From positions 36,411-100,410 of the IMG/VR virus record IMGVR_UViG_3300020156_000023: a stretch of 64,000 nucleotides of DNA; one strand, given 5' to 3'. The stretch comes from a virus. Both the position numbers and the translations under genes were made by a program. The notes beneath the pieces are model-generated. The model saw nothing but the letters and a program-made list of their open reading frames with translations. It ran no database searches and was not told the origin of the DNA. This document shows, piece by piece, positions 1-64,000 of this stretch. Each line of letters starts with the position of its first letter. Position 1 is the stretch's first letter.

Positions 1-2531
1 TCATCAAATCCAAACTTCTCTATTCTTGAGTGTATGAAATCTTTAAATTCAGCTATCCTGTTTATATCTTTTTCAATACTAGCTATAGTATCATTAGCAA
101 GGTCTATAGCTCTCTGAGGAATATCTCCTATACTCCTTCTTGAGAACTGACTATCCTCACTTGATACTAAAGGCATTTCTACATTATCTGTAGAACCTAC
201 TGCTCCTAATCCTTTAAGAGCTTCATTAAGTTCTTCATCTGTTGCAGCTCTTTCCTTAGAATTAGGTATAGGTTGTTCATTAAGACCAACCTCAGGAGCT
301 ATCTCTTGTATCTTATCATTTATATCTAATTGCTCAACTTTCCTTTGAGCAAGTTCCTGCATTTTATTATCAGCAACACCCGCAGCTGCAGCTTTAGTTA
401 ATTCTTTTTGTACAGCTTCCTTGGTTTTTGCATTCTCAATTGCTTTCTCTTGTCCTTTCTTAATATTTTCATTTATCTTCTTAAGGTCTTTTAAATCTTT
501 AAGGTCAGCAATATTTTGCTGAATAGATTGATTAATAGATACTTTAGAAACTTCTGCATTAATATAAGGTTGTCTTGATATAGAAGGGACAATAGTCTTA
601 TCCTTAGTACTATAAGGAGCAGCTTCAGAGAATTCTGCTTTAAGTTCAGATAATCTTTCTGCATCTACCTGAGATAGTTCTCTTGTAGTTGTATCTCTTG
701 ATACCTGTTCTAAAGCAATAATCTCATTCTCCATTCTAAACCTGTCTTTACCCTCTGGAGATAACATGTTGAATTGAGTATCCTTATTATAAGCAGTTTG
801 TAAATCAATATCATATTGATTTAATCTTTCTAAATTCTTAATATTAGAAAATTCTTTCTTAACAATATTAAAAGCAGATTCAAAATGCTGTGTAACATTA
901 TTTAAATTGTTCTCAAGTAAATCTTTTATTCTTTGAGAATCTTGTATGTTTTCCTGGAATGTAGTTTTAATAGTTTCAAATGAACCTTGATATTTCTCTT
1001 TACCTTGTTCATCCACTAATCCAAATTTCTTTAGAGTATCTACATCAGCTGAGTTAACAGCATCCAGTATAGTTTGCAATTGATTAACATGTGCATCAAA
1101 TCCTTTAGTATCTCCATTAAGGTAATCATACTGAAGTGCATTGATAGCATTAGTTAAGTGAGAGTTATATCTTGCACCCTCAACTTCTTCTTTAGCTTTT
1201 TGTAATTTAATTGTATTCTCAGGAGTTCTGTTAGTTACAAAATCCTTCTGAGCTTGTATATAATTTTGAGCAATCCTATCCTGTTCAGCAAAGCTATTTG
1301 CTGTTCTTGTGAAAGAATCCTTTATAAAGTCTTGTTGTATCTGAACCTTATCTATTAGACCTCTATCCTGGAATACTTTATTTAAAGCATTACCACCACC
1401 TGCAAATAGGGCACCACCAAAGATACCTGCTATAACAGAGTCTGTAGTTTCAGGACTCCATACATCAAACTCCTGAATAGTTTCAAGATTCTCTACATCA
1501 GTTTTATGTTGTGCATATCTTCCTATAGTAGTTTGTACACCTTCTTCAAGACCCTCAGATACAGCATTACTAACAAGGTTAGCACCTGTCTGTACAGTCC
1601 TGTTAGAACCTGTAGGTATCTTTGATAATAGTGATTCACCTAATGAAGAGAAACCAGTCTTTACTTCTGGGTTACCTTTGAAAGCACCACCCTTACCAAA
1701 TATAGATGCGAACTGTAATCCATTAACAATCATTAGTGGAGCTACCTCAGTCCTATAGGCAAATGTAGCTGCCTCTGCAGCTATTCTTTTAGCATCAGCA
1801 TCAGAATAACCTTTAGCTTTATATTCCTGGTATACTTGTTCCATAGTTTCCATACCATTCATATATCCTTCCTGAACTCCTTTCCACATACCAAAGCCAC
1901 CTTGTCCTAATAATCTTGTTTTATTAGCAAGTCCAGCAGCTCCAGCACCTGGAGCAATACTATTAATTAAAGCTTGTTCAGCAAGTATCTCAGTAATGAT
2001 ACCACCAGTATAACCAAGGCTTTGAGTCATCTTACCCCAATAGTTAGCACTCATCATAGAGTCTCCATATTGGTATATCTCAAGGCCAGTCATATCTTTA
2101 CCCCACTTAGATGCAGCTGATTCATTTAACCAGTTACCAAACTCTTCTTCAGAGTTTCCTGCAGCCATATTATACATACCTTGTAAATCCCATGAAGCAG
2201 CAGCATCAGTAAAACCTGCAACAGCTTGTTTACCAAACCCTGCTATAGCTCTACCAAATATCTCTCCACCAGATTGATATGCACCTAATAAAGGAGTGTT
2301 ATCTTCACCTGCTTGAAATGGTACACCAAGCCTGTTTAATTCAGTGGCACCTGGTGTTGTATGTACAGTATCCCACCCTCCTAACATTCCCCAGAAAGGA
2401 TTATCTGTAGAGTATACAGGAGCTCCTGGAAGCTCTTGTCCTGTACCATAATTAACAGGTACATCAATCCTACCTAATTCTCCATGAAAAGGGTTCTGTG
2501 CTAAAAAGGCTTTGATTTCTTCTTCATTCAT
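1..2531 (-). CDS. Very large virion cargo-type protein, N-terminal part only
   Basis: At least 843 residues are visible and no stop codon occurs before the left edge, so the gene is cut by the window. It begins MNEEEIKAFLAQNPFHGELG. The first 400 residues contain Gly/Ala-rich hydrophobic stretches (for example GIFGGALFAGGG near residue 370). The rest is rich in Lys, Glu, Gln and Asn and looks helical or coiled-coil. It follows the 767-residue gene by 5 bp, at the distal end of the structural operon. In crAss-like phages this position holds ejected cargo proteins and, beyond them, the virion RNA polymerase. I see no polymerase motif in the visible part. Cargo role is inferred from position and composition. 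Confidence 0.75.
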   Translation of the reverse strand, partial: MNEEEIKAFLAQNPFHGELGRIDVPVNYGTGQELPGAPVYSTDNPFWGMLGGWDTVHTTPGATELNRLGVPFQAGEDNTPLLGAYQSGGEIFGRAIAGFGKQAVAGFTDAAASWDLQGMYNMAAGNSEEEFGNWLNESAASKWGKDMTGLEIYQYGDSMMSANYWGKMTQSLGYTGGIITEILAEQALINSIAPGAGAAGLANKTRLLGQGGFGMWKGVQEGYMNGMETMEQVYQEYKAKGYSDADAKRIAAEAATFAYRTEVAPLMIVNGLQFASIFGKGGAFKGNPEVKTGFSSLGESLLSKIPTGSNRTVQTGANLVSNAVSEGLEEGVQTTIGRYAQHKTDVENLETIQEFDVWSPETTDSVIAGIFGGALFAGGGNALNKVFQDRGLIDKVQIQQDFIKDSFTRTANSFAEQDRIAQNYIQAQKDFVTNRTPENTIKLQKAKEEVEGARYNSHLTNAINALQYDYLNGDTKGFDAHVNQLQTILDAVNSADVDTLKKFGLVDEQGKEKYQGSFETIKTTFQENIQDSQRIKDLLENNLNNVTQHFESAFNIVKKEFSNIKNLERLNQYDIDLQTAYNKDTQFNMLSPEGKDRFRMENEIIALEQVSRDTTTRELSQVDAERLSELKAEFSEAAPYSTKDKTIVPSISRQPYINAEVSKVSINQSIQQNIADLKDLKDLKKINENIKKGQEKAIENAKTKEAVQKELTKAAAAGVADNKMQELAQRKVEQLDINDKIQEIAPEVGLNEQPIPNSKERAATDEELNEALKGLGAVGSTDNVEMPLVSSEDSQFSRRSIGDIPQRAIDLANDTIASIEKDINRIAEFKDFIHSRIEKFGFD

Positions 2532-2536
2532 ATTTA

Positions 2537-4840
2537 TTAGCTTTTACCTAATTGTTTTACTCTTTCTTTTATTATTTCTTTCCTTGAGCTATCATCCAAT
2601 CCTTCAAGATTGTACATTAGGAATTTTATCTCTTGTTGTGTAAATCCAGATTTAAAATTATTAATACTATAAGTATTGTTACCATTACTGGTAACTGTAA
2701 TATTAGGGTATAGTTTAGTAGAGGTATTGAAAGTAGGTATCTCAGATAAAGCTCTGTCTACCCTATTCATAGTTGCCTTAACACTTCTATTCTGCTTAGC
2801 TAACCATTCAGTACCTTGTGGAGAACTAAAGAAAGTGTTACTTCTTACAGCATTATTGTAGGATTCATTATTAACCCTATCAGTTACAAAAGCTACTTTC
2901 TTACCTCTGAACCCTTCAAGGTCCTCATTAGTTAATCCACCAAATAAACTATCATCTTCCCTATTCTCAGGTATCCTTAAAGTACCTCTTACAATCATTT
3001 TATCATTATCCCAATCAACAACCATATTATCAATATAATCTGTTGGGCTTCCTCCTAATTGGGAAACCAGATATTGTATAGGAGATGCTCCTGCTGTATC
3101 TCCTGCCCAACCATCAAACATCTTAGTATCTATAGTAAGGTTCTCTAATTTCTTAGGGTCTATCTTACCATGCTTATCAGTAAGTACTACATCTCCATTA
3201 TATACTTTAACATTAGAACCCATAAGGGCAGCATCAGCTAAAGCATAAGTCTGTTTACCTATTTCAGTTTGCCTTGATGGTTTGTAACCTACATAAGTAT
3301 TAGTAGATAGGTTCAGTATATTAGTGTTCCAATCTTTAATACCTTTGTTTGTTTTATTGTACTTAGCTAAAGCAGCAAGGGCTTCTTTCCTCTCAGGTGT
3401 ATCTTTATATGTCCTACCTGTAGTTGGAGCAGCACCACCTAATCCTATCATTAACTCATCCCCACCAGATACTTTACCAAAGTTAGGGTCATTCTGAATA
3501 GCATGTATCAACATTACTTCTCTTGGAGTCATGTTCAAATCTTTAGCTACTTCAGCATACCTTGTCTTAAGAGTATCAAACTCTTCTCTTTGCTCAGGAG
3601 TTAGTTCCTCTCCTTTAGCTTCCTTCATTAAGTACTTAGAGAATTTATCTCCATCTTCCTGTAATTCCTCAGGAGTAAATGGTATAAGGTTCTCACTTGT
3701 TAATATATCACTCTGAGCTTGTTGAGGAGTAATTTCCCCTGTAAGCATCAGTTTATTTATTTCATTTGTATAATTATTGTTATCCCTAGCTATATCAAGC
3801 TGATGATTTAACCTTGCCATATTAGTATCATGCTGTCTATCTAAAGCTTTAGAATAGATTACATCTTCCTGTACTTTAAGGTCTGCTTCAGTTCTTGAAG
3901 CATAAGACATAGGGCTTGCTAATGAGAATACTTTACCTAATGGATTATTAGTATACAGAGTACTCTTTCTTACAGAAGCTTTCTCTGCAGATGTCATCTT
4001 ATTATATTCTTCCTGAGTAACCTCATCTCCTACAGAATTAACTAAACCACTCCTGTAAGGAGCTATAAGGTTTCCAGTCTCATCAAAGTATTGAGCTAAT
4101 CCAAATCTTTGTTGTTGATTTAAATAACTCATCATATTAGGATTAGAGAAAGCTGCACCATTAATAAGTTGTAATAACCTTTCTTCTGATACATTCTCAG
4201 TCTTATCTCCCATAGTTATTATATAACCATTCTCACTCTTTCTGAATGAGTTAGCATCTTTAAATGCTGGTACCTGTTTAATCAATTCTAAAGTATCCTT
4301 AGCATTAAAGATATCAGGTTGGTTGATAATATCCTCAGCTTTCCAAACTCCATTATTAATAGAGTCTCCACCCCAGTTCTTATCAAAAGTCCTTGAAGCT
4401 GCATTAACTACAGCAGCATTATATTGTGCAGGATTCTTTTCTTTTAGTTCCTGCATTTGTTTCTGCCAATTACTGTAGGCATTGTAAGTACCTTCAAGTT
4501 TTGCAATCCTTCCTGAAGTCCTGTCTTGTTGTATCTCCCTCTGAAGGTTTCTTATTCTATTAAGATTCTTTCTCCAGTTAGCAGGGTCTCTCTGTATAGT
4601 ACCTGTTATCTCATCTATCTGAGAACCATAGTAATTTTTTATTTCATTAGCAGCAGCTGTATCAGCTTCTGAATTCCTATGTAATATATTTAGCATTCCA
4701 TTAAGGGCATCAGTTTGGGTTAGAGCTGTATCATAACCTTGTTGCTGCATAGCCATAGCTTGTTGTATCAACTCATAAGGTGGTTGATAAATCATATCAT
4801 TTACAAACTGTGGTTGTGATGTTCTATAACCTCTTGCCAT
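2537..4840 (-). CDS. Cargo-type structural protein, 767 aa
   Basis: The protein starts MARGYRTSQPQFVNDMIYQP and is mostly predicted helical. Its N-terminal 150 residues are rich in Gln, Asn and charged residues with long helix-forming stretches, and there are no Cys-rich or enzymatic motifs. It is tightly packed between two other large structural genes (1 bp after the upstream gene, 5 bp before the next), so it is almost certainly cotranscribed with them. Size, helical character and place downstream of the giant tail protein match cargo or internal tail proteins of crAss-like virions. The exact role is not visible from sequence; an internal or ejected protein is the best inference. Confidence 0.75.
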   Translation of the reverse strand: MARGYRTSQPQFVNDMIYQPPYELIQQAMAMQQQGYDTALTQTDALNGMLNILHRNSEADTAAANEIKNYYGSQIDEITGTIQRDPANWRKNLNRIRNLQREIQQDRTSGRIAKLEGTYNAYSNWQKQMQELKEKNPAQYNAAVVNAASRTFDKNWGGDSINNGVWKAEDIINQPDIFNAKDTLELIKQVPAFKDANSFRKSENGYIITMGDKTENVSEERLLQLINGAAFSNPNMMSYLNQQQRFGLAQYFDETGNLIAPYRSGLVNSVGDEVTQEEYNKMTSAEKASVRKSTLYTNNPLGKVFSLASPMSYASRTEADLKVQEDVIYSKALDRQHDTNMARLNHQLDIARDNNNYTNEINKLMLTGEITPQQAQSDILTSENLIPFTPEELQEDGDKFSKYLMKEAKGEELTPEQREEFDTLKTRYAEVAKDLNMTPREVMLIHAIQNDPNFGKVSGGDELMIGLGGAAPTTGRTYKDTPERKEALAALAKYNKTNKGIKDWNTNILNLSTNTYVGYKPSRQTEIGKQTYALADAALMGSNVKVYNGDVVLTDKHGKIDPKKLENLTIDTKMFDGWAGDTAGASPIQYLVSQLGGSPTDYIDNMVVDWDNDKMIVRGTLRIPENREDDSLFGGLTNEDLEGFRGKKVAFVTDRVNNESYNNAVRSNTFFSSPQGTEWLAKQNRSVKATMNRVDRALSEIPTFNTSTKLYPNITVTSNGNNTYSINNFKSGFTQQEIKFLMYNLEGLDDSSRKEIIKERVKQLGKS

Positions 4841-4841
4841 A

Positions 4842-6542
4842 TTATTTTATAGGTTCTAATGTTGTTATATCTAATTCTTTACCTTCTTTATTATAAAGCT
4901 TACCACCTACCCATTTATAATTCTTTTTGATAATACCATTCAGATATTTATCTTTAAGTTCTGTAGTAGGAAGATTACTATATATTGAAGTACTCTTAAC
5001 CTGTTCTTCAGTAACCTTACCAGTTAACTTACCATTCATCATATCTACTTCAAAGTTAGGATACATTTGATTAAGTACATTACCAGTAACATTCCTTGTT
5101 TTCATTTGATTAAGGTCTCTACCTGTTTTCTGTAATCCAGTTCCCATAGTAGAAATATCTGATGCCAGTGCTGTAAAGTAAGCATCTTTATCTGCCCTAT
5201 CAGCAGCATCTCTTTGAGCTTCACCTGACATAACCATTCTATCCTGGTCATTTTCCATCATAGCTTCCTGACCCAATATACTTGCTATCTGTTGCATGTA
5301 CTGATTGTATATCTGAGACCTTGTATTATTAACTCCCATATCAGTAGCTAAATCAAGTGCTCTCATAGTATTAATACTCCTTGCACCATTCCTACCTCTA
5401 TTTATTGTAGCATTCCTTGCTAATTCTAAATCTTGTAGTTGACTATCTCTTACTCCACTTGCAAACCCTTTAGTCTGGTCCATCTTATCAATACCCTCCT
5501 TTCCATAGTTAAGGAAAGGATTTATATTAGGAGTATCAGAAGCTCTCATATTATTAGTGTTCCTCATAGGCCCAAATGTAGAAACTAAGTTTCCAAATAA
5601 ACCTACTGCATCTCCTGCAGTTATATTTAAAGCACCCATCCATGGACTTGTATTATCTCCTGTTGAAGCAACACCTGTAGGATTAGTTGATGGACTATAA
5701 GTAGTAGCAGGAGTACCTGTAGTACTAACTCCATAATCCATTGCATTATTACCTGTATGGAAATCATCTGTAGTACCAGTCATATTAAGACTAGGGTTCA
5801 TACTTGAGAATAACTTATTCCAATCCATATTCATAGGAGGCCATCCTGCTACACCACCTGTAGCAAACTGCTCTGCCTCAGAAACCATCTTAGCAAGTTG
5901 CATTACAGCCATATCTGACTGTTCTTTCTTTTCATTATTAGATTGTAATCTCTTGAGTGTCCTTAGTAAAGTAGCATCATTAGGATTCTTCTCTAATTGT
6001 TTCTCTATCTTAGATATTTTCTTTTCTCTCTCCAGTTTCCTCTCAGCCATAGTTTTACCATCTGAGCCTTTTATCTTCTTAGAAAATATCTCAGTACCTG
6101 AAGGTACTACCATATCAATACCACCTTCAGCATGAGAAGGACCTTTTAAAGTTCCTACAGCACCATTAGGTGTTTCTATTACTTCTTCCCCCTCAGCATT
6201 AATGGCAGTAGGTATCCCTACCTTACCTCCAGTAGCAAAGGAGCCTTGTGCATTACCATATGCACCTAAGGCTCCTACTCCTGTTTGTAATAGATTACCC
6301 CAATTAAACCCTCCTGAAGAGATACCTTCTCCTGCAGAGGCTCCTTTATTCATCATAGAGCCTCCATACTGCATAGCTAAGTTTCCTAATACTTTAGTAC
6401 CCATAGCCCATGGATTATTACTACCTGCTGCTTTAGCTTGAGCTAAAGCTATATTAGCTTCTGCTAAGTCAACACCTGGATTAGTAACATAAGTACCAAA
6501 TTCAAATTCAGGAAGTTTAATTTTCTTTCTATTCTTTTTCAT
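4842..6542 (-). CDS. Tail or cargo structural protein, 566 aa
   Basis: A basic start (MKKNRKKIKLPEFEFGTYV) is followed by Gly/Ala/Met-rich low-complexity sequence. Around residues 105-170 lies a block containing SHAEGGIDMVVP and GTEIFSKKIKG, which I recognise as recurring in crAss-like structural proteins. A Lys/Glu-rich coiled-coil follows near residues 170-200, then a Ser/Thr/Asn-rich middle and a helical C-terminus. It lies 30 bp downstream of the 1910-residue tail gene and 1 bp before the next cargo-type gene. No enzymatic motif is evident. Role is inferred from position. Confidence 0.75.
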   Translation of the reverse strand: MKKNRKKIKLPEFEFGTYVTNPGVDLAEANIALAQAKAAGSNNPWAMGTKVLGNLAMQYGGSMMNKGASAGEGISSGGFNWGNLLQTGVGALGAYGNAQGSFATGGKVGIPTAINAEGEEVIETPNGAVGTLKGPSHAEGGIDMVVPSGTEIFSKKIKGSDGKTMAERKLEREKKISKIEKQLEKNPNDATLLRTLKRLQSNNEKKEQSDMAVMQLAKMVSEAEQFATGGVAGWPPMNMDWNKLFSSMNPSLNMTGTTDDFHTGNNAMDYGVSTTGTPATTYSPSTNPTGVASTGDNTSPWMGALNITAGDAVGLFGNLVSTFGPMRNTNNMRASDTPNINPFLNYGKEGIDKMDQTKGFASGVRDSQLQDLELARNATINRGRNGARSINTMRALDLATDMGVNNTRSQIYNQYMQQIASILGQEAMMENDQDRMVMSGEAQRDAADRADKDAYFTALASDISTMGTGLQKTGRDLNQMKTRNVTGNVLNQMYPNFEVDMMNGKLTGKVTEEQVKSTSIYSNLPTTELKDKYLNGIIKKNYKWVGGKLYNKEGKELDITTLEPIK

Positions 6543-6572
6543 TTTAATCTTAATTATTTTTAATATTAAAGT

Positions 6573-9500
6573 TTACCTGAAACTTTGCTGTTCATTCTCA
6601 GCTGAATAATTTGTAATTAACTTCTTATTTGATACTCCTGCAAAGTTATCAAATATCAACCTAACCACCAAATATTTATCTCTAAAACTTTCCAGTTCTG
6701 TCCATTCTTTACTATAGTTAAGAGTAGCTTCATTAAGAACCTTGTCTATATAGTAATCATCTTGTCTACTAATTATATTAGAGTCCCATATAGGAAGATT
6801 ATAATTAATCCTTATATCTCTTAGGTCATTAACTAACCAATCTTTCTCTACTTTATCTATCATGATATCGCCATCATTAAAATCTGTAGTCTGGTTCTTG
6901 AACCAATCCTGTTGATTAAAATCAGTATCTTTAACTTTAAGATTAAGAAGACCAGTACATTGCCTTGAATTATAAGCTATCATCTTATTGAAAGTAACAA
7001 ACCTTTCATCTACATAATCCTTAAACTCTTTATTATAACTCTTAGCTTCTGTAAGTAATCTAATATGGTTCCATAATCTTGTAATTAAAGGATTAGATAA
7101 AGATACATATTCTAATATGTGAGGAAAATACTGTTGATAGTATGTCTGGTAATCTCCTAACACATTGTGTATCCATATATTATCACTACCAGGAGTCCAT
7201 GAATAGAATTTCTCAGGTACATTCATATAGAATGAAGGTAAGTAAGAGTGCCATGATATCCAAGCATCTTGTTTTAATGAATAACTCATAGTCCAAGAGT
7301 TGTGTAATTCCATTGGGTCCTCTACTACTGTACCATCTATATATTTATATTCAGTATCTAAGTATTGCACTTCTACCTCTATCTCTCCTACACTTATTAT
7401 ATCTTCAAGTAATGCATTAATATCTGCAGCAAATTCTGCTGGTGTTATAATAACATCCTGCTCTCCTGCTATTACAGCTAAGTCATTCCTATCAGGTTTA
7501 ATGTACCAGTCATATGTTTCAAGTCCAGGTCCTAGTACACTGTAAGGGTTAGTAGCTAAAAGAGTATCTTTAACATTATTCCACTCAACTGTATCAAATA
7601 CTCCATTCACAGGTATAGCATCAGCCTCTGCTTCAGTGTAGGATGTACCTTTTATAGCTAACAATGACTGTTGTATAAAAGCCTGAGAGTTAGTATAAGG
7701 CCCACCATCTGTTGCTATAGGATAATTAATACCTATGAATGAGTTTAGTGATGGGTATGTTGTACTTGTAAATGTCGCATAGTCTGATATATATGTAGCT
7801 GTAGGTTGTCCATCTATAGGATTAGTAATAAGTGGTTGATGATAAGCAGCATTAGATTCATTACACAACGAGATAACTAATATGTCACCATTATGTGCAG
7901 GGTCTAGTGCAGCTTGTGTAGCAAAGTTAACCCATCTCTCCTGGGAGTTATCAATATGGTGTAACTTAGTCATACCTACATCCTCAGGCCTTAACTCCTC
8001 ATACCAATCAGTAACAGCAGTTTGTAATCCTTCAAGATATCCTGGAGCATTAAATGAACCTGAAGTATCATAGAATACATATACATGCGTATTATTAGGA
8101 AGTACTACTGTACCCTCTCTTATCTCAGTTTTTGTCTTAATAACATCCCTTCTGAATTTCATTCTACAATTCTCAAGACCTATATAGTTCCAACCCTCTG
8201 TAGCCTCATCTTCTATAATTTGATTGAAGTTAGGGAAGATAGTAATCTGTCCATCAAATACACACATCTCATAACCTGGTTGACCTACTACATCCTCAGA
8301 TAAAGTAAAGTCTTTCTTAGTGAATATCACTCTCTCTTTCTTAGTATCATAAGTAGAAATGAAACCAGACCCAAATAGATTAGAAGGATTGTCAGCATAA
8401 ATATATTCCTCTCCTGTTGTATTATAATATTGTTGGTCTACTATTAAACCTATATTTTCTTTAAACCAATTAGATAATCCCTGATTAGAAATAGCTCTTA
8501 GTTTCCTACCATCAAATTGATATATCTTTCTCTGATTTTCACATACAAAGAAGTAACCTAATGGAGTTTTAATAGCACTCCATTTATGTTGTATACCTGC
8601 AGATGAACCTGTATCATCATCTACTACTTTTTGAGGTGGTATCTCAAAATAAGAACCAGTTCCTATGAAGGAAACTATTTGGTCTGTAACCCTTTCCTGA
8701 TAGCTTCTTGGCATTTGCCATAGCCCTTCCAGAGTATGTATAAATAAATCATTACCTATTTTAAATAGGTTTTTAATCTCACCTGTCTCTCCTTCTATAT
8801 CTCTATAGTTATTAGGTAAGAATACTCTATAGTTATCTGTTAGTTCCTCCTGGAAACTTTGCTCTGAGTAATGTATCCTGTGTGGAAAATCTTCCATACA
8901 ATCTGTACAACAATCATATTCTAAAGGTAAGTGATAATAAAGCTTTTGCTTATTATACCTATGGTAATCTGGATTAACTTTATAGTATTCTCCCAAAGCT
9001 GCACCTAAGTATAACCTATTGTCATTCCTCGAAGAATCATACATAGTAAGCTTATTAGCTAAATGTTGTTCTAACCTGCTAACTGGATATCTTGAATCTG
9101 CCCTCTCGTACCATAAATCAAAGAACTCCCATATTACTTTAGGGTCATTATTACCTGACTCATACATACCTGGAGCATCCAGGAAAGTAGGTACATCTGA
9201 AATCATACCATGCCTTAGATGTGTATTAACTGAAGTATCAAACCATATATCAGTTAAACAATCTCCTATCCATTGTATCTCATCATCAGAAGGACCTGAA
9301 CCACCTTCATGTCCTGGCCTACCTTTACCATATTCTGACTGTACCCATGTATCTAATGAGGTTTCTCTAAGACCTTTATTGTATGCTTCATCATAAGCTT
9401 TTACCATAGCATCTCTTTCAAGTCCAGAAGATATAAATAAAGCTCCTGCTCCTATAAGAGATACACCTGCACCTATTACTATAGTAGATGCACCTGCAGT

Positions 9501-12305
9501 AAAGAAAGATAATACAGCTCCTACTACAACTAATAAACCACCTGCAATATAATTCCATACAGAACTCTTACCTGCTCTCTTAGCAGGTCTGTTCTCCCAG
9601 AATACTGTATTAACATATCTCATAGGAGATACATAAGAGTCTCCACCAAATACTATAGCAGTATCACCTGACTGCATATTAACAGAGTTCTTATAGTATG
9701 GTAATAACCTGAAATTAGAATAAGGGTCAGATAAATCTCTACCTAAAACTACATAAGGTAAGTTCTCAGTAACTGTGTTAATAGGTTCATTCTTTAGATG
9801 AACTACACCAACCCTGTTGTCTGAAGAGACATTATAGTAAGTCTTAGCCCCACCATCTATATTCCTGGACTCTGTTGCTTTAAGATAAAAAGTATCTTCT
9901 ACATTAGAAGCATCAATATTAAATGTATTCCTTAAATCAAACTCTGTGTAATTATCCCTAACTATAGTAGCAAGACACCACCCATCATAACCTCTTGAAT
10001 TAGGAGTACCATCAGCTTTGTGTCCATCATCATTACCTCCCTTATGAGCATCTGCATCATAAGATGAACCATCAAGTACATCATTAAACCTTATCTTACT
10101 CTTATCTCTTTTAATTATACTATAATTACCTTCCTGCCTTATGTAATCATATACACTATATTCTTTATTATTAAACTTATGCTCTGGATATATTAATCCA
10201 AACATATTCTTTTGTATCTTATCTTGTGATATCTCAGGTTGTAATAAACCATGTGAAATATATTTATCATTTATTAGTGAAGGAGTAAGTACAGCACCAT
10301 CTAAAATAGTTTTCTCATTCTCTGTTCTTTCATTCCTTACTATATAATAACCTATAATCTTAGCTCCATTGGTATCTTCTAATGAAGGAGTATCTATTCC
10401 AGAGAACTTAATACCAAATATCTCTGTACTGTATATCTTAGACTCTGTAGTAAATTCAGCATCTACTATTTCAGTTGCATATTGTAAACCTTTTGGAGAA
10501 GTTTCTCCTGGTGGTACTTCAGTATATGTAATACCATCATCAGATTCTTCTATCTTAGTTACTACTATGTTACTTGAAGTATATAAGTTAGAGTATAAAT
10601 TCTCATTAACTGGATTAGATAGTTGTGCTGGGTCTAATACAATAGATAAATCTTCCTCAATACCATCTACTGTATAGGTAAGCTTAACTACAAAAGGTGG
10701 AGCACAAAGTGTAGGTTCTCCTGTATCAGGGTCTATAGGACAATCCTCTGGTAATACTATAGTACCATCTGCAGTAATCCTTATTCTCCAATATGTAAAT
10801 TGATTCTGTGTAGCATCTCCTTCCTGTTGTACTAAAGGTTTATTAAGCTCTGTCCTAAATGGAAACCTATGATGCCTCACTGGAGCATTTTGTAAAGGTT
10901 CACCCTCTGAGTCTAATCCCCAATAGTTATTACTTACACAAGAATCATTGTCAATGTATATATTGTTCTTTGATGCATTCCTTGTATTATTCATTGGATA
11001 CACATTGGTACCTGGAGAATAAACAGTAGTAGGGTCTACATTGGGGTTCTTACCTGGTATATGAAATACAGGACTAAGGCTTCCATCATCAAAAACATAC
11101 ACTATACCAAATGAATATAATTCTCCTGGCATATATCCTAAACCTCCTGTAATCATATCCCCAAACTGCATAGCTGGGTTCTTAGGATTAGCTGGGTCAT
11201 GTTGTGAGTTAAGTATTACTTTCTTAGTAATACAATCTGCTTTTATCCTTGAAGCATATCTTTGTAGTAAGCACCAGTTAACTTGTTTACCTTGTGTATT
11301 ACCCAATAGTAATCTGTTCTCTATTTGTTCTATACTCTGAGCCCTGTATATAATCTCATTGAAGAAAGCTATTTCTTCTTCTGTACCTGTGGAAGCTGCA
11401 TTAGCCCCAGTGTAGATAAAGAAGTTCTTATCTACAGGTATTACTTCTGAGTATTCAACTCCAGTAACAAATCCTGTTCCTCCAGTAGAGCCTATAAATG
11501 CTAATCTATAGAATGTAAAACTTGTATCTAAATCATCTAATACAACTCTTATAGCTTTAGAAGTTGCTGGGAAATCCTCATAATCCACATCTGAATTAAT
11601 AGAACCTCTTATATTTAAGTAATCTTCAGTAGATAAATCATTGTACACATTAACTACAGGACTTGTAGTAATCCATTCTGTTGGATTAAGTCCTTCATCT
11701 AAGTACTGTACAGCTATATTATATGAACCAGGTTCTAATACACCACCTGAGTCCATTACTTCTACTTCTTCAAAACTTGGTATAGAGTTATAATCTTTAA
11801 AAAGATTGAACTTTCTTGCAGACCATGTATCATCCTCATTCTTATAATCCTCAGGTTTATCAAAATTGAAGTACCTCGGTTTGTTATAATCATCTGTAAA
11901 GTAGATAGTTCTCTCACAACCTCTTCTTAATCTGTAAGTAGCTTGTATCTGATGAGCTACTTTGAAATTCAACTTATCTTCAACAGGGCTATCTATATCA
12001 TTTACATGAGTTACATAGTTACAATTGTTATCCAATATACCTATCTCTGAGGCTGTCTCATCACTTCTCACAAGGAATACAATAGTTTCATTGTTCCCTA
12101 TATACACCTTTCCTAATGGGATATAATCTGTAGGAATACTATCACATATGTCATTACTTTCCTCATTACCTATAAATGCAAAATCTCCTAACTCAGTTTC
12201 ATTAACTGCGTTAAGAGCAAATCTATAAGTATCCTTAGGTTGGTCCCCTGGAGAACTGTCTAAGTGTAAACCTTTTGCAGGTCTTTGTACATTATCTTGT
12301 TGCAT
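6573..12305 (-). CDS. Giant tail protein (muzzle / stabilization-protein type), 1910 aa
   Basis: This is the largest complete gene here. It begins MQQDNVQRPAKGLHLDSSPG, the typical start of the crAss-like tail protein compared with P22 gp10 (stabilization protein, muzzle). Most of the chain is beta-rich with many Tyr, Asn and Asp. Two features stand out. Near residues 915-960 there is a strongly hydrophobic Gly/Ala-rich double segment (GGLLVVVGAVLSFF and a second stretch), unusual for a soluble tail protein. Near residue 1405 the sequence YVFYDTSGSF has the DxSxS pattern of a von Willebrand A metal site. It lies between a connector gene (9 bp) and the cargo genes (30 bp). Tail assignment is confident; the membrane-active role of the hydrophobic part is inference. 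Confidence 0.88.
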   Translation of the reverse strand: MQQDNVQRPAKGLHLDSSPGDQPKDTYRFALNAVNETELGDFAFIGNEESNDICDSIPTDYIPLGKVYIGNNETIVFLVRSDETASEIGILDNNCNYVTHVNDIDSPVEDKLNFKVAHQIQATYRLRRGCERTIYFTDDYNKPRYFNFDKPEDYKNEDDTWSARKFNLFKDYNSIPSFEEVEVMDSGGVLEPGSYNIAVQYLDEGLNPTEWITTSPVVNVYNDLSTEDYLNIRGSINSDVDYEDFPATSKAIRVVLDDLDTSFTFYRLAFIGSTGGTGFVTGVEYSEVIPVDKNFFIYTGANAASTGTEEEIAFFNEIIYRAQSIEQIENRLLLGNTQGKQVNWCLLQRYASRIKADCITKKVILNSQHDPANPKNPAMQFGDMITGGLGYMPGELYSFGIVYVFDDGSLSPVFHIPGKNPNVDPTTVYSPGTNVYPMNNTRNASKNNIYIDNDSCVSNNYWGLDSEGEPLQNAPVRHHRFPFRTELNKPLVQQEGDATQNQFTYWRIRITADGTIVLPEDCPIDPDTGEPTLCAPPFVVKLTYTVDGIEEDLSIVLDPAQLSNPVNENLYSNLYTSSNIVVTKIEESDDGITYTEVPPGETSPKGLQYATEIVDAEFTTESKIYSTEIFGIKFSGIDTPSLEDTNGAKIIGYYIVRNERTENEKTILDGAVLTPSLINDKYISHGLLQPEISQDKIQKNMFGLIYPEHKFNNKEYSVYDYIRQEGNYSIIKRDKSKIRFNDVLDGSSYDADAHKGGNDDGHKADGTPNSRGYDGWCLATIVRDNYTEFDLRNTFNIDASNVEDTFYLKATESRNIDGGAKTYYNVSSDNRVGVVHLKNEPINTVTENLPYVVLGRDLSDPYSNFRLLPYYKNSVNMQSGDTAIVFGGDSYVSPMRYVNTVFWENRPAKRAGKSSVWNYIAGGLLVVVGAVLSFFTAGASTIVIGAGVSLIGAGALFISSGLERDAMVKAYDEAYNKGLRETSLDTWVQSEYGKGRPGHEGGSGPSDDEIQWIGDCLTDIWFDTSVNTHLRHGMISDVPTFLDAPGMYESGNNDPKVIWEFFDLWYERADSRYPVSRLEQHLANKLTMYDSSRNDNRLYLGAALGEYYKVNPDYHRYNKQKLYYHLPLEYDCCTDCMEDFPHRIHYSEQSFQEELTDNYRVFLPNNYRDIEGETGEIKNLFKIGNDLFIHTLEGLWQMPRSYQERVTDQIVSFIGTGSYFEIPPQKVVDDDTGSSAGIQHKWSAIKTPLGYFFVCENQRKIYQFDGRKLRAISNQGLSNWFKENIGLIVDQQYYNTTGEEYIYADNPSNLFGSGFISTYDTKKERVIFTKKDFTLSEDVVGQPGYEMCVFDGQITIFPNFNQIIEDEATEGWNYIGLENCRMKFRRDVIKTKTEIREGTVVLPNNTHVYVFYDTSGSFNAPGYLEGLQTAVTDWYEELRPEDVGMTKLHHIDNSQERWVNFATQAALDPAHNGDILVISLCNESNAAYHQPLITNPIDGQPTATYISDYATFTSTTYPSLNSFIGINYPIATDGGPYTNSQAFIQQSLLAIKGTSYTEAEADAIPVNGVFDTVEWNNVKDTLLATNPYSVLGPGLETYDWYIKPDRNDLAVIAGEQDVIITPAEFAADINALLEDIISVGEIEVEVQYLDTEYKYIDGTVVEDPMELHNSWTMSYSLKQDAWISWHSYLPSFYMNVPEKFYSWTPGSDNIWIHNVLGDYQTYYQQYFPHILEYVSLSNPLITRLWNHIRLLTEAKSYNKEFKDYVDERFVTFNKMIAYNSRQCTGLLNLKVKDTDFNQQDWFKNQTTDFNDGDIMIDKVEKDWLVNDLRDIRINYNLPIWDSNIISRQDDYYIDKVLNEATLNYSKEWTELESFRDKYLVVRLIFDNFAGVSNKKLITNYSAENEQQSFR

Positions 12306-12314
12306 AATTATATA

Positions 12315-13325
12315 TTATATACCTCTTAATGAAAAACCACTTCTTGACATCTTACCAAAATAACCATAGTATCTATTCCTTTGTGGTATTAATTGGTGAG
12401 TCATATCTTTTAAATTCTCATATTCATCTTCTCCATAAGGAAGTAAAGATTTATTACCTGCTTGTTTACAATACCATTGCCAATCTGATTCAGCTTTTTG
12501 GAACTTATCAGCATAACCTTCTCTTCCTAAGTACCACATCCTACCCATATACTTCATAGTAATATACATTGTAATAGCTGTAATCATACTATACTCATCA
12601 GGTATTAAAGGATATCCAGTTTCTGTATCTATAGCTTGCCTGTAATAAGCTACTGCTATTGAGCCTTCCTTAAATGAAGTCCTTATTTTATCTCTTACTA
12701 TTGTATATTCATCTACACAGGTAGAGTATAATCCTTGAGTATTCTCAGGAAGTACTAATGTATTAAAGAAGGAGTGATTAGCTAACCTTACAGGAGTATA
12801 TGCATTCCTATATATATTAGAATTTCTCCAACCTTCATATTCATATTTCAAGTCAAAGTAAGGCCTATAATAAGCTATTTCATAATCTCCTATCAGATGT
12901 CCATTACAATCCATAAATACATATTCCTGTCCATTATGGAAATAATAATCTCCTGTAGCAGATTGTTGTAATCCTGTCTTTGGAGTACTACATCCACAAG
13001 ATGTAGGATTCTTTACTAATTCTTCTGTAGTACAATCTAACTGTATATTAGCTGGACATAAACAATCTTCTTTATTTTCCTTAACCCATTTATTATTTCT
13101 TGCTACTTGTATTATAGAGTGCAATCCATTGGGTAAGTCTCCCTGATGATTCTCTATTTCAATAAAAGCTACTGCTTCTTCATACAGAGTAACAGCACCT
13201 ATACCTTCTAAAGCCTCACCTACCCATTCAACAAGGTCTGTCTCACTAATTTCTTCAAGTCCTAAATCTCTATATACTTTAGATATAATCCTGTCTAAAG
13301 ATATATATTGCATTTTTCTTCCCAT
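12315..13325 (-). CDS. Head-tail connector (ring-type) protein, 336 aa
   Basis: The N-terminus (MGRKMQYISLDRIISKVYRD) and the following helical EISETDLVEWVGEALEGIGA match the small connector or ring proteins of crAss-like tails, and it is directly upstream of the giant tail gene. The middle has a Cys cluster (DCLCPAN, CTTEELVKNPTSCGC) that could bind metal. The C-terminal third contains long helices rich in Tyr and Trp. It would belong to the stack of ring proteins joining portal to muzzle; which ring is not decidable here. Confidence 0.7.
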   Translation of the reverse strand: MGRKMQYISLDRIISKVYRDLGLEEISETDLVEWVGEALEGIGAVTLYEEAVAFIEIENHQGDLPNGLHSIIQVARNNKWVKENKEDCLCPANIQLDCTTEELVKNPTSCGCSTPKTGLQQSATGDYYFHNGQEYVFMDCNGHLIGDYEIAYYRPYFDLKYEYEGWRNSNIYRNAYTPVRLANHSFFNTLVLPENTQGLYSTCVDEYTIVRDKIRTSFKEGSIAVAYYRQAIDTETGYPLIPDEYSMITAITMYITMKYMGRMWYLGREGYADKFQKAESDWQWYCKQAGNKSLLPYGEDEYENLKDMTHQLIPQRNRYYGYFGKMSRSGFSLRGI

Positions 13326-13327
13326 AA

Positions 13328-13900
13328 TTATAAATATTTTAATGAAGTTTTATTTTTCCTTAAACCAGACATATAACCTCTAAGTGTTCCATAATTCAAA
13401 TTTAAATCCTTAGCTGCGTAAGATAATGACTCATATATAACACCAGTATTTTCATCTATAACTTTCTTTGCTCTTGATTCAAATAATTTTTTCTTCATAT
13501 ATTCTGACATAGTTCTTTTTCTATTACTATCAGCTATTTTATTTTTGGTTTCTTGGCTAAGTTTTTTACCTGTATTTATTGTTCTTAATTTTTCTTTAGT
13601 GTAATTAGATACAACTTTACCAGTAGAACCTTCTCCACCATTAGTAAGGTTTACTAAATAACCAGTATTTAAATTTCTCCTCCCATATAAAGAAATCAAG
13701 AATTCTTCTAGTTCACAAGCACTGTCCCAATCTAAATTTGTTTGTATAATCTCTACACTATAACCATATTTATTAACAACCTTATTCCACAAATTGTTTC
13801 TACCTTCTTTTATATAGGGTCTTTTTTCACCTCCAATTCCTATATAAAATACCTTATTAGTAACTAATGTTCTGTGTCTATATACTACTATATTTTCCAT
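13328..13900 (-). CDS. GIY-YIG homing endonuclease, free-standing
   Basis: The protein starts MENIVVYRHRTLVTNKVFYI and has the divergent GIY-YIG pair VVYRH and FYIGIG, followed by the conserved Asn-Gly motif (LTNGGEGSTG near residues 85-95). After it comes a NUMOD3-type helix (TGKKLSQETKNKIADSN), then a DNA-binding IENR1-like C-terminus (GVIYESLSYAAKDLNLNYGT). Such genes cut and spread into alleles lacking them. It is inserted between the IHF-like and connector genes, with only 0-3 bp on either side, so it rides in the structural operon. At 190 aa it appears intact. It is a selfish insert rather than a virion component. Confidence 0.9.
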   Translation of the reverse strand: MENIVVYRHRTLVTNKVFYIGIGGEKRPYIKEGRNNLWNKVVNKYGYSVEIIQTNLDWDSACELEEFLISLYGRRNLNTGYLVNLTNGGEGSTGKVVSNYTKEKLRTINTGKKLSQETKNKIADSNRKRTMSEYMKKKLFESRAKKVIDENTGVIYESLSYAAKDLNLNYGTLRGYMSGLRKNKTSLKYL

Positions 13901-14359
13901 CTACTTAATTAAATATTCTTTTCCACTCCTTATCCTATCCTTTAAAGCCCTCTTATTAGTTCTTGTCATTCTAAGATTAAATAGAGTCTTATTAGGTAAC
14001 AAGACTCTCCTTTTAGACCAGAAGAACTTATATCTTATACCATTAGTCTCTTCATTAAAATGATATACTAACTGCTTCTTTTCTTTAGCTTCTGTATCAG
14101 AGTCCCATAACTCTTTAGTCTTAGCCCAATCAGGGGCTAATCCTTTAATACTATCTCCATCTAAAACTATCTTAGACTTCTTACCCTGTATATGTAAACT
14201 ACCTAATCTCTCAGGTATTATAATCTCTCCCCTTTCAAATAACTTATTTATAAGGAATTTCATAAATCCTTTAACTATAGAAAGGTATTGTTTTACATCT
14301 ATAGGATTCTCAGAGTTAGCTTGATATATCTTATATGTATCTCTTAAGTTATAGTGCAT
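13901..14359 (-). CDS. IHF/HU-like DNA-binding protein of the structural block
   Basis: The segment VKGFMKFLINKLFERGEII followed by PERLGSLHIQGKK has the spacing of the IHF/HU fold (helical dimerisation part, then a beta arm with G-S/T-L/F-x-I/V). The C-terminal half is very basic (LRMTRTNKRALKDRIRSGK). An IHF-like subunit encoded among the head-tail genes is a known hallmark of crAss-like phages. It lies directly downstream of a connector-type gene with 1 bp spacing. A virion or packaging-linked DNA-bending role is likely; exact function is unknown. Confidence 0.7.
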   Translation of the reverse strand: MHYNLRDTYKIYQANSENPIDVKQYLSIVKGFMKFLINKLFERGEIIIPERLGSLHIQGKKSKIVLDGDSIKGLAPDWAKTKELWDSDTEAKEKKQLVYHFNEETNGIRYKFFWSKRRVLLPNKTLFNLRMTRTNKRALKDRIRSGKEYLIK

Positions 14360-14360
14360 A

Positions 14361-15059
14361 TTATTTGCTTTGTTCTCTTAAACTATCTCTTGTATTATTA
14401 GTCTGGTCTTCCTGGCTCTGAGAGAATAGTATGACTAGCTCATTTATAGTAAGCTCAATCATTGCATCTATAAGGTCATTATCTATTGGAAAATCCTGCT
14501 CTAAATAATCTATACAGTTGTTACAATCCTCACAGTCACATAAACCTTTAAATTGAGATGCTTCTATAGGGTCTTCAAATAGAGCTACTATAGATATAGC
14601 CTTAAGATTTTGTGTTGAAGTTACATATAAATATCCATTGTGTAGGAAGTAATTCATCTTCTTTGATGTATACTTATTACCTTTCTGAGCATTCACAGCA
14701 TTTAAGGTAACCTCATCTATCTTAATTCCTCTATCCATTGTAGATACTGTCTGTATAAGTGAACCATTTAATCCTGTTAGAGGCTCAGGTAACTTATATT
14801 TAGTTCTCAGAATCTTACAACCTAATGGTGGTACGCAAGGACAATCATGTGGTGGTACTAATTCTAACTCTACACAAGGTAGTACCTGATAGTTCCACTG
14901 TGATATCTTTTGCTTTTTCTTAGCTTCTTGTGAAATAAGCCTTGACCTTACAGTTAAAAGCTTGTTATATATATGTCTGTTAGTAAGCCTGGAATCATCA
15001 GATTTAACACCCTTACTATAGAGACTTTGTACTCTCTGTAAAATATCTTTTAATTTCAT
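14361..15059 (-). CDS. Connector / ring-type structural protein, 232 aa
   Basis: The N-terminal helical part (MKLKDILQRVQSLYSKGVKS) resembles adaptor proteins that bind the portal. A Cys/Pro cluster (DCPCVPPLGCKIL near residue 73) and a second one (GLCDCEDCNNCIDYL near residue 172) suggest metal binding, a pattern shared with neighbouring tail genes. The start codon overlaps the preceding gene by 4 nt, typical of translational coupling. The connector assignment is by position between the nucleases and the IHF-like gene and by crAss gene order. Confidence 0.6.
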   Translation of the reverse strand: MKLKDILQRVQSLYSKGVKSDDSRLTNRHIYNKLLTVRSRLISQEAKKKQKISQWNYQVLPCVELELVPPHDCPCVPPLGCKILRTKYKLPEPLTGLNGSLIQTVSTMDRGIKIDEVTLNAVNAQKGNKYTSKKMNYFLHNGYLYVTSTQNLKAISIVALFEDPIEASQFKGLCDCEDCNNCIDYLEQDFPIDNDLIDAMIELTINELVILFSQSQEDQTNNTRDSLREQSK

Positions 15060-15328
15060 ATCATATTAAAATTTTTCATTAGATATAATAGTTCCTCCTC
15101 ATTTCTACAAGAACCTTTATAACATACTTCCCATTCAAAAGAATTTCTTTCATAAGCTTCCATAGTAATATATCTATCAAAATCTACGAAATTCAATCTA
15201 TAATCAAGAGGTCTATTAGAATACTCATCTACATAAATCTCATTCTTAACAGGCCACTCATACCAGAAAGCTCCTATATGTGTCCATCCTAAAGATATTA
15301 TTTTATTTCTTGCTTCTACTACATTCAT
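15056..15328 (-). CDS. Hypothetical protein, 90 aa
   Basis: A small acidic, aromatic-rich protein (MNVVEARNKIISLGWTHIGA) with no recognisable domain, signal or membrane segment. It sits between the PD-(D/E)XK nuclease gene and a connector gene. Its stop overlaps the next start by 4 nt, so it is cotranslated with structural genes. Function unknown. Confidence 0.65.
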   Translation of the reverse strand: MNVVEARNKIISLGWTHIGAFWYEWPVKNEIYVDEYSNRPLDYRLNFVDFDRYITMEAYERNSFEWEVCYKGSCRNEEELLYLMKNFNMI

Positions 15329-15330
15329 AC

Positions 15331-16056
15331 TTATCCTCTTTTAGCAGTTAGTTCTTGTAAAAGTAATCCAGTTAAATCTTCAGTTTTGAATACCTCATAA
15401 GTACCATTAGGTTTAAGCCATATAATCTTTCTTGACTCAACTTCAAATCCACATTGTTCAAATAAGATTTGATATAGTGAAAGCTGTAGCTGATATTTAT
15501 TATAAGGACAATCTATAAGGAAATCAAATGGAGGTAACATTTTCTTACCTTTATAATTCTTGAACAAGTCAATATTTGTCTTGTAATCAGCTATAATAAA
15601 CTTACCAGTTTTTGTATTATATAATACAATATCTGTTGTTCCTGCTAATCCAAAAGCTTCAGAATACATCTGTAGTTCAAACAAAAAAGGTTCTATGTAG
15701 TCTGGGATATTATCCCAAAAACTAACTATAGAAGCCTCATGTCCATTTGTAGCTATTTGCCCTGTAGTGTAATTCTCTCCAAATGCATGTACAGAAGTAC
15801 CTCTGTCACAAGCTGCATTTTTCTTATCTTCCCACTCTTGTAATATCATTTCTTTGGTATATAATATACCTTCTTCTTTTGTTCTTTTAATTGCTACAAA
15901 CCCTGCTATTTTATCAGCATCAAAAGGTTCTACATATTTCTTTATAAGGCTGGAAACAGAGCTAAGGCTCTTGTTCCCAACTTTATAAGAATGACTTTCA
16001 GGATTAAATTGTAATCCCTGAAAGTAGTTTTTTATTTTATTCTTTAATTCATCCAT
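15331..16056 (-). CDS. PD-(D/E)XK nuclease (Cas4/RecB-like)
   Basis: The chain shows the ordered motifs of this superfamily: a helix with a conserved His (RGTSVHAFGE, about residue 85-95), a Glu before the core (FELQMYSE), then GTTDIVLYN with the catalytic Asp, IIADYKTN giving the D-x-K signature, and the downstream helix YQLQLSLYQ. These nucleases process DNA ends. Members in crAss-like phages lie close to structural or replication genes. Here it overlaps the start region of the preceding DEDD exonuclease gene by 1 nt, so the two probably act in one DNA-processing step, for instance recombination or genome maturation. The pathway is inferred. Confidence 0.88.
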   Translation of the reverse strand: MDELKNKIKNYFQGLQFNPESHSYKVGNKSLSSVSSLIKKYVEPFDADKIAGFVAIKRTKEEGILYTKEMILQEWEDKKNAACDRGTSVHAFGENYTTGQIATNGHEASIVSFWDNIPDYIEPFLFELQMYSEAFGLAGTTDIVLYNTKTGKFIIADYKTNIDLFKNYKGKKMLPPFDFLIDCPYNKYQLQLSLYQILFEQCGFEVESRKIIWLKPNGTYEVFKTEDLTGLLLQELTAKRG

Positions 16057-17066
16057 TACATTTTTAAGTATTGTGAATTAGTTATCTTAAACAAATGTCC
16101 ATCCTCCTTACATCTCATAATTCTATGAATAGTTCCAGAAGGAGCTACTGTTGTCTTAAATAATTCTGTATTATTACCACCACATATTGGACAGGTTGTT
16201 CTTTCTAATCCCATAGTTACTCCTGCATGTATTGGATGTTTTAGGTATTTCCTCATCCTTAAATAAACATCCTCAGTAACTACTATATCCTGTACATTGT
16301 AGTCTATCATTAATTCCATTGCCTCTCTAGCTTCTTTCTTAGTTCCATATTGGATAGCTTCCCACATTGCTAAACCAGAGTGCTGTAATTTAGTTTCAAG
16401 TCCTAAGTACCTTGCAATATAGTTCATTGAGTATGAAGGCAACCTGAACAACCTCTTAGCTTCCTTCATAAGGTCAAGAGACTTAACATGTGTGTTTACT
16501 TCTAAGTTGTGTTTAAGAGCCCTTGAATTAATGTACCTGTTGTCAAATTTGTCATTATTAAATCCTATAACATAATCTGCTTCATTGTAAACTTCTAAAA
16601 ACCTCTTAAGTAATTTCTTATCAGATTGCTTCTTATTCCACTTTAAGTGATGAACTTTATCTTCACCTAACCACTTATAAGCTACTGTAATGATTCTAGG
16701 CTCTGAGGTTATGGAGTTACCATTTAAGTATTGTTGTCCACTCCACCATACATTAGCTTCCATTCTTGCAGTTTCTATATCATAGATAAGAATCTTAGGT
16801 TGAGGTCTTGAAACACTGAGAGTAAGAATGGTTTCAGGTTCTGTATCAGATTGTACTTGTGAAAGATTTATATTTGTTTCTTCAGAAAGCCTTTGATATT
16901 TTCTCCAAATATCATTAGCTGCTGTTCTTCTTTGTTTAGTACTACCTGAAGGTTTTATTCCAAAAGCATATGCTAATGTAATCCAGTTTTGATTTCTTCC
17001 ATTCTGTAGGATATATTGAACCATATCCCATTCATTACTTTCAAATTTGTCTTGTAATTGTATCAT
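16056..17066 (-). CDS. DEDD-family 3'-5' exonuclease with C-terminal zinc ribbon
   Basis: The exonuclease domain begins after about 88 residues with ILIYDIETA (D96, E98: motif ExoI). It continues with DYVIGFNNDKFD (ExoII) and ends with YNVQDIVVTEDVY (ExoIII). This is the RNase H-like fold found in DNA polymerase proofreading domains, here without a polymerase. The C-terminus has CPICGG and a later Cys (MRCKEDGH), a zinc-ribbon-like pair. The N-terminal 80 residues look like a helical DNA-binding region. It overlaps the PD-(D/E)XK nuclease gene by 1 nt. A hairpin and a promoter-like element precede it. Confidence 0.85.
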   Translation of the reverse strand: MIQLQDKFESNEWDMVQYILQNGRNQNWITLAYAFGIKPSGSTKQRRTAANDIWRKYQRLSEETNINLSQVQSDTEPETILTLSVSRPQPKILIYDIETARMEANVWWSGQQYLNGNSITSEPRIITVAYKWLGEDKVHHLKWNKKQSDKKLLKRFLEVYNEADYVIGFNNDKFDNRYINSRALKHNLEVNTHVKSLDLMKEAKRLFRLPSYSMNYIARYLGLETKLQHSGLAMWEAIQYGTKKEAREAMELMIDYNVQDIVVTEDVYLRMRKYLKHPIHAGVTMGLERTTCPICGGNNTELFKTTVAPSGTIHRIMRCKEDGHLFKITNSQYLKM

Positions 17067-17069
17067 ATA

Positions 17070-17106
17070 AAAATAGTTTTAACTCCTGCAAAGTTAAAAC
17101 TATTTT
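17070..17106 (-). terminator. Inverted repeat between two leftward genes, terminator-like, overlapping a TAACTTTG box
   Basis: A perfect 15-bp stem with a 7-nt loop separates the 70-residue gene from the exonuclease gene. On the minus strand the stem is followed by ATTTTTATAT, as in an intrinsic terminator. The loop region carries TAACTTTG (minus strand, 17096-17089), the -7 form of Bacteroidota promoters, but no clear TTG is found 19-20 nt before it. It may therefore both end the fibre operon and restart transcription. Confidence 0.6.
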
Positions 17107-17135
17107 CTGACATTTTAGCTATATAGCTAAATTAT

Positions 17136-17348
17136 TTATACTATTTCTTCCCAACTTACTACTCCATCAGTAGATACTAGTTGGAAATTACCTGTTTCAG
17201 GAGGTTCTGGTAGTCTGCTATCTGGAACAGCCCCAATAGCTTCTGGAGTAATATCTTCAATCTGAAGATTGTACTTAGCTCCAAATAAAAGAAGTTTAAT
17301 TATTTTTTCAACTTCATTAGGATTTTTTAGCTTAGCTTGTAAGTTCAT
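17136..17348 (-). CDS. Small hypothetical protein, 70 aa
   Basis: A short protein (MNLQAKLKNPNEVEKIIKLL) with a helical N-terminus and a Pro/Glu-rich C-terminus (PDSRLPEPPETGNF). No signal, membrane segment or family recognised. It is the last gene before the inverted repeat at 17070, downstream of the putative holin-like gene. Such small proteins at the end of fibre operons are sometimes tail-tip accessories, but nothing in the sequence proves this. Confidence 0.6.
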   Translation of the reverse strand: MNLQAKLKNPNEVEKIIKLLLFGAKYNLQIEDITPEAIGAVPDSRLPEPPETGNFQLVSTDGVVSWEEIV

Positions 17349-17374
17349 GTGTTTGGTTTTGGTTTGTTAAATAT

Positions 17375-17740
17375 TTATTTTTTCTCATTCATGGCCTTAT
17401 ACTCTATAAATTCTGTTTTAAGAGCATAATAGTCAGTTTTTAATTTGTCATACTCAACCAGGAGTACTGCATACTTAGTTCTTTCTGTAGATAATTCCTG
17501 GGTTACCTGAGTCAATCTTACTTTAACTTCATTGAGTTCTTCCTTGATATCATTGTATCTTGAAAGAGAATCCTCAGTGAACCTATCATAAGCTTCTTGC
17601 ATTGATTTGAGAGCATCTGTAGATAATTGCTTTTCTTCAATCTTTCTCTTCCTCCTCTCATTAATATAAGCAAAGAGAGAACCTCCCCCAAATAAACCAG
17701 TTATTATACTAAATAGATTTTCTAATAACCATTCTTTCAT
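17375..17740 (-). CDS. Membrane-anchored coiled-coil protein (holin- or spanin-like candidate)
   Basis: The first 25 residues (MKEWLLENLFSIITGLFGGG plus SLFAYI) form one membrane segment followed by RRKRK, so the N-terminus probably sits in the inner membrane. The remaining 90 residues are a continuous heptad-like coiled-coil. This layout fits an i-spanin or holin-associated protein, and tail fibre genes lie just upstream. The endolysin itself is far away at 34137-34709. Lysis function is a guess from topology; a tail accessory is also possible. Confidence 0.6.
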   Translation of the reverse strand: MKEWLLENLFSIITGLFGGGSLFAYINERRKRKIEEKQLSTDALKSMQEAYDRFTEDSLSRYNDIKEELNEVKVRLTQVTQELSTERTKYAVLLVEYDKLKTDYYALKTEFIEYKAMNEKK

Positions 17741-17764
17741 TTTTATGTTTCCTTTCTTATATCA

Positions 17765-17989
17765 TTAACAATCATCACACTCTAAGGGACAATGCTCTAC
17801 TTCTTCAAATTCTACAGCAGACTCAGGAAATATATTGTTATATGCAGTTATAGGTAATATACTTGTAATCCAATTATAATTACAGTCTGGTACACAATTT
17901 ATGTGAGTTGAAGTACCATATTCAGGTACATAAACTCTTACATCTTGTATCTGGTCTTTTACTTGTTGTGTTACTAATGCTACTATCAT
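17765..17989 (-). CDS. Small hypothetical protein, 74 aa
   Basis: The protein (MIVALVTQQVKDQIQDVRVY) is short and ends in a Cys-rich tail (CPLECDDC) with two more Cys in the middle, hinting at metal binding or disulfides. It overlaps the stop of the fibre-tip gene by 1 nt and is thus translationally coupled to it. A fibre accessory role is plausible but not shown. Confidence 0.6.
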   Translation of the reverse strand: MIVALVTQQVKDQIQDVRVYVPEYGTSTHINCVPDCNYNWITSILPITAYNNIFPESAVEFEEVEHCPLECDDC

Positions 17990-18795
17990 TATGCTACTGG
18001 TGTTAATCCTACTCTTTGTAAGAAGTTATTATAAGATGTTCTGAATACTTGAGATTGTGCATAACTAATAGCACCACCTAAGAAATAACAGGATATTGTA
18101 CTGGTTCCATAACCTGCTGCACCTGACCTGAGTATTAGCTGCTGTTCTGATGCTACGCTGGTTGAGGCTGCAATTCTATCCATTTGAATATTCTTATTAA
18201 TAAGCATCACATTAGTGTTATCACTTCTGCTTATCATCTTAAACCCATTTTGCGACATGTCAGCTTGTAAATTAAGATTGTCACTATTAATCCTATGAGT
18301 AACTCCATTACTTAAAAATAGTCTGTTTAATGCAGCAACTTGTCCGTCAAATGAATTATCGGTATTGTCGTATATATATACGACCCCACCCCTGCAAGCA
18401 TCGTTTAACGTATAGTTATTAGTTCCAACAGTAGGATTAAATGTAGTATTTACGAAAGCATCTGAGTTATTTCCAGATATTCCTGAAGGCCAATAATTAA
18501 GTCCTCCATGATTAATAGCTAATGGTCCAGTTGGGTTCTTCCAATTAATTAAACTTATATCCCATAGATTCAATCCATCATGTTCTCCATAAGCAAAATT
18601 AAAAAATAAATCTAACTTATTCCATATACCATTATCTATCATCCTTCTAATAAGAACATCACAAGCCACTTGTGCTGTATAACTTGGAAGGTCAAATAGT
18701 TCAGCCTCTGCCCTGGTTTTAATAGCAATCCACTCAGGAGTAAATTCATACTCTGGTATTGAAGTTACTATACTATGCGTTATTGGTTTTATCAT
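17989..18795 (-). CDS. Putative tail-fibre tip / receptor-binding protein
   Basis: I chose the ATG at 18795, which overlaps the fibre stop in an ATGA arrangement; an in-frame ATG 27 nt earlier also exists. The protein (MIKPITHSIVTSIPEYEFTP) is rich in Asn, Gly, Ser and aromatic residues, ends in VGLTPVA, and contains GGLNYWPSGISGNNSDAFVN-like glycine-asparagine loops typical of distal fibre or host-recognition domains. No enzymatic motif is seen. Coupling to the 1020-residue fibre gene supports a shared adsorption apparatus. Confidence 0.65.
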   Translation of the reverse strand: MIKPITHSIVTSIPEYEFTPEWIAIKTRAEAELFDLPSYTAQVACDVLIRRMIDNGIWNKLDLFFNFAYGEHDGLNLWDISLINWKNPTGPLAINHGGLNYWPSGISGNNSDAFVNTTFNPTVGTNNYTLNDACRGGVVYIYDNTDNSFDGQVAALNRLFLSNGVTHRINSDNLNLQADMSQNGFKMISRSDNTNVMLINKNIQMDRIAASTSVASEQQLILRSGAAGYGTSTISCYFLGGAISYAQSQVFRTSYNNFLQRVGLTPVA

Positions 18796-21700
18796 GGTTT
18801 GAAATTTCCTGTTAGTACCCATTCATCTTCAGCTCTTTTGTAGAGAGCTACTACATCCCATTGGTTACTTATCCTGTAGAAACCACTTGCTTGCTTTAAT
18901 GAAACTCCTCCTTCACCAACTATCTCTATTTCTCCTTCTCCTACTCTTGTAACAAGTAATTGTGTTCCAACAGGGAAGTTTACACTAGCATCTTCTGGTA
19001 CAGTTACTATTGTATCAAGAGCAGACTCTATCTCTAATACTCTCCCTTCATCTCCTGCAATGAAAGTATAACTATCAGTTTTAAGGTGAGGATTAAGATT
19101 AGAAGAATTTACAGCATTATCTACATATTCCTTATCTACTAAGGACCTGTCTGTATAAGAGGCTGAATAATCTTCAACATATCTAATACCACCTGTTTTT
19201 ATCTCATTAAAATCCTGCACAGTTATACCGCCTGGTACAGTTCCCATTGCTATTTGTATATCACCAGAAGTAATTGCAATATCTCCGCTTCCACCATTAA
19301 TAGATATTCCTTGCACTCCACCATCTATTGTTACTCCTTTAGAATAACCTGCAATAGTAATTCCTACCCCTGCATCTCCCCATATTGCTCCATTACTTCC
19401 ATTAGTTATATTAAAACCAAAACCCGCAGTATCTATATTAAAAGGAGATGTAATAGTAGCTTCACTACCATTATCTAATACATCTTGTAAATCTTGACTT
19501 GAAGAAGAAATTGTATTGTCTACATATTCTTTATCAACAAGAGACCTATTAGTAAAATTAGCAGAATAATTATCCTGATAACCTGCAATAGTATGGAATG
19601 TTACAGACTGTTCAGTTGTTTCTCCATACAGGTTCATTCCTGCACTGATGTACATATCAGTCTCCCCTGTTATTGTAATACCTGTTGTACCCCCATTAAT
19701 ACTAATACCCCCTGCCTCTCCTGCTAAAGAAACACCAGTAGATGACAGTGATATTGAACCTTTTACATCTGTGTTATTTGCTGATGCAATAACTACAGAT
19801 GTAACTACTCCTGTAGCTATACTACCATTTGTTAGTACACCTTGTAAATCCTGTCCTGCAGAGCTTATAGCATTACTAACCCATTCTTTTGTTGTAACAG
19901 CTTTACCATCTGCACCATCTATTAATGTATTAGTTACACTTGGAAGCCTTAATAGACCATTCTTTAATAATGTAAAAGCATCACTCTTATTAGTACTGTC
20001 TGTTCCATTACCATAATTTACAAGTCTATCTGTTCCTACTACTTCCGTAGTACTTGCTGCTGTATATATAGTCCCCCAAGCTCCACCTGCATGTTCAGCG
20101 TAAGACATTGCTTCATTACCTTGCCCTTGTGCATGAGAAGCTACTCCATGTGCTTCTGTATTTGCACCCTCAGTATGAGAATACATACCAATTGCATCTG
20201 TGTGTTCTCCTTCTGCATGTGACCAATCTCCTGTAGCTGTATTCTGTTGTCCTTCAACGTGAGCACAATTTCCTGAAGCTATGTTATTAGTTCCTTCAGC
20301 ATGTGAAGATACTCCTGATGCTATTGTATTAAATCCTTCTGCATGTGATTGCATCCCTTCTGCTCTCGTAGTATTTCCTTCTGAGTGTGAGTAGTTTCCA
20401 ATAGCTTTAGTTAAATATCCTTCTGCATGAGTAGCTATTCCTGTAGATTCAGTACTAAACCCTTCAGCATGAGATTGTGCTCCAGAAGCTAATGTGAATT
20501 GACCTTGTGCATGTGACTCTTTACCTGTTGCTCTTGTATTTGTACCTTCTGCATAAGAAGATTCCCCCATAGCACCCATAGCTAAGATTCCTTCAGCTAC
20601 AGTGCTATTACTTAAATCTGTAGCATTTAATCCTATATTACCATATTTAGTTGCATCTCTACCTTTGAATCTCCAACCTATACCATTACCTTCATTAATA
20701 GCTATTAGTCCTGATATAGCACTATATACTCCTCCTGAAGTAACAAGGTTTGTACTTCCTTCTATTGGAAGTGAATCAATAGGATAATCCCAAGACATAC
20801 CTGTAACTCCAGCTTTTTGGTGTAAACCAACAAACCAGAAATTACCATTAAGATGTGCTAAAGCTTTATTTGATACCCTGAAACTACCTGACCTAGACAA
20901 GGAGAAATCCATCTCATCAGATGCAGTCATTACTTGATTCCCACTTGAATCAAGGAACTTAATAAATACTTGGGTGGCTGTTTGTGAAACAACTACAGGT
21001 GTTAATGTGCTTCCATTTCTAGGTTTAACATCAATAAAATCATTTCCACTTTGAAAAGGATAAGCACTCGCTGTTATTCTTAGTTCTCCCGTAGTGGTAT
21101 TGAATAAGAAAGCAAAGTCATCAGGCCTAACTACATCACCCGCTACAACAGACCATGCACCTGCATTTCTCTCTACAGCAATAGCCATTCCTGTTTTACC
21201 TACTCTGAAAGTAGCCTGAGTTTGATTTATTGAAGCTCCTATTGCGCTTAGTCCATATAAGGCATAATCCTCATCTGGAGTAAAGTTCATAGAACCTACA
21301 GCATCTACCATATCATAATTAACTCTTCCTTCATAAGAAGCAGGTGTTGTTATACTTACTACATTAATAGGTTGATGTATTACAGCTCCACTGCTATTCT
21401 CTACAATTACCCACTCATAAACTCCAGGTGTAGTTTCCTGACATCTTACAGTTCCTGCTATTGGGAATATATTAGTTTGTGCAAAAGGTAAATCTGCTAT
21501 AGTTTCACTTACATATTCTTCTGTAGCAAAAGGACTTGTACCATCTCCATCATTATTTAATAGAGATGTATTTATATTTCCTCCTTGTGTAATTACTTCT
21601 TCGAAATTGGGTATAAGTATTACAGGATTAGTAGGGTCAGTATTATCTACTAAATCCCCAGTTACAGATAAAACTGCTCCTATAGACAGGTTATCCAGGT

Positions 21701-21854
21701 TTTCTATTTGTTGTAAGGTTAAGTGATAGAACTCATTAAGCTCTTCACTACCACCCTGCTTTTCAGAGGTACTGTTATGTTTAAGTGCACTAGGTTCTGC
21801 CATAAGGCATTTAACCTGTTTCATTAACCATTGTACTTGTTGATATAATTCCAT
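18792..21854 (-). CDS. Tail fibre with YadA-like head repeats, 1020 aa
   Basis: Between about residues 430 and 590 the protein has at least ten tandem 14-residue repeats of the form ATGxxSHAEGxxTxA, the left-handed beta-roll repeat of YadA-type trimeric adhesin heads. Further on, a module with (L/T)(V/T)(D/T)KE(Y/W)V(D/S)N...QDLQ occurs three times (DNA near 19880, 19490 and 19100), separated by diversified insertions, as expected for a fibre evolving by module duplication. The N-terminal 40 residues are helical and probably attach to the tail. It is a trimeric host-binding fibre by inference. The gene is followed by an overlapping tip gene. Confidence 0.85.
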   Translation of the reverse strand: MELYQQVQWLMKQVKCLMAEPSALKHNSTSEKQGGSEELNEFYHLTLQQIENLDNLSIGAVLSVTGDLVDNTDPTNPVILIPNFEEVITQGGNINTSLLNNDGDGTSPFATEEYVSETIADLPFAQTNIFPIAGTVRCQETTPGVYEWVIVENSSGAVIHQPINVVSITTPASYEGRVNYDMVDAVGSMNFTPDEDYALYGLSAIGASINQTQATFRVGKTGMAIAVERNAGAWSVVAGDVVRPDDFAFLFNTTTGELRITASAYPFQSGNDFIDVKPRNGSTLTPVVVSQTATQVFIKFLDSSGNQVMTASDEMDFSLSRSGSFRVSNKALAHLNGNFWFVGLHQKAGVTGMSWDYPIDSLPIEGSTNLVTSGGVYSAISGLIAINEGNGIGWRFKGRDATKYGNIGLNATDLSNSTVAEGILAMGAMGESSYAEGTNTRATGKESHAQGQFTLASGAQSHAEGFSTESTGIATHAEGYLTKAIGNYSHSEGNTTRAEGMQSHAEGFNTIASGVSSHAEGTNNIASGNCAHVEGQQNTATGDWSHAEGEHTDAIGMYSHTEGANTEAHGVASHAQGQGNEAMSYAEHAGGAWGTIYTAASTTEVVGTDRLVNYGNGTDSTNKSDAFTLLKNGLLRLPSVTNTLIDGADGKAVTTKEWVSNAISSAGQDLQGVLTNGSIATGVVTSVVIASANNTDVKGSISLSSTGVSLAGEAGGISINGGTTGITITGETDMYISAGMNLYGETTEQSVTFHTIAGYQDNYSANFTNRSLVDKEYVDNTISSSSQDLQDVLDNGSEATITSPFNIDTAGFGFNITNGSNGAIWGDAGVGITIAGYSKGVTIDGGVQGISINGGSGDIAITSGDIQIAMGTVPGGITVQDFNEIKTGGIRYVEDYSASYTDRSLVDKEYVDNAVNSSNLNPHLKTDSYTFIAGDEGRVLEIESALDTIVTVPEDASVNFPVGTQLLVTRVGEGEIEIVGEGGVSLKQASGFYRISNQWDVVALYKRAEDEWVLTGNFKP

Positions 21855-21882
21855 TTATTATGTATATAAAGTTATTGTTTAT

Positions 21883-22635
21883 TTAACAAGCTTCCTCTTG
21901 TATTGTTTGGTATAATTCTTTCAATTCCTCGAAGTCTATTCCAAACTTTCTCATACATCTTTTAATCTCACAGATATCATATAAGTCATCTATATACTGC
22001 TCTTCAGATTCATCTGAAGCAGAAAAGAACTGTTCAAAATAAAAACCTAAGTAGTATATACTTACAAATTTACTAAACAATTCTAAACTTCCTGTAAACC
22101 TTCCGAAGAAATCTGTGCTATTAACTTGTATACAAAGCTCTTTTTGTATATCACAACTATATAAGTTGGCAGCTCTGTAAATAAAATTAGCTCTCTTACA
22201 GTTCTGACATTGCTCATCTGGGCCTTCATATCCCTTAAGTAAATGATACGTTATCACTTCATTAAAGATATTCTGATATTGTGATAAGTTTTCTACTCTA
22301 GCCTGGGTTACTGAATTACCACATTCTACACAGTTATCTCCACATAAGAATGCTTTGACATCACTTACAATCCTAGTTTCTAATTTAGGGAAATAGTTAA
22401 TAGTAAAAGTATCTGTAGGAGTACCTGTACCAGGTACATTAACTACATATATCCCATCTATAGTAAGAGCTAATAGTTTTTCTTCACTTGCAAGTAAAGT
22501 ATCTACTACAGGGCTTGGACTATTAGTTTCACAAGTACAACAGTTACCTGCTAATTGTATAGAATATGTAGAACTTGTAACACCAGTGTTTTCTAGGTAA
22601 TATTCATTTTTATATTTTCTTAATAAGAATGCCAT
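21883..22635 (-). CDS. Cys-rich structural-block protein, 250 aa
   Basis: It begins MAFLLRKYKNEYYLENTGVT and contains about sixteen cysteines grouped as CCTC, CGDNCVECG, CQNC and CEIKRC, suggesting metal clusters. The C-terminal half is helical with many Phe and Tyr. It lies between the fibre gene and a hairpin terminator that ends the capsid-proximal operon. Similar Cys-rich proteins occur in this part of crAss-like genomes; the role, perhaps fibre attachment, is not evident. Confidence 0.6.
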   Translation of the reverse strand: MAFLLRKYKNEYYLENTGVTSSTYSIQLAGNCCTCETNSPSPVVDTLLASEEKLLALTIDGIYVVNVPGTGTPTDTFTINYFPKLETRIVSDVKAFLCGDNCVECGNSVTQARVENLSQYQNIFNEVITYHLLKGYEGPDEQCQNCKRANFIYRAANLYSCDIQKELCIQVNSTDFFGRFTGSLELFSKFVSIYYLGFYFEQFFSASDESEEQYIDDLYDICEIKRCMRKFGIDFEELKELYQTIQEEAC

Positions 22636-22654
22636 TTCTTAATTTATATTAAAT

Positions 22655-22680
22655 AAAAAGGGGAGCTTGTTGCTCCCCTT
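22655..22680 (-). terminator. Intrinsic terminator of the capsid-proximal operon
   Basis: Read on the minus strand, the perfect 7-bp stem GGGGAGC/GCTCCCC with a 5-nt loop is followed by TTTTTATTT. It lies 11 bp after the stop of the 409-residue structural gene, so it separates the head operon from the fibre operon. Confidence 0.88.
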
Positions 22681-22690
22681 CCTATGGTTA

Positions 22691-23920
22691 TTAAGCTATA
22701 CCATCTGTAGCAACAGTCTTGTCCTCTGTTGGTTCTGATACAGTAGGGTCCACATTTGCAGCAGCAGCATCATCTGTCAGTGCATCAAACCCTAAAGGTG
22801 TTGCAATAGCATCTAAGATACCTATTACTGCAGCCCTTGTTACCGTGTCAGTAGCAGGGATAGCTATTATACTAGCCTCGTTGTTTTCATATTCAAGCCA
22901 TGCTCCTATAGACTTTTGGTCATATGCAAGAGCAATTTGGTCATACTTAACTGTAGGGATAGCATTAAAGTGTCTGTCATAAGCTACACCATTTAGTGTA
23001 GATAGCCTATAAGGACTGTCTTTCCATCCTAAAGCAAAGTATTCTTTTTGCTTAATATCATTTCCATTACCTTCTTCATAGGCAACCTCCTGAACTGTTA
23101 TAACTTCTCCATTACACTTGAAGCCTGCAATCTTAGTTGCAATAACTACAGTTTCTCTTGGATAGAAGTAATTCAGGTTTACTGAACCAGTGAAAGCTCT
23201 AAGCTTCTGTGGTTGAGTTTCAAGTTGTAAGTCAGTGTAAAGATAATCAGCTGTGTCAGTCTGAGTTGCGTTATAAGCCATTATAGCATCTAAGTCAGCA
23301 TCAGATACTGTATCTCCTGTATCTAAGTCACCAGATAATCCTGTTACTGTAGCAGCCAGGATAGGCTGTCTTGCTATAGCTCTTGCTACAACTAATCCAT
23401 CAGAGTCATTGTTAATCTCTAATTTAAGAAGTTTAGTTATCTCATTAGCATCACCTGATGGGCATGTAGGTGTACATCCCTCACAGCATGAAGTTTTAAT
23501 AGCGTAAGTCTTCCAGAATTGATTATAACCTTGAGTCCTGTAGATTTCCTGGTTCCTAAGTTCAAGTTTAACTCCATATACAGTTTCACAATCTGCAGTA
23601 TAATTTGCAATGTTAACTATCATATTTTGTCCTGGAGTATGTGGTCTGTAGGTATAGTAAGCTATACCTTTCTTTTGGATATGGCTACCTGCTGATTTTT
23701 GTATTTCATCAGTAATAGTATCTCCATCAGCATCCACTCCAACAGCTACATAGAAGTTTCTCTTAGTACCAGCAGTAGCAGCTACGAAAGAAAGGTTAGT
23801 TTCATAGTCAAAGAAACCTATCTGACCTGGAGCTAAAGCTGTAACTTTACCACCTGCTGGAAGCACTGCCTGATTCCCACTTGTTACCAATACTTGAAAC
23901 ACGTCATTGTTTCTACTCAT
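22691..23920 (-). CDS. Abundant-type structural protein, 409 aa (head or tail)
   Basis: The protein (MSRNNDVFQVLVTSGNQAVL) is beta-rich with a Gly/Ala/Thr-rich composition typical of virion shell or tube proteins, plus a short Cys cluster (SCCEGCTPTC near residue 145). It ends with an acidic tail. Its own strong terminator right after the stop is consistent with high expression. It belongs to the conserved set near the crAss-like major capsid gene. Whether it is an auxiliary capsid or a tail protein cannot be decided here. Confidence 0.65.
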   Translation of the reverse strand: MSRNNDVFQVLVTSGNQAVLPAGGKVTALAPGQIGFFDYETNLSFVAATAGTKRNFYVAVGVDADGDTITDEIQKSAGSHIQKKGIAYYTYRPHTPGQNMIVNIANYTADCETVYGVKLELRNQEIYRTQGYNQFWKTYAIKTSCCEGCTPTCPSGDANEITKLLKLEINNDSDGLVVARAIARQPILAATVTGLSGDLDTGDTVSDADLDAIMAYNATQTDTADYLYTDLQLETQPQKLRAFTGSVNLNYFYPRETVVIATKIAGFKCNGEVITVQEVAYEEGNGNDIKQKEYFALGWKDSPYRLSTLNGVAYDRHFNAIPTVKYDQIALAYDQKSIGAWLEYENNEASIIAIPATDTVTRAAVIGILDAIATPLGFDALTDDAAAANVDPTVSEPTEDKTVATDGIA

Positions 23921-23931
23921 AATTTTTAATT

Positions 23932-24651
23932 TTAATTAAATTGATTTAAATTCAGTTTTGCTTGTTTAATCTGGTAATCTGGAATTTGCAAATCACCAGT
24001 AGTTATAAGAACAGCTATATCTACAATTTCTCTATGCGTGTGTTCTGGAAGTTCGCAATCCTGACTACCTGTTAATACTACACCATCTGGTAAAGTATAT
24101 GAACCTGTAGGAAGAAAGTCTTGAGCATTGTGCATATAAGCATGTTTCCTAATATAATTTAAAGTTAGCTCAGTTACAGCAAATGTACCATCAGTAAAAA
24201 TCTTGATTCCTTTATCATAGAACCTGATATTAACCTCTCTCCATTCAAAAGAAGACTTTGTAAAAGAGTCTTCCTCATGTTCATCATCATGTTGATAAGT
24301 ATAGCATCTTGCTATTCTATCTCCACAACCTTCTTTAGACATCTTAACTTTTGCTGATAGATAGAACATATAGTTCTCTGGTAAGCTTATGTAATACTCC
24401 GTGTCATTAATTTGAGCTGGAGTAAGTACAACATCATCTACTACTATAGTTCTTAAATCATCTATACTTCTTTGATTTATCTCGAAACCTAAATGATTAT
24501 TAACTCTGGGCTCTGCTATAGACTTAACAAAAATCTCATAAGCCTCATTGATTTTCCAATCTATTTCAGGAACTCTTAGATTCCTGTATTGTTGAGAATC
24601 AATCTTGTTGAGTTTCTGCTTTAGGTCATAGTGCATTCCCCTTATATTCAT
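23932..24651 (-). CDS. Connector-type structural protein, 239 aa
   Basis: It starts MNIRGMHYDLKQKLNKIDSQ and has an N-terminal helical hairpin (PEIDWKINEAYEIFVKSIAE) like phage head-tail adaptors, followed by beta-rich sequence. It is spaced 11 bp from the upstream 409-residue gene and 6 bp from the downstream one. The assignment rests on this pattern and on conserved crAss gene order; no catalytic motif is present. Confidence 0.6.
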   Translation of the reverse strand: MNIRGMHYDLKQKLNKIDSQQYRNLRVPEIDWKINEAYEIFVKSIAEPRVNNHLGFEINQRSIDDLRTIVVDDVVLTPAQINDTEYYISLPENYMFYLSAKVKMSKEGCGDRIARCYTYQHDDEHEEDSFTKSSFEWREVNIRFYDKGIKIFTDGTFAVTELTLNYIRKHAYMHNAQDFLPTGSYTLPDGVVLTGSQDCELPEHTHREIVDIAVLITTGDLQIPDYQIKQAKLNLNQFN

Positions 24652-24657
24652 AATCTA

Positions 24658-25449
24658 TTAGTTTATTTTTTCTAATATTTGAGCCTTCATACTCTGATTC
24701 TTAGGGTCTGAGAAATAATCTACAGCACTTTCTATATCATAACCTAACTGGTCATCCATGTAGTATATTGCAGTTCCATCTTTTCTTAGTACACCTTTAT
24801 GTATTCCTTCAAGTACCATTGCATGTACAGCAGTTCTACCTTTATCTCTATTCATTAAGTTAAGTACTTTCTCAGCACCATGCTTATCAATAGCTTCATC
24901 TAACTTAAGGTCTACATAGTCCTCAGATTGATTTCTTACAGAAATACCTTCAAGAATCTGAACAAGTTCAGCTTTTCTTGCTTTTGTAAGTTTGGTAGAT
25001 TCTATAACTACCTTCCTCTTCATAGCTGCTTTTGAAGCTTTGATTTCTACCTCTTCCTGTTCATCAAATATTACGAACAGAGCTTCAGGATACTTTCCTT
25101 CTTCATACTCTTTCATAGAGTTAGCTACAAGGTCATTAGCTTTAAGCATTTTAACCTTAATTTCATTAACTGGTATTGAAGTGTCAAAGATATTATTACC
25201 ATGATTCAACTTCACTCTTCCTTCACCTAAGTGATAGAATGGATGTGGTTTTCCTTTTGTATAATCAGGACTTAGGTCATATCCATGAGCCTCTAATCTT
25301 ACCCTGTCTTCATCAGACAATCCAGTTGCTAATTTACCTGTTCTTAAACTTACAGGTGCTTCAATTGTAACAGGTCTCGCAAATGCTTCTTTACCTGTTT
25401 TCTTGTGCCATCTTACTTTTTCAATGGGTCTTACTTCTACTATTGCCAT
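24658..25449 (-). CDS. Structural-block protein next to the major capsid gene, 263 aa
   Basis: A Lys/Glu-rich mixed alpha/beta protein (MAIVEVRPIEKVRWHKKTGK) without signal or membrane segments. The middle contains a basic helix (KASKAAMKRKVVIESTKLTK). It is the first gene after the major capsid gene and has its own upstream TATCTTTG box. In crAss-like phages this slot holds a conserved protein of unknown role, possibly capsid-associated. Confidence 0.6.
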   Translation of the reverse strand: MAIVEVRPIEKVRWHKKTGKEAFARPVTIEAPVSLRTGKLATGLSDEDRVRLEAHGYDLSPDYTKGKPHPFYHLGEGRVKLNHGNNIFDTSIPVNEIKVKMLKANDLVANSMKEYEEGKYPEALFVIFDEQEEVEIKASKAAMKRKVVIESTKLTKARKAELVQILEGISVRNQSEDYVDLKLDEAIDKHGAEKVLNLMNRDKGRTAVHAMVLEGIHKGVLRKDGTAIYYMDDQLGYDIESAVDYFSDPKNQSMKAQILEKIN

Positions 25450-25488
25450 CTTCTTTTTGTTTTAGTTAAACATTATATTTCAATGTGG

Positions 25489-25496
25489 CAAAGATA
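25489..25496 (-). promoter_or_regulatory. Possible Bacteroidota -7 box (TATCTTTG) after the major capsid gene
   Basis: On the minus strand TATCTTTG lies 40 nt before the start of the 263-residue gene, in an A/T-rich 105-bp gap. A TTG at the expected distance is missing (TGGTGG is present instead), so the promoter is only probable. Confidence 0.4.
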
Positions 25497-25554
25497 TAAA
25501 AAATTTTTAAATCTCCACCACATCTACTCTATAAGTTATAGAAAAATATTAGTC

Positions 25555-27021
25555 TTACAGACCAACATTTCTTTTTAATATAAGTTCACCACATTTAGTG
25601 ATATCCTCAATATGTACCCCAGTAATCTTAGATACGTGCATTGAGTAGTATTCACCTGCGTGAGACATTAAACCACCTTTAGATGGTCCATAAGGATTGA
25701 TAAGTCCAGCTACATAACCAAACTTGTATCCATTTCTCTTAGTAACTAACTGTACGTTAGAATTACCATTCTCTCCTGAGAAGTCAAGGAAGGTAAACCT
25801 CATTGATTCTACAGGATATCCTGTTATAGGGTCAATCTCAAAGTTAATGCTTCTGTCATCATATAATGGATTGTGAACTACTTCAAGTTCTGCACCATTA
25901 TGCATGATATACTTGGTAAATTGATAACCAATTGCATAAGCATTAGAGTTGTAAGGAGATTTGTCAGGTTTAATTGGAGAGAAGTTAGAGTTAGCAATGA
26001 ACCAACCTCTTTTCTCCATAAGGTCCTGCATAGCTCTGTTGAACAGAAGCATACCATATTCTCCAGTGAACACTTTAATTTTTCTACCTGCACCTGGCTT
26101 AACTCTTGAATAGAATATATCTAATAAGAACTCTTCAATAAGAGTTGCTGTAAGCTCAGAGTAGTAGTGTAAGTGAGAATCCTCAAGTTTCTCTTGTATA
26201 CCTGAGAAGGTATCTACTGGTCTTGCAGTTGCATTTTCAATAGACCTTGCTCTTCTGTTATACCAATAAGCTCTTTCAAGCTCTCTGTACCATTGTCTCC
26301 AGTATTCTACTTCAGCATAAGGTATCCATGTATCATGACTTGCACCTTTTGAATCTTGTAGTTTAACAGCTAATACCTCTTCAGCAGCATAATCAGTTAC
26401 CTGATATTTCTTTCTGAATTTACCCATTGAATCTTCAAGGGTTAAAGGAGCTGCGTACTGAGTTGAACCATCTTGGTTATCTGCCTCACCATAAGTAGAG
26501 TAAAGCTTAGCCCATTGTTGACCTGGTTGTAAGTAAGCAGGTGGTACGAATGCTTGGAAATCATCTGATACAAGCCTTACTGTGTACACCCAACCATTAC
26601 CATGTCTTTGAACCTCATCCATAACCCTACACTGATACTTCTGTCCAGAAGTACCTGGAGTAATTACATCCCCTGGTACATACCAATTCTCATCAAGTTT
26701 AACCTTGAAAGTAGTTCTTCCTTGTCCTGGAGTAGTATTAGTACTTGGCTCAACATTCTCAATAACTACAAGAGGCCTTGTGTCTGCACCTTTCATAGAC
26801 CATTCCCATGCCATAGTACCTATTGTTCTCTCAGCACCTGTAGCCCAAGATATAGATGATAGCGGGTTGTCTGAGTAATAGTTCTGAGCAGAGAATAGTT
26901 GATTCATCTTGTCCTCAAACACTGTAGGCTTAGCATTAAGCATAGCTCCCAAGTGATTAAGTTCAGTCATGTTAGCATGCCAAGGCATTTGTTTTGTTTT
27001 TAACTTTCCTAATGTTGCCAT
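25555..27021 (-). CDS. Major capsid protein (HK97-fold, crAss-like)
   Basis: At 488 residues with start MATLGKLKTKQMPWHANMTE, this matches the crAss-like major capsid protein in length and in sequence blocks such as ENWYVPGDVI, RKKYQVTDYAAEEVL and the C-terminal GYVAGLINPYGPSKGG. It follows the scaffold-like gene by 25 bp. The protein forms the icosahedral shell. It appears full-length, and the gap after it allows separate control of downstream genes. Confidence 0.92.
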   Translation of the reverse strand: MATLGKLKTKQMPWHANMTELNHLGAMLNAKPTVFEDKMNQLFSAQNYYSDNPLSSISWATGAERTIGTMAWEWSMKGADTRPLVVIENVEPSTNTTPGQGRTTFKVKLDENWYVPGDVITPGTSGQKYQCRVMDEVQRHGNGWVYTVRLVSDDFQAFVPPAYLQPGQQWAKLYSTYGEADNQDGSTQYAAPLTLEDSMGKFRKKYQVTDYAAEEVLAVKLQDSKGASHDTWIPYAEVEYWRQWYRELERAYWYNRRARSIENATARPVDTFSGIQEKLEDSHLHYYSELTATLIEEFLLDIFYSRVKPGAGRKIKVFTGEYGMLLFNRAMQDLMEKRGWFIANSNFSPIKPDKSPYNSNAYAIGYQFTKYIMHNGAELEVVHNPLYDDRSINFEIDPITGYPVESMRFTFLDFSGENGNSNVQLVTKRNGYKFGYVAGLINPYGPSKGGLMSHAGEYYSMHVSKITGVHIEDITKCGELILKRNVGL

Positions 27022-27046
27022 AATTTTTTAAAAAATGTTTGTTTTA

Positions 27047-28180
27047 TTAATTGAACAAATCAGCTACACTTACACCTTGTGATGAACTTCCAGAACCACT
27101 TGGTCTTAAGTTTTTTCGCTGTTCTAAATTTGTTTTTACTTGTCTTGTTTGTTTTGTTTTAGTTACTTTTTCTAATCCTGTGAAGTCAAAATCACTTTCA
27201 ATAAGCTTAGCTAATAGTATCATTCTCTCTGAGTCCTGGAATGTTTCAGCAAGTTTCTTCTGGAAACCTGTTATAACTTTATCTTCACCTATCTTCTGGT
27301 CTTTCTTAGTTAGGAAGTTAAATAACTTAGTTTTATCCTGGTCTGTTATCTTAAATCCTTTTACTTCATCAATCTCATCAAGAGTCTCTTTTACAGTTTC
27401 TTTGAACTCATTCTCTTGTTCCTTAGCTGCTCTTTTAGCTGCCTCTTGTTGTTTTAGAATGGCTTCTTTTTGTTTATTAACCTGCTCTTTTACTTTAGTA
27501 TCGTACTTTTCAGCAAATTTCTTTTTCTTACCTGATTCAGTAAGATATTCTATCCTGTCTTCAATTTCATCTTTATCCCAACCTTCCTGAGCTAATTGAT
27601 ACCTGATAAGGCTATCCTGATAATTCTCATCATCTATACTACCCTGAGGTAAGTCAGTAGTTTTAGAATAAGTCTTAAAGAACTCTTCAGTACTACCACC
27701 ATCTCTTTTAAACTTAATGAATGCTTTAGCATCATCATCAAGGTCTTTTGTAGCCCATGCTTTAAGTCTTTCAGTTACTTCAGCCTCGTACTCTTCCTGT
27801 TGTAGTTCAAGTAATCTATCAACATCAATTTCCTCATCTCCTTCAACCTCTACATGTTTGAATAAACCTGTTTCTTTAAGGTCTTTAAACAAGTCAGTAT
27901 AAACACTTGTTTCACCTTTAGGTGTTCCAGGGTCTTCACCTGGGTCTTCTCCCTTACCTTTTCCAGGTGTAATTACCTGGTCAAAGAAATCATCTTCTTC
28001 CTCATCCTCTTCATCTTCTTCACCAGTCTTACCTTTAGGTTTTTCAGGTTCTTCTTCTGAAGGTTCTGGTTTCACAGGTTTAGTCTCTCCTACTGCTGGT
28101 ATTCCGAAGAAATCAGTATCTGAACTTTCCCAATCAAAGTTCAATAAATCATTTTGTTGTTCTTGTGTTTCTTGTGCCAT
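27047..28180 (-). CDS. Scaffold-like acidic coiled-coil protein
   Basis: I place the start at the ATG at 28180 (MAQETQEQQNDLLNFDWESS) rather than at an in-frame TTG 15 nt earlier. Residues 35-90 are almost only Glu, Asp, Lys and Pro, and the rest is helical with long Lys/Glu/Gln stretches, ending GSSSQGVSVADLFN. Such low-complexity helical proteins encoded between portal and major capsid genes are usually scaffolds. No protease motif is visible, so assembly chaperoning is the best guess. Confidence 0.75.
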   Translation of the reverse strand: MAQETQEQQNDLLNFDWESSDTDFFGIPAVGETKPVKPEPSEEEPEKPKGKTGEEDEEDEEEDDFFDQVITPGKGKGEDPGEDPGTPKGETSVYTDLFKDLKETGLFKHVEVEGDEEIDVDRLLELQQEEYEAEVTERLKAWATKDLDDDAKAFIKFKRDGGSTEEFFKTYSKTTDLPQGSIDDENYQDSLIRYQLAQEGWDKDEIEDRIEYLTESGKKKKFAEKYDTKVKEQVNKQKEAILKQQEAAKRAAKEQENEFKETVKETLDEIDEVKGFKITDQDKTKLFNFLTKKDQKIGEDKVITGFQKKLAETFQDSERMILLAKLIESDFDFTGLEKVTKTKQTRQVKTNLEQRKNLRPSGSGSSSQGVSVADLFN

Positions 28181-28221
28181 GATATTTTCTTGCAAATTTA
28201 AGATTAAATATTTAATATTTT

Positions 28222-28249
28222 AAAGTTTAAAACTTAACTTTTAAACTTT
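28222..28249 (-). terminator. A/T-rich perfect inverted repeat between portal and scaffold genes
   Basis: An 11-bp perfect stem (AAAGTTTAAAA and its complement) with a 6-nt loop lies 16 bp after the portal stop. Being A/T-only it is a weak terminator candidate. On the minus strand TAAATTTG (28200-28193), a -7-type box, follows it and lies just before the scaffold start. Confidence 0.5.
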
Positions 28250-28264
28250 GAAGCTAATAGCTTT

Positions 28265-30736
28265 TTATGAGCTGCTTTTCTTTTTAGCTTGTGCAGCTTT
28301 TGTTTTAGCTATACTATTTTTCTCTTTATCTAATTTATTTCTTTCTCTATTTTGTTTTTTATCTTCTTCGAACTTCTCCTCATCTAATTCCTGTTTCCTT
28401 GCCTTAAGGTCTGCTTCCACTCCAAACTTAGCAACTTCAAGTACATCTGGTGTACCATCACTATCCATATCTTTATCTTCATTAAATCCAAGAGACAGAA
28501 CAGTTTGTTTCTGGATATCAAGCTCACCTTTAAGTTGTATCTCAGCCATTTGGTTAGAATGTTCAATAGCAAGTCTTTCTCTTTCCCACTGTCTTGCAGC
28601 TTCAGCCTGAGCTTCTTGTGATTGAAGTTGTTCTCTCTCCATACCTTGCTGTCTTTCTATTCTCTGAGCTTCTGCAGCTTTAAGCATTTCTTCAGCTTCT
28701 GCTGTAGACTCAGCATTCATGATAGTAAGCACATCACTTAATTCTATCATTTGATTCTGCATAGCAGCATGAGATAATTGCTGTACCATCTGTAATGCCT
28801 CTGCACTCTTCATAGAGTTAGATACAAATATACCATATGTAGAATTTTCCAGTAGGTCATAATCTACATCAATAAGCTTCCTGGACATATCATCCAGTAC
28901 ATAAGATAGTTTAGCAGGTTGGAATTCAGCATAAGTTACTTTAGCACACTCTATAAGAGCTTGTAATACATTTCTTTTAATATTATTATGTACCTCAAAA
29001 TAAGGTTCTATAATATTAGCTGATTGTACTAAGGCCTGTTGAGTATTCCTTACAGCTTCATCTTGTCCTATCTGTCCTTCTATCTGTTTAGTAATACCTA
29101 CAGATTCTCCACACCTTCTTTCAATATACTCTGCTAACGTCACATATTTCTGTATGTCTGAGATAAGCGACATATCTATCTCTTTAACAGCTTGAGTCAC
29201 ATCTGGATTACCTCTGTTACCTTCTTCTGAAGGGTCCATGATACCAAACTTATTAGCCTTGATATAGTACATCCATTTCTCTACTGTCATACCTGCAGAC
29301 CTTGGTATCATATTACCATTAAAGAATAATATTTTACCTTCATCAGATGCAATAAGAAGTTCTATCCTGTACATAAGTACATTATATAAATACTGATAGT
29401 ACTTCATCCTATCTACTAATGAGGTTATCTGAGAGTTCATGTTATCATAGGTAGCTCCTATATAAGATAATTTGCAGTTATAAAGATTATCTAAATCTTT
29501 ATGTTGTCCTGGAACTTCTCTTAAGAATGCATATATATCCTTACCAATCAGATAACCTTCATATTTTGTAGGTATCCATTCAGTAGTAAGGCTAATATCC
29601 CCTATCTCAGTATCAAGTACATAGCTTTCATCAACTATATCCTCATATTCTTGTCCTGTAGTAGGGTCTATTCCATATAAAAATACAAGTGGTTTCAATG
29701 ATTTCCATTCACAATGCAGTACTCTTACTCCAACCATGGAAGAGCTACCATCATTCCTGAATGCAAAATCTTCATCATGATAAGCTTCACCATGAGCATA
29801 ATCTTCATAGATTTTATCAATCTCTTTTAATGTAAGCTCAGAACCAAAATGTTTAATTACATCAGAAGGAGTCATGAACATCTCATATGCAGCCCATTCT
29901 CCATCTTCTATGTAATCTAAATCAGGTGATTTATCATAATCAAATCTTAATGGATTTACTACTTTAAGTGTAGGTTCTCCATTTACAGCACCTACCCAGA
30001 ATATCTCTCTACCTGATATAAGTCCATGTTTCCACCCCTTATTAAACTTCATTTTGATATCTTCCTTTTGGATTAGATATTCTAATAGTTGATGAGATAA
30101 TATTTCTGCAGGGTCTTGATGCTCTCTCTCCATATATCTTCTAACTTCTGGAGGAGTCATTGTTTGTAGTTCCTGCTCAATTTGAGCAGCTATTTGTTCT
30201 TGTTCTTCTGGAGTTAACTCTCTCCCTTGAGTTTCCTGAGCATACTTTTGCTCTAACTCAACTCTTATAGGAGCTACAATTGTATTAGTCACAAACTCTT
30301 TTAACCTGTTTGTTTCTTCCTGTTCCCTCCTCGTTGTAGCTTCTTCATTGGTAGCTACTACCTTCCATGAGAATGGCCTTTTCATCTCCATTCCTAATAG
30401 AGCCTTAATCTTACCTGATACAATATCCTTGTTAGTAAAGTCTGCAGGAAGTTCTCCTACCTCCTTACCAAAAGGATAACATACTCTTTCGAAATCTGAT
30501 TTATTTATAACATTGTTAAACAAGTCATAATTAACCTTCATTCTCCTGTAATCTGAAATAGCAGGCTCTCCTGAATTCAATATACCACCATCACTGTTGG
30601 TATACCCAAAGAACAAGGAATTACCAAATGAAACTCTATCAAGTCCTTTCATTTGGTCTTTGTACCACTGCTTGTCATTTGCATCCTTCTGTCTTCTTGT
30701 TAATCTCTGTTCTGGATTAAATAGTGTTTCTGACAT
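28265..30736 (-). CDS. Portal protein
   Basis: The 823-residue protein starts MSETLFNPEQRLTRRQKDAN and follows terminase by 6 bp. It shows the crAss-like portal plan: an N-terminal clip/wing region with FVNTIVAPI-like helices, a long stem region, and a C-terminal helical barrel and tail (from about residue 640) rich in Gln, Glu, Ala and Lys. The dodecameric portal is the DNA gate and docking site for the packaging motor. Length and position are standard for the family. Confidence 0.9.
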   Translation of the reverse strand: MSETLFNPEQRLTRRQKDANDKQWYKDQMKGLDRVSFGNSLFFGYTNSDGGILNSGEPAISDYRRMKVNYDLFNNVINKSDFERVCYPFGKEVGELPADFTNKDIVSGKIKALLGMEMKRPFSWKVVATNEEATTRREQEETNRLKEFVTNTIVAPIRVELEQKYAQETQGRELTPEEQEQIAAQIEQELQTMTPPEVRRYMEREHQDPAEILSHQLLEYLIQKEDIKMKFNKGWKHGLISGREIFWVGAVNGEPTLKVVNPLRFDYDKSPDLDYIEDGEWAAYEMFMTPSDVIKHFGSELTLKEIDKIYEDYAHGEAYHDEDFAFRNDGSSSMVGVRVLHCEWKSLKPLVFLYGIDPTTGQEYEDIVDESYVLDTEIGDISLTTEWIPTKYEGYLIGKDIYAFLREVPGQHKDLDNLYNCKLSYIGATYDNMNSQITSLVDRMKYYQYLYNVLMYRIELLIASDEGKILFFNGNMIPRSAGMTVEKWMYYIKANKFGIMDPSEEGNRGNPDVTQAVKEIDMSLISDIQKYVTLAEYIERRCGESVGITKQIEGQIGQDEAVRNTQQALVQSANIIEPYFEVHNNIKRNVLQALIECAKVTYAEFQPAKLSYVLDDMSRKLIDVDYDLLENSTYGIFVSNSMKSAEALQMVQQLSHAAMQNQMIELSDVLTIMNAESTAEAEEMLKAAEAQRIERQQGMEREQLQSQEAQAEAARQWERERLAIEHSNQMAEIQLKGELDIQKQTVLSLGFNEDKDMDSDGTPDVLEVAKFGVEADLKARKQELDEEKFEEDKKQNRERNKLDKEKNSIAKTKAAQAKKKSSS

Positions 30737-30742
30737 AATTCA

Positions 30743-32980
30743 TTATTTGTTCTTGTTAAAAAATTTATCCATTGCATCTACTATATCTTTGACCTTGCTA
30801 GTACCTTTCTTAGTGTATACTTTACCAAGTTCATCTTCCTGGCATTGGAACATACACATCATAAAAGCCATAACCCTATCGAAGTTACCTTTTCTATTAT
30901 ATTGTATAAGCTCTTCAAGTAAACCTATTGAGTTAATAGTCTCAAGATTTAGTATAGCATTGCCATGCTCATCATAATCCCTTACTGTTAATAACCAATC
31001 TTTAATGTACTTCTCTCCTGCATCCTTAAGTACATCTACCATATGTATACCATATATCCTTGCTACTGTAGAATTCTTAACATTCTTAGAAATCACAGCA
31101 TCTGGTTGTACAGCTAATTGGTCTAATCTTTTTATTCTTCTGAAATAGTTCTTAACATGTGTAACCTCATTTTCATGCATTATTTCAGCATTATAAAGTT
31201 CAGCTAACATAGATGCAATTCTATTAACATCATCAGCTTCTGAGGGCCTACCTACATACTCAGCTACTATTACATTATTCCTATGACTCCCTTCATGAAC
31301 TGACTTATACACATATATAGCAGCTAGTGATACACCTGCTGATAAGTCCTGCCTATAAGGGTCATATCCTATTTTATATAAACCTTTTGGTGCATTATCT
31401 ACAGGATATTCATATATAATAGGAGCTCCTGAGAGGTCATTCACTTTAGGTTTATAATTATAGATAGGTTGAAGTTCATTCTTCAAATCAGGCCTTGCCT
31501 GTACCCTACCATCTTTTCTTTCTAAATAAACTGGAGTACCTTTCTTAGTCTGTAGATTCTCGTGAGTAACCCTATTCAACTGATTCCTCAATTCAACAAC
31601 TGGAAAGTTGTTTGTAGAAACAGTTAAGAAAGCTTCTGCAGGACAGAAAGGATATTCCTGTACGTGCTGTTGTAATGTAGTTGAAGAACTTGATGCAGCT
31701 AGCTTCTGAGCTCTCCTTTCCATTTCAAACTTAGTAGCTCCTTCTATATCTGAGTTACCCTGGTCATCATAATAACCTTCCATATTCCATGTTACTGGAT
31801 GGAAGAATCCACAAACTGTATTCTCAGCACCTTCATCCCATATATTCATGAATGGCATTAACCTGTAAGCCTCAGGACTATAAAACATATCTGCATAATC
31901 TACTGTACCTGATTCCATATCACCACCTGTACCAAATATAATAATCTGTCCTGTTATATATGAACCCCCTGTTAATGCTGGATATATAGCATTATAAGCA
32001 TCTTTTAAATTAGGGAAAGCACCTGCTTCTTCAAGCAAAACTATCTTACCATCTTTTCCCCTAGCAGCATCAGGATTATCTTTAAATGAAAGGGCAAGAA
32101 TCTCAGATTTATAACCTCTCTCAATTGTAATCCCATTCTGAGTAGACTTATAAGAAGCTCTTCTATGCTCCTGTTTGTCTACATACTCTCTGGATTTAGC
32201 CCATCCTGTATGCTCATTAAGGAAGTTTAAATAGTCAGATGCCATACCCATTGTACCTTTAGGATACAAGAATTTCTTCTCAAAGGCACCAATAATAATT
32301 TGTGCATTTCTTTCTGTGTTATATATATTAGCACAGATAGCACCATCTTTATAGGAGTATCCCTTCCTTCTTGACTTTCCCACTATCATGTGGTAACCAC
32401 CATTCACATAGTCAAGATGTGGTTTAATTCTCAGACCTAATCTTTCAAGTACCTTAAGAGATATTTCATCTCTCGCAGCTTTCATTTCTAAATACCTTGG
32501 GTCTGACTTTAAATTCTGAGCTCCTACTTCATCTTTTAGGAGTCTTATCTGTTTCTGATATTTTCTATATTCTTCTTTCTCTTCAGGTAATGAAGGTACT
32601 TGGCTATTCTTAGTGAATAACCCATTCCTTGCTATTTCAAGGGCCCAGAAATAATCATAATCTCCATCCCAGAAATCAGGACATCTTGTTTCCTTGTTAG
32701 CAACTACAGATTCCTCATCTTCCTCATCTTCTACTACAATCTGTATCTGAGTAAAGTTAAGGTACATATAATGGTGACCAGTAATTTTATGTATATTACC
32801 TTCATCATCAATTACACTGTACCCTTCTTTACACCTTCTTAACTGTTCTTCCCAGTACATTATCCAGTCAGGAGTTCCAGTAGGAGCACTACAATAGCTA
32901 CCTGTTCTCTGGAACCTCATTCCTTCTTCCCTGAATACTGTACTGTTAATCCATTTACCTTCTTTAGTTCTTATCTTCAT
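30743..32980 (-). CDS. terL: Terminase large subunit
   Basis: The ATPase part has the crAss-like Walker A GKSRRKGYS at about residue 204 and a Walker B-like VLLEEAGAF near residue 313. The nuclease part has an acidic residue in KIGYDPYRQD near residue 535 and further downstream acidic positions (QCQEDELG at the end). At 745 residues it is a normal size for the family. It packages DNA into the prohead through the portal, whose gene follows by 6 bp. Its start overlaps the preceding 92-residue gene by 17 nt. Confidence 0.93.
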   Translation of the reverse strand: MKIRTKEGKWINSTVFREEGMRFQRTGSYCSAPTGTPDWIMYWEEQLRRCKEGYSVIDDEGNIHKITGHHYMYLNFTQIQIVVEDEEDEESVVANKETRCPDFWDGDYDYFWALEIARNGLFTKNSQVPSLPEEKEEYRKYQKQIRLLKDEVGAQNLKSDPRYLEMKAARDEISLKVLERLGLRIKPHLDYVNGGYHMIVGKSRRKGYSYKDGAICANIYNTERNAQIIIGAFEKKFLYPKGTMGMASDYLNFLNEHTGWAKSREYVDKQEHRRASYKSTQNGITIERGYKSEILALSFKDNPDAARGKDGKIVLLEEAGAFPNLKDAYNAIYPALTGGSYITGQIIIFGTGGDMESGTVDYADMFYSPEAYRLMPFMNIWDEGAENTVCGFFHPVTWNMEGYYDDQGNSDIEGATKFEMERRAQKLAASSSSTTLQQHVQEYPFCPAEAFLTVSTNNFPVVELRNQLNRVTHENLQTKKGTPVYLERKDGRVQARPDLKNELQPIYNYKPKVNDLSGAPIIYEYPVDNAPKGLYKIGYDPYRQDLSAGVSLAAIYVYKSVHEGSHRNNVIVAEYVGRPSEADDVNRIASMLAELYNAEIMHENEVTHVKNYFRRIKRLDQLAVQPDAVISKNVKNSTVARIYGIHMVDVLKDAGEKYIKDWLLTVRDYDEHGNAILNLETINSIGLLEELIQYNRKGNFDRVMAFMMCMFQCQEDELGKVYTKKGTSKVKDIVDAMDKFFNKNK

Positions 32981-33242
32981 CTTTAAGTATCCAATACATA
33001 CTACTATTTAAATCCCTAAAATAAAGATATTTTTTATCTTCAAACTCTACTTCTTCTGCAAAATTAGGCCTAAACTTTATTCTCTGTAAAGAGTACTGTT
33101 TTAATTCAGGGGCTGTAAATATTATAGTACCTGTGTTAGGTTTTTGTGGTTTAATATCTTCACTTGTAATTATTAAACTCTTCTTTTCTGTTGGTGCTTC
33201 ATCTTGTAACACCATTACTGCATTAGGTGGTAATACTATCAT
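32964..33242 (-). CDS. Small protein upstream of terminase, 92 aa
   Basis: A beta-rich protein (MIVLPPNAVMVLQDEAPTEK) without known motifs. It overlaps the terminase start by 17 nt and the upstream stop by 1 nt, indicating tight coupling. A small terminase-associated or head decoration role is possible, but nothing in the sequence establishes it. Confidence 0.6.
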   Translation of the reverse strand: MIVLPPNAVMVLQDEAPTEKKSLIITSEDIKPQKPNTGTIIFTAPELKQYSLQRIKFRPNFAEEVEFEDKKYLYFRDLNSSMYWILKDEDKN

Positions 33243-33793
33243 TACTTCTCAAAATAATTTATATTTTTATTTCCTCTTGTTTTCTCAGATTCAAATAACT
33301 CTTGCTCTACTCTTTTCTTCATAGAGTTCATATTCTGTAATATCTTATCAGTATCACTCATAGCTCTTGTAATCTCTCCAGGCTTATATATAGGAAGTCC
33401 TGTCTTTTCATTTCTTTCAGTCATATCAAATGTCCTGAAGAATTGTTTCATCTTCTGAGCTCCTTCCATTACTGCAGTATAATAACTGTATGTAGCTGAA
33501 GCTTCAGTTTGGAACTGTACCATTTTAGCTAACCCTTGTTCTACAAGATTGTCAGGTTCACTGTCTGGATAATATATTCCTTTAAGCGTATCATACCTTA
33601 CATTATCATCATACCCTGCATAAGGATTTGTATCTTTCTTAGAAGTCATAAACTCTATAAAACTGAAATCTCTTATTGCCTCAGTTTTATACTCTGAGGT
33701 ATCTCTTTCCCATATCTCCTTAAAGGGAGATATTAGTAAGGCCTCAGTGGTAGGTTTAGCTACTCCATTTTCAACTATAAATAGAAATGCCAT
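33242..33793 (-). CDS. Hypothetical protein upstream of terminase, 183 aa
   Basis: The protein (MAFLFIVENGVAKPTTEALL) is largely helical in its second half (KMVQFQTEASATYSYYTAVM onward). A conserved gene of this kind lies just before the terminase genes in crAss-like phages. Its size and helical content would fit a small terminase subunit, but no helix-turn-helix is evident, so this remains a suggestion. Confidence 0.6.
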   Translation of the reverse strand: MAFLFIVENGVAKPTTEALLISPFKEIWERDTSEYKTEAIRDFSFIEFMTSKKDTNPYAGYDDNVRYDTLKGIYYPDSEPDNLVEQGLAKMVQFQTEASATYSYYTAVMEGAQKMKQFFRTFDMTERNEKTGLPIYKPGEITRAMSDTDKILQNMNSMKKRVEQELFESEKTRGNKNINYFEK

Positions 33794-33795
33794 TT

Positions 33796-34137
33796 TTATA
33801 TTAATTTGAAATGTACGTTATAATAATCATTTGAATGACTTATTTTAGAAGATTTATAAGGTCCATGTAATCCTGATGTATAACCTATGATAAGAGTTTT
33901 TACTTCTGACAAGTCAAAATCTTTTAGCATTTCGTACCAACCTAATAACTCTGTAGCGTTTAACCAACATTCATTATTAATAATAGAAACATTTTCTTCA
34001 TGAGTTCCAAATACTTTAAATTCTCCCTTAGTTTCTCCCAATTCAGCTTTATCCTTTCCTTTAACCACTTCTTTTAAAAAGTGTAAAAATTTATCAGGAT
34101 GATATAAGATATGATTATCTTCTTTTGGTTCTATCAT
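33796..34137 (-). CDS. Hypothetical protein, 113 aa
   Basis: A mixed alpha/beta protein (MIEPKEDNHILYHPDKFLHF) that has no signal or motif I recognise. It is coupled to the endolysin gene by a 1-nt overlap of stop and start, so it may be expressed at the same late time. An antiholin or lysis regulator is conceivable only from this position. Confidence 0.55.
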   Translation of the reverse strand: MIEPKEDNHILYHPDKFLHFLKEVVKGKDKAELGETKGEFKVFGTHEENVSIINNECWLNATELLGWYEMLKDFDLSEVKTLIIGYTSGLHGPYKSSKISHSNDYYNVHFKLI

Positions 34138-34709
34138 TATTGTACTTGTTTAAATATTTGTTTATATTCTCTTAATTTCCTTTTCCTATCAGCTAAACCA
34201 TTGGTACCACCATTTATACCTACTGTTATCCTATAAATATCATCCTGGTCTGCCCATGTATTCATAGGTAAAGTACTCCAGTACCATAAAGCTGATAACA
34301 TAGCATCAGGCTCATTAAAAAGTAAATCAGGATTATTTAAATAGTCTATTCCTGTAGCTTTAGACAATCTCCTGTAATTATTCTTACCTGTTATCTGTAT
34401 AAATCCTCTTCCTCTGTATTTCCAACCATCTCCTGAAGCCTCATCTCCATTGCCCATTCTATTAGCATACACTCTATTAGCTATCTTTTCAGGTTTCCTT
34501 GCATAAAGAGCTGCCTGTTCAGGTGTAAAATACTTTTTAAAAGTTTCTAACAACCCTTGAGCTGAATATCTCAAATTCTCTGAGATAGGTTTAAGTCCTG
34601 ATTCATGAGCTATCTGTGCAAAGAAATGAGCTAACCTCAGAGGAGTGTTAACCTCATATCTTTCTAACAGAGTTCTATACTTCTTACTAAGTTCTAATGC
34701 TGTTGCCAT
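34137..34709 (-). CDS. Endolysin, glycoside hydrolase family 19 (chitinase-like muramidase)
   Basis: The 190-residue protein has the GH19 core: RLAHFFAQIAHESGLKPISE with the catalytic Glu in HES near residue 35, then the second acidic position in SENLRYSA, then YRGRGFIQITGKNNY and DAMLSALWYWS. These enzymes cut the glycan strands of peptidoglycan at lysis. There is no signal peptide, so release would need a holin. It is encoded among the early part of the late operon, between small hypothetical genes, with 2 bp and 1 nt contacts. Confidence 0.92.
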   Translation of the reverse strand: MATALELSKKYRTLLERYEVNTPLRLAHFFAQIAHESGLKPISENLRYSAQGLLETFKKYFTPEQAALYARKPEKIANRVYANRMGNGDEASGDGWKYRGRGFIQITGKNNYRRLSKATGIDYLNNPDLLFNEPDAMLSALWYWSTLPMNTWADQDDIYRITVGINGGTNGLADRKRKLREYKQIFKQVQ

Positions 34710-34711
34710 AA

Positions 34712-35008
34712 TTAATAAATTTTAACTGTAAAACTTAAAACCTCTTTACTACCATCCTTATAAGTCACTGTTATAATTTTCTTTACAGTCTGATGTGTAA
34801 GTACTCTTCTTAAATGTGCAGGTATAGACTCAGCCTTATAAACTGCAGTTAACACACCATCTTCATATCCTTTTATAATTGTACAAGCTGTACAACCTGG
34901 TGATATCTTAACAATATCTAAAGGCCTGGTAGATTTAAAAGTTACAGTAAGCTTTCCTCCTTGCTTTACTGCACCTGCATCAATACTTTCCTGCTCCCAA
35001 TTCTTCAT
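34712..35008 (-). CDS. Small Ig-like protein (DUF1573-like), 98 aa
   Basis: The protein has the pattern KLTVTFKSTRPLDIVKISPG then CTACTI and a C-terminal VTYKDGSKEVLSFTVKIY, a beta-sandwich arrangement like DUF1573 proteins of Bacteroidota and their phages. It may be a decoration or structural accessory. It overlaps the preceding gene by 29 nt and precedes the endolysin by 2 bp. Confidence 0.6.
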   Translation of the reverse strand: MKNWEQESIDAGAVKQGGKLTVTFKSTRPLDIVKISPGCTACTIIKGYEDGVLTAVYKAESIPAHLRRVLTHQTVKKIITVTYKDGSKEVLSFTVKIY

Positions 35009-35372
35009 TTACTTTTTCCTTTGCGTTATAAAAGTGCATCCTATCAGTGTTCACTCTCCATGGTATATTATTCTCAATATGTAGAACTCCCTTTTTTAAT
35101 CTATTCCATCTTTTCTTAGAGACTAATGAGGGATAGCAAGGTTTATCACAAGCTTTATTAGCCATCTGTAATGCAGTTGTCTGACAACCACACATCTTAC
35201 AATACCCTTGTGCATAACATTGAACATCCATAGAATTTATTCTATATTGTATCTGTTCTCTTATATGTACGGGTATAAGAAATGCAAAGTTACTATAAAA
35301 TAACTTATATCTTATGTTCCCTTGTAGATAACTTATAATGTTTGTTAGATTAACCTTTGCTTTCATATCCAT
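34980..35372 (-). CDS. Conserved Cys-rich protein, 130 aa (crAss-like)
   Basis: Residues around 55-80 have CKMCGCQTTALQMANKACDK then PCYP, a motif I recognise from small conserved proteins of crAss-like phages; the cysteines probably bind zinc. The N-terminal half is hydrophobic and basic. It overlaps both neighbours (23 and 29 nt). Function unknown; an RNA or DNA-binding role would fit the basic composition. Confidence 0.65.
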   Translation of the reverse strand: MDMKAKVNLTNIISYLQGNIRYKLFYSNFAFLIPVHIREQIQYRINSMDVQCYAQGYCKMCGCQTTALQMANKACDKPCYPSLVSKKRWNRLKKGVLHIENNIPWRVNTDRMHFYNAKEKVNEELGAGKY

Positions 35373-35649
35373 TAAATACTTTTAATCTCTCATTATATCT
35401 CTTCTCAGAAATAGTCTTCTTCTTATAATTCTCTTCTAACTTATTCCTAAAATACTTAACCCTGGATTCTACTACTTCAAACACTCCAAAATATTGCAAT
35501 CTTATATCTCTGAGTATCCCTCTATTTAATACTTCCTTAATAAACTTGAAAGGAGAATTACATATTAGTTTAAACTCCTCGAAGGGAATGTCATGATATT
35601 GAGGATTCTCAGAATAGTATTGCTCTATATAGCTTGTTGTTGAATCCAT
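35350..35649 (-). CDS. Hypothetical protein, 99 aa
   Basis: A small Tyr/Phe/Lys-rich protein (MDSTTSYIEQYYSENPQYHD) with a conserved-looking core FKFIKEVLNRGILRDIRLQY and a helical basic C-terminus. This type is common just upstream of the Cys-rich protein in crAss-like phages. The basic helical end suggests nucleic-acid or head contacts; no firm function. Confidence 0.6.
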   Translation of the reverse strand: MDSTTSYIEQYYSENPQYHDIPFEEFKLICNSPFKFIKEVLNRGILRDIRLQYFGVFEVVESRVKYFRNKLEENYKKKTISEKRYNERLKVFNGYESKG

Positions 35650-35654
35650 TGTTA

Positions 35655-36047
35655 TTAAGTAATTAGTCCATTGTTAGATTTATTCTCTTTAATCTTAGCT
35701 GCAGCAAAATCCATAAGATTAATATCTGTTGGAGTGCCCAATCTTTCTTCTATTTTTTTCTCAGCTTCTTTCCTGTAGATTTCTTTTCTCTTCTCTTCTA
35801 TCTGTTCTACTTCAGTAATAAAATGTTTTAAAAGTCCTTCTAAATGTAGTATTGTACATTCAAACAATACAGCTTCCCAATTAAGGTCAACAGCTATATT
35901 CCCCTCAGGGTCTTCGAACTTATAAAACATATTCTTTCTTTGTTCAGGGCTAGCTTTCTCATAAAGCTTCTCTGCTCCTAACTCTCTCATATACTCAAGC
36001 ATAAACAGCCTGGTAAGTAAATCTGATGGGTGTTGTAACTTAAACAT
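35655..36047 (-). CDS. Hypothetical helical protein, 130 aa
   Basis: The chain (MFKLQHPSDLLTRLFMLEYM) is mainly helical, with a Lys/Glu coiled-coil between residues 80 and 115. It overlaps the preceding gene by 8 nt. No family recognised. Position in the first genes of the leftward operon suggests an early-late regulatory or assembly function. Confidence 0.55.
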   Translation of the reverse strand: MFKLQHPSDLLTRLFMLEYMRELGAEKLYEKASPEQRKNMFYKFEDPEGNIAVDLNWEAVLFECTILHLEGLLKHFITEVEQIEEKRKEIYRKEAEKKIEERLGTPTDINLMDFAAAKIKENKSNNGLIT

Positions 36048-36567
36048 CTTCTTCTTGACTTAATTGGTCTAACATTAATAAATAATCTTCTTCTCTCATT
36101 ACTGCAATTTCAGTATGATTCTCCTGCATCCCTGTAGGAGTATTTGTATCTAATTCTTCTAAAACTGTTTCTAAACTATCTATATAAAAAGGTCTATATG
36201 ATGTAGGGTCTACATAGGTTATAGGGTCTATACCAAACACATATCTTCCTGCATTAGTAGGTTCTTGTGTTGTACACTTAAATAATCCATTTGGTATTAC
36301 CTTATACTTAAGTTTCTCAGAGTCTGGTAATATTGTATTACTTCTATAAATTATATTTCCTTCTTCATCTGTTTCAATCCATGTCTCTGTCACTCCCTCA
36401 TCTTCATCAAAGAATAGAACTGTTGAAGTATCAACTGGTAATGCTCTATCAAGACTATCTAATCTTACTCTTTCTTCATCTGTAAAGTCCCCAGGGTGTA
36501 CTCTGGAAGTTCTAATTAATGCATCCCTGAATTGAAATTGTACTAAATCCTGCATATTATTCTCCAT
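36040..36567 (-). CDS. Hypothetical acidic protein, 175 aa
   Basis: An acidic protein (MENNMQDLVQFQFRDALIRT) rich in Asp, Glu and Thr. It has a beta-rich middle (VFGIDPITYVDPTSYRPFYI) and an acidic C-terminus. It overlaps the winged-helix gene by 11 nt at its start and the next gene by 8 nt at its end. Function unknown. Confidence 0.55.
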   Translation of the reverse strand: MENNMQDLVQFQFRDALIRTSRVHPGDFTDEERVRLDSLDRALPVDTSTVLFFDEDEGVTETWIETDEEGNIIYRSNTILPDSEKLKYKVIPNGLFKCTTQEPTNAGRYVFGIDPITYVDPTSYRPFYIDSLETVLEELDTNTPTGMQENHTEIAVMREEDYLLMLDQLSQEEDV

Positions 36568-36910
36568 CTATCTCTAGTTTAAATTGATAACCTTGTGAAT
36601 CTCCTTTAGGAATCAATATAGGAATTATTTTTAATTCCCTGTCTGTTTCTGTAATGAAACCTTTCTCTTTTAACTGGTCCAGATAATTACCCAAACCCCC
36701 CGCAGATATTCCTAACTTCTGTCTTACAATCTTTCTACCTGAAGTACCAAAGGGGTCTTGAGCTATATCTCCCTGGAGAGACATAAAAGCAGCTAATACT
36801 TCTGCTTCCTTAGGTGTCATTTGTTTAGGTAGAATGTGGTTGATAATTAAGAGGTGCTTCTTATAGTACTCCTCTCTTGTTAATCTCAATGCTTTTCTGA
36901 TTATTTCCAT
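36557..36910 (-). CDS. Winged-helix DNA-binding protein, 117 aa
   Basis: The part from TPKEAEVLAAFMSLQGDI to YLDQLKEKGFITET reads as helix-turn-helix plus wing, with KLGISAGGLGNYLDQLKEKG as the recognition region, ending in a beta hairpin. The start is basic (MEIIRKALRLTREEYYKKHL). As the second gene of the leftward arm it is a good candidate for a regulator of late transcription. Its position 1 bp behind the first gene implies coexpression. Confidence 0.75.
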   Translation of the reverse strand: MEIIRKALRLTREEYYKKHLLIINHILPKQMTPKEAEVLAAFMSLQGDIAQDPFGTSGRKIVRQKLGISAGGLGNYLDQLKEKGFITETDRELKIIPILIPKGDSQGYQFKLEIDGE

Positions 36911-36911
36911 T

Positions 36912-37226
36912 TCATTCTATAAAATTTTGAATTGTTTGTGTGAATATTTCCATACTAGTTTGGAACTCTTTGTGTGTCATAAAAAATTTAAAGTCCCTCA
37001 TAGTTCCCCAATCTGTATATCTTGTGTTAATCATACAATGTATAATTTCCATTACCTCGTGTGCTATTACTCCAAATACACTACTAGGGTCTTTCTCCAG
37101 ATGTTCTGTTCCTATAATTATTTCTCTATTTTCATATGAGAAACTTCCTCCTGCTTCCTTCTTATCATACTTAACTGTAAATAGGTGGTGACCTATTTGT
37201 ACCTTCTTTGGGAATTTTAATTTCAT
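36912..37226 (-). CDS. Putative zincin-like protein, 104 aa
   Basis: The sequence VIAHEVMEIIHCMI resembles the active-site helix of metalloproteases, but it reads HEVME-IIH and not the canonical HExxH, so catalysis is uncertain. The N-terminal beta region (VQIGHHLFTVKYD) and short length match small phage zincin-like proteins often found near the start of a late operon. It is the first gene behind the leftward promoter at 37242-37278. Confidence 0.6.
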   Translation of the reverse strand: MKLKFPKKVQIGHHLFTVKYDKKEAGGSFSYENREIIIGTEHLEKDPSSVFGVIAHEVMEIIHCMINTRYTDWGTMRDFKFFMTHKEFQTSMEIFTQTIQNFIE

Positions 37227-37241
37227 ATACTATTATTTTGA

Positions 37242-37278
37242 TTTATGCAAAGCTATGAACTAATTTTTAATTACGCAA
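37242..37278 (-). promoter_or_regulatory. Leftward Bacteroidota-type promoter for the structural arm
   Basis: On the minus strand TTGCG (from 37278) is followed after 20 nt by TAGCTTTG (37255-37248), a close match to the TTG / TAnnTTTG promoter of Bacteroidota. Transcription would start near 37242, about 16 nt before the first gene of the structural arm. Confidence 0.7.
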
Positions 37279-37346
37279 TATTAATCTGAAAAATTTTAAA
37301 TAAAAATATTAATTACAACTAATAGCAAAAAAAGTTATTCTAAAAC

Positions 37347-37377
37347 TTGATTATGTCATTTTAAATCGGTACCTTTG
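37347..37377 (+). promoter_or_regulatory. Rightward Bacteroidota-type promoter
   Basis: TTGA (37347) and TACCTTTG (37370-37377) are separated by 19 nt, the best promoter match in the divergent region. Transcription would begin near 37380-37384, giving the short terminated RNA immediately downstream. The phage would be read by host RNA polymerase here. Confidence 0.75.
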
Positions 37378-37378
37378 T

Positions 37379-37521
37379 CCCAGGTTCAAAGAACTTGAAA
37401 CCTGTAAGGTTTTCGAGGATGGTGTGTTTATAAGAGAGGAAGGAACCTTTTGTGCCTCTCGCTGGAATGAGCTTAGTTATAAGAATAGTTATCAGGGATG
37501 TAGAAATACATCCCTTTTTTT
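37379..37521 (+). ncRNA. Short terminated noncoding RNA or attenuated leader of the early region
   Basis: The region starts at the promoter above and ends in a perfect 8-bp GAAA-looped terminator (GGGATGTA GAAA TACATCCC) followed by seven T. Inside are a hairpin (CAGGTT... AACCTG) right at the 5' end and two mutually exclusive pairings (AAGGTT/AACCTT and GAGAGG/CCTCTC), so the RNA may switch between two folds. No convincing reading frame lies within it. It could be a trans-acting small RNA or a leader that controls read-through into the early genes. Confidence 0.7.
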
Positions 37522-37723
37522 ATTCCTATACTTCTGCTATTTCTCAGAAACCCTAATAGTATTACAGTATCCACCCACTTATTCACCCACCCAAAATTTT
37601 TTATAAAATAAAATTTTTTAGAGAGTTTACTTATATGTGAACCTCCCTAGAACAAGGTACCCCTACTTATTTTTGAGAGGAACTCCCCCGTCACTTCTAA
37701 TACTAACTTAAATTTTCTCGCGC

Positions 37724-37891
37724 ATGAAAACATTCTTAGCTATCATAGGTACACTATGTGTCATAGCTCTATCTTTAATCTCTTGGTACACTCAGAGTGT
37801 ACTATGTTACATCATGCTATGCATACTATCTATGGTACTGTTAGCATGGTGGTTTAAGGTACACATCTTAGATGTACTTAATGAAGACTAA
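37724..37891 (+). CDS. Small membrane protein, 55 aa
   Basis: A short frame (MKTFLAIIGTLCVIALSLIS) with two hydrophobic segments separated by WYTQSV, and a short polar tail ending LDVLNED. The start follows an A/T-rich leader. No family is recognised; small membrane proteins in the early region of phages often modify the host envelope or exclude rivals, which is only a suggestion. The preceding 37522-37723 stretch holds no gene that I can support. Confidence 0.6.
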   Translation: MKTFLAIIGTLCVIALSLISWYTQSVLCYIMLCILSMVLLAWWFKVHILDVLNED

Positions 37892-37930
37892 ATACCCACA
37901 CTTATTATTGAACCAATTAAATCTTATCTT

Positions 37931-38029
37931 ATGGCCCGTACAATCTACACTAATGAAGACCTTGAAACTACAGTCCGTGAGGATGTAGTACTATTTGATA
38001 ATGGACATGTTATACATGTTATACAATAA
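37931..38029 (+). CDS. Very small hypothetical protein, 32 aa
   Basis: A 32-codon frame (MARTIYTNEDLETTVREDVV) between two better genes, 17 bp before the next start. It has no recognisable motif. Its position and spacing in the early array are the only support. Confidence 0.4.
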   Translation: MARTIYTNEDLETTVREDVVLFDNGHVIHVIQ

Positions 38030-38046
38030 CTCTAAACAATACTACT

Positions 38047-38325
38047 ATGGCAATTAATCTTACTATCACTGATGATAAACTACAAGATGCATTTAACTCA
38101 CATCTTGACAAACTACTTGAAACAGATAATTATAACAATCCTGTTAAGAAGTGTATGGAGGAGTTATTGGGTTATTCAGGTTCTATGCGTGGAGAATTGG
38201 GTACTAAGATAAAAGAGTTCTTAGCTATCCAAATGGATACACCTGAATTCCAAGCACAATTAGGTACAGCTATAGCTAATGAAATGGCTAAAAGAGCTGT
38301 TGATGCTTTGAATAAAAGCAAATAA
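38047..38325 (+). CDS. Hypothetical helical protein, 92 aa
   Basis: A helical protein (MAINLTITDDKLQDAFNSHL) with alternating charged and hydrophobic residues and an Ala-rich end (TAIANEMAKRAVDALNKSK). No signal or motif. It is followed by a hairpin at 38350-38380. Early expression is implied by its place behind the rightward promoter. Confidence 0.65.
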   Translation: MAINLTITDDKLQDAFNSHLDKLLETDNYNNPVKKCMEELLGYSGSMRGELGTKIKEFLAIQMDTPEFQAQLGTAIANEMAKRAVDALNKSK

Positions 38326-38349
38326 AAAAGGTAATGTAATACTATTATA

Positions 38350-38380
38350 GTCTCTGAGGAATCTATGGTTTCTCAGAGAC
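38350..38380 (+). terminator. Hairpin after the 92-residue gene
   Basis: A perfect 9-bp stem GTCTCTGAG/CTCAGAGAC with a 13-nt loop lies 24 bp after the stop. No T-run follows directly, so it may stabilise the mRNA end or be processed rather than terminate. Confidence 0.5.
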
Positions 38381-38458
38381 ATTATAGCATTATAGAGTCC
38401 ACACTAATTACCCTCACTTATTTTTGACTTATTATTTAATCACATAATCTTATCAATC

Positions 38459-38824
38459 ATGGAAAGAGTTGAATTCAATGCAGTTGTTACAGGTGCTCCA
38501 TCACAGACTTTTAACAAGTCTAATGGAGGTAGTTATGTTCTACAGAACTGTAAAATCACCAATGCAGGGCCTTTAAAAGGTACAGTAGTTTCTGGTACAA
38601 GGACTACTAAAAATGCTAATGGGGATGAGAAAGAAGTGGTACCTGTTGGTACTGAAGTTAAACTGTTCCTTACAAGGGTGCCATCTGATACCCATGCTGG
38701 AGGTTACATGAACTTCTTTGAGATTAGTACTGGCCTAAGTGCTTCTCAGGATGAGCTTAATGCATTGCTTAATGCACATGTTGGTTCTCAGGTTGAGGGT
38801 CAGCTTGCTTCACAGCAACTATAA
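38459..38824 (+). CDS. Small beta-rich protein, possibly OB-fold, 121 aa
   Basis: The sequence MERVEFNAVVTGAPSQTFNK has alternating beta strands and glycine turns and continues through TEVKLFLTRVPSDT to a helical acidic C-terminus, which is reminiscent of small single-stranded nucleic-acid-binding OB folds. This is from pattern only. A very strong terminator follows 23 bp after the stop, so it may be a well-expressed early protein. Confidence 0.6.
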   Translation: MERVEFNAVVTGAPSQTFNKSNGGSYVLQNCKITNAGPLKGTVVSGTRTTKNANGDEKEVVPVGTEVKLFLTRVPSDTHAGGYMNFFEISTGLSASQDELNALLNAHVGSQVEGQLASQQL

Positions 38825-38847
38825 GCTTACTCACAATGAATGATATT

Positions 38848-38880
38848 ACAGGTAGTCTACGGACTACCTGTTTTATTTTT
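38848..38880 (+). terminator. Strong intrinsic terminator
   Basis: A perfect 10-bp stem ACAGGTAGTC/GACTACCTGT with a TACG tetraloop is followed by TTTATTTTT. It ends the first early transcription unit. Confidence 0.92.
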
Positions 38881-38889
38881 GTAGAGGTT

Positions 38890-39034
38890 GTGATGCTACG
38901 CATCACTGGTGTACTCAGATGAGTTAAATCTCCACGTATAACTACGTTGTACAAGTTCATTCTGTATTGTTGTCACTGTGTGTATACATAGTTGTACTAC
39001 TTCACATATAACTACGTAGTTTATGTTCATTTTA
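38890..39034 (+). repeat. Gene-free stretch with a hairpin and an imperfect direct repeat
   Basis: Between 38881 and 39152 there is no gene that I can support. It contains a 7-bp hairpin (GTGATGC TAC GCATCAC, 38890-38906) and a roughly 34-nt imperfect direct repeat, about 38935-38968 and 39004-39037, each with TATAACTACGT followed by GTTCATT. The repeats could be protein-binding sites or origin-type iterons; two copies are too few to judge. Confidence 0.4.
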
Positions 39035-39152
39035 TATGATTTGTGTGATTTATTTTGTTTGTGTTTATGTGTAAAGGAGTACACATACTATCAAATAACA
39101 CCTAAATTCATTCTAATCAAAAACAACACTACATATATAATATAGCCAAATC

Positions 39153-39401
39153 ATGAATACAACCAAATACAGACAATCACAATCATTTACTGCTAAAGAA
39201 CAGCAAATATATGATTGGTATAGGGAATATGGTGCTAAAAATGGTCACATTTTATTAAAAGACTATATAAATAGTAGATATGTACCATTAGAACACAAGA
39301 AAGTGGCTGAAATAGCATTAAGAGATTATGAATCAGTGTTATTTGATACTTATCAATTAAATACTAAATTACATAAGAACCATGCTATAATTGATAATTA
39401 A
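39153..39401 (+). CDS. Hypothetical protein, 82 aa
   Basis: The protein (MNTTKYRQSQSFTAKEQQIY) is polar and basic, helical in the middle (DWYREYGAKNGHILLKDYIN). No family recognised. It is followed after 2 nt by a tRNA-like hairpin. Confidence 0.6.
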   Translation: MNTTKYRQSQSFTAKEQQIYDWYREYGAKNGHILLKDYINSRYVPLEHKKVAEIALRDYESVLFDTYQLNTKLHKNHAIIDN

Positions 39402-39403
39402 GC

Positions 39404-39466
39404 TTAAAATAGAGTGGTATAATTGGTAAAACTGCAGATAAGTCCCAATGGCCTGCTCTATTTTAA
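39404..39466 (+). ncRNA. tRNA-like hairpin RNA or tRNA relic
   Basis: A perfect 11-bp stem (TTAAAATAGAG/CTCTATTTTAA) encloses GGTATAATTGGTAAAAC, which reads exactly like a tRNA D-arm (compare the tRNA-Gln of this phage), then a remnant of 25 nt. There is no T-arm with TTCRA, so it is not a functional tRNA. It may be a degenerated tRNA, a tRNA mimic, or a terminator that captured a tRNA fragment. Confidence 0.5.
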
Positions 39467-39481
39467 AATATAATTAAAGCA

Positions 39482-39823
39482 ATGAATATAGAATCATTAT
39501 ATCTTAGCATTTTAAATAATTTCAATAATTATATTGAAATGCTATATACTCAAGCTATGAGTAAACTCTTATCAGAGGATGTGAAAGATAGTAATAAGCT
39601 TATTAATGAAGAGCTTATTGAAAACTATTTAAAGAGAAGAGGATATGTAGCTAACTACATATTGGGTAAGAGAATCATGATAAAGGATTTCACTTGTGTA
39701 TATGTACACAATAAATATATAGAGATATGGCATGATATTCCTAATAAGTATACATCAGTGTTCATAACTCAGAGTTATCTAACCAATTTACCAATTACTC
39801 TTAACTATATGGAGAGAGTATAA
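39482..39823 (+). CDS. Hypothetical protein, 113 aa
   Basis: A Tyr/Asn/Leu-rich protein (MNIESLYLSILNNFNNYIEM) with helical N-terminal half and beta-rich C-terminal half. No signal or motif. It is followed 13 bp later by a small membrane protein, likely in one unit. Confidence 0.6.
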   Translation: MNIESLYLSILNNFNNYIEMLYTQAMSKLLSEDVKDSNKLINEELIENYLKRRGYVANYILGKRIMIKDFTCVYVHNKYIEIWHDIPNKYTSVFITQSYLTNLPITLNYMERV

Positions 39824-39836
39824 TAAATAAGTAATT

Positions 39837-40013
39837 ATGAATAAAAATATAAAAGCAGGACTATTAACTTTATTGTGTATATTAATATTCTTAGGTATAA
39901 TATGGTTAATGGTTAACTTTACAAAAACAATAATACTAGTTTTTGCTTTGTTGATGATATGTGTATTTATATACCTTGTATTTAATATAATAAAAAAAGA
40001 TTATTTAGATTAA
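39837..40013 (+). CDS. Small two-helix membrane protein, 58 aa
   Basis: The frame MNKNIKAGLLTLLCILIFLG continues with two hydrophobic helices separated by NFTKT and ends with a basic tail (IIKKDYLD). This is a typical small phage membrane protein, superinfection exclusion or host-envelope factor by analogy. It is immediately upstream of the large structured RNA. Confidence 0.6.
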   Translation: MNKNIKAGLLTLLCILIFLGIIWLMVNFTKTIILVFALLMICVFIYLVFNIIKKDYLD

Positions 40014-40680
40014 ACTCTTGTTCAATTGCAGGTAAACTAAATCTTAGAAAGCATCACATATTAATAATGGAGTTGTTATTGGCTCAAGGTGCAACCTTGC
40101 AAGAGTTTATTAATATATTAATCCTCTAACTGAAGATAGACAGTAATACGGACTAATCTCTGGGTTATGTTGGTGCACATAAAAGTGCACATTACACTAC
40201 TGCCAAGAGTAGGTTGTTTATTGTAAGCTATTGATTAGGGCAGACAATTATTTGTGCAGTCATTCAGCTATAGATGAAGGCTTCCCTAACAAAAGTCCAC
40301 TTGGAAATGGATTGGAGGATTTTTAATAATATAGCTAAGAATTAGGTAAAAGTTCCTATAAAGAGAAGCGGACTCTTCTTAGCTTATAATATAACTCTCA
40401 TAACAGGTGTCACATCACAGCCCTGAAAGAACAGAGATACTATTATTGAACCAGTATAAACATTAAGATGTAGCTACTGAGGGGTGAGGGTAATCCATTA
40501 GGCTAAGGTAGTATCAACCCTTTATTCTAAGACTAACAGTAGTAGAGCTTATGAGAGTTTTTAATATAGAATGTAAGATGAGGAGGTAAGTAGGGGAGTA
40601 AAAAGTAAGATTGACTATCATACTATATGAGCTGAAAGGAATAAGGGGTTTAGTCAACTGTGTAGTCTTACATTTTTAAA
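40014..40680 (+). ncRNA. Large ornate structured noncoding RNA, about 660 nt, class unknown
   Basis: No reading frame of note occurs, but many perfect helices can be traced: ATATTAATAA/TTATTAATAT (40058-40067 with 40107-40116) closing over CAAGGT-GCA-ACCTTG; GTGCAC hairpin at 40173-40190; GCTAAGAA/TTCTTAGC (40334-40383) forming a three-way junction; AACTCTCATAA/TTATGAGAGTT (40393-40403 with 40549-40559) enclosing GATACTA/TAGTATC (40436 with 40509); and AATGTAAGA/TCTTACATT (40570 with 40666) enclosing TTGACT/AGTCAA and a TATGA hairpin, followed by TTTTTAAA. This nested architecture has the size range of GOLLD, ROOL or similar giant phage-associated RNAs, but I cannot assign it to any of them. 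Confidence 0.75.
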
Positions 40681-40712
40681 TATAATTTATTAATCTTAAA
40701 AACTAAATAAAA

Positions 40713-40802
40713 GTGAAACAAAACAATCAAACACAGTCAGATATTGCATTACAAATACAACAAGGTATTGATAATGTTAATAATGAAATATACAATTTCT
40801 GA
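40713..40802 (+). CDS. Possible 29-residue protein with GTG start
   Basis: The frame (MKQNNQTQSDIALQIQQGID) starts at GTG and ends 2 nt before the next ATG. Its polar, Gln/Asn-rich composition and tight spacing to the next gene are the only support. Confidence 0.35.
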   Translation: MKQNNQTQSDIALQIQQGIDNVNNEIYNF

Positions 40803-40804
40803 GT

Positions 40805-41065
40805 ATGGAAATAGTATCTATAATAATAGTAGTTCTATTTATGATAGGACTCTATACAGTATGTTTTGCTATGCCCTATACAATATATAGGTTTGAGAAA
40901 CTTCATACAATACGCATGAAGGTAATAAAACGCTCTCGTCACTTACTTCCATATATACCAGACAGAAGTAAGATTAGTTTATTTAATTTCTGGTATCCTG
41001 ATGAGGATAAGATAATGCGTATGGCAAGGCAGAAGTATAGATATCACAAACATTTAAATTCTTAA
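40805..41065 (+). CDS. Small membrane protein, 86 aa
   Basis: An N-terminal membrane segment (MEIVSIIIVVLFMIGLYTVC) is followed by a basic cytoplasmic part rich in Arg, Lys and Tyr (RMKVIKRSRHLL). No homologous family recognised. It lies at the head of a compact small-gene operon with 3 bp to the next gene. Confidence 0.65.
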   Translation: MEIVSIIIVVLFMIGLYTVCFAMPYTIYRFEKLHTIRMKVIKRSRHLLPYIPDRSKISLFNFWYPDEDKIMRMARQKYRYHKHLNS

Positions 41066-41068
41066 GTT

Positions 41069-41509
41069 ATGGAATATGTTAATAGAATAATAGCTGCTGA
41101 TATAGGTCGTAAAGTATCTTGTATGATACAAGGTAGAGAAGTTATGGGAGAGATTGCTTATAAGAATGGAATTTTCTATATTTTACAAGATTTTAAAGAT
41201 GGAATGAAAATCTCACCACATCTTAGAAAGGGTTATAAATATTCTTGGTGTATTGCTGATGGCTCACCAAGTAGTCTTAGAAGTAATGATGTTACGAAAC
41301 TAATCTTTCGAGATGACCATAGTGGATATCACAAAATGCCTATACCAATAGGTATGGATAGTCATTCAAGAGGATATTATATCAATAAGTGGAGAGATAT
41401 AGATATGGATAGAGCTCATATAGACAAGGATATACCTGAGAAAAATGAGCCTCAGTCCATACAATTAATGAGTAATTATGAACCTTTAATAATAAATCAA
41501 AATGAGTAG
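41069..41509 (+). CDS. Hypothetical protein, 146 aa
   Basis: The protein (MEYVNRIIAADIGRKVSCMI) is mixed alpha/beta. It begins with a strand-rich part (GREVMGEIAYKNGIFYILQD) and has a DDHSGYHKMP segment and an acidic C-terminus. It overlaps the following gene by 8 nt. Function unknown. Confidence 0.6.
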   Translation: MEYVNRIIAADIGRKVSCMIQGREVMGEIAYKNGIFYILQDFKDGMKISPHLRKGYKYSWCIADGSPSSLRSNDVTKLIFRDDHSGYHKMPIPIGMDSHSRGYYINKWRDIDMDRAHIDKDIPEKNEPQSIQLMSNYEPLIINQNE

Positions 41510-41801
41510 TAGATTTTCATTTTCAGCACTATATCGTGCTACAGAAGAGGCTATGCAAGCTATAAAAGAGCCTTTTGTTTTAAACAAGAACAAAAGAGCT
41601 GTTGATTCAGCAATTGATTCAGCTGAAACCCAGAAAATAGATGCAGAAGAAAAGCTTGAAAAAGAGCTTGCTATTGTAGCTAAGGGAGAAGTTATCAATG
41701 TGAACAAAGTGCTTCAACTAAGACAGACTATCAAAAATGCTGAGCTTACAGTTGTAGAGCTTAAGGCATTCAAAGATGAGTTCTTTGCTAAGGAAGACTA
41801 A
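41502..41801 (+). CDS. Small coiled-coil protein, 99 aa
   Basis: The protein (MSSRFSFSALYRATEEAMQA) is almost entirely helical with heptads from residue 30 onward. It overlaps upstream by 8 nt and its stop overlaps the next start by 1 nt. It could be a partner or chaperone of another early protein; nothing more specific is visible. Confidence 0.65.
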   Translation: MSSRFSFSALYRATEEAMQAIKEPFVLNKNKRAVDSAIDSAETQKIDAEEKLEKELAIVAKGEVINVNKVLQLRQTIKNAELTVVELKAFKDEFFAKED

Positions 41802-42028
41802 TGAAGAAACTCATGCTTCTAATAGTTATACTACTTATATGTAGTAGTAGCTATGCAGATAGACCTACAGATGGACCACCAGGACAAGAAGACACAAACT
41901 TTTGTGATGAACACCCTAATCATCCATTATGTGGGGGTGATGAAGCTCCAATAGATGACTATGTACTCTCAGCATTTGCTGTAATGGTATTATTTATGTC
42001 AATTTATTATCGCAGAAAGAGGGACTGA
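41801..42028 (+). CDS. Exported single-pass protein with C-terminal membrane anchor, 75 aa
   Basis: A signal peptide (MKKLMLLIVILLICSSSYAD) is followed by a Pro/Gly/Asp-rich linker with two Cys (FCDEHPNHPLCGG) and a membrane segment ending in the basic tail YYRRKRD. The arrangement resembles small surface-sorted proteins of Bacteroidota, so it was probably taken from or targeted to such a host. Possible envelope role. Confidence 0.65.
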   Translation: MKKLMLLIVILLICSSSYADRPTDGPPGQEDTNFCDEHPNHPLCGGDEAPIDDYVLSAFAVMVLFMSIYYRRKRD

Positions 42029-42059
42029 TTATATATTCATAAACAATAAACTTAATAAC

Positions 42060-42355
42060 TTCACAAGATATTGAGTGCACCAGTTTTCCTATTATTTACT
42101 TGGAAAAGGCTCATGATTACACACTAAAGACTCTTGTAGGTACAGTGACCAGTATGATTAAGACCAGGAAATACCTCGCGGGTTAAAAGGAATAAATAAT
42201 AGGTTTTAGGTGTAAAATACAAACTAATTAAAGATGAATAGTATACGAGGTTCTGCTATATTATATTAAAATAATATGATATAGATATAATAGAAAATAT
42301 AAGTATAAGAGAATTTGAGGGAGTATGTATGAGTAACATCTTGTACTCCCTTTTA
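42060..42355 (+). ncRNA. Second structured noncoding RNA with a terminator, class unknown
   Basis: No gene is present between 42029 and 42398. A perfect 11-bp helix CCTATTATTTA/TAAATAATAGG (42088 with 42193) is extended by TGCACC/GGTGTA (42076 with 42209) across an internal loop, and encloses AGGTA/TACCT (42138 with 42172). A 13-bp nearly perfect hairpin lies at 42256-42284. The element ends with GGGAGTA/TACTCCC (42319 with 42344)-TTTTAA, a terminator. A Y-RNA-like partner for the TROVE protein encoded 4.5 kb downstream is one possibility. Confidence 0.65.
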
Positions 42356-42398
42356 ATACATTTCATCATCAATAATAACAATCTAAATAATTATAACA

Positions 42399-42803
42399 AT
42401 GAAAAAATTCCTATCAATTGCTATTTTATCCTTAACATTAGGATTGAATAGCTGTAGTACAGATGATTCTGCAGCTACAACAAATAATATTGTTGTTCCA
42501 GACCCTAATGAGCCTAACGAATTGAATTATACACTTCGTATTGAGGTTGACAGGGTAATGGACTACATTCGTGTAGATATTAAGAATGATGAAGGAGAAA
42601 TCCTTGAAACAGATTATGTTGAAGACCAGTGGCAATCTAATGTCATTATAAATATAGGTACCAATCTAACAATTACTATGTACTCTGAGGGTAACTATTT
42701 CTCAGGATACTATAAACTGTTAGAGGGTTCAGGGCCTATAGAAATAGAGAGCCAGGAGGTACAAGAAACCTTTCAGTTATTTACTGCAAACTTGAATTAT
42801 TAA
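42399..42803 (+). CDS. Lipoprotein, 134 aa
   Basis: Signal peptide with lipobox (MKKFLSIAILSLTLGLNSCS, Cys at residue 19) followed by a Ser/Asp/Thr linker and a beta-rich C-terminal domain. This would be a membrane-attached periplasmic or surface lipoprotein in the infected cell. Such early lipoproteins often block receptors against other phages, which is a suggestion here. Confidence 0.75.
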   Translation: MKKFLSIAILSLTLGLNSCSTDDSAATTNNIVVPDPNEPNELNYTLRIEVDRVMDYIRVDIKNDEGEILETDYVEDQWQSNVIINIGTNLTITMYSEGNYFSGYYKLLEGSGPIEIESQEVQETFQLFTANLNY

Positions 42804-42819
42804 CTCTAAATATATAATC

Positions 42820-43224
42820 ATGGAAAAGATTCCAGTTAATGTTACCCATGGAACAGGTAACACGTATCTTGCTTTAGGCTTGCCTGACACCCCTGAGTTC
42901 AAAGAAGAACTATCTGCAAAATGTGTTGCAATCACTGATAAGTTCATTGAAGCTGCTGAGGCTGAAGATAAACAAGCTTACACCAGGTCTCACTTTGCTG
43001 AAGATATTATTAATACATTTTCTGCAGCTGAAATCCTGGTTTTTGCTATGGGCTACTTTGAAAGTACTGCTGAGCAGATAGCAAAGAAAAGAGCTATGGT
43101 ATCAGGCCTTGAAGGTGTTATGAAAACACTTGAAGAGACGTTGAAGAGCAGAGGTGTTGATGTAGAGGCCATGAAAGCCAACATTGAAAAAGAGTTGGAA
43201 GCTTCTAAAGCACAGAGTAATTAA
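42820..43224 (+). CDS. Hypothetical helical protein, 134 aa
   Basis: The protein (MEKIPVNVTHGTGNTYLALG) has a beta start, then long helices with Ala/Glu/Lys. No motif recognised. A strong terminator follows directly after it, so it ends a unit. Confidence 0.65.
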   Translation: MEKIPVNVTHGTGNTYLALGLPDTPEFKEELSAKCVAITDKFIEAAEAEDKQAYTRSHFAEDIINTFSAAEILVFAMGYFESTAEQIAKKRAMVSGLEGVMKTLEETLKSRGVDVEAMKANIEKELEASKAQSN

Positions 43225-43230
43225 TTACAC

Positions 43231-43257
43231 AAAAGGGGTTAGAAATAACCCCTTTTT
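43231..43257 (+). terminator. Intrinsic terminator
   Basis: An 11-bp perfect stem AAAAGGGGTTA/TAACCCCTTTT with a GAAA tetraloop and five T lies 6 bp after the stop of the 134-residue gene. Confidence 0.92.
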
Positions 43258-43271
43258 AACTACAAAAACAA

Positions 43272-43448
43272 ATGTTTAAATTTCATTTCTCATATAAAGA
43301 CCCTAATGTTATAGACAGGTTTTTCCTAAGGGGTCATAATGTATATCTATCTAAAGATGATATCATTAAAGCTATTGAGCAATTTAGGGAAGATAAGCCT
43401 GATTGTGAAATAGAGGGAATATTAAAAACAAAAATAGAAGAAAAATAA
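43272..43448 (+). CDS. Small hypothetical protein, 58 aa
   Basis: A small frame (MFKFHFSYKDPNVIDRFFLR) with aromatic N-terminus and charged helical C-terminus, 2 nt before the AAA+ gene and therefore probably coupled to it. No known family. Confidence 0.55.
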   Translation: MFKFHFSYKDPNVIDRFFLRGHNVYLSKDDIIKAIEQFREDKPDCEIEGILKTKIEEK

Positions 43449-43450
43449 CA

Positions 43451-44707
43451 ATGGAAGAAGTCACTATGACATCAGAAGTAGCAAGAGCACGTGAGGAAGG
43501 AAAGTACTCAGGAGCTCCTGAATTTGATGTGGACAGAGTTGCTAAAGAATTAGACGGAGTATTTCAGTCAGTATTAACTGGTAAAATAAGTACTTTAGAT
43601 AATGAAGCAAAGGTCCGTGTCTCAAAGTTTGAAGAAGAACTTGATGTAGCATTAAAAGTTTATGGAAAGGAAATTCAAACTATATTTCCTGAGATTAAGC
43701 AAAGATTGCTGGATGAGGTTATTAAAGGTAGAGCAGTTATAGTATTACCAGATAGTGCTGAAGTTGCTATATCACATATGGACCATCCAGAAATGGAAAA
43801 TGTTGTGAAATCATTGCATCTTCACAATAAGGCAATGCTTGTAGGCCCTGCAGGAACAGGTAAGACTACAATGATTGGTCATATTGCAGAAAGGAAAGGT
43901 TTACCCTTCTATAAATACTCTTGTTCAAGAGATTCTTCAGTACATGACCTATTAGGTTATAAGCAACCTGCTTCAGAGACATACTTAGAGACTTCATTTC
44001 TCAGATGTTATGAAGAAGGAGGTATATTCCTCGTAGATGAGTATGATGCTATGTCAGGAGATATGGCATTGTTCTTTAATGGCATTGCTGATAACTCTAA
44101 GTTCATATCTATACCACATAGAGATGATAAGCCTACTGCTCAAAAGCATAAGGATTTCTATCTTGTGATGTGTGGTAACACATGGGGTAAAGGTTCTACT
44201 GATTATTCAGGTAGGGACTTCCAGGATATGGCACTTATGGATAGGTTCAGGTTCTGCAGACACCATATTGGATACCATCATGCTCTTGAAAGAGAGTTAA
44301 TGCAGCACAATTATCCATTTGCTGTAGCATTAAGGGGAGCTCTTGAAAAAGTAGGAAGTTATTTATCTACACGTAATGTGGAAGATATATCCAGGCTTAT
44401 TCAATGTGATGTAGACCCTAAGTCTATAGTAGCTATGGTTACTCAGGATTTATCTGAACTAGATAAACCTGTTATATTAGAGGCTGTTAAGGACATAACT
44501 ATAAGGAAAGAGAAAATAACAGTTAAGTGTGAAAAGGGTGTAGAATATGTTCTTGATAAACTTATAGCTACTTATCCTTTGAATAATCCTGCCAAATTAG
44601 CAGAGCTTAAAGCAGGTAAACCAGTTCTATACTCTAACTATCTCGAAGCTATGTCTAAGATTAATGGACTATCTCCTTCAAGAGAAGGTATCCCAACTAA
44701 ACGTTAA
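43451..44707 (+). CDS. MoxR/CobS-like AAA+ ATPase
   Basis: A 130-residue helical N-terminus precedes the AAA+ core: Walker A GPAGTGKTT near residue 135, Walker B IFLVDEYDAM near residue 195, a sensor-1 Asn in VMCGNTWG, and an arginine-finger region MALMDRFRF. This is the MoxR/CobS clade, which normally works with a von Willebrand A partner to remodel or insert a cofactor in a target protein. Here the next gene (2 bp later) and the TROVE/vWA gene at 46843 are likely partners. The target is unknown. Confidence 0.85.
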   Translation: MEEVTMTSEVARAREEGKYSGAPEFDVDRVAKELDGVFQSVLTGKISTLDNEAKVRVSKFEEELDVALKVYGKEIQTIFPEIKQRLLDEVIKGRAVIVLPDSAEVAISHMDHPEMENVVKSLHLHNKAMLVGPAGTGKTTMIGHIAERKGLPFYKYSCSRDSSVHDLLGYKQPASETYLETSFLRCYEEGGIFLVDEYDAMSGDMALFFNGIADNSKFISIPHRDDKPTAQKHKDFYLVMCGNTWGKGSTDYSGRDFQDMALMDRFRFCRHHIGYHHALERELMQHNYPFAVALRGALEKVGSYLSTRNVEDISRLIQCDVDPKSIVAMVTQDLSELDKPVILEAVKDITIRKEKITVKCEKGVEYVLDKLIATYPLNNPAKLAELKAGKPVLYSNYLEAMSKINGLSPSREGIPTKR

Positions 44708-44709
44708 CA

Positions 44710-45543
44710 ATGGAAAAGCCAGAATTTACATATAAGCTTCTTCCTTCTGGTACACATTTGGTAAGATTTGATGAGCTTCGTGAGATATATAAGTATGATG
44801 ACCCTGATTTTAATCCTACTGGTATATCTATTAGAGAGAAAACCAAAGAGGAGTATTTAGAACGTAATAGTCAGTATCTCAAGGAAAGACATATCCTAAC
44901 TCCTAAGAAACTCAAAATCATTGATGATGCACGTAAGGATATGGAACTTGATAAAGAGTTCTTAGATTTGGTATACAAAGCTAAGTCTCATAAAAGAGCA
45001 TTTGCTATGAATAAGTTTGGAGGAAATCTCTCCATGCCACACTATTCAACAGGTGCTGAGAAGGTCTTTAAAAGAGGACAGCCTGGTGCCAAGAAGATGA
45101 CCCTTAATTTAGCTTTTCAGGTAGGTACATTTACAGGAGGTAATTATACTCAATCATTTGTGCGTATCTTAAAGACAGTACTTATGTGTCAGGCAATGAA
45201 TATACAATTAAATATTGATGTGTTTGACTCTGACGAAACAGGTATTGACAATCATGATTCTTATGTAATATGTAATGTTGCAAAGTCTCATGAAAAGTTA
45301 AATATGCGTAATATACTAGCCTCATCACATCAAGAATTCTTTAGTACTACTTTATTTAATGGATATTCTGCAGCAGGAATGCCAGGGTTTATCAGTGGTT
45401 ATCTTGACCAACATCAAATAGTACAGGATTTGGGAGAGTATTATGATGTCATAGGTGGTAATATGCTTGTCAATAAGTTTAATGATGAGCAACAAGAGTT
45501 AGTAAGTAAAATCCTTAAAATTGGCCTCTATGGAAATGGGTAA
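44710..45543 (+). CDS. Partner of the MoxR-like ATPase (CobT/vWA-like candidate), 277 aa
   Basis: The C-terminal two thirds (LNLAFQVGTFTGGNYTQS onward) alternate strands and helices as in von Willebrand A folds and contain VFDSDETG, but I do not see a proper DxSxS metal site. It follows the ATPase by 2 bp and overlaps the next gene by 14 nt. A degenerate vWA-type partner is the best inference from context; it could also be a different alpha/beta protein. Confidence 0.6.
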   Translation: MEKPEFTYKLLPSGTHLVRFDELREIYKYDDPDFNPTGISIREKTKEEYLERNSQYLKERHILTPKKLKIIDDARKDMELDKEFLDLVYKAKSHKRAFAMNKFGGNLSMPHYSTGAEKVFKRGQPGAKKMTLNLAFQVGTFTGGNYTQSFVRILKTVLMCQAMNIQLNIDVFDSDETGIDNHDSYVICNVAKSHEKLNMRNILASSHQEFFSTTLFNGYSAAGMPGFISGYLDQHQIVQDLGEYYDVIGGNMLVNKFNDEQQELVSKILKIGLYGNG

Positions 45544-45820
45544 ATTGGTTATTGATAAGAGTTACTTCAAACTCTCTGGACCACAAGATGATTCTGAATC
45601 TTCAGGAAGTGGAAGCTCTGGGATACCTCAGGAATATAATCTACATGTTCTTAAGGAATTACAGAAAGCTCTTACAGAAGCCAAAGGATATGAATATTAT
45701 GATTATCCTGAAGAAGAGGGAACTGTTGTTGAGAAACATGAAATAACACATGAGGTAAAACATAGTAACTCAGAGTCTTTTAAAGTAAGACAAAAGAATA
45801 GGTGGAGAAACCTGTTTTAA
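45530..45820 (+). CDS. Hypothetical acidic protein, 96 aa
   Basis: The ATG at 45530 (MEMGKLVIDKSYFKLSGPQD) overlaps the preceding gene by 14 nt. The protein has a Ser/Gly-rich stretch (SGSGSSG), a Tyr/Glu-rich middle and a basic C-terminus. It belongs to the AAA+ operon; no function visible. Confidence 0.55.
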   Translation: MEMGKLVIDKSYFKLSGPQDDSESSGSGSSGIPQEYNLHVLKELQKALTEAKGYEYYDYPEEEGTVVEKHEITHEVKHSNSESFKVRQKNRWRNLF

Positions 45821-45824
45821 CAAA

Positions 45825-46169
45825 ATGCAAAGAAAAAATAGCAAAGCATTCCGAGTGAACAATAGTAGCTCAAATGCACAGAAAGTACACAAAAAAGAAA
45901 ATCCTATGATAAAAGCCCTGCAGAAGGTTGCTATTATGGGAGGAACCATAACATATCTCTTTACCAGTACAACTAAAGTATGGAATGAGGATAAGAAAGA
46001 GTGGGAGCCTGTAACTACTGTAAAGTGGAGGCAACACTCTAATATTAATCCTTTAGTTTTCTATAAACTCGTGGATAACAGGAGTGTAAGAAGAACTTAC
46101 GAAGAAGTATTAGAGGTATTCCAGGATATCTCAGAGGACATGGGAGCATGTTATTTTGAGATAGGTTAA
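45825..46169 (+). CDS. Hypothetical protein, 114 aa
   Basis: A very basic 25-residue start (MQRKNSKAFRVNNSSSNAQK) is followed by a beta-rich domain (MGGTITYLFTSTTKVWNEDK) of WYL- or SH3-like composition, with no clear motif. It sits 4 bp from both neighbours in the AAA+ operon. The basic tail may bind RNA or DNA. Confidence 0.6.
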   Translation: MQRKNSKAFRVNNSSSNAQKVHKKENPMIKALQKVAIMGGTITYLFTSTTKVWNEDKKEWEPVTTVKWRQHSNINPLVFYKLVDNRSVRRTYEEVLEVFQDISEDMGACYFEIG

Positions 46170-46173
46170 TATT

Positions 46174-46809
46174 ATGTTTGCAGTCAAAGAAAGAAAGTAC
46201 AAGGAGTCCATAGTGGACTCCTTTTACACTGCAAATATAGATATGCCTGTAATAGCTACTATACTTGCTGGACCAAGATTTGATGAGTTAGCTACACTTG
46301 CTTACAATAGACTCAAACCCATAGAGATTAATTCTTATGAGATTGATGAGGCTGTATTTGAAAGACAGTGTTTCCAACTACAAAACCTGGTATCTCCTGA
46401 GGTTGCTGAAATATCAACACTATATTTACAGGATGTTAATAAATGCTTCGTATCCAATTTTATGGATATTGACTTAATGGGAACAATATTAACCCAGGGT
46501 AACACAATAAGACAGCTATTAGAACAGCAATCTGAATTATTGGGTACAAAAGTATTTATTGGTACATTCTCTGTAAGAAACTCTGGTGGATTAGAGTCAA
46601 CACTTAATTATATACAAAATGTAATTGGTTTAACTCTTAAATCCAGGGTATATATAGATAAAACTCAGAGAGAGAAGGAGCATTTAGGTAGGGCAGAGTA
46701 TAAACACAAGTTTAAAACTTCCACAAGAGGAAGGATTAAGGATTTTATTGTGTATTCTTACTCTGATAAGGAAGGGCCTATGGTAACATTTCGTATTGTG
46801 TATACATAA
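46174..46809 (+). CDS. Hypothetical protein, 211 aa
   Basis: The protein (MFAVKERKYKESIVDSFYTA) is mixed alpha/beta with a C-terminal basic strand-rich part. No family recognised. It lies in the operon between the AAA+ ATPase and the TROVE protein and may belong to the same complex. Confidence 0.6.
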   Translation: MFAVKERKYKESIVDSFYTANIDMPVIATILAGPRFDELATLAYNRLKPIEINSYEIDEAVFERQCFQLQNLVSPEVAEISTLYLQDVNKCFVSNFMDIDLMGTILTQGNTIRQLLEQQSELLGTKVFIGTFSVRNSGGLESTLNYIQNVIGLTLKSRVYIDKTQREKEHLGRAEYKHKFKTSTRGRIKDFIVYSYSDKEGPMVTFRIVYT

Positions 46810-46842
46810 TACAAATTGTCAAATTAAAATTGAACTGAAAAG

Positions 46843-48534
46843 ATGTCAAAATCAAATTCAACATTAGCTGGTAAATTAGGTTCTATACAACCTAAAGAAG
46901 GTTTAGTAGCTGCTAATAATGTACCTACCCCAGACACTAAGAACATACAAGGGTATGATGCATATAAGCAAGATAAGTGGTTAAGATTGTTAACAATGCT
47001 TAATGTACTTAAACTACAACCACAATATTACAGAAGTGAGAGGACAGCACTACAAGAGTTACAAACTCTTATCAAAGAATGTGCTACTGAAGATGCATAC
47101 TTCACATGTCAGTGTATAGTATGGTCAAGATGTTTAGGGGAAGGTATGAGAACTATTTCTCATGCTGCTTCTGTATTTGTAGCACCATACATTTCAGGAC
47201 AAGAGTTCTCTAAGAGGTTCTATGGACCATGGAACAAGAAAGAGAAAAAAGGTGGTGTGATTTATAGGCCAGATGATATGAATGAGATATTACAAGGTTT
47301 TGTAGCTCTAAATGGAGAATACAAAACTACAACTGTAACAAATCATACTACTGGTGTTTCAGACACTCAGGTAGATATCTCAGGTACAAAGTTAACTAAT
47401 GCTATGAAGAAAGGATTTAAAGCAGCCATTGAGAGTCTTGACTCTTATTCATTGCTTAAGTATAAGTCCTCTCTGATAGATGTTATAAACCTTGTACATC
47501 CTAAATCATCAGACTCTCAGGCTACAGTAGAGGTGGATGGAGAAACTGTCTATACTATTGATGCTATAATGAGAGGAATGAATGTTTCTGCTAATACTTG
47601 GGAAGTAAACCAAGGAGAGGCAGGTCAAATTGTTTCTAAAGCTGTCAAGGAAGGTAAAATCACTGAAGAGGAAGCTAAAGAGGTATTAACTCAAGCTAAA
47701 GCAGATAATTGGGAAGAGATGCTTAATGAAGGTAAATTACCTATATTAGCAACTCTTAGGAACTTAAGGAACATCCTTAAAACTAATCCTAAAAGTGAAA
47801 CAATTAAGAAATTGTGTGAACTTGTATCTAATCCTACCTTGTTAAGACAAGGTAAGATAATGCCATATCAGATTGATATGGCTAATGAGATTATGCTTAC
47901 TGAGTTTAGTGGCTCTACTGCAAGGACTGTATCTAAAGCTTTAGCTGAAGGTTATGAACTTGCTGTGCCTAATTTAGCAGAGTTATTACCAGGTAATAAT
48001 GTAGTGTTCTTAGATATGTCAAACTCTATGACTTGGCATAAAGTTAGGGTTAATGGTAAAGAAGGCTCTACTACTCCTGCAGATAAAGCATGTCTTATTG
48101 CTGCAACTATAGCTAAGGCTACTGGAGCTGATATTATGATATTTGGTACAAGTGCTAAGTATGTACAATATAACCCTAATACGGATGTATTTACATTAGC
48201 TAAGCAATTGAATAATGCCAATATGGGTGGTACTGATTTATCTACAGCGTGGAAATTAGCTAAATCATCAGGTAGGAAATATGATAGAGTATTTATCTTA
48301 TCTGATAATGAGGTTAACACAGGAAATACCTATAATGCTTATAGGGACTATATGAGTAATATGGGTAATCCGTATGTATATTCAGTAGACTTAGCAGGAT
48401 ATGGTACTAATGCTATTGCTGGGGATAAAGTAAGGTATTATTATGGGTATGGATTTGCTATGTTTGATGATATAGCAACTTCAGAGTTCAATCCAACTCA
48501 TCACATTGACAAAGTAAAACAAGTAATAATTTAA
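46843..48534 (+). CDS. TROVE-domain (Ro60/Rsr-like) RNA-binding protein with vWA domain
   Basis: The N-terminal 330 residues are HEAT-like helical repeats of the TROVE type (RTALQELQTLIKECATEDAY, LRNLRNILKTNPKSETIKKL). The C-terminal part is a von Willebrand A domain with an intact metal site: DMSNS near residue 391, the Thr in MGGTDLS, and LSDNE. Ro60 proteins bind misfolded RNAs and Y RNAs, and bacterial Rsr works with tRNA-like YrlA RNAs and PNPase. It is the last large gene before the tmRNA/tRNA cluster, so a role in RNA quality control or with the nearby structured RNAs is plausible. Confidence 0.88.
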   Translation: MSKSNSTLAGKLGSIQPKEGLVAANNVPTPDTKNIQGYDAYKQDKWLRLLTMLNVLKLQPQYYRSERTALQELQTLIKECATEDAYFTCQCIVWSRCLGEGMRTISHAASVFVAPYISGQEFSKRFYGPWNKKEKKGGVIYRPDDMNEILQGFVALNGEYKTTTVTNHTTGVSDTQVDISGTKLTNAMKKGFKAAIESLDSYSLLKYKSSLIDVINLVHPKSSDSQATVEVDGETVYTIDAIMRGMNVSANTWEVNQGEAGQIVSKAVKEGKITEEEAKEVLTQAKADNWEEMLNEGKLPILATLRNLRNILKTNPKSETIKKLCELVSNPTLLRQGKIMPYQIDMANEIMLTEFSGSTARTVSKALAEGYELAVPNLAELLPGNNVVFLDMSNSMTWHKVRVNGKEGSTTPADKACLIAATIAKATGADIMIFGTSAKYVQYNPNTDVFTLAKQLNNANMGGTDLSTAWKLAKSSGRKYDRVFILSDNEVNTGNTYNAYRDYMSNMGNPYVYSVDLAGYGTNAIAGDKVRYYYGYGFAMFDDIATSEFNPTHHIDKVKQVII

Positions 48535-48546
48535 AAAAGTAGTCTT

Positions 48547-48960
48547 ATGTTTGTAGAATATAATGGCAAGACATATGCATTTAGATTTATGCATATCACA
48601 AAGGATGAGGCAGAATTCTCTCCTGAAGGTTTAATGATAATACCGAGGCAAACAGTTTGTTTGGTACAAGTTAAGGAGGGAGAGGATTGGAAAGACCTCA
48701 CAGTACAGACTCAGGAGGGTGATGTAATATCAGAACATGTTGTTGTTGGTATTGCAAGAGTACATCCTAATGACAAAAACTTTGTCAAAGAAATAGGTAG
48801 GCAAATCTCTTTAGGTAATGCTCTTAAGAAGTTTGTACCTAAGGAAGATAGAATTATGTTCTGGGAGACTTATAGGAACTGGAAAACATCCAAACCAAGG
48901 ATGTTATTATCTACCAATATGTCAGCAATAGAGACTTTACTTAAAGAATCTAAATCATGA
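48547..48960 (+). CDS. Hypothetical protein, 137 aa
   Basis: A beta-rich first half (MFVEYNGKTYAFRFMHITKD) and helical second half with aromatic and charged residues. It follows the TROVE gene by 12 bp and overlaps the next start by 4 nt. No motif recognised; it may be a partner of the TROVE protein. Confidence 0.6.
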   Translation: MFVEYNGKTYAFRFMHITKDEAEFSPEGLMIIPRQTVCLVQVKEGEDWKDLTVQTQEGDVISEHVVVGIARVHPNDKNFVKEIGRQISLGNALKKFVPKEDRIMFWETYRNWKTSKPRMLLSTNMSAIETLLKESKS

Positions 48961-49286
48961 GAATATTAGGAACTATATTTTGTATACTGCTGTTCATTGC
49001 AGCAGTATACTATAGTCTCGTAGGTACAGCAGGTAATGTTGAAACCTTAAAAGAGAGAGCACCTAAAGAGATGCCTGCCAGAGGTTGGGAAATTCTTAGA
49101 TATGAGGGTTTCCAGTATGGTAGTTATAATACACATGGTGGTTCTGTATGGTATCATGTTAGGGAAATAGAAAACCCTAATGTTCAATATAGGGTAAAAA
49201 TATCCTTATGGAATGATGAGCTGCAATATTACTATGGACAACCTGAGAAACTTATCAGGCATGAGGTAGAATATAAGAGTAAATAA
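48957..49286 (+). CDS. Exported or membrane-anchored protein, 109 aa
   Basis: The N-terminus (MRILGTIFCILLFIAAVYYS) is a signal anchor; the rest is a small extracytoplasmic domain rich in Tyr, Gly and Glu. It overlaps the preceding stop by 4 nt. It ends the early unit before the terminator at 49298-49334. Confidence 0.65.
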   Translation: MRILGTIFCILLFIAAVYYSLVGTAGNVETLKERAPKEMPARGWEILRYEGFQYGSYNTHGGSVWYHVREIENPNVQYRVKISLWNDELQYYYGQPEKLIRHEVEYKSK

Positions 49287-49297
49287 AAAACTTTAAA

Positions 49298-49334
49298 ATA
49301 TTTAACCTGGCTCTTGCTGGGTTAAATATTTTTC
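49298..49334 (+). terminator. Intrinsic terminator overlapping the next promoter
   Basis: A perfect 10-bp stem ATATTTAACC/GGTTAAATAT with a 12-nt loop and TTTTTC follows the 109-residue gene by 11 bp. Its loop carries the TTG of the downstream promoter, so termination and initiation share the same bases. Confidence 0.85.
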
Positions 49335-49344
49335 TTTAACTTTG
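49314..49344 (+). promoter_or_regulatory. Bacteroidota-type promoter for the tmRNA/tRNA region
   Basis: TTGC (49314) and TAACTTTG (49337-49344) are 19 nt apart, a near-consensus match. It would transcribe the 101-residue gene, the tmRNA and the tRNA array. Confidence 0.75.
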
Positions 49345-49359
49345 CACAGGTTCTTTGAC

Positions 49360-49665
49360 ATGAAAACAATTATAATAGATACATCTTACTTTGTAAAGGT
49401 AAGACCATATGACCCCGTGTATCAATTAGCCTTATTTAAGTTAGTACAACGTAATAATAATGGGTTATGGCCAAGTGAGTTAATATGGACTACTGCCTAT
49501 GGAGCTAAGTACAGACTTAAGGAAATGAGTGATAGTCATGTAATTAATGCTCGTAGAAGATTGGAAGACCCTGTACAAGAGTTTCCAAAATATTGGGGTG
49601 GTGTAAGTAAAGAAAACTGGTTAATAGCTTTTACAGCAGAACTTATAAAAAGAAAACTAATATAA
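49360..49665 (+). CDS. Hypothetical protein, 101 aa, abutting the tmRNA
   Basis: I use the ATG at 49360 (MKTIIIDTSYFVKVRPYDPV), 16 nt after the -7 box. The protein is basic in its centre with a helical C-terminus (AFTAELIKRKLI). The N-terminal IIIDTSYF pattern recalls the first strand and Asp of PIN-type RNases, but the other acidic residues are not seen. The stop codon ends exactly 1 nt before the tmRNA, so the RNA must be cut out of a joint transcript. Confidence 0.65.
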   Translation: MKTIIIDTSYFVKVRPYDPVYQLALFKLVQRNNNGLWPSELIWTTAYGAKYRLKEMSDSHVINARRRLEDPVQEFPKYWGGVSKENWLIAFTAELIKRKLI

Positions 49666-50041
49666 GGGGGTGACTGGTTTTGACAGCTAAGAGTAGGTAA
49701 TAATATTCAGCAGTCAGTGATGACTTAAAACATTGAAGGTGAAATAATTAAATGGCAACATTGATAATACACAAGTAGAAGCTAACATGACTGTAGTACA
49801 CAACATATTAAATGGTGGTTCGTATGAAGGTCAACTCAAAGGAGAAGATGATTTAGTTACATCTAAAGGAACTTTTGTTAAAACAAATATGTTAGTAGCT
49901 GCCTAAGCTATAAATAGAAGAACACAACACATAGGGATTATGGATTACTAATGTTCCTCTCAATACATTAGAACAATAAGCTGTATACAATATTATTAGT
50001 TGAAAATAGTTTGGACAGGAGTTCGACTCTCCTCACCTCCA
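49666..50041 (+). tRNA. ssrA: Transfer-messenger RNA (tmRNA), phage-encoded
   Basis: The 5' end GGGGGTGACTGGTTTTGACA and the 3' end with T-arm AGGAG-TTCGACT-CTCCT followed by CACCTCC and A fold into a tRNA-like domain with a perfect 7-bp acceptor stem, including the G3-U70 pair that specifies alanine. The terminal CCA is not encoded. Inside, after TAGTA at 49794-49798, an open frame of 35 codons (49799-49903) ends in ...NMLVAA and TAA (49904-49906). The tag is unusually long; the resume codon is inferred. tmRNA rescues stalled ribosomes with SmpB and tags the product for proteolysis. Confidence 0.9.
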
Positions 50042-50046
50042 CAAAT

Positions 50047-50121
50047 AGTACCTCAGCATATTTGGTGTATGACGCTACCCTGTCACGGTAGAGATTGCGG
50101 GTTCGAATCCCGTAGGTACTG
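50047..50121 (+). tRNA. tRNA-Asp (GUC)
   Basis: Perfect acceptor AGTACCT/AGGTACT; anticodon loop CTGTCAC on stem CTACC/GGTAG; T-arm GCGGG-TTCGAAT-CCCGT; discriminator G. It starts 5 nt after the tmRNA. CCA is not encoded. Confidence 0.93.
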
Positions 50122-50122
50122 C

Positions 50123-50209
50123 TAAAGAGTAGTAACACATAAGATACTTCGAAATCAAATTTTTACTTTGGCAATTCAAAAAACAATCTTATGTAATTTT
50201 CTCTCTTTA
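50123..50209 (+). ncRNA. Copy of the RNA element that flanks the permuted tRNAs, here without a tRNA
   Basis: Outer helix TAAAGAG/CTCTTTA (50123-50129 with 50203-50209), internal loop TAGTAAC opposite AATTTTCT, inner helix ACATAAGA/TCTTATGT (50137-50144 with 50187-50194), then TACTTCGAAAT on the inside and an A-rich end. This is the same order of parts as at 51278-51420 and 54181-54335. The enclosed 35 nt do not form a tRNA. It may be an empty or decayed copy. Confidence 0.65.
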
Positions 50210-50217
50210 TTTTTAAT

Positions 50218-50289
50218 GCTGGATTAACTCAACGGTAGAGTACTTCACTTGTAATGAAGAGGTTATAAGTTCGAATCTTATATTCAGCT
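50218..50289 (+). tRNA. tRNA-Thr (UGU)
   Basis: Acceptor GCTGGAT/ATTCAGC (one G-T), anticodon loop CTTGTAA on CTTCA/TGAAG, T-arm ATAAG-TTCGAAT-CTTAT, discriminator T. Confidence 0.93.
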
Positions 50290-50310
50290 CAAACTTTTAA
50301 ATATATAATT

Positions 50311-50403
50311 ATGGAAGGTTTTATTGTAATACTTGCTGTTTTACTTTTTATAGGATTTGCTTTAACATTTAATGATGATGATTCAGGACCTCATATGACT
50401 TAA
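50311..50403 (+). CDS. Small membrane protein between tRNAs, 30 aa
   Basis: The frame MEGFIVILAVLLFIGFALTF is one hydrophobic helix followed by an acidic tail (NDDDSGPHMT). It lies in the spacer between tRNA-Thr and tRNA-Arg. Small single-helix proteins of this kind are common in phage tRNA arrays; real expression is not proven. Confidence 0.45.
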   Translation: MEGFIVILAVLLFIGFALTFNDDDSGPHMT

Positions 50404-50411
50404 AATTAAAA

Positions 50412-50484
50412 GCCCTTGTAGCTTAAATGGAAAAGCCACACCCTTCTAAGGTGTTGAGTACAAGTTCGAATCTTGTCAGGGGTT
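50412..50484 (+). tRNA. tRNA-Arg (UCU)
   Basis: Acceptor GCCCTTG/CAGGGGT, anticodon loop CTTCTAA on ACACC/GGTGT, T-arm ACAAG-TTCGAAT-CTTGT, discriminator T. It reads AGA/AGG codons, which are common in this A/T-rich genome. Confidence 0.9.
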
Positions 50485-50489
50485 CACAT

Positions 50490-50697
50490 AGAGTGGTTAG
50501 GAATAGGTTACTTCGTAAACAATATAAAGGCAGAGTCTTAGGACTCAGAGACTATATAAGTTTCAATTAACTACGTGTAGTAACACGTTGCGAAATGAGG
50601 TTAACTTATGGGTTACTTCAACTATAAGGGAAGTTATACTCCCTAAGAGTATAATGGTATGGCATTATCTATACAACCCTATTCCTTCATTCCCTCT
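50490..50697 (+). ncRNA. Structured RNA in the tRNA array, possible diverged copy of the TACTTCG element
   Basis: The 219 nt between tRNA-Arg and tRNA-Asn hold no gene. AGGAATAGGT (50500-50509) pairs with ACCCTATTCCT (one bulge, 50677-50687), and TACTTCGTAAAC follows the 5' strand exactly as in the permuted-tRNA element; AGAG/CTCT could form the outer helix. Inside are hairpins GAGTC-TTAG-GACTC, ACGTGT-AGTA-ACACGT and TTATACTC-CCTAA-GAGTATAA. No T-arm is present, so the insert is not a tRNA. Confidence 0.5.
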
Positions 50698-50703
50698 TAA
50701 AAT

Positions 50704-50779
50704 TGGTGTGTAGCATAGCCTGGCCTAATGCAGTAGACTGTTAATCTACCTATCGTAAGTTCGAATCTTACCACACCAG
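50704..50779 (+). tRNA. tRNA-Asn (GUU)
   Basis: Perfect acceptor TGGTGTG/CACACCA, anticodon loop CTGTTAA on GTAGA/TCTAC, T-arm GTAAG-TTCGAAT-CTTAC, discriminator G. Confidence 0.93.
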
Positions 50780-50785
50780 CAATTA

Positions 50786-50857
50786 GTCCTATTAGCTCAG
50801 GGGTAGAGCAGGAAGCTCATAACTTTCAGGCCATTGGTTCAAATCCAGTATAGGACA
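50786..50857 (+). tRNA. tRNA-Met (CAU), elongator type
   Basis: Perfect acceptor GTCCTAT/ATAGGAC, anticodon loop CTCATAA on GGAAG/CTTTC, T-arm ATTGG-TTCAAAT-CCAGT, discriminator A. The paired first base argues against an initiator tRNA. A lysidine-modified Ile tRNA is an alternative. Confidence 0.88.
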
Positions 50858-50863
50858 CAATTT

Positions 50864-50937
50864 GCGTGCAGTAGCTCAATTGGTAGAGTAGTAGTCTCCA
50901 AAACTATTGGTTGTAGGTTCGAGTCCTACCTCACGTG
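50864..50937 (+). tRNA. tRNA-Trp (CCA) with a bulged acceptor stem
   Basis: Anticodon loop CTCCAAA on AGTAGT/ACTATT, T-arm GTAGG-TTCGAGT-CCTAC. The acceptor GCGTG(C)AG pairs with CTCACGT only if one C is bulged, so there are ten instead of nine bases before the D-stem. Otherwise normal; discriminator G. Confidence 0.75.
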
Positions 50938-51048
50938 CTAATATCTGTTATTTTACCGATAATTCAATTTATCGTATAAATGACCGATAAACTAGTAGAT
51001 TAAGTTATTCTGTGGCTCTACAAGATGTGCACATCTACACGGAAGCAT

Positions 51049-51123
51049 GCATCCTTAACTCAGTCTGGCCAGAGTGTTTCCCTTACATGGAAAAAGTCCT
51101 AGGTTCGAATCCTAGAGGATGTA
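51049..51123 (+). tRNA. tRNA-Val (UAC)
   Basis: Acceptor GCATCCT/AGGATGT, anticodon loop CTTACAT on TTTCC/GGAAA, T-arm CTAGG-TTCGAAT-CCTAG, discriminator A. The spacer before it (50938-51048) contains short inverted repeats (CGATAA/TTATCG, AGATGTGCACATCT) but no gene. Confidence 0.92.
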
Positions 51124-51138
51124 CTAAATTTTATCGGT

Positions 51139-51213
51139 ATGGAACTATTAATAGGCACAATGGTTTTAATTATACTTGCATTCATAGCGGGTATGTCAAG
51201 TAGGGACAGATAG
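51139..51213 (+). CDS. Very small membrane protein, 24 aa
   Basis: The frame MELLIGTMVLIILAFIAGMS plus SRDR is one hydrophobic helix; its last 10 bases overlap the start of tRNA-Phe. It resembles the 30-residue frame at 50311. Expression is uncertain. Confidence 0.35.
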   Translation: MELLIGTMVLIILAFIAGMSSRDR

Positions 51214-51276
51214 CAAAGCAGGTCTATGCATTGGTCTGAAACACCAGGGATGAAGGTTCGAGTCCTTCTCTGTCCA
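51204..51276 (+). tRNA. tRNA-Phe (GAA)
   Basis: Perfect acceptor GGACAGA/TCTGTCC, anticodon loop CTGAAAC on TTGGT/ACCAG, T-arm GAAGG-TTCGAGT-CCTTC, discriminator A. Confidence 0.9.
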
Positions 51277-51277
51277 C

Positions 51278-51420
51278 AATACTAATAGTAAGACATTAAG
51301 TTACTTCGCAACACTTTTAATGTTAAGGTCATAGGTTCGAATCCTATACTATGTTTATACATGGTTAGCTCAGTTGGTAGAGCATAGAAAAATACACTTA
51401 AAGTCAAGTTCTTTAGTATT
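51278..51420 (+). tRNA. Circularly permuted tRNA-Lys (UUU) gene, 3' half before 5' half
   Basis: The 3' half comes first: AACA-CTTTTAA-TGTTA, AGGTC, T-arm ATAGG-TTCGAAT-CCTAT, ACTATGT, T (51310-51355). After a 3-nt linker comes the 5' half ACATGGT-TA-GCTCAGTTGGTAGAGC-A-T (51359-51385). ACATGGT pairs with ACTATGT over all 7 positions, and the T at 51385 completes the anticodon stem (TAACA/TGTTA). Joined, they give a normal 73-nt tRNA-Lys. Flanks: outer helix AATACTAA/TTAGTATT, loop TAGTAA, inner helix with TTAAGT/ACTTAA, then TACTTCG. A second, ordinary Lys(UUU) tRNA exists at 51911. Confidence 0.8.
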
Positions 51421-51424
51421 AATT

Positions 51425-51507
51425 GGGATGTGAAAGCCATTTGGATATGGCAGCCTGACTGTAAATCAGGTCTTTTCGGGGGAGTGGTTCGAGTCCATCA
51501 CATCCCA
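51425..51507 (+). tRNA. tRNA-Tyr (GUA)
   Basis: Perfect acceptor GGGATGT/ACATCCC, anticodon loop CTGTAAA on CCTGA/TCAGG, long variable arm (class II) as expected for bacterial Tyr, T-loop TTCGAGT, discriminator A. Confidence 0.92.
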
Positions 51508-51517
51508 CAATTATTCT

Positions 51518-51601
51518 AGCGTGGTAGTCAGTAGTTGGAAGCTTGTAAGGCTCATAACCTTATGTCGTAAGACCCCGTGAGTTCGAGTCTCACCCACGCT
51601 A
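51518..51601 (+). tRNA. tRNA with anticodon CAU (Met or Ile2), enlarged variable loop
   Basis: Perfect acceptor AGCGTGG/CCACGCT, anticodon loop CTCATAA on TAAGG/CCTTA, T-arm GTGAG-TTCGAGT-CTCAC, discriminator A. The 14-nt variable region contains a small GTC/GAC hairpin, unusual for Met. It may be an Ile tRNA that needs lysidine at C34. Confidence 0.82.
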
Positions 51602-51613
51602 CAATAATCTTTT

Positions 51614-51689
51614 AGAGTAATGGACTAAATGGGTAAGTCACTTGCTTTGGGAGCAAGGTATCATGCAGGTTCGAATCCTGCTTACTCTA
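51614..51689 (+). tRNA. tRNA-Pro (UGG)
   Basis: Perfect acceptor AGAGTAA/TTACTCT, anticodon loop TTTGGGA on CTTGC/GCAAG, T-arm GCAGG-TTCGAAT-CCTGC, discriminator A. Confidence 0.92.
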
Positions 51690-51705
51690 CTAAATTTTTA
51701 TTATT

Positions 51706-51900
51706 ATGAATTATATTGAACAAGAAATTCAAGAAGCATTAGAAACTCAGCTTACTCTAATTAGAGCTGTTATTGCTAATGATGAATTAAGAAAATTAAA
51801 TGCTGAGGCTATAAAACTATCTTATGACAGTTTTATAGAGCAAGGATTTAGTAATGATGATGCTATTAGGTTAGTTTGTGCATCTATCAAAAAAGTCTAA
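51706..51900 (+). CDS. Small helical protein in the tRNA array, 64 aa
   Basis: The protein (MNYIEQEIQEALETQLTLIR) is acidic and helical, ending SIKKV. No family recognised. It is the best-formed small frame between tRNAs, 16 bp after tRNA-Pro and 10 bp before tRNA-Lys. Confidence 0.6.
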   Translation: MNYIEQEIQEALETQLTLIRAVIANDELRKLNAEAIKLSYDSFIEQGFSNDDAIRLVCASIKKV

Positions 51901-51910
51901 TCAGACAGAT

Positions 51911-51984
51911 TCCTCTATGGCCAAATTGGTTAAGGCACCTCACTTTTAATGAGGGGATTTCAAGTTCGAGTCTTGATGGAGGAA
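51911..51984 (+). tRNA. tRNA-Lys (UUU), ordinary arrangement
   Basis: Acceptor TCCTCTA/TGGAGGA, anticodon loop CTTTTAA on CCTCA/TGAGG, T-arm TCAAG-TTCGAGT-CTTGA, discriminator A. It duplicates the anticodon of the permuted Lys gene but the body differs. Confidence 0.93.
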
Positions 51985-51991
51985 CAACAAT

Positions 51992-52065
51992 GCCCTTGTA
52001 GCCCAACTGGTAGAGGCAATAGATTTAGGCTCTATGTAGTGAGAGTTCGAATCTCTCTGAGGGTA
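51992..52065 (+). tRNA. tRNA-Leu (UAG) with a short, class I variable loop
   Basis: Acceptor GCCCTTG/TGAGGGT, anticodon loop TTTAGGC on ATAGA/TCTAT, 5-nt variable loop GTAGT, T-arm GAGAG-TTCGAAT-CTCTC, discriminator A. Bacterial Leu tRNAs normally have a long variable arm, so charging by host LeuRS may differ. Confidence 0.85.
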
Positions 52066-52067
52066 CT

Positions 52068-52155
52068 AAAATTTATATCGTGGGTAGTAATAAACTCACT
52101 GAGTCTTGCAGGACTCGGAAGATTTCACTGCAATGAAATGATAGATATAAATTTT
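52068..52155 (+). ncRNA. Cloverleaf-like structured RNA between two Leu tRNAs
   Basis: A perfect 12-bp closing stem AAAATTTATATC/GATATAAATTTT encloses three adjacent hairpins: GTGGGT-AGTAATAA-ACTCAC, GAGTC-TTGCAG-GACTC and ATTTCA-CTGCAA-TGAAAT. It has no anticodon or T-loop signature, so it is not a tRNA. The long stem plus a three-hairpin head recalls tRNA mimics and Y-type RNAs. The downstream T-run may end transcription. Confidence 0.65.
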
Positions 52156-52168
52156 TAATTTAAAATAT

Positions 52169-52242
52169 GCCCCTGTAATCCAATTGGCAGAGATAAAGGT
52201 CTTAAACACCTTCCAGTTTTGGTTCGAATCCAAATAGGGGTA
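52169..52242 (+). tRNA. tRNA-Leu (UAA) with a short, class I variable loop
   Basis: Acceptor GCCCCTG/TAGGGGT, anticodon loop CTTAAAC on AAGGT/ACCTT, variable loop CCAGT (5 nt), T-arm TTTGG-TTCGAAT-CCAAA, discriminator A. Same class I anomaly as the UAG gene, and a similar acceptor. Confidence 0.85.
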
Positions 52243-52250
52243 CAAATTAT

Positions 52251-52334
52251 AGTAGGTATCTGGCAGGATGAAGAGCTTGTCTTGAAAACAAGTATTGGGT
52301 AATACCAATGGGAGTTCGAGTCTCCCACCTACTA
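52251..52334 (+). tRNA. tRNA-Ser (UGA)
   Basis: Perfect acceptor AGTAGGT/ACCTACT, anticodon loop CTTGAAA on CTTGT/ACAAG, long variable arm ATTGGGTAATACCAAT as usual for Ser, T-loop TTCGAGT, discriminator A. Confidence 0.93.
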
Positions 52335-52467
52335 CAAATATCCTGAACCTCTGAATCTACGAAATAGTGTTGCTTTGTAGTAACATGTTTAGTTAAGTAG
52401 AGTATACTCAGATAAGCTCAGCAGGATAGTACAAGATATAAAGAGGTTGAAAGTCTTGTACATTTAT

Positions 52468-52554
52468 AGAGGATAGGTAGATATTGGTTTGCTACACTTA
52501 CCTGCTAAGTAAGACTTGGTTAAACAAGTGAGGGTTCAATTCCCTTGTCCTCTG
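52468..52554 (+). tRNA. tRNA-Ser (GCU)
   Basis: Acceptor AGAGGAT/GTCCTCT, anticodon loop CTGCTAA on CTTAC/GTAAG, long variable arm ACTTGGTTAAACAAGT, T-arm GAGGG-TTCAATT-CCCTT, discriminator G. The 133-nt spacer before it has a GTTGC/GTAAC hairpin, TAGTAAC and a GTACAAGA/TCTTGTAC inverted repeat, but no gene. Confidence 0.92.
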
Positions 52555-52560
52555 CAATAT

Positions 52561-52633
52561 ACAGATATAGCTCAATTGGTGGAGCATCTCACTGATACTG
52601 AGAAGGCTATAGGTTCAAGTCCTATTATCTGTA
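52561..52633 (+). tRNA. tRNA-Ile (GAU)
   Basis: Perfect acceptor ACAGATA/TATCTGT, anticodon loop CTGATAC on TCTCA/TGAGA, T-arm ATAGG-TTCAAGT-CCTAT, discriminator A. Confidence 0.93.
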
Positions 52634-52636
52634 CTA

Positions 52637-52680
52637 AGATTCCAAATTATTTTGTAGTTTGGAATCTCTTCTTTATCTTT
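52637..52680 (+). terminator. Terminator-like hairpin after tRNA-Ile
   Basis: A perfect 10-bp stem AGATTCCAAA/TTTGGAATCT with an 11-nt loop is followed by CTTCTTTATCTTT, just before the HNH gene. Confidence 0.75.
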
Positions 52681-52685
52681 ACATC

Positions 52686-53102
52686 ATGGAAACAAAAATA
52701 TGTAGCAAATGTAAAGAAGATTTACCAGTTGAACAATTTTCAACTAAAAAAGGTAAACTACAGAGTTATTGTAAGTCTTGTCACAAAGAGTATAGACAAC
52801 AACATTATATTGACAATAAACAAAAATATATTGATAAAGCTGCTCAATATAGGAAAGAGTTTTATAAATGGTTTGAAGAACTTAAGAAAACTTTAAAATG
52901 TCAATCTTGCGGAGAAGATAGATATTGGGTTCTTGATTTTCACCATATTGATTCACAAACTAAAGATAATGAAGTTTCTAATTTAGTTAATACTTGTAGT
53001 AAAACTAAGGTATTAGAAGAGATTGATAAGTGTAAGGTATTATGTAGTAATTGTCATAGAGATTTACATTATCAAGAAAAACAAATGCAGTATATAGCTT
53101 AA
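52686..53102 (+). CDS. HNH homing endonuclease in the tRNA array
   Basis: Start chosen at 52686 (METKICSKCKEDLPVEQFST), since an in-frame ATG 27 nt earlier lies in the terminator. A treble-clef-type CSKC...CKSC pair is followed by a second Cys pair (CQSCGED) and the HNH core DFHHID ... CSNCHRDLHY. Free-standing HNH endonucleases of this kind spread between phage tRNA arrays. Its last 16 nt lie inside the following tRNA-Gly gene, so it probably arrived with, or reshaped, that tRNA. Confidence 0.88.
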   Translation: METKICSKCKEDLPVEQFSTKKGKLQSYCKSCHKEYRQQHYIDNKQKYIDKAAQYRKEFYKWFEELKKTLKCQSCGEDRYWVLDFHHIDSQTKDNEVSNLVNTCSKTKVLEEIDKCKVLCSNCHRDLHYQEKQMQYIA

Positions 53103-53158
53103 CTGGTAAAGCACTGGTCTTCCAAATCAGGGATGCAGTTCGAATCTGATATGCTGCT
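53087..53158 (+). tRNA. tRNA-Gly (UCC), overlapping the HNH gene
   Basis: Acceptor GCAGTAT/ATGCTGC, anticodon loop CTTCCAA on CTGGT/ATCAG, T-loop TTCGAAT, discriminator T. There is one extra base before the D-stem and the T-stem has only three good pairs, perhaps because the 5' end doubles as coding sequence of the HNH gene. Confidence 0.82.
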
Positions 53159-53172
53159 CAAAAATTAATATT

Positions 53173-53322
53173 ATGGTTAAAACAGTTATTAATGGGAATG
53201 AATGTTACATCTATATGAATGGTTCTTTGATTCATAAAACAAGATGTGATAATTCACAATCAGGTGTTACATTTGATGTAATGGCTTACAGAAAGAATGA
53301 TAGTCTCAGTACTATAAAGTAA
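53173..53322 (+). CDS. Small hypothetical protein, 49 aa
   Basis: The frame MVKTVINGNECYIYMNGSLI is polar with a beta-like pattern, ending DSLSTIK 4 nt before tRNA-Glu. No family recognised. Confidence 0.45.
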   Translation: MVKTVINGNECYIYMNGSLIHKTRCDNSQSGVTFDVMAYRKNDSLSTIK

Positions 53323-53326
53323 AAAT

Positions 53327-53402
53327 GCTGCTTTCGTCTAAATTGGAATAGGACACCACCCTTTCAAGGTGGGTAATGCGAGTTCGAGTCTCGTAGGCAG
53401 TA
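53327..53402 (+). tRNA. tRNA-Glu (UUC)
   Basis: Acceptor GCTGCTT/AGGCAGT, anticodon loop CTTTCAA on CCACC/GGTGG, T-arm GCGAG-TTCGAGT-CTCGT, discriminator A. Confidence 0.92.
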
Positions 53403-53408
53403 CAAAAT

Positions 53409-53501
53409 GCCAGGGTAACTCAGGAAGATTAGAGTGCCTAACATATATTAGGAGTAAAATCTTAAGTTAGGAAGTCGGAGGTTCAAGTCCTTCTCCTGGT
53501 A
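53409..53501 (+). tRNA. Atypical tRNA with enlarged anticodon region, identity unclear
   Basis: Acceptor GCCAGGG/TCCTGGT, D-arm ACTC...GAGT and T-arm GGAGG-TTCAAGT-CCTTC are normal. Between them CCTAAC could pair with either TTAGG (53449 area) or GTTAGG (53466 area), leaving an insertion of about 18 nt containing GAGTAAAATCTTAAG. No 7-nt loop with U33 results from a simple excision that I could find. The same GAGTAAAATCTT..GTTA string occurs in the insertion of the tRNA at 54002. Confidence 0.6.
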
Positions 53502-53515
53502 CAAATACATATTAT

Positions 53516-53776
53516 ATGGAAACATTATTAGACAGTAATGAGATACAACGCGTGGTATTTCATTACAACAAGAAACACAATGAAGATGTAACAATCCCTT
53601 GTTGGGTGGTAAAACACAAAGGTGCAACTTATTATGTTAATCATCTAGACTCTGAGGTAGGATTTACTACTAAAGAAACTCCAGATAATGAGCATACTAA
53701 AGGAGCCCTACAATTCAGGGGAAAATTAATGATAGTAAAAGAAAATGGAATTACAACAGCTATCATTAGGAACTAA
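53516..53776 (+). CDS. Hypothetical protein, 86 aa
   Basis: The protein (METLLDSNEIQRVVFHYNKK) is beta-rich and hydrophilic; no signal or motif. It overlaps the next gene by 32 nt if the earlier start there is used. Confidence 0.6.
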   Translation: METLLDSNEIQRVVFHYNKKHNEDVTIPCWVVKHKGATYYVNHLDSEVGFTTKETPDNEHTKGALQFRGKLMIVKENGITTAIIRN

Positions 53777-53987
53777 AATTAAAATGAAACTTGAGCAACC
53801 CACATTTATATGCTCAGGTAGAGATGTAAAAGAGTGTTACTATAGAGGTACTATAGTAGGTAAAAATGAGAATGATATAATTGAGATATCCTTCAAATAT
53901 AAAGGTAATTTTATAGTAGGCCACTATAATATTATATTAGAGCATTTTATGGAGGAATATCTAAGAGATATTAAAATTATATCATAA
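53745..53987 (+). CDS. Hypothetical protein, 80 aa
   Basis: Two starts are possible: 53745 (MELQQLSLGTKIKMKLEQPT) or 53784 (MKLEQPT), the latter avoiding overlap with the preceding gene. The protein is beta-rich with several Tyr and a helical acidic C-terminus. Function unknown. Confidence 0.55.
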   Translation: MELQQLSLGTKIKMKLEQPTFICSGRDVKECYYRGTIVGKNENDIIEISFKYKGNFIVGHYNIILEHFMEEYLRDIKIIS

Positions 53988-54001
53988 GTTAATTAGAAGA
54001 A

Positions 54002-54159
54002 GCGCGAGTGGCTGGTTGGAATAAGCGAGTAGGTTGCAAGCCTACTGGATATCTGAAAAGAGTTTATAATGATAATATTAAACAGAAAAAGAGTAAAATC
54101 TTGGGTTAATAGTATAGTTATAAATCGTGTCCATGGAGGTTCGAATCCTTCCTTGCGCT
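54002..54159 (+). tRNA. tRNA-Cys-like (GCA) with about 85 nt inserted in the variable region
   Basis: Acceptor GCGCGAG/CTTGCGC, anticodon loop TTGCAAG on GTAGG/CCTAC, T-arm GGAGG-TTCGAAT-CCTTC. Between anticodon and T arms GGATA pairs with TGTCC, and in its loop lies an insertion with hairpin TCTG...GTTTA/TAAAC...CAGA and the string GAGTAAAATCTTGGGTTA. The D-region resembles Leu tRNAs. A normal tRNA-Cys exists at 55676, so this copy may be degenerate, or the insertion may be removed. Confidence 0.65.
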
Positions 54160-54180
54160 CAACACAGAAGAAATGTTATA

Positions 54181-54335
54181 AACAGTAGTGATAGTTAAGT
54201 TACTTCGAAATCCATCACAAGGAAGAGATTGTCAGTTCGAGTCTGGCCCCCTGCACTAAATATAACGTCATGCAGGGGTAGGGTAATTGGTTAGCCCGCT
54301 TAAAAGAAAACAACACTTAACTTATATTCTCTGTT
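54181..54335 (+). tRNA. Circularly permuted tRNA-Val (CAC) gene, 3' half before 5' half
   Basis: The 3' half, 54212-54255, reads CC-ATCACAA-GGAAG, AGATT, T-arm GTCAG-TTCGAGT-CTGGC, CCCCTGC, A. A 16-nt linker follows, then the 5' half GCAGGGG-TA-GGGTAATTGGTTAGCCC-G-CTT (54272-54301). GCAGGGG/CCCCTGC is a perfect acceptor stem, and CTT+CC pairs with GGAAG only when halves are joined, giving a 74-nt tRNA with anticodon CAC, U33 and A37. Flanks: outer helix AACAG/CTGTT, loop TAGTGAT opposite TATATTCT, inner helix AGTTAAGT/ACTTAACT, then TACTTCGAAAT. Confidence 0.85.
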
Positions 54336-54340
54336 AATTT

Positions 54341-54413
54341 GGGCTTGGAGCATGACTGGTTATGCACTACACTTGCACTGTAGGGTATGTGAGTTCGAAT
54401 CTCATCAGGTCCA
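54341..54413 (+). tRNA. tRNA-Ala (UGC)
   Basis: Acceptor GGGCTTG/CAGGTCC, anticodon loop CTTGCAC on CTACA/TGTAG, T-arm GTGAG-TTCGAAT-CTCAT, discriminator A. Starts 5 nt after the permuted Val element. The G3-U70 alanine signal is present. The spacer after it (54414-54534) has a CTTTGTTTT/AAAACAAAG hairpin and other inverted repeats but no gene. Confidence 0.92.
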
Positions 54414-54534
54414 CAACATGTTAAGTTTTCTTTGTTTTCACAAAACAAAGTGGTGGAATGGCCTTATTGATTTATGGCCCCAAAAGGTAGTTTCTCTTTC
54501 TCCCTTCATTAATTTGTAAATTGAAAGAGTACAA

Positions 54535-54606
54535 TGCTCCTTAGTATAATTGGTAGTACACTTGACTTTGGCTCAGGTAGTATTGGTTCGAACCCAGTAG
54601 GAGTAA
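54535..54606 (+). tRNA. tRNA-Gln (UUG)
   Basis: Acceptor TGCTCCT/AGGAGTA, anticodon loop CTTTGGC on CTTGA/TCAGG, T-arm ATTGG-TTCGAAC-CCAGT, discriminator A. Confidence 0.92.
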
Positions 54607-54626
54607 CTAATTTAAAATTAAAAAAG

Positions 54627-54881
54627 ATGCGTAAATATGTTTTATTGGTATTGTTAGTTTTAACAACTCTTTGTTCATCTTGTACAGATAATCAAAGAGC
54701 AAGACAATGGGGTGGAACTGAGGAAATAATTCTTCCTAAGAATCATGTCCTTATAACAGCCACATGGAAAAATGATGAAATGTGGATACTTACAAAAGAT
54801 ACTGTAACAGATATCAATTATTTTAAAGAGAAATCTAATTGGGGTGTTTTAGAGGGAACTGTAATTTTCAAAAATAAATAA
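54627..54881 (+). CDS. Lipoprotein, 84 aa
   Basis: Start at 54627 because an earlier in-frame ATG lies inside tRNA-Gln. Signal peptide with lipobox MRKYVLLVLLVLTTLCSSCT (Cys near residue 19), then a small polar domain. Probably anchored in the inner or outer membrane. It is followed by another lipoprotein-like gene 3 bp later. Confidence 0.7.
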   Translation: MRKYVLLVLLVLTTLCSSCTDNQRARQWGGTEEIILPKNHVLITATWKNDEMWILTKDTVTDINYFKEKSNWGVLEGTVIFKNK

Positions 54882-54884
54882 ATT

Positions 54885-55067
54885 ATGCGTAAATTCTATC
54901 CATGGATACCAATAATTGGTATCTTTTTAGTGGCAGGATTATCTTGTAAAGAAGATAGTTCTAAGTTTTATGAGACAAGGCTTAATGAGCCTATGGTCTT
55001 CTGTCTAAGTGCTATAGTACAAGCTGTAGTAGTAGTGGGTTTAGGAATCCTTATAACTTTTAGTTAA
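54885..55067 (+). CDS. Small lipoprotein or membrane protein, 60 aa
   Basis: MRKFYPWIPIIGIFLVAGLS is a signal-like segment ending at a Cys (LSCKE), and a second hydrophobic segment (VQAVVVVGLGILITF) closes the protein. Either a lipoprotein with a C-terminal membrane helix or a two-helix membrane protein. Function unknown. Confidence 0.6.
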   Translation: MRKFYPWIPIIGIFLVAGLSCKEDSSKFYETRLNEPMVFCLSAIVQAVVVVGLGILITFS

Positions 55068-55075
55068 AAACACAT

Positions 55076-55148
55076 GGTGGCTATAGTGTTAATGGTAACA
55101 TGCTTGATTGTGGTTCAAGAGTTTTGAGTTCGAATCTCAATAGTCACC
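55076..55148 (+). tRNA. tRNA-His (GUG)
   Basis: Acceptor GTGGCTA/TAGTCAC with the extra G at the 5' end facing C73, the hallmark of bacterial tRNA-His. Anticodon loop TTGTGGT on CTTGA/TCAAG, T-loop TTCGAAT. Confidence 0.93.
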
Positions 55149-55167
55149 CTATTAAAACCAATTTATT

Positions 55168-55578
55168 ATGAAAAAAGTTTTTTGCACAATTGTGCTTGCA
55201 GTAAGTCTTCTTACTTCATGTCAACCAGAGTCTCCTATCTCTGAGAATCCTTCAAACACTGAATCAGTATACACTTCTTATCAAAGAGAAGAAACTCCTT
55301 TAGTTGTAGTTGAGGAGACTGCTACAGATGTAACTGCTCCAGGATATGTTATTATATATCCACCATTAGAACCTAATGGTAATGAGTATCATATAATCAT
55401 TGATTGTATGGATAAAGGTACAATTGATGGAGATACTCTTGTAAGATATGGTTATGGTACAGGACAGGATGGGAAAAAGTTTATGATAAAAGCTACTACT
55501 TATTACATGCCTAGATTTGGAAAATTCTTTACTAAGTACGAGAGTGTGGCAATACCACCATCTGAGTATGGTTGTTAA
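55168..55578 (+). CDS. Lipoprotein, 136 aa
   Basis: Signal peptide with lipobox MKKVFCTIVLAVSLLTSCQP (Cys at residue 18), a Pro/Ser/Thr-rich linker (about residues 20-65), then a small domain with Tyr and Gly. Third lipoprotein-type gene in this segment. Envelope modification of the infected host is the likely theme. Confidence 0.75.
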   Translation: MKKVFCTIVLAVSLLTSCQPESPISENPSNTESVYTSYQREETPLVVVEETATDVTAPGYVIIYPPLEPNGNEYHIIIDCMDKGTIDGDTLVRYGYGTGQDGKKFMIKATTYYMPRFGKFFTKYESVAIPPSEYGC

Positions 55579-55602
55579 TTAAAGATATTCTTTGTATCTT
55601 TG
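55572..55602 (+). promoter_or_regulatory. Bacteroidota-type promoter before the hairpin RNA and tRNA-Cys
   Basis: TTG (55572) and TATCTTTG (55595-55602) are separated by 20 nt. The TTG lies in the last codons of the lipoprotein gene. Transcription would start near 55609, at the foot of the hairpin RNA. Confidence 0.65.
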
Positions 55603-55608
55603 TAATAT

Positions 55609-55670
55609 AAAAGCTTTGCCAAGTTAGTATCCATATAAAGAAAAACTTGAGGAACTAACCAAAGCTTTTT
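55609..55670 (+). ncRNA. Rod-like hairpin RNA ending in a T-run
   Basis: AAAGCTTTG pairs with CAAAGCTTT and an inner GTTAGT/ACTAAC helix continues the rod, closed by a 25-nt loop, followed by TTTTT. With a promoter just upstream it could be a short independent RNA, or a terminator that shields tRNA-Cys from upstream transcription. Confidence 0.6.
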
Positions 55671-55675
55671 AAAAT

Positions 55676-55746
55676 GACTCTGTAGTATAACGGTAGTGCT
55701 TAGGTCTGCAACACCTAAAGTTCTGGTTCGAATCCAGATGGAGTCT
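55676..55746 (+). tRNA. tRNA-Cys (GCA)
   Basis: Acceptor GACTCTG/TGGAGTC, anticodon loop CTGCAAC on TAGGT/ACCTA, T-arm TCTGG-TTCGAAT-CCAGA, discriminator T. It is the last tRNA of the array. Confidence 0.93.
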
Positions 55747-55783
55747 CGACTTTATGTCAGGTATAGAAATTGGTAGGGAGTTT

Positions 55784-55817
55784 AGGGGTTGTCTAAAACA
55801 ACCCCTTTACTTTTTTA
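55784..55817 (+). terminator. Intrinsic terminator after the tRNA array
   Basis: A perfect 9-bp stem AGGGGTTGT/ACAACCCCT with a 5-nt loop and TTTACTTTTTT. It ends the tRNA transcript before the RlpA-like gene. Confidence 0.9.
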
Positions 55818-55835
55818 TTAACTAAAAACTAAAGT

Positions 55836-56177
55836 ATGAGAAAAATATTAAGTATTATAATGATATTATCAACAATGTCATTTAGTAGTTTAGATATTAC
55901 AAAAGCCAGTTGGTATGGTCACCCATATCATGGCAGGAAAACAGCTTCAGGAGAAATTTTTAATAAAGACTCTTTAACAGGAGCACATAGGACACTTAAG
56001 TTTGGAACTAAGATTAAAGTGGTAAACTTAGCTAATGGAAAGGAAGTTACAGTACGAATAAATGATAGAGGACCCTTTTCTAAATCAAGAGATTTGGATT
56101 TATCAGAAGCAGCTTTTAAAGAAATAGCTAATCTTCAAAGAGGTGTTATTAAGGTTGATTACGAAATTACAGAATAA
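55836..56177 (+). CDS. RlpA-like double-psi beta-barrel protein
   Basis: After a signal peptide (MRKILSIIMILSTMSFSSLD) the chain has the RlpA motifs ASWYGHPYHGRKTASGE, TGAHRTLKFGTKIKVVNL and VRINDRGPFSKSRDLDLSEA, the full double-psi beta-barrel with the catalytic-type Asp. Family members are septal lytic transglycosylases acting on denuded glycans. At 113 aa it is the barrel domain only, without SPOR. It may weaken or remodel the host wall at entry or lysis, complementing the GH19 endolysin. Confidence 0.88.
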   Translation: MRKILSIIMILSTMSFSSLDITKASWYGHPYHGRKTASGEIFNKDSLTGAHRTLKFGTKIKVVNLANGKEVTVRINDRGPFSKSRDLDLSEAAFKEIANLQRGVIKVDYEITE

Positions 56178-56179
56178 AG

Positions 56180-56343
56180 AAATGAGCAACTCAATTCCTG
56201 TGACAGGTAGCCCAGGGAAGTCACAATCAAATAGTTTAAATTATAAAACTCATTTTGAAACACCTTCAGGGGTATGCATCAACTGAATATTGGTTTGGTA
56301 GGCTCAAATGGACTAATGAATATAAGGTAGTAGTTGCTCATTT
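56180..56343 (+). ncRNA. Structured RNA, 164 nt, closed by a perfect 12-bp helix
   Basis: AAATGAGCAACT (56180-56191) pairs perfectly with AGTTGCTCATTT (56332-56343). Inside are CCTG-TGA-CAGG, a hairpin CAAA-T-AGTTT...AAACT-CA-TTTTG, and ACC/GGT around CTTCAGG. No gene lies in this stretch. The fold is a multi-branched domain like the other RNAs of this phage. Confidence 0.6.
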
Positions 56344-56355
56344 AATATATTAATT

Positions 56356-56964
56356 ATGGAAAAGAAATGTAAAGTAGTATTATTACCTACTGATGAACCA
56401 AGTTATTTATTTATTATAAATAAAAAAAAACTTTCATTTACAACAATAGGTGGTAGGGTACACAAAACTAATATATATCAACCTCAACATCTTTATATTT
56501 TATCTGATGATGTAATAAAAGAAGGAGATTGGTACTATGAAGAATTTGATGGAAGAGAAATAGGTTTGGCTGGTAAAGATGAAGTTAAGGAAGCACACTT
56601 ATATAAAAAAATAATAGCTACAACTAATCTTGATTTAATAAAAGAAGGGGTACTACCTATTAATAATAAATGGTTAAAAGAATATTGTAATAATCCTGTT
56701 GATGAAGTGTTAGTAGAATACTATAATCCTTATGAAAAACTTATAGGTAATAAAATAGGAAGTAATATTGGTAATTTTACATTAAAAGAATCTTCATTTA
56801 AACTTAAAATAAGTTCTGACGGCACTATTGTAATCAAATATACAGAAACTTGGGATACAATAGAAGATAAAATGTTTGAAGTTTCAGCAAAAGCACGAAA
56901 TAATAGTTATCAATATATGTTATATTGGTTAAAAGAAAATTACGAAGTACCTAAAAAGAAATAA
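56356..56964 (+). CDS. Hypothetical protein, 202 aa
   Basis: A Lys/Asn/Tyr-rich, low G+C protein (MEKKCKVVLLPTDEPSYLFI) without signal peptide. The first half is beta-rich and the second contains long polar stretches. The composition differs from the replication genes, hinting at separate acquisition. No family recognised. Confidence 0.6.
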   Translation: MEKKCKVVLLPTDEPSYLFIINKKKLSFTTIGGRVHKTNIYQPQHLYILSDDVIKEGDWYYEEFDGREIGLAGKDEVKEAHLYKKIIATTNLDLIKEGVLPINNKWLKEYCNNPVDEVLVEYYNPYEKLIGNKIGSNIGNFTLKESSFKLKISSDGTIVIKYTETWDTIEDKMFEVSAKARNNSYQYMLYWLKENYEVPKKK

Positions 56965-56966
56965 GT

Positions 56967-57155
56967 ATGAAGAAGATTTTAGCATTTATCCCTACATGGG
57001 TATTATACTATACAGGGGATTTTATATCAAGATACTTGTTTATGGGTTACTTCATGTGGAGTTTCTACTTGTATAACTGGTGTATGATTAAATCAATGGA
57101 AATACAGGATTGGGCTGGACTAAAAGAGCCTTGGCAATATTCTGAAGAGGAGTAA
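56967..57155 (+). CDS. Small membrane-associated protein, 62 aa
   Basis: Aromatic and hydrophobic (MKKILAFIPTWVLYYTGDFI), probably one or two short membrane helices, ending in EEWQYSEEE-like acidic sequence. It is 2 bp from the upstream gene. Function unknown. Confidence 0.6.
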   Translation: MKKILAFIPTWVLYYTGDFISRYLFMGYFMWSFYLYNWCMIKSMEIQDWAGLKEPWQYSEEE

Positions 57156-57174
57156 TAACAATAATATAAATAAT

Positions 57175-57321
57175 ATGAGTAGAGTAATTTTAGCTGCAGT
57201 AGTCTATATAGGCTTTTTTGGGAGTATAATAGCAGGATGTGTAGTTACACAGTCTGCATGGCCACTATGGGCACTATTACTAATGCCATCATTTAAAACC
57301 ACAAGAGAAAAAGATGAATAA
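57175..57321 (+). CDS. Small two-helix membrane protein, 48 aa
   Basis: MSRVILAAVVYIGFFGSIIA and a second segment WPLWALLLMPSF make a helical hairpin, followed by a charged tail (TTREKDE). It overlaps the next gene by 8 nt. Envelope role is possible. Confidence 0.5.
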   Translation: MSRVILAAVVYIGFFGSIIAGCVVTQSAWPLWALLLMPSFKTTREKDE

Positions 57322-57514
57322 GCAGAAATCAATAAACAGGCAGATTAAAAGAGGACATATTATTGTAACTCCTGAAATCAAGACACACAGTGTCATTACA
57401 AGATGGGATACAGACCCTATAATGGGTGGTGTTAACCCAGTATGGGAAGATAAGACTGAAATAATTCCTATCTTCCATAGAAGAACCAAAAGAGGCAAGC
57501 TTCTCAGAGCGTAG
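57314..57514 (+). CDS. Small basic protein, 66 aa
   Basis: Very basic (MNKQKSINRQIKRGHIIVTP) with a beta-like middle and RRTKRGKLLRA at the end. Nucleic-acid binding is likely by charge alone. The start lies inside the preceding gene, so translation is coupled. Confidence 0.5.
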   Translation: MNKQKSINRQIKRGHIIVTPEIKTHSVITRWDTDPIMGGVNPVWEDKTEIIPIFHRRTKRGKLLRA

Positions 57515-57567
57515 TAATACGTGTTTTTATAGAATATCACTTCCCACAGATATTATATTGCATAGTT

Positions 57568-57714
57568 TCTATTAGAAACTGATTGTTTTAGCAATCACAT
57601 AACGAGTTTAAGTTTCTAATAGTATTCTTTGGAAACCCTTTTATTGATATGTACACTATTCCTTGCGAGCATTATGCTTCATTCAGGGTAGGTATGTATT
57701 AATTTTAGGGTTTC
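57568..57714 (+). ncRNA. Tandem structured RNA just before the DNA polymerase gene
   Basis: The 236 nt between 57515 and 57752 hold no gene. CTATTAGAAACT pairs perfectly with AGTTTCTAATAG (57568 with 57610) around a GATTG/CAATC hairpin. Next, GGAAACCC/GGGTTTCC (57630 with 57707) closes a rod with the 12-pair helix ATTGATATGTAC/GTATGTATTAAT, then TATTTTTATT follows. The second part may be a terminator, or a leader that controls polymerase expression. Confidence 0.65.
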
Positions 57715-57751
57715 CTATTTTTATTGTGTTACCCATTAAGAATTATATTCT

Positions 57752-59653
57752 ATGCAGTACACAGTTTTTGATATAGAGACAAATGGGTTGTTAGATACTG
57801 TAAGTATTATACATTGTTTGTCCTATAGAACTTTTATCAATGGGGAAGAGATAGATAAAGGTACGTTAACTAATTATGAAGAGATAAGGAACTTTGTACT
57901 ATCCCAGAAAGTTTTAGTAGGTCATAATATAGTAAGGTATGATATACCAGTGTTAGAGAAGTTATTAGGAATTAAGGTTACTGCGACTTTAATTGATACT
58001 TTAGCATTATCATGGTATGTATATCCTATGAGGATTAGACATGGATTAGAACAATGGGGTAATGATTTAGGGGTTGAGAAGCCTCATATAGGAGATTGGA
58101 ATAATCTTGCTATTGAAGACTATATAAATAGGTGTGAGACTGACGTAGTAATAAATACTTTACTATATGATAAAATCATGGCTTATTTGATAGTATTATA
58201 CGAAGGAGATGAAAAGAAAATATTCAATCTCATTGACTATTTAGTATTTAAATTAGATTGTGCAAGGGAACAAGAAGAGGTTAAGTGTAAAATTGACAAG
58301 AATTTAGTAACTCAAAGTCTGCAAGAATTAAGAGCTTTAAGAGAGGAGAAGATTTCTGCATTAGTAGAAGCTATGCCAAAGAGTATAAAGTTCAAAGAAG
58401 TTACTAAACCAAGTAAGGTTTACAAGAAGGATGGCTTATTAACAGTAGCAGGTTTAAAGTGGTTTGAATTATTAGCAACACATCAACTTCCTGAGGATTA
58501 TGAAGAAACAATACAAGTTATTGTTTCTGAGGAACCAGGTAATCCTGCATCAAGTACTCAACTAAAAGATTGGTTATTTGCTTTAGGGTGGGAACCAAGG
58601 AATTTTGAATTCAGGAAGAGTACTTCAGGAGAGATAAATCAGGTTCCACAGATTTATGTGAATGATGAAGTGTGTGAGTCTATAAAGCTCTTATATAATA
58701 TAGAGCCTGCATTAGAGAATCTTGATATGCTTAGTTTGATAAACCACAGGATTGGAATATTAGAGAGCTTCCTTACTGCAATGGATGATGAAGATTATGT
58801 TAAGGCAGAAGTAGGAGGATTTACTAATACTCTGAGATTTAAACATGTTAAGCCCATAGTAAATCTACCCAAAGTATTCAAGTTCTATGGAGAGAATATA
58901 AGAGGAAGTATCATAGCTCCCTCAGAAGAACACTTATTGTGTGGTAGTGATATGAGTTCATTAGAGGACTCTACTAAACAACACTATATGTATTTCTTTG
59001 ACCCAGAGTACGTGATGCAAATGAGAACTCCAGGATTTGACCCGCATTTGGATATTGCAGTGTTGGCAAGAATGTTAACACATGAGCAATCAGAGTTACA
59101 TAAGTTATATTCTAAAACTAAAGGAAAGGAAGGAGAAGACTTTTCCCAGGTTAGGAATAAGAGTAAGACAGTCAACTTTGCAGCAGTATATGGAGCTGGG
59201 CCACCTAAAATTGCACAGTCTACTGGGATGCCTATAGAGCAAGCCCAAAAACTACACAGGACATATTGGGAGAGGAATAAGGCAGTTAAGTTAGTAGCTA
59301 ATAGTGTGAAAACTAAGACTGTAAACTTCTTTGGAGAAACTCAAATGTGGTTACTAAATCCTGTATCAGGATTTTGGTACTCTCTGAGATTTGAAAAGGA
59401 TAAGTTTTCTACATTAAATCAAGGTACAGGAGTATTTTGTTTTGATTTATGGGTGAGAGAAGTTAGGAAAAGAGGAATTAAGATAATGTTGCAATATCAT
59501 GATGAAATAGCGTTCCCATTACTGGAACATCAAAAAGATTGGGTTGAGAATCAACTCAGAGAAGCTATAAAATCAGTAAATGATGTTGTTAAACTAAATG
59601 TTCCACTCGGAATATCTGTAGATTTCGGAGTGAACTATGCTAAAATTCACTAA
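57752..59653 (+). CDS. DNA polymerase, family A, with 3'-5' exonuclease domain
   Basis: The N-terminal 170 residues are a DEDDy exonuclease: FDIETNG (D7, E9), VGHNIVRYDIPVLE, YINRCETDV. The polymerase core has motif A (SDMSSLEDSTKQHY), motif B (VRNKSKTVNFAAVYGAG, with the conserved Lys and Tyr) and motif C (LQYHDEI). At 633 residues it matches the family-A polymerases of crAss-like phages (other members use family B). It heads the replication operon; the helicase gene follows by 2 bp. Confidence 0.93.
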   Translation: MQYTVFDIETNGLLDTVSIIHCLSYRTFINGEEIDKGTLTNYEEIRNFVLSQKVLVGHNIVRYDIPVLEKLLGIKVTATLIDTLALSWYVYPMRIRHGLEQWGNDLGVEKPHIGDWNNLAIEDYINRCETDVVINTLLYDKIMAYLIVLYEGDEKKIFNLIDYLVFKLDCAREQEEVKCKIDKNLVTQSLQELRALREEKISALVEAMPKSIKFKEVTKPSKVYKKDGLLTVAGLKWFELLATHQLPEDYEETIQVIVSEEPGNPASSTQLKDWLFALGWEPRNFEFRKSTSGEINQVPQIYVNDEVCESIKLLYNIEPALENLDMLSLINHRIGILESFLTAMDDEDYVKAEVGGFTNTLRFKHVKPIVNLPKVFKFYGENIRGSIIAPSEEHLLCGSDMSSLEDSTKQHYMYFFDPEYVMQMRTPGFDPHLDIAVLARMLTHEQSELHKLYSKTKGKEGEDFSQVRNKSKTVNFAAVYGAGPPKIAQSTGMPIEQAQKLHRTYWERNKAVKLVANSVKTKTVNFFGETQMWLLNPVSGFWYSLRFEKDKFSTLNQGTGVFCFDLWVREVRKRGIKIMLQYHDEIAFPLLEHQKDWVENQLREAIKSVNDVVKLNVPLGISVDFGVNYAKIH

Positions 59654-59655
59654 TC

Positions 59656-60762
59656 ATGACGGATAAATCACAAATCCAGAAACAAATTGTAGACTCTCTT
59701 CCAAGCCCCTGTCACGGACTATTAAACCTTGCCCCAAGAGTAGGGAAAACTAAGATTGGTATTGATATTATTAAGAAAGAAAGACCTAAAAGGATACTGT
59801 GGATAACTCCTAATACAAAATTAAGAGATATTGATATCCCTAATGAGTTTGTAGAATGGAGAGCTACAGGTTACTTTAAGAAAACAACTATTATATGTTA
59901 TGCTTCTATGGCAGACCATGAAGGTGAGTATGATTTAGTCATACTTGATGAGTATCAAGATTTAACTCCAGTTAATGCAGAGCCATTATTCAATGGAAAG
60001 ATTAAATATAAGCAGATAATTGGACTATCTGGTACTCATCCAAGACATAAAGAGAAGTTAGAACTATATAGTAAGTTAGGACTTAAGAAGCTCGTAGAAA
60101 TGTCTATAGATGAGGCTGTAGACCAAGGTCTTATAGCACCATACAAGATAACTGTAGTAGAATGTAGGTTAGACAATAAGAATAAATATATCAAAGCAGG
60201 TAATAAGACTAAGCAATTTATGCAGACTGAAGAAGCTCAGTATAGTTACCTGACAAGGATGATTAATGCCAAACTATTCTCAGGGCAGCAAGTTCCCAAA
60301 TTTTTTTATCTAAATAGGATGAGGTTCCTATATAACCTTAAGTCAAAGCATGAGTTCGCCAAGAAATTTCTTAAGAAGCTTCAAGGTAGAACTCTTGTCT
60401 TTGCAGGTAGTATTGCACAGATTGAAGATTTGTGTGAACATACTTTTCATAGTAAGACTGATGATAAGAAATTAGAAGCATTTAAAAGAGGTGAAATTGA
60501 TGTGCTTGGATTAGTAAATTCAGGTGGGATAGGACATACTTTTAGAAATGTTGATAACCTTCTTATTATACAAGTTAACTCTGATAGTAAAGGGGATGCT
60601 ACCCAAAAAATTGCAAGGTCTTTGGTTCTTCAAAAAGGATACGAAGCCAACATCTATATCTTATGTGTTGTCAATACTGTTGATGAAAGCTGGAAGAATG
60701 AAGTTCTTAAGAACTTTAACAAAGAGAAGATAGAACACGTAAGCTATAAAAATTATGAGTAG
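59656..60762 (+). CDS. SF2 helicase, 368 aa
   Basis: Motif I APRVGKT near residue 31, motif II LDEYQD, motif III GLSGTHPR, motif V VNSGGIGHTF and a motif VI variant QKIARSL are present in order. Such SF2 ATPases unwind or remodel DNA during replication or repair. It is between the polymerase and a hypothetical protein whose start overlaps by 8 nt. Length is short but complete for phage members. Confidence 0.88.
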   Translation: MTDKSQIQKQIVDSLPSPCHGLLNLAPRVGKTKIGIDIIKKERPKRILWITPNTKLRDIDIPNEFVEWRATGYFKKTTIICYASMADHEGEYDLVILDEYQDLTPVNAEPLFNGKIKYKQIIGLSGTHPRHKEKLELYSKLGLKKLVEMSIDEAVDQGLIAPYKITVVECRLDNKNKYIKAGNKTKQFMQTEEAQYSYLTRMINAKLFSGQQVPKFFYLNRMRFLYNLKSKHEFAKKFLKKLQGRTLVFAGSIAQIEDLCEHTFHSKTDDKKLEAFKRGEIDVLGLVNSGGIGHTFRNVDNLLIIQVNSDSKGDATQKIARSLVLQKGYEANIYILCVVNTVDESWKNEVLKNFNKEKIEHVSYKNYE

Positions 60763-61294
60763 AAGAATTATAACTTTAGACTTTAACTCAGAGATTAGAG
60801 AAATATTTAGGAGATATTCTATTCCACTGCATGATGGATTGTCTTATTTATTGTGTTTATATTATGGTACAGACCCAAGTTTCATTCCAGAATCATTAGA
60901 GAGCAAGGTACTTGCTACAAGGATAGTTACAAAAGACTATGAAACAGGAGAAGTGAAATGGAATGTCAGTTTGTTTGAAGAAACAGAATCTGGGTTTGAA
61001 TGGATAGGAGAATGGATGGATTTATTTAAAAAAGTGAATCCTGAAAGGAGAGGTACAAAAGCTGATGTACTTAGAAGGATGAAAAAGTTCTTTGTGAACA
61101 ATCCATCTGTAAGAAGTGAAGATGTCTTTGAAGCCACTAAAATGTACCTAAAGACAATAAAAGACCCTGTCTATTGTAAGAAGTCTCATAAGTTCATATA
61201 TGAACAAGATGGTAGCTCTATGTTGTTAGATTATGTAGAGAGAATTCCTGATAATAGGAAAGTAACCAAAATGCAAAATGATGATTTTATATGA
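60755..61294 (+). CDS. Replication-operon hypothetical protein, 179 aa
   Basis: A mostly helical protein (MSRRIITLDFNSEIREIFRR) with basic patches (RGTKADVLRRMKKFF). It overlaps both the SF2 helicase and DnaB-like helicase genes (8 and 4 nt), so it is translated with them. In crAss-like phages a protein at this place is conserved but uncharacterised. A helicase loader is a natural guess; I see no decisive motif. Confidence 0.65.
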   Translation: MSRRIITLDFNSEIREIFRRYSIPLHDGLSYLLCLYYGTDPSFIPESLESKVLATRIVTKDYETGEVKWNVSLFEETESGFEWIGEWMDLFKKVNPERRGTKADVLRRMKKFFVNNPSVRSEDVFEATKMYLKTIKDPVYCKKSHKFIYEQDGSSMLLDYVERIPDNRKVTKMQNDDFI

Positions 61295-62448
61295 GATTTG
61301 AAGATATATATCAAGAAGTAGTAAGGAATAAGGATAACCACAATGAGGGTTATTACAACTGTATACCTTTCATGGGTATGGAAAGATTGGAGAAATTTCT
61401 ACCTGGAATAGAACAAGATACTTATTATCTATTAACTGCAAGTTCAGGAGTAGGTAAGAGTAAGCTTGCCAGATATTTATTTATACATAATCCATACCAG
61501 TTTATAAAGCAACATCCTGAGAGTGGTATAAAACTTACAATAAAGTATTTTTCTTTAGAGGAATCTAAGAAGAAGATTATACTCTCAGAGATATCTAAGT
61601 ATCTATTCACCAAGTACAACATAGTAGTTTCTATAAAACAATTACAATCAAGAGGTAGGTATAACACTATATCTCCTGATATTATTGAGAAGATAAAAGA
61701 GGCTGAGGATTATGTAAATGAGTTCTTAGAAACTGTACATATAATAGACTCCATAAGAAATCCTACAGGTATATATAAATGTATAAGAGATTATGCATTA
61801 ACTGTAGGAACATACTATGATAAGAATGACCAACCTCTTACTGAAAAGGAGATTGAGAATGTAAGGAATGGTGTAGGAGATGATTATAAGAAGGTATCTT
61901 ATTATAAGAAACATGACCCTAAACATTATGTTATTGTATTGGTAGACCACTTAAGTTTATTACAACCTGAGGAAGGTAAAACCCAATGGCAAACTATGTC
62001 AAAATACTCTAATGAGTATTGTCTCCATATGAGGGATAAATTTGGTTTTATTCCTGTAAGTGTACAACAACAAGCATCTGATAAGGAAGCTGTTGAATAC
62101 AATTATAAGGGAAATACTATTGAGGAGAAGTTAGAACCATCATTAGATGGTTTGGGGGATAATAAGACTACTCAGAGAGATGCTAATGTGGTTCTTGGAC
62201 TATTTAATCCAGATAGGTATGGTATCACTAACCATGGAGGATATGATATAACATTCTTCAGGGATAAGTATAGAAGTATGAGTATATTAAAAGATAGAGA
62301 TGGAGTTTCTAATAAGAAATTACCACTCTTCTTTAATGGTGCTGTAGACTTCTTTAAAGAGATGCCTAAAATAGATGATGCAGAAGGTATGAGAAAGGTA
62401 TACGAGTATGTAAACCAATTAAATGAAGTAAATAATCAAACAAGTTAG
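61291..62448 (+). CDS. DnaB-like replicative helicase (SF4 ATPase)
   Basis: RecA-type core with Walker A LTASSGVGKSK near residue 53, a SLEES motif typical of DnaB, and Walker B VIVLVDHLSLL near residue 217, then VQQQASDK and a C-terminal arginine-rich region. The N-terminal primase-binding domain of cellular DnaB is lacking, so it is the minimal phage form. It is the likely fork helicase for the family-A polymerase. Confidence 0.88.
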   Translation: MRFEDIYQEVVRNKDNHNEGYYNCIPFMGMERLEKFLPGIEQDTYYLLTASSGVGKSKLARYLFIHNPYQFIKQHPESGIKLTIKYFSLEESKKKIILSEISKYLFTKYNIVVSIKQLQSRGRYNTISPDIIEKIKEAEDYVNEFLETVHIIDSIRNPTGIYKCIRDYALTVGTYYDKNDQPLTEKEIENVRNGVGDDYKKVSYYKKHDPKHYVIVLVDHLSLLQPEEGKTQWQTMSKYSNEYCLHMRDKFGFIPVSVQQQASDKEAVEYNYKGNTIEEKLEPSLDGLGDNKTTQRDANVVLGLFNPDRYGITNHGGYDITFFRDKYRSMSILKDRDGVSNKKLPLFFNGAVDFFKEMPKIDDAEGMRKVYEYVNQLNEVNNQTS

Positions 62449-62451
62449 AGA

Positions 62452-63165
62452 ATGGCAAATGCAATTGCAATTGTGGGGGATAGTGGTTCAGGTAAGACTA
62501 CATCAATAAGTCAAATACCTGAATTAAACATTGTAGGGTTAGACCCTAAAGAAACATTTATTATAAATGTTAAGGGTAAACCCTTACCAATGAGAGGTTG
62601 GAAAGGTAAGTATACCCATATTGATGTAACTAAGGCCCCCACTGAAGGGAATTACTTAGCTACAACTGATACAGCTCTGATATTAAAGACTTTAGCATTC
62701 ATTAACCTCAACAGGAAAGACATTAAAAATGTAGTTCTTGATGATGCACAATATGTTATGTCTGAGGAATTCATGCAAAATGCATTGAAATCAGGGTATG
62801 ATAAGTTTAATAAGATGGCTAAGAATATGTATGATATCATTAACACTGGTATCAACATGAGGGAATCCATTAATTTTATCATGTTAACACATGATGATGA
62901 AGAGGATGGTAAATCTAAGATTAAAACCTTAGGTAAAATGTTGGATGATAAGGTTAATCTTGCTGGTTTGTTTACTGTAGTATTATATACTGCAACTAAA
63001 ACAAGTCTCTCAGGAACAACATATCATTTCATAACTAACAAACATATTGATGACAGGGGAATCCATATTATGGCTAAATCTCCAGTTGGTATGTTTGAAG
63101 AGAGGATAATCCCTAATGATATGGGATTTGTATTAAACAAAATTGAAGAATATAATAAAGGATAA
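62452..63165 (+). CDS. RecA-like/Sak4-type ATPase, 237 aa
   Basis: Starts at once with Walker A AIVGDSGSGKTTS (residues 6-18), Walker B VVLDDAQYV near residue 90, and HDDEED later. The size and early P-loop match Sak4-type or AAA_24 ATPases that act in phage recombination with a single-strand binding protein. It lies 3 bp after the helicase gene and before a probable ssDNA-binding protein gene. Confidence 0.8.
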   Translation: MANAIAIVGDSGSGKTTSISQIPELNIVGLDPKETFIINVKGKPLPMRGWKGKYTHIDVTKAPTEGNYLATTDTALILKTLAFINLNRKDIKNVVLDDAQYVMSEEFMQNALKSGYDKFNKMAKNMYDIINTGINMRESINFIMLTHDDEEDGKSKIKTLGKMLDDKVNLAGLFTVVLYTATKTSLSGTTYHFITNKHIDDRGIHIMAKSPVGMFEERIIPNDMGFVLNKIEEYNKG

Positions 63166-63166
63166 C

Positions 63167-63472
63167 ATGGCAGTACAAATAGTATTATCAGACCTTAAAC
63201 AGAAGGTAGAAGAAGGGTGGAAGAAGAATCAGTTAGCTGAGCACTATGGTATTCCTGTAACTCAGATGACTAGAGCTTTACAACAAGCTGGTTTAACTAT
63301 CAGAAAGTTACACCATCCTAAATTCCATCTAGTAGATGATATGGACCAACAAGACATGGGAGATGTAAATGATTCAGTATCTGAGGTAAATCATGAAGCT
63401 GAAGAAGAAATTCTTCAGGAAATGGAAAATCCTATTGCAACTGAAGAAAACACTACACAAGGACAGTGGTAA
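63167..63472 (+). CDS. Small DNA-binding protein candidate, 101 aa
   Basis: I use the ATG at 63167, 1 nt after the upstream stop. MAVQIVLSDLKQKVEEGWKK followed by NQLAEHYGIPVTQMTRALQQ is a helix-turn-helix-like pattern. The C-terminal half is acidic (EEEILQEMENPI), as in proteins that compete for DNA-binding partners. A replication or transcription accessory is likely. Confidence 0.65.
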   Translation: MAVQIVLSDLKQKVEEGWKKNQLAEHYGIPVTQMTRALQQAGLTIRKLHHPKFHLVDDMDQQDMGDVNDSVSEVNHEAEEEILQEMENPIATEENTTQGQW

Positions 63473-63506
63473 AAACAAAATAAATAAGTAATTTAAATTT
63501 TTAAAT

Positions 63507-64000
63507 ATGTACGGATATCAAGATTCAAGTGATTTAGGACCAGGTAAACAAGGTGGTAAGTTTGGACTTAACACAGGAGCATTTATTACCAAGTTTGAGT
63601 ATAATCCAAACTCAGGTAAAGATGGTGCAGAACAGGATGGTTTAGACCTAACTGTTCAAGTAGGTGAAAGAGAGTACAGGCATAGGTTCTTCCCAGTAGG
63701 GAAAGTTTATGCTTCAAGGAAAGATGGTGGTGCAGAACTTACTGACACCAATTCTGAAGCTTATAAAGAAGCTTACAAAAAAGAGGTAGAATTACTATCT
63801 GGTACTTTAACTGATATAGTTAAAGCTTTTGTACCTGAAGAACAAATCAAACAAGCTCTTGCAACTCCTATTAACTCTTTCAAAGATTATGCACAAATCT
63901 TAGAAAGACTTGTTAAATCTGTTCCTAATTGGAATAAGGTTCCAGTTGATGTATTCTTAGAATATCAATGGTCTCCATCAGGAGATAATGATAGGACTTT
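63507..64000 (+). CDS. Probable ssDNA-binding protein, N-terminal part only
   Basis: The frame (MYGYQDSSDLGPGKQGGKFG) is open to the right edge (164 residues visible). A glycine-rich start is followed by beta strands (LDLTVQVGEREYRHRFFPV) resembling the OB-type proteins that follow Sak4-like ATPases in crAss-like replication operons. The assignment rests on this position and pattern. Confidence 0.6.
   Translation, partial: MYGYQDSSDLGPGKQGGKFGLNTGAFITKFEYNPNSGKDGAEQDGLDLTVQVGEREYRHRFFPVGKVYASRKDGGAELTDTNSEAYKEAYKKEVELLSGTLTDIVKAFVPEEQIKQALATPINSFKDYAQILERLVKSVPNWNKVPVDVFLEYQWSPSGDNDRT

What the first reader, a model, noticed from the sequence alone, without database searches (positions are those of the whole stretch)
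40014..40680. Giant ornate noncoding RNA of about 660 nt in the early region
Eight or more perfect helices, several long-range (for example 11 bp between 40393 and 40549) and nested, fill a stretch without coding potential. The layout of multi-helix junctions resembles the giant phage-linked RNAs GOLLD and ROOL, which are also found near tRNA genes, but I see no sequence match that would allow assignment. It might be a new class in Crassvirales.
Basis: partly seen in the sequence, partly recalled or inferred. Interest (0 to 1): 0.85.

Follow-up and report, generated by a model that had tools for sequence, protein, structure and literature searches.

The report
Array of new crAss-like-phage early RNAs
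The supposed single giant RNA is a row of five separately folding small RNAs in the early region of a crAss-like phage; three of them belong to RNA families with no match in Rfam, one of which occurs in many other crAss-like phages, but what they do is still unknown.

Summary
In detail: 40011-40676 lies between two early genes, has no credible ORF, and holds more long perfect helices than chance (3 of at least 9 bp; none of 1000 shuffles reaches that). The interpretation needs changing. Folded whole, the stretch is no more stable than shuffles. It splits into five consecutive modules (M1-M5), each sealed by its own 9-11 bp end-to-end helix. M1, M2 and M4 have homologues elsewhere, alone or in other combinations, so they are separate RNAs, not one 660-nt RNA. 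M1 ("E1", about 100 nt, pseudoknotted) occurs in about 90 distinct versions in IMG/VR, M2 ("E3") in 13, M4 ("E2") in six. Sealing and inner helices are kept by compensatory changes. All 43 E1 contigs that could be checked carry a crAss-type portal with E1 running opposite to it, i.e. in the early direction. No Rfam family (GOLLD, ROOL, OLE, HEARO included) matches even at E=10. Cores are constant, arms hypervariable. I infer trans-acting early RNAs whose core binds a constant, probably host, partner; expression and partner are untested. A phage Ro60 gene nearby suggested Y RNAs, but most phages with E1 lack it.

The parts
40011..40109 (+). Module M1, an E1 RNA (about 100 nt): sealing helix P1 40011-40020 with 40100-40109; pseudoknot strand TTGCA 40026-40030 pairing with hairpin loop TGCAA 40090-40094; hairpin stem CAAGG 40085-40089 with CCTTG 40095-40099; variable arm about 40034-40084
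   Evidence: Helices; homologues in Flavobacterium phages, 76% over 118 nt and about 90 distinct versions in IMG/VR; compensatory changes in P1 and, in a selected set, in the pseudoknot
40120..40321 (+). Module M2, an E3 RNA (202 nt): P1 40120-40129 with 40312-40321; constant block TGAAGATAGACAGTAATA 40131-40148; helix H3 40140-40146 with 40218-40224; hairpin H4 40197-40201 with 40208-40212; hairpin P5 40296-40299 with 40308-40311; two variable arms
   Evidence: 13 distinct aligned members; P1 131 of 131 pairs standard over 12 different strand pairs; own fold z = -2.86
40333..40384 (+). Module M3, small stem-sealed unit (P1 40333-40341 with 40376-40384); no homologue found
   Evidence: no relatives in the loci held
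40393..40559 (+). Module M4, an E2 RNA (167 nt): P1 40393-40403 with 40549-40559; hairpin CAGG 40404-40407 with CCTG 40422-40425; constant 3' block AAGACTAACAG about 40529-40539 and GAGC 40545-40548; variable middle
   Evidence: Relatives in L014, L056, L057, L058 and L112; 6 of 11 P1 pairs with changes on both sides in 5 sequences
40568..40676 (+). Module M5, stem-sealed unit (P1 core 40570-40578 with 40666-40674); no homologue found
   Evidence: no relatives in the loci held
39837..40013 (+). 58-aa predicted membrane peptide, last ORF before the array
40805..41065 (+). First ORF after the array (86 aa, no family match)
46843..48534 (+). Ro60-like protein gene (TROVE and Ro60 vWA domains), considered as RNA partner and rejected as the general one
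   Evidence: absent from most phages with E1, E2 or E3
25558..32980 (-). crAss-type major head protein, portal and terminase large subunit, on the opposite strand to the array
   Evidence: phrog_11589, phrog_6547, phrog_6681; terminase relatives

Best explanation
A tandem array of separate small structured RNAs in the early unit of a crAss-like phage. Each RNA is sealed by pairing of its own 5' and 3' ends, as in free-standing stable RNAs. Inside the seal is a constant core (E1: a pseudoknot stacked directly on the sealing helix; E2: a CAGG/CCUG hairpin and a 3' AGACUAACAG block; E3: helix H3 with hairpins H4 and P5) that carries rapidly changing arms. Most likely mechanism: the array is part of the early transcript (by analogy with crAss001 and phi14:2, made by the injected virion RNA polymerase) and is released as individual end-sealed RNAs; the constant cores bind a constant partner, probably a host factor because the one phage RNA-binding gene tested does not track with them; the variable arms diversify as in decoys or adaptors that act in trans. 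Shown: separate modules, conserved covarying structure, strand and position, spread among crAss-like phages. Inferred: expression, processing, trans action, partner. The decoy role in particular is a guess (about 0.25).
For: Five units each with its own closing helix. Homologous units occur singly and in other combinations: E1 alone in Fpv21, E2 then E3 in L058, three E1 copies in 800 nt in L068, E2 then an E1-like unit then another unit in both L057 and L112, with the same stems and unrelated interiors; at the site of E1 in Fpv21, Fpv1 has other stem-sealed units. Compensatory changes in P1 of E1, E2 and E3, in inner helices of E3, in the E1 arm and in the E1 pseudoknot. E1 opposite to the portal in 30 of 30 contigs and to the terminase in 13 of 13 others. 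Many copies are followed by hundreds of non-coding bases or other units rather than by one constant gene.
Against: No expression data. No processing site, promoter or intrinsic terminator recognised. Some E1 copies sit within about 30-90 nt of a start codon, which would also fit a leader. M3 and M5 have no homologues. Sealing-stem sequence of E1 is far more constant than pairing alone requires, so sequence-specific or DNA-level roles remain open. No partner known.
Confidence: 0.6

Rival explanations
1. Cis-acting leader elements: each module is a 5'-UTR structure (regulator, shield against nucleases, or translation control) of the early gene behind it.
For: E1 lies about 30-90 nt before an ORF in Fpv21, L009, L010, L065 and L062.
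Against: The gene behind differs from phage to phage, and in L067, L068, L070, L074 and L075 the next ORF is 450-1450 nt away; units are stacked in tandem.
Confidence: 0.2
2. Y-RNA-like RNAs bound by the phage's own Ro60 protein: sealed stem as Ro site, variable interior as effector module.
For: TROVE and Ro60 vWA domains in the gene at 46843-48534; a TROVE protein is among the early genes of crAss001 (PMC8375218); format of sealed stem plus variable interior is Y-RNA-like; close relatives G001, G004 and G012, and G071 and G080, also have Ro60.
Against: Ro60 is missing from Fpv21 and from nearly all other E1/E2/E3 records (TROVE in 2 of 34 in the second set); G001 has Ro60 but no E1 or E2 match. 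No Rfam Y RNA match.
Confidence: 0.07
3. DNA-level elements: cruciform or hairpin signals, for example promoters of the injected virion RNA polymerase as in phage N4.
For: Few copies per genome, in the early region, always in early direction; crAss-like phages inject an RNA polymerase (PMC8375218); hairpin and stem sequences of E1 are unusually constant.
Against: Early genes also lie upstream of the array in the window; 100-200 nt with pseudoknot, G-U pairs and covarying inner hairpins goes beyond a promoter hairpin; the fixed strand argues against a symmetric element such as an invertible one.
Confidence: 0.1
4. One giant ornate RNA of the GOLLD/ROOL type.
For: Length, phage origin, no coding potential; the modules may share one primary transcript.
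Against: No Rfam match at E up to 10; the whole folds no better than shuffles; the parts recur separately.
Confidence: 0.03

Closest known systems
GOLLD and ROOL RNAs (PMC12286853)
   Same: Phage-borne structured non-coding RNA of unknown function; similar total length; a variable region beside a conserved one in GOLLD.
   Different: No model match; five separate sealed units instead of one RNA; early region rather than tRNA island; units recur singly in other phages.
Y RNAs with Ro60/Rsr
   Same: End-to-end sealed stem, variable interior, a Ro60 gene in this phage.
   Different: No Y RNA match in Rfam; Ro60 absent from most phages with these RNAs.
tRNA and tRNA-like structures
   Same: E1 has a sealing stem, a 5-bp hairpin stacked directly on its 3' strand and a loop that pairs with the 5' side, the order of acceptor stem, T arm and T-loop/D-loop contact (own comparison).
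   Different: No CCA end, loop is not UUCRA, long variable arm; neither ARAGORN nor Rfam tRNA models respond.
Hairpin promoters of the N4 virion RNA polymerase (PMC4496689, located, not read)
   Same: Few copies in the early region of phages that inject their own RNA polymerase, in the direction of early genes.
   Different: From general knowledge N4 promoters are short DNA hairpins; E1 is a 100-nt pseudoknotted element with covarying inner arms.

Membership tests
GOLLD / ROOL / OLE / HEARO (Rfam) | Match to the covariance model | tested here: not met
   No hit at gathering threshold in the window or at E up to 10 in 39800-40810
GOLLD / ROOL | One long RNA as the unit of conservation | tested here: not met
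   M1, M2 and M4 occur separately in other phages
GOLLD / ROOL | Homo-oligomeric RNA cage | not testable with these tools
   Needs cryo-EM or mass photometry
Y RNA | Sealed stem formed by the two ends | tested here: met
Y RNA | Match to a known Y RNA model | tested here: not met
Y RNA | Ro60/Rsr partner encoded alongside | tested here: not met
   Present here but absent from most phages with the same RNAs
tRNA / tRNA-like | tRNA model match | tested here: not met
E1 RNA family (defined here) | Sealing stem, UCCAA linker, UUGC:GCAA pseudoknot with a 5-bp hairpin stacked on the stem | tested here: met
   M1 of the window, model R1, 88.6 bits, E 6.4e-17 (the window sequence was in the seed)
E2 RNA family (defined here) | Sealing stem, CAGG/CCUG hairpin, 3' GACUAACAG and GAGC block | tested here: met
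   M4; (window sequence in the seed)
E3 RNA family (defined here) | Sealing stem, UGAAGAUARACARUAAUA block, H3, H4 and P5 | tested here: met
   M2
crAss-like phage (host replicon) | crAss-type terminase, portal and major head protein | tested here: met

The most novel reading that the evidence does not exclude
An order-wide system of exchangeable early RNAs in crAss-like phages: several unrelated RNA families share one format (sealed stem, constant core, hypervariable arms), are strung in tandem and swapped between phages, and act in trans on a host factor at the start of infection; a category of phage RNA effector not described so far.
Probability: 0.35. Interest if true: 0.92.

Novelty: new variant of a known kind. 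Interest (0 to 1): 0.76.

Why it matters
crAss-like phages are among the most abundant viruses known, and their early region is mostly genes without known function. A structured RNA family found in many members of the order, always in the early direction and at times in tandem with other new RNA families, points to an RNA-based step of early infection that none of the papers searched here describes. Isolated Flavobacterium psychrophilum phages carry E1, and a related isolate (Fpv1) has other units at the same place, so expression, ends, partner and loss of function can be tested in culture.

Tried and rejected
(1) Rfam at gathering threshold and at E up to 10: nothing but tRNA and tmRNA elsewhere in the window. 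(2) Giant-RNA reading: whole-length fold no better than shuffles; modules recur separately. (3) Ro60/Y RNA: attractive, rejected as the general partner. (4) Antisense guides: the best complementarity of the array to the rest of the window is 16 nt, reached by 2 of 100 shuffles. (5) E1 in bacterial chromosomes: 3 pattern hits in 84,980 genomes, two inside coding sequence and by chance, one genuine E1 on a 4.5-kb contig of a metagenome bin. (6) E1 in nine named phages without a BLAST hit (Fpv1, FpV4, crAss001, phi14:2, five gut crAss genomes): no convincing match; the crAss001 hit (E = 0.003) lies inside a gene and is rejected. (7) A relaxed E2 pattern gave four chance matches in coding sequence. 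(8) Sigma-70-like promoters at or below chance, no intrinsic terminator. (9) A first exact E1 pattern found nothing because it demanded AGGTAAACT. (10) Literature: no paper found that describes the motif or such an array, within an open-licence library only. (11) M3 and M5: no homologues.

Full report
What was checked. The stretch 40014-40680 lies between a 58-aa ORF ending at 40013 and a gene starting at 40805 and has no credible ORF on either strand. The whole 667 nt, however, folds no better than shuffled sequence (z = +0.55). Listing helices by position shows five side-by-side units, each closed by its own 9-11 bp helix: 40011-40109, 40120-40321, 40333-40384, 40393-40559, 40568-40676. Most 3' strands run into T-rich spacers such as TTTTTAATATA. 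Folded alone, M2 closes on itself and is better than all 200 shuffles; the other four are not significant by energy alone.

Where it lies. The window is part of a 100-kb virus record. Its terminase, portal and major head protein match crAss-type families; the terminase is about 50% identical to Flavobacterium phages of the genus Fipvunavirus and 37-40% to gut crAss phages. The array is on the strand opposite to the structural genes, about 7 kb from the terminase gene. In crAss001 the early genes are switched on within 10 minutes, and the authors point to virion-polymerase transcription of the like operon in phi14:2 (PMC8375218). That the array is part of such an early transcript is an analogy, not a measurement.

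E1. A DNA search in named phages matched only the first 118 nt of the array, in 18 Flavobacterium phage records, outside annotated genes where annotation exists. There are 91 distinct sequences by pattern, falling into 45 clusters by interior, and 88 pass a structural filter. E1 consists of the sealing helix, UCCAA, a strand UUGCA, a variable arm, and a hairpin CAAGG-UGCAA-CCUUG placed directly on the sealing helix, whose loop pairs with UUGCA. In the alignment of the first 17 sequences all nine sealing pairs show changes on both sides and 97.5% of cells are paired, against 33-46% when slid; the pseudoknot did not vary there because the search pattern fixed it. In a second set of 17 variants, chosen by me to show the range and therefore not an unbiased sample, two pseudoknot pairs change on both sides (UUGUA with UACAA or UACAG instead of UUGCA with UGCAA) and the hairpin once (CAAAG/CUUUG). 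A common second type has CCAAGCAGG with the loop RUUGCAA, in which the UU has moved from the 5' strand to the loop and only three pseudoknot pairs remain. In one E1 subfamily the arm itself is a covarying hairpin stack.

E2 and E3. M4 (E2) has five relatives. Its sealing helix AACTCTCATAA/TTATGAGAGTT becomes AAACTTCTAATA/TATTAGAAGTTT or AATTACAATAA/TTATTGTAATT, and the inner hairpin CAGG/CCUG is constant. M2 (E3) has 13 distinct aligned members with sealing helices of 9-12 bp found by algorithm; with strands written out by hand, 131 of 131 sealing pairs, 68 of 69 H4 pairs and 53 of 57 P5 pairs are standard, over 12, 7 and 9 different strand pairs. Choice by eye favours pairing in H3, H4 and P5. 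E1, E2 and E3 occur near each other in several contigs besides the window (by loose patterns). M3 and M5 have no relatives in the material held.

Modularity. Fpv20/21-type phages carry E1 alone upstream of a membrane-protein gene; Fpv1 carries other stem-sealed units before the same gene. L057 and L112 share the order E2, E1-like unit, and a unit sealed by AACTATTGTAAT/ATTACAATAGTT, with the same stems but unrelated interiors. L068 holds three E1 copies within 800 nt. Units thus look exchanged and duplicated as wholes.

Distribution and direction. Of 17 contigs first reached through E1 or E2 patterns, 14 have a crAss-type terminase and portal; of 40 contigs from the later scans, 30 have the portal. 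The rest are mostly short fragments. Among E3 contigs, three large ones (120, 180 and 306 kb) have no crAss-type portal match, so E3, and E1 in the 180-kb contig, may reach beyond the order. E1 runs opposite to the portal in 30 of 30 contigs and opposite to the terminase in 13 of 13 others, at 5.7-13 kb from it in the latter set. These contigs are related, so this is not a set of independent trials, but it argues against an element that flips freely. In 84,980 bacterial and archaeal genomes the type-1 pattern gave one genuine hit.

Function. Shown: conserved structure, separate units, direction, occurrence. Not shown: expression, processing, partner, effect. Sealed ends, stacking of unlike units and lack of a constant downstream gene favour stable trans-acting RNAs over leaders, although some copies do sit just before an ORF. 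A constant core with hypervariable arms suggests a constant partner and changing or unconstrained tips. The phage Ro60 gene made a Y RNA reading attractive, but most phages with these RNAs lack Ro60. Antisense guiding has no support. I therefore commit to end-sealed early RNAs acting in trans through a conserved, probably host, partner, at 0.6 for that general mechanism and about 0.25 for a decoy role in particular.

Limits. Searches were capped and pattern-based, so family sizes are lower bounds and the pattern fixes part of what is then seen as conserved. Model E-values come from a shortened calibration. The paper library holds open-licence papers only. The named gut crAss genomes tested gave no convincing E1, so E1 may be typical of other, largely environmental, members; sample origins of the contigs were not examined.

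Noticed in passing
window about 51298-51400 and 54197-54325; also L413 and L321: Apparent circularly permuted tRNA genes: the 3' half (T arm, acceptor 3' strand) lies upstream of the 5' half (acceptor 5' strand, D arm). Joined in normal order the first is called tRNA-Lys(ttt) with intron by ARAGORN; the second is not called. Both are flanked by TTAAGTTACTTCG upstream and ACTTAA downstream. The same order with complementary acceptor strands of other sequence is seen in L413 and L321.
   Followed up: partly
window 49666-50044: tmRNA by Rfam (67.8 bits, E 2.9e-24) at the start of the phage tRNA cluster, missed by ARAGORN.
   Followed up: no
window about 54000-54160: tRNA-like gene (anticodon-arm sequence around TTGCAA, 3' end TTGCGCTC) that looks interrupted by an insert of about 80 nt; ARAGORN does not call it even with introns allowed.
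   Followed up: partly
window 50140-50196, 50500-50690, 51295-51330, 54190-54207: Recurrent motif TTACTTCG or ATACTTCG at the inner base of small stem-closed non-coding units between the tRNA genes, possibly a further RNA family.
   Followed up: no
window 55609-55669, 56180-56343, 57569-57622: Further non-coding units closed by perfect 10-12 bp helices, outside the array.
   Followed up: no
window 46843-48534: Phage Ro60-like gene with TROVE and Ro60 vWA domains, preceded by an AAA ATPase gene at 43451-44707.
   Followed up: partly
L057 and L112 (sealing stem AACTATTGTAAT/ATTACAATAGTT): Another stem-sealed unit whose stem is constant while the interior is unrelated in three copies.
   Followed up: no
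L082 about 1683 onward: The 5' part of an E3 unit (AAATCACTTGCTTGAAAATA) is followed by an ORF whose start (MEKVYIYCLKDTEENIRYIGKTTNIKRRLYSH) looks like a GIY-YIG homing nuclease, as if inserted into the RNA unit (identification by eye).
   Followed up: no
L285/G071 (180 kb), L300/G079 (306 kb), L301/G080 (120 kb): Large virus contigs with E3 (and E1 in G071) but no crAss-type portal match; G071 and G080 carry TROVE genes.
   Followed up: partly

What the first reader, a model, noticed from the sequence alone, without database searches (positions are those of the whole stretch)
54181..54335. Circularly permuted tRNA-Val(CAC) gene in a phage genome
Seen: a tRNA 3' half (54212-54255) lies before its 5' half (54272-54301). 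The acceptor stem is 7 of 7 with G/C pairs, and the anticodon stem CTTCC/GGAAG exists only if CTT (54299-54301) is joined to CC (54212-54213). The joined product is a regular 74-nt tRNA with U33, A37 and anticodon CAC. Known: permuted tRNA genes are described from red and green algae and some archaea; I do not know of an established bacteriophage case. Inference: splicing makes a circular precursor, later opened at the 16-nt linker.
Basis: partly seen in the sequence, partly recalled or inferred. Interest (0 to 1): 0.95.

Follow-up and report, generated by a model that had tools for sequence, protein, structure and literature searches.

The report
Phage Y RNA with inverted tRNA
The 'inside-out tRNA gene' is best read as one of at least four Y RNAs that a crAss-like phage encodes beside its own copy of the RNA-binding protein Ro60, and related phages carry many more, a good number of them wrapped around a tRNA shape with a complete anticodon arm.

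Summary
The arrangement is real and not chance: the tRNA 3' half precedes its 5' half with a 7/7 acceptor stem (0 hits in 60 shuffles). A second example (Lys, UUU) lies at 51284-51424. Both sit inside a conserved terminal stem (GUAGUAA-N8-UUACUUCG / N8-A/U-rich-UUCUC). The same stem also occurs without any tRNA (50124-50208) and as a long version (50489-50696). The window encodes a Ro60/TROVE protein (46843-48534) just upstream of the tRNA array. In IMG/VR, 21 of 25 contigs with a good stem carry TROVE, against 2 of 17 without (p = 4e-6). I found 26 permuted tRNA-like elements, 14 tRNA-like elements in ordinary order and over 30 with no recognisable tRNA, across crAss-like and jumbo phages. 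The permuted order is that of YrlA, the known bacterial Y RNA that mimics tRNA; the phage forms add an anticodon arm with U33 and a plausible anticodon. Several relatives keep the anticodon arm but have no tRNA acceptor end, so they cannot be tRNA genes. No tRNA-splicing endonuclease, BHB motif or RtcB was found. Best explanation: phage Ro60-bound Y RNAs with tRNA-mimic domains, perhaps decoys or scaffolds. Maturation into a working tRNA is not excluded (about 15%).

The parts
54181..54336 (+). Whole Y RNA-like element carrying the permuted tRNA-Val(CAC)-like domain
   Evidence: MFE fold -37.1 kcal/mol gives the outer stem, 8-bp Y stem, T arm, 8-bp acceptor and D arm with no joining; conserved family
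54193..54200 (+). 5' strand of the Y stem (AGUUAAGU)
   Evidence: Pairs 8/8 with 54315-54322; the stem covaries across elements
54201..54207 (+). Conserved core UACUUCG directly after the stem
   Evidence: TTAAGTTACTTCG occurs twice in the 100-kb genome, only at the two permuted loci; the core is shared by all family members
54211..54223 (+). Anticodon hairpin UCC-AUCACAA-GGA (anticodon CAC, U33, A37)
   Evidence: a homologous hairpin in distant phages L065 and L059
54231..54255 (+). T arm, acceptor 3' strand and discriminator
54256..54271 (+). 16-nt linker closing the acceptor stem
   Evidence: linkers of 16-19 nt recur in this subclass
54272..54301 (+). Acceptor 5' strand, U8A9, D arm and CUU
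54315..54322 (+). 3' strand of the Y stem (ACUUAACU)
51284..51424 (+). Second Y RNA-like element with a permuted tRNA-Lys(UUU)-like domain, acceptor closed by a 4-nt loop
   Evidence: (Rfam YrlA 34.9 bits, E 2e-6; below the gathering score of 69)
50124..50208 (+). Y element with the same stem and core but no tRNA domain
50489..50696 (+). Y element with a long structured insert of about 170 nt and no tRNA
   Evidence: homologues between tRNA-Arg and tRNA-Asn in L002 (4122) and L004 (4878)
46843..48534 (+). Ro60/TROVE protein, 563 aa, presumed protein partner
   Evidence: Pfam vWA_Ro60 8.4e-10 and TROVE 1.1e-6; PDB Ro60 sequences; predicted fold matches Ro60/Rsr structures, E 1e-14

Best explanation
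The element is a phage-encoded Y RNA. Its two ends pair into a stem that very probably binds the phage's own Ro60 (TROVE) protein, and the effector end is a tRNA-mimic domain (T arm, closed acceptor stem, D arm, anticodon arm) that has to be written in permuted order because the stem leaves the tRNA body between the D stem and the anticodon stem. Nothing needs to be spliced. The phage carries at least four such RNAs with different effector ends. Most likely use (inferred): the Ro60-Y particle presents or binds tRNA-acting enzymes, either as a decoy for host anticodon nucleases or tRNA enzymes, or as a scaffold as in Ro60-Y-PNPase. Shown: anatomy, conserved stem and core, covariation, linkage to TROVE, the permuted tRNA fold and its recurrence. 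Inferred: Ro60 binding, transcription as a unit, and the decoy or scaffold role.
For: TROVE/Ro60 gene in G000 and in the four relatives G001-G004; fold match to Ro60/Rsr, including Thermus phage phiLo Ro60. The same stem and core flank tRNA-free elements in the same array. Stem pairing: 15 of 75 motif sites have a 7/7 Watson-Crick partner within 130 nt, against 0.9 expected with stems of other elements, and all seven columns show more than one pair type. 21 of 25 contigs with a good stem have TROVE, 2 of 17 without (p = 4e-6; TROVE). Rfam YrlA matches window 51313-51407 (34.9 bits) and L001 8297-8417 (42.3 bits) in the same permuted order. RNAfold reproduces the structure unjoined. Fourteen tRNA-like Y elements in ordinary order all have U33 and a purine at 37, 13 with 5/5 anticodon stems, and several end in a hairpin or only a 4-bp remnant of the acceptor. 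Literature: YrlA has a terminal stem that tethers Rsr and a tRNA-like domain of D, T and acceptor arms (PMC8394870); Y RNAs are reported in mycobacteriophages (cited in PMC12282133).
Against: The window Val element itself has no Rfam YrlA match, and no match in this family reaches the gathering score. The phage stem motif was not compared with a proven Ro60-binding site. Four contigs with good stems show no TROVE, although contigs may be fragments. Permuted elements keep a C after the discriminator and sometimes CCA, as the ordinary tRNAs do, which a pure mimic would not need. Expression and protein binding are untested.
Confidence: 0.82

Rival explanations
1. A genuine circularly permuted tRNA gene: the Y-like flanks act as a processing scaffold, the halves are joined at the anticodon stem, and the circle is opened at the linker to give a working tRNA-Val(CAC).
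For: Halves stay complementary in 26 elements; 12 of 14 with the anticodon arm in the 3' half give a rejoined 5-bp stem and 7-nt loop with U33. C after the discriminator, some CCA, and 16-19-nt linkers in one subclass. In L046 and L052, with 37-38 other tRNAs, the only UCC (Gly) anticodon found is in a permuted element.
Against: No tRNA-splicing endonuclease and no RtcB in four genomes; PF09414 RNA ligase only weakly in one relative. No BHB: the strands between stem and halves are 11 and 13 nt, conserved also in tRNA-free elements. The break site varies (anticodon stem, variable loop). The window already has ordinary tRNA-Lys(UUU) and tRNA-Val(UAC). Acceptor loops can be as short as 3-4 nt. 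The anticodon-stem test does not separate own from swapped halves well.
Confidence: 0.12
2. Two-piece tRNA-like RNA: only the acceptor linker is cut, leaving two strands held by the stems, as in permuted tmRNA, bound to Ro60.
For: Intact discriminator-C and long linkers in one subclass. Some members are in ordinary order with the stem as an internal arm and open acceptor ends (L001 4640-4775, L002 5103-5228, crAss001 L026 6083-6230 and 6337-6480).
Against: Many members have 1-5-nt acceptor loops or no acceptor at all. No processing data.
Confidence: 0.08
3. Debris of tandem tRNA duplication or recombination without function.
For: The array is full of tRNAs, and duplication plus deletion could give a 3' half followed by a 5' half.
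Against: The same fold recurs in 26 distinct elements from phages whose Ro60 proteins are as little as 36-38% identical to the window's, with conserved flanks, core and stem pairing.
Confidence: 0.02

Closest known systems
YrlA (bacterial Y RNA, Rfam RF02553; PDB 6CU1)
   Same: Terminal stem plus tRNA-like domain in the same permuted order (T arm, acceptor, loop, acceptor, UA, D arm); encoded beside a Ro60/Rsr gene.
   Different: The stem has another sequence (GUAGUAA...UUACUUCG). The domain adds an anticodon arm with a plausible anticodon, described as absent from YrlA (D, T and acceptor arms only, PMC8394870; Rfam consensus). Several copies per genome lie between tRNA genes. Score below the Rfam cut-off.
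Circularly permuted tRNA genes of algae and Thermofilum
   Same: 3' half before 5' half, acceptor closed by a linker (1-74 nt known, PMC3978253).
   Different: Those have a BHB motif at the junction and a splicing endonuclease (34 genes in six algae and one archaeon, PMC3978253); neither is found here, and the junction carries a conserved Y-type stem.
Permuted two-piece tmRNA
   Same: A permuted bacterial tRNA-like RNA whose acceptor halves are separated by a removable linker (own knowledge).
   Different: No tag reading frame; this phage's tmRNA at 49666-50044 is an ordinary one-piece gene.
Phage Ro60 (Thermus phage phiLo, 9L5Y; TROVE gp96 of crAss001; jumbo phages)
   Same: Same protein family and the same kind of virus (PMC7824862, PMC10136315).
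   Different: I found no description of these tRNA-bearing Y RNA arrays in the papers I could search.

Membership tests
Y RNA (Ro60-bound RNA) | Ends of the RNA pair into a conserved stem | tested here: met
   8-bp stem with covariation across 40 fully paired elements
Y RNA (Ro60-bound RNA) | Ro60/Rsr gene in the same genome, usually adjacent | tested here: met
   TROVE at 46843-48534, about 1.1 kb before the tmRNA and tRNA array
Y RNA (Ro60-bound RNA) | Physical binding to Ro60 | not testable with these tools
   Needs pull-down or CLIP
YrlA (RF02553) | Rfam gathering score 69 bits | tested here: not met
   34.9 bits for the Lys element, 42.3 for L001 8297-8417, none for the Val element
YrlA (RF02553) | tRNA-like domain in permuted order with T, acceptor and D arms | tested here: met
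Circularly permuted tRNA gene | 3' half precedes 5' half, complete cloverleaf when joined | tested here: met
Circularly permuted tRNA gene | BHB motif at the junction | tested here: not met
   11- and 13-nt unpaired strands between the stem and the halves; no 4-bp helix between 3-nt bulges, by inspection
Circularly permuted tRNA gene | Splicing endonuclease and ligase available | tested here: inconclusive
   None encoded for PF01974 and PF01139 in four phage records; PF09511 gave no signal even in controls; host unknown
Circularly permuted tRNA gene | Mature joined tRNA in cells | not testable with these tools
   Needs RNA-seq or RT-PCR

The most novel reading that the evidence does not exclude
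Ro60-bound Y RNAs in phages are processed into working tRNAs: the permuted elements are both Y RNA and tRNA precursor. This would be the first permuted tRNA genes in the bacterial or phage world and a new, BHB-independent tRNA splicing route.
Probability: 0.14. Interest if true: 0.95.

Novelty: new variant of a known kind. Interest (0 to 1): 0.76.

Why it matters
Bacterial Ro60 and its Y RNAs have few known functions. Here a phage lineage that includes crAss-like phages carries its own Ro60 and an array of Y RNAs wearing tRNA bodies with many different anticodons, interleaved with real tRNA genes. That points to tRNA biology (decoys for anticodon nucleases or tRNA enzymes, or tRNA quality control) as the business of phage Ro60. 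It is testable, because crAss001, a cultured phage, has TROVE and related elements next to it. It also warns that tRNA finders count some of these elements as tRNAs.

Tried and rejected
Group I/II intron or ribozyme flanks: no Rfam match at relaxed threshold. Chance: rejected by shuffles. Exact relatives of the 3' half in IMG/VR: none. Named phages by DNA similarity: only an unrelated tRNA match. Bacterial genomes with the stem motif: five hits among 84,980 species, none of which looks like a member, close to what I expected by chance. Redundancy of anticodons as a test of tRNA function: mixed, 14 of 29 also have an ordinary tRNA with that anticodon. Anticodon-stem swap control: not discriminating. 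Papers on YrlA structure (PMC4201824, PMC10870794) are not held, so the claim that YrlA lacks an anticodon arm rests on PMC8394870 and the Rfam consensus.

Full report
Observation. A scan for this architecture finds it at two genuine places in the 64-kb window (plus one incidental hit inside an ordinary tRNA-Cys) and never in 60 dinucleotide shuffles. The second place is 51284-51424, with a UUU anticodon loop. A 13-base flank, TTAAGTTACTTCG, occurs exactly twice in the 100-kb genome, before these two 3' halves.

What surrounds it. The window is part of a crAss-like phage: its major capsid protein is 58.5% identical to that of Flavobacterium phage FpV4, with Bacteroides and CrAssphage records among the other matches. 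The region is an array of a tmRNA and 24 ARAGORN tRNAs. Between tRNAs lie elements with a common frame: GUAGUAA, an 8-nt stem strand, UUACUUCG, an insert, an A-rich stretch, the complementary stem strand, and a U/C-rich box that closes an outer stem. The insert is short and tRNA-free at 50124-50208, long at 50489-50696, and a permuted tRNA at 51284-51424 and 54181-54336. RNAfold gives the Val element as an outer stem, 8-bp Y stem, T arm, 8-bp acceptor and D arm, without joining anything; its shuffle z-score is only -1.7, so the fold alone is not proof.

The protein partner. The ORF at 46843-48534 is a Ro60/TROVE protein: Pfam vWA_Ro60 8e-10, TROVE 1e-6, sequence matches to Ro60 structures, and an AlphaFold2 model (pLDDT 81) whose best PDB matches are Ro60/Rsr, including the Ro60 of Thermus phage phiLo (9L5Y), with E about 1e-14. 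The relatives G001-G004 all encode it. It lies about 1.1 kb upstream of the tmRNA that starts the array.

The family. The pattern GTAGTAAN{7,10}TTACTTCGNAA hits 42 IMG/VR stretches. Of these, 25 have a good complementary stem and 21 of the 25 carry TROVE; of the 17 without a good stem only 2 do (Fisher p = 4e-6). Among 75 distinct motif sites, 15 have a perfect 7/7 Watson-Crick partner within 130 nt, against 0.9 expected when stems are swapped between elements, and every stem column shows more than one pair type among 40 fully paired elements. After removing two double readings, 26 elements hold a permuted tRNA-like domain, all with a 6-7/7 acceptor stem. Fourteen have the anticodon arm in the 3' half (stem leaves at the anticodon stem, like Val and Lys here); in twelve the anticodon arm is in the 5' half (stem leaves at the variable loop). 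Another 14 hold a tRNA-like domain in ordinary order; all of these have U33 and a purine at 37, and 13 have a perfect anticodon stem, but several end in an extra hairpin or a 4-bp remnant instead of an acceptor. In crAss001 and in single elements of L001 and L002 the stem is an internal arm of an ordinary-order tRNA-like sequence with an open acceptor. So one composite fold, tRNA body plus Y stem, is written with its ends in different places.

Mechanism. The simplest account is a Y RNA: the stem binds Ro60 and the other end mimics tRNA. YrlA, the bacterial Y RNA, is described as a terminal stem that tethers Rsr plus a domain like the D, T and acceptor arms of tRNA (PMC8394870), and the Rfam consensus shows the same permuted order. 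The window Lys element matches that model at 34.9 bits and an element in L001 at 42.3 bits, both under the gathering score of 69; the Val element does not match. I therefore do not file the Val element as YrlA; it works like a Y RNA and adds an anticodon arm. Known permuted tRNA genes (34, from six algae and one archaeon) have a BHB at the junction (PMC3978253).

What remains open. Permuted members keep a C after the discriminator, some CCA, and one subclass has 16-19-nt linkers. In L046 and L052, with 37-38 other tRNAs, the only UCC anticodon found is in a permuted element. These leave maturation into a real or two-piece tRNA possible. The swap control shows that the split anticodon stem by itself does not prove joining. 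Ro60 binding, transcription and function are untested. [quoted passage not shown] complete anticodon arms on the phage RNAs fit that idea but do not show it.

Noticed in passing
54003-54158: tRNA-Cys(GCA)-like gene with a 7/7 acceptor but an extra of about 90 nt in the variable region; shares GAGTAAAATCTTnnGTTA with the odd tRNA at 53409-53502.
   Followed up: no
53409-53502: tRNA that ARAGORN calls '???' with an insert around the anticodon arm and the same GTAAAATCTT motif.
   Followed up: no
L001 8297-8417 and L004 8150-8300: A second, YrlA-type permuted tRNA-like element without an anticodon arm (42.3 bits in L001), in phages that also have the new type.
   Followed up: partly
L001 4640-4775, L002 5103-5228: Ordinary-order tRNA-like sequence (GGGGAAG/CUUCCCC acceptor, no D arm) with the Y stem as an internal hairpin.
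   Followed up: partly
crAss001 MH675552, locus L026 5910-6700: Cultured phage crAss001 has TROVE gp96 followed by Y-type stems, two of them inside tRNA-like sequences that the record does not annotate.
   Followed up: partly
49666-50044: One-piece tmRNA gene in the phage (Rfam 67.8 bits) at the head of the tRNA array.
   Followed up: no
L028 11775-11848: The tRNA-Lys annotated in csAssE-Sib lies inside a Y stem and has a poor acceptor stem; probably a Y RNA rather than a tRNA.
   Followed up: partly
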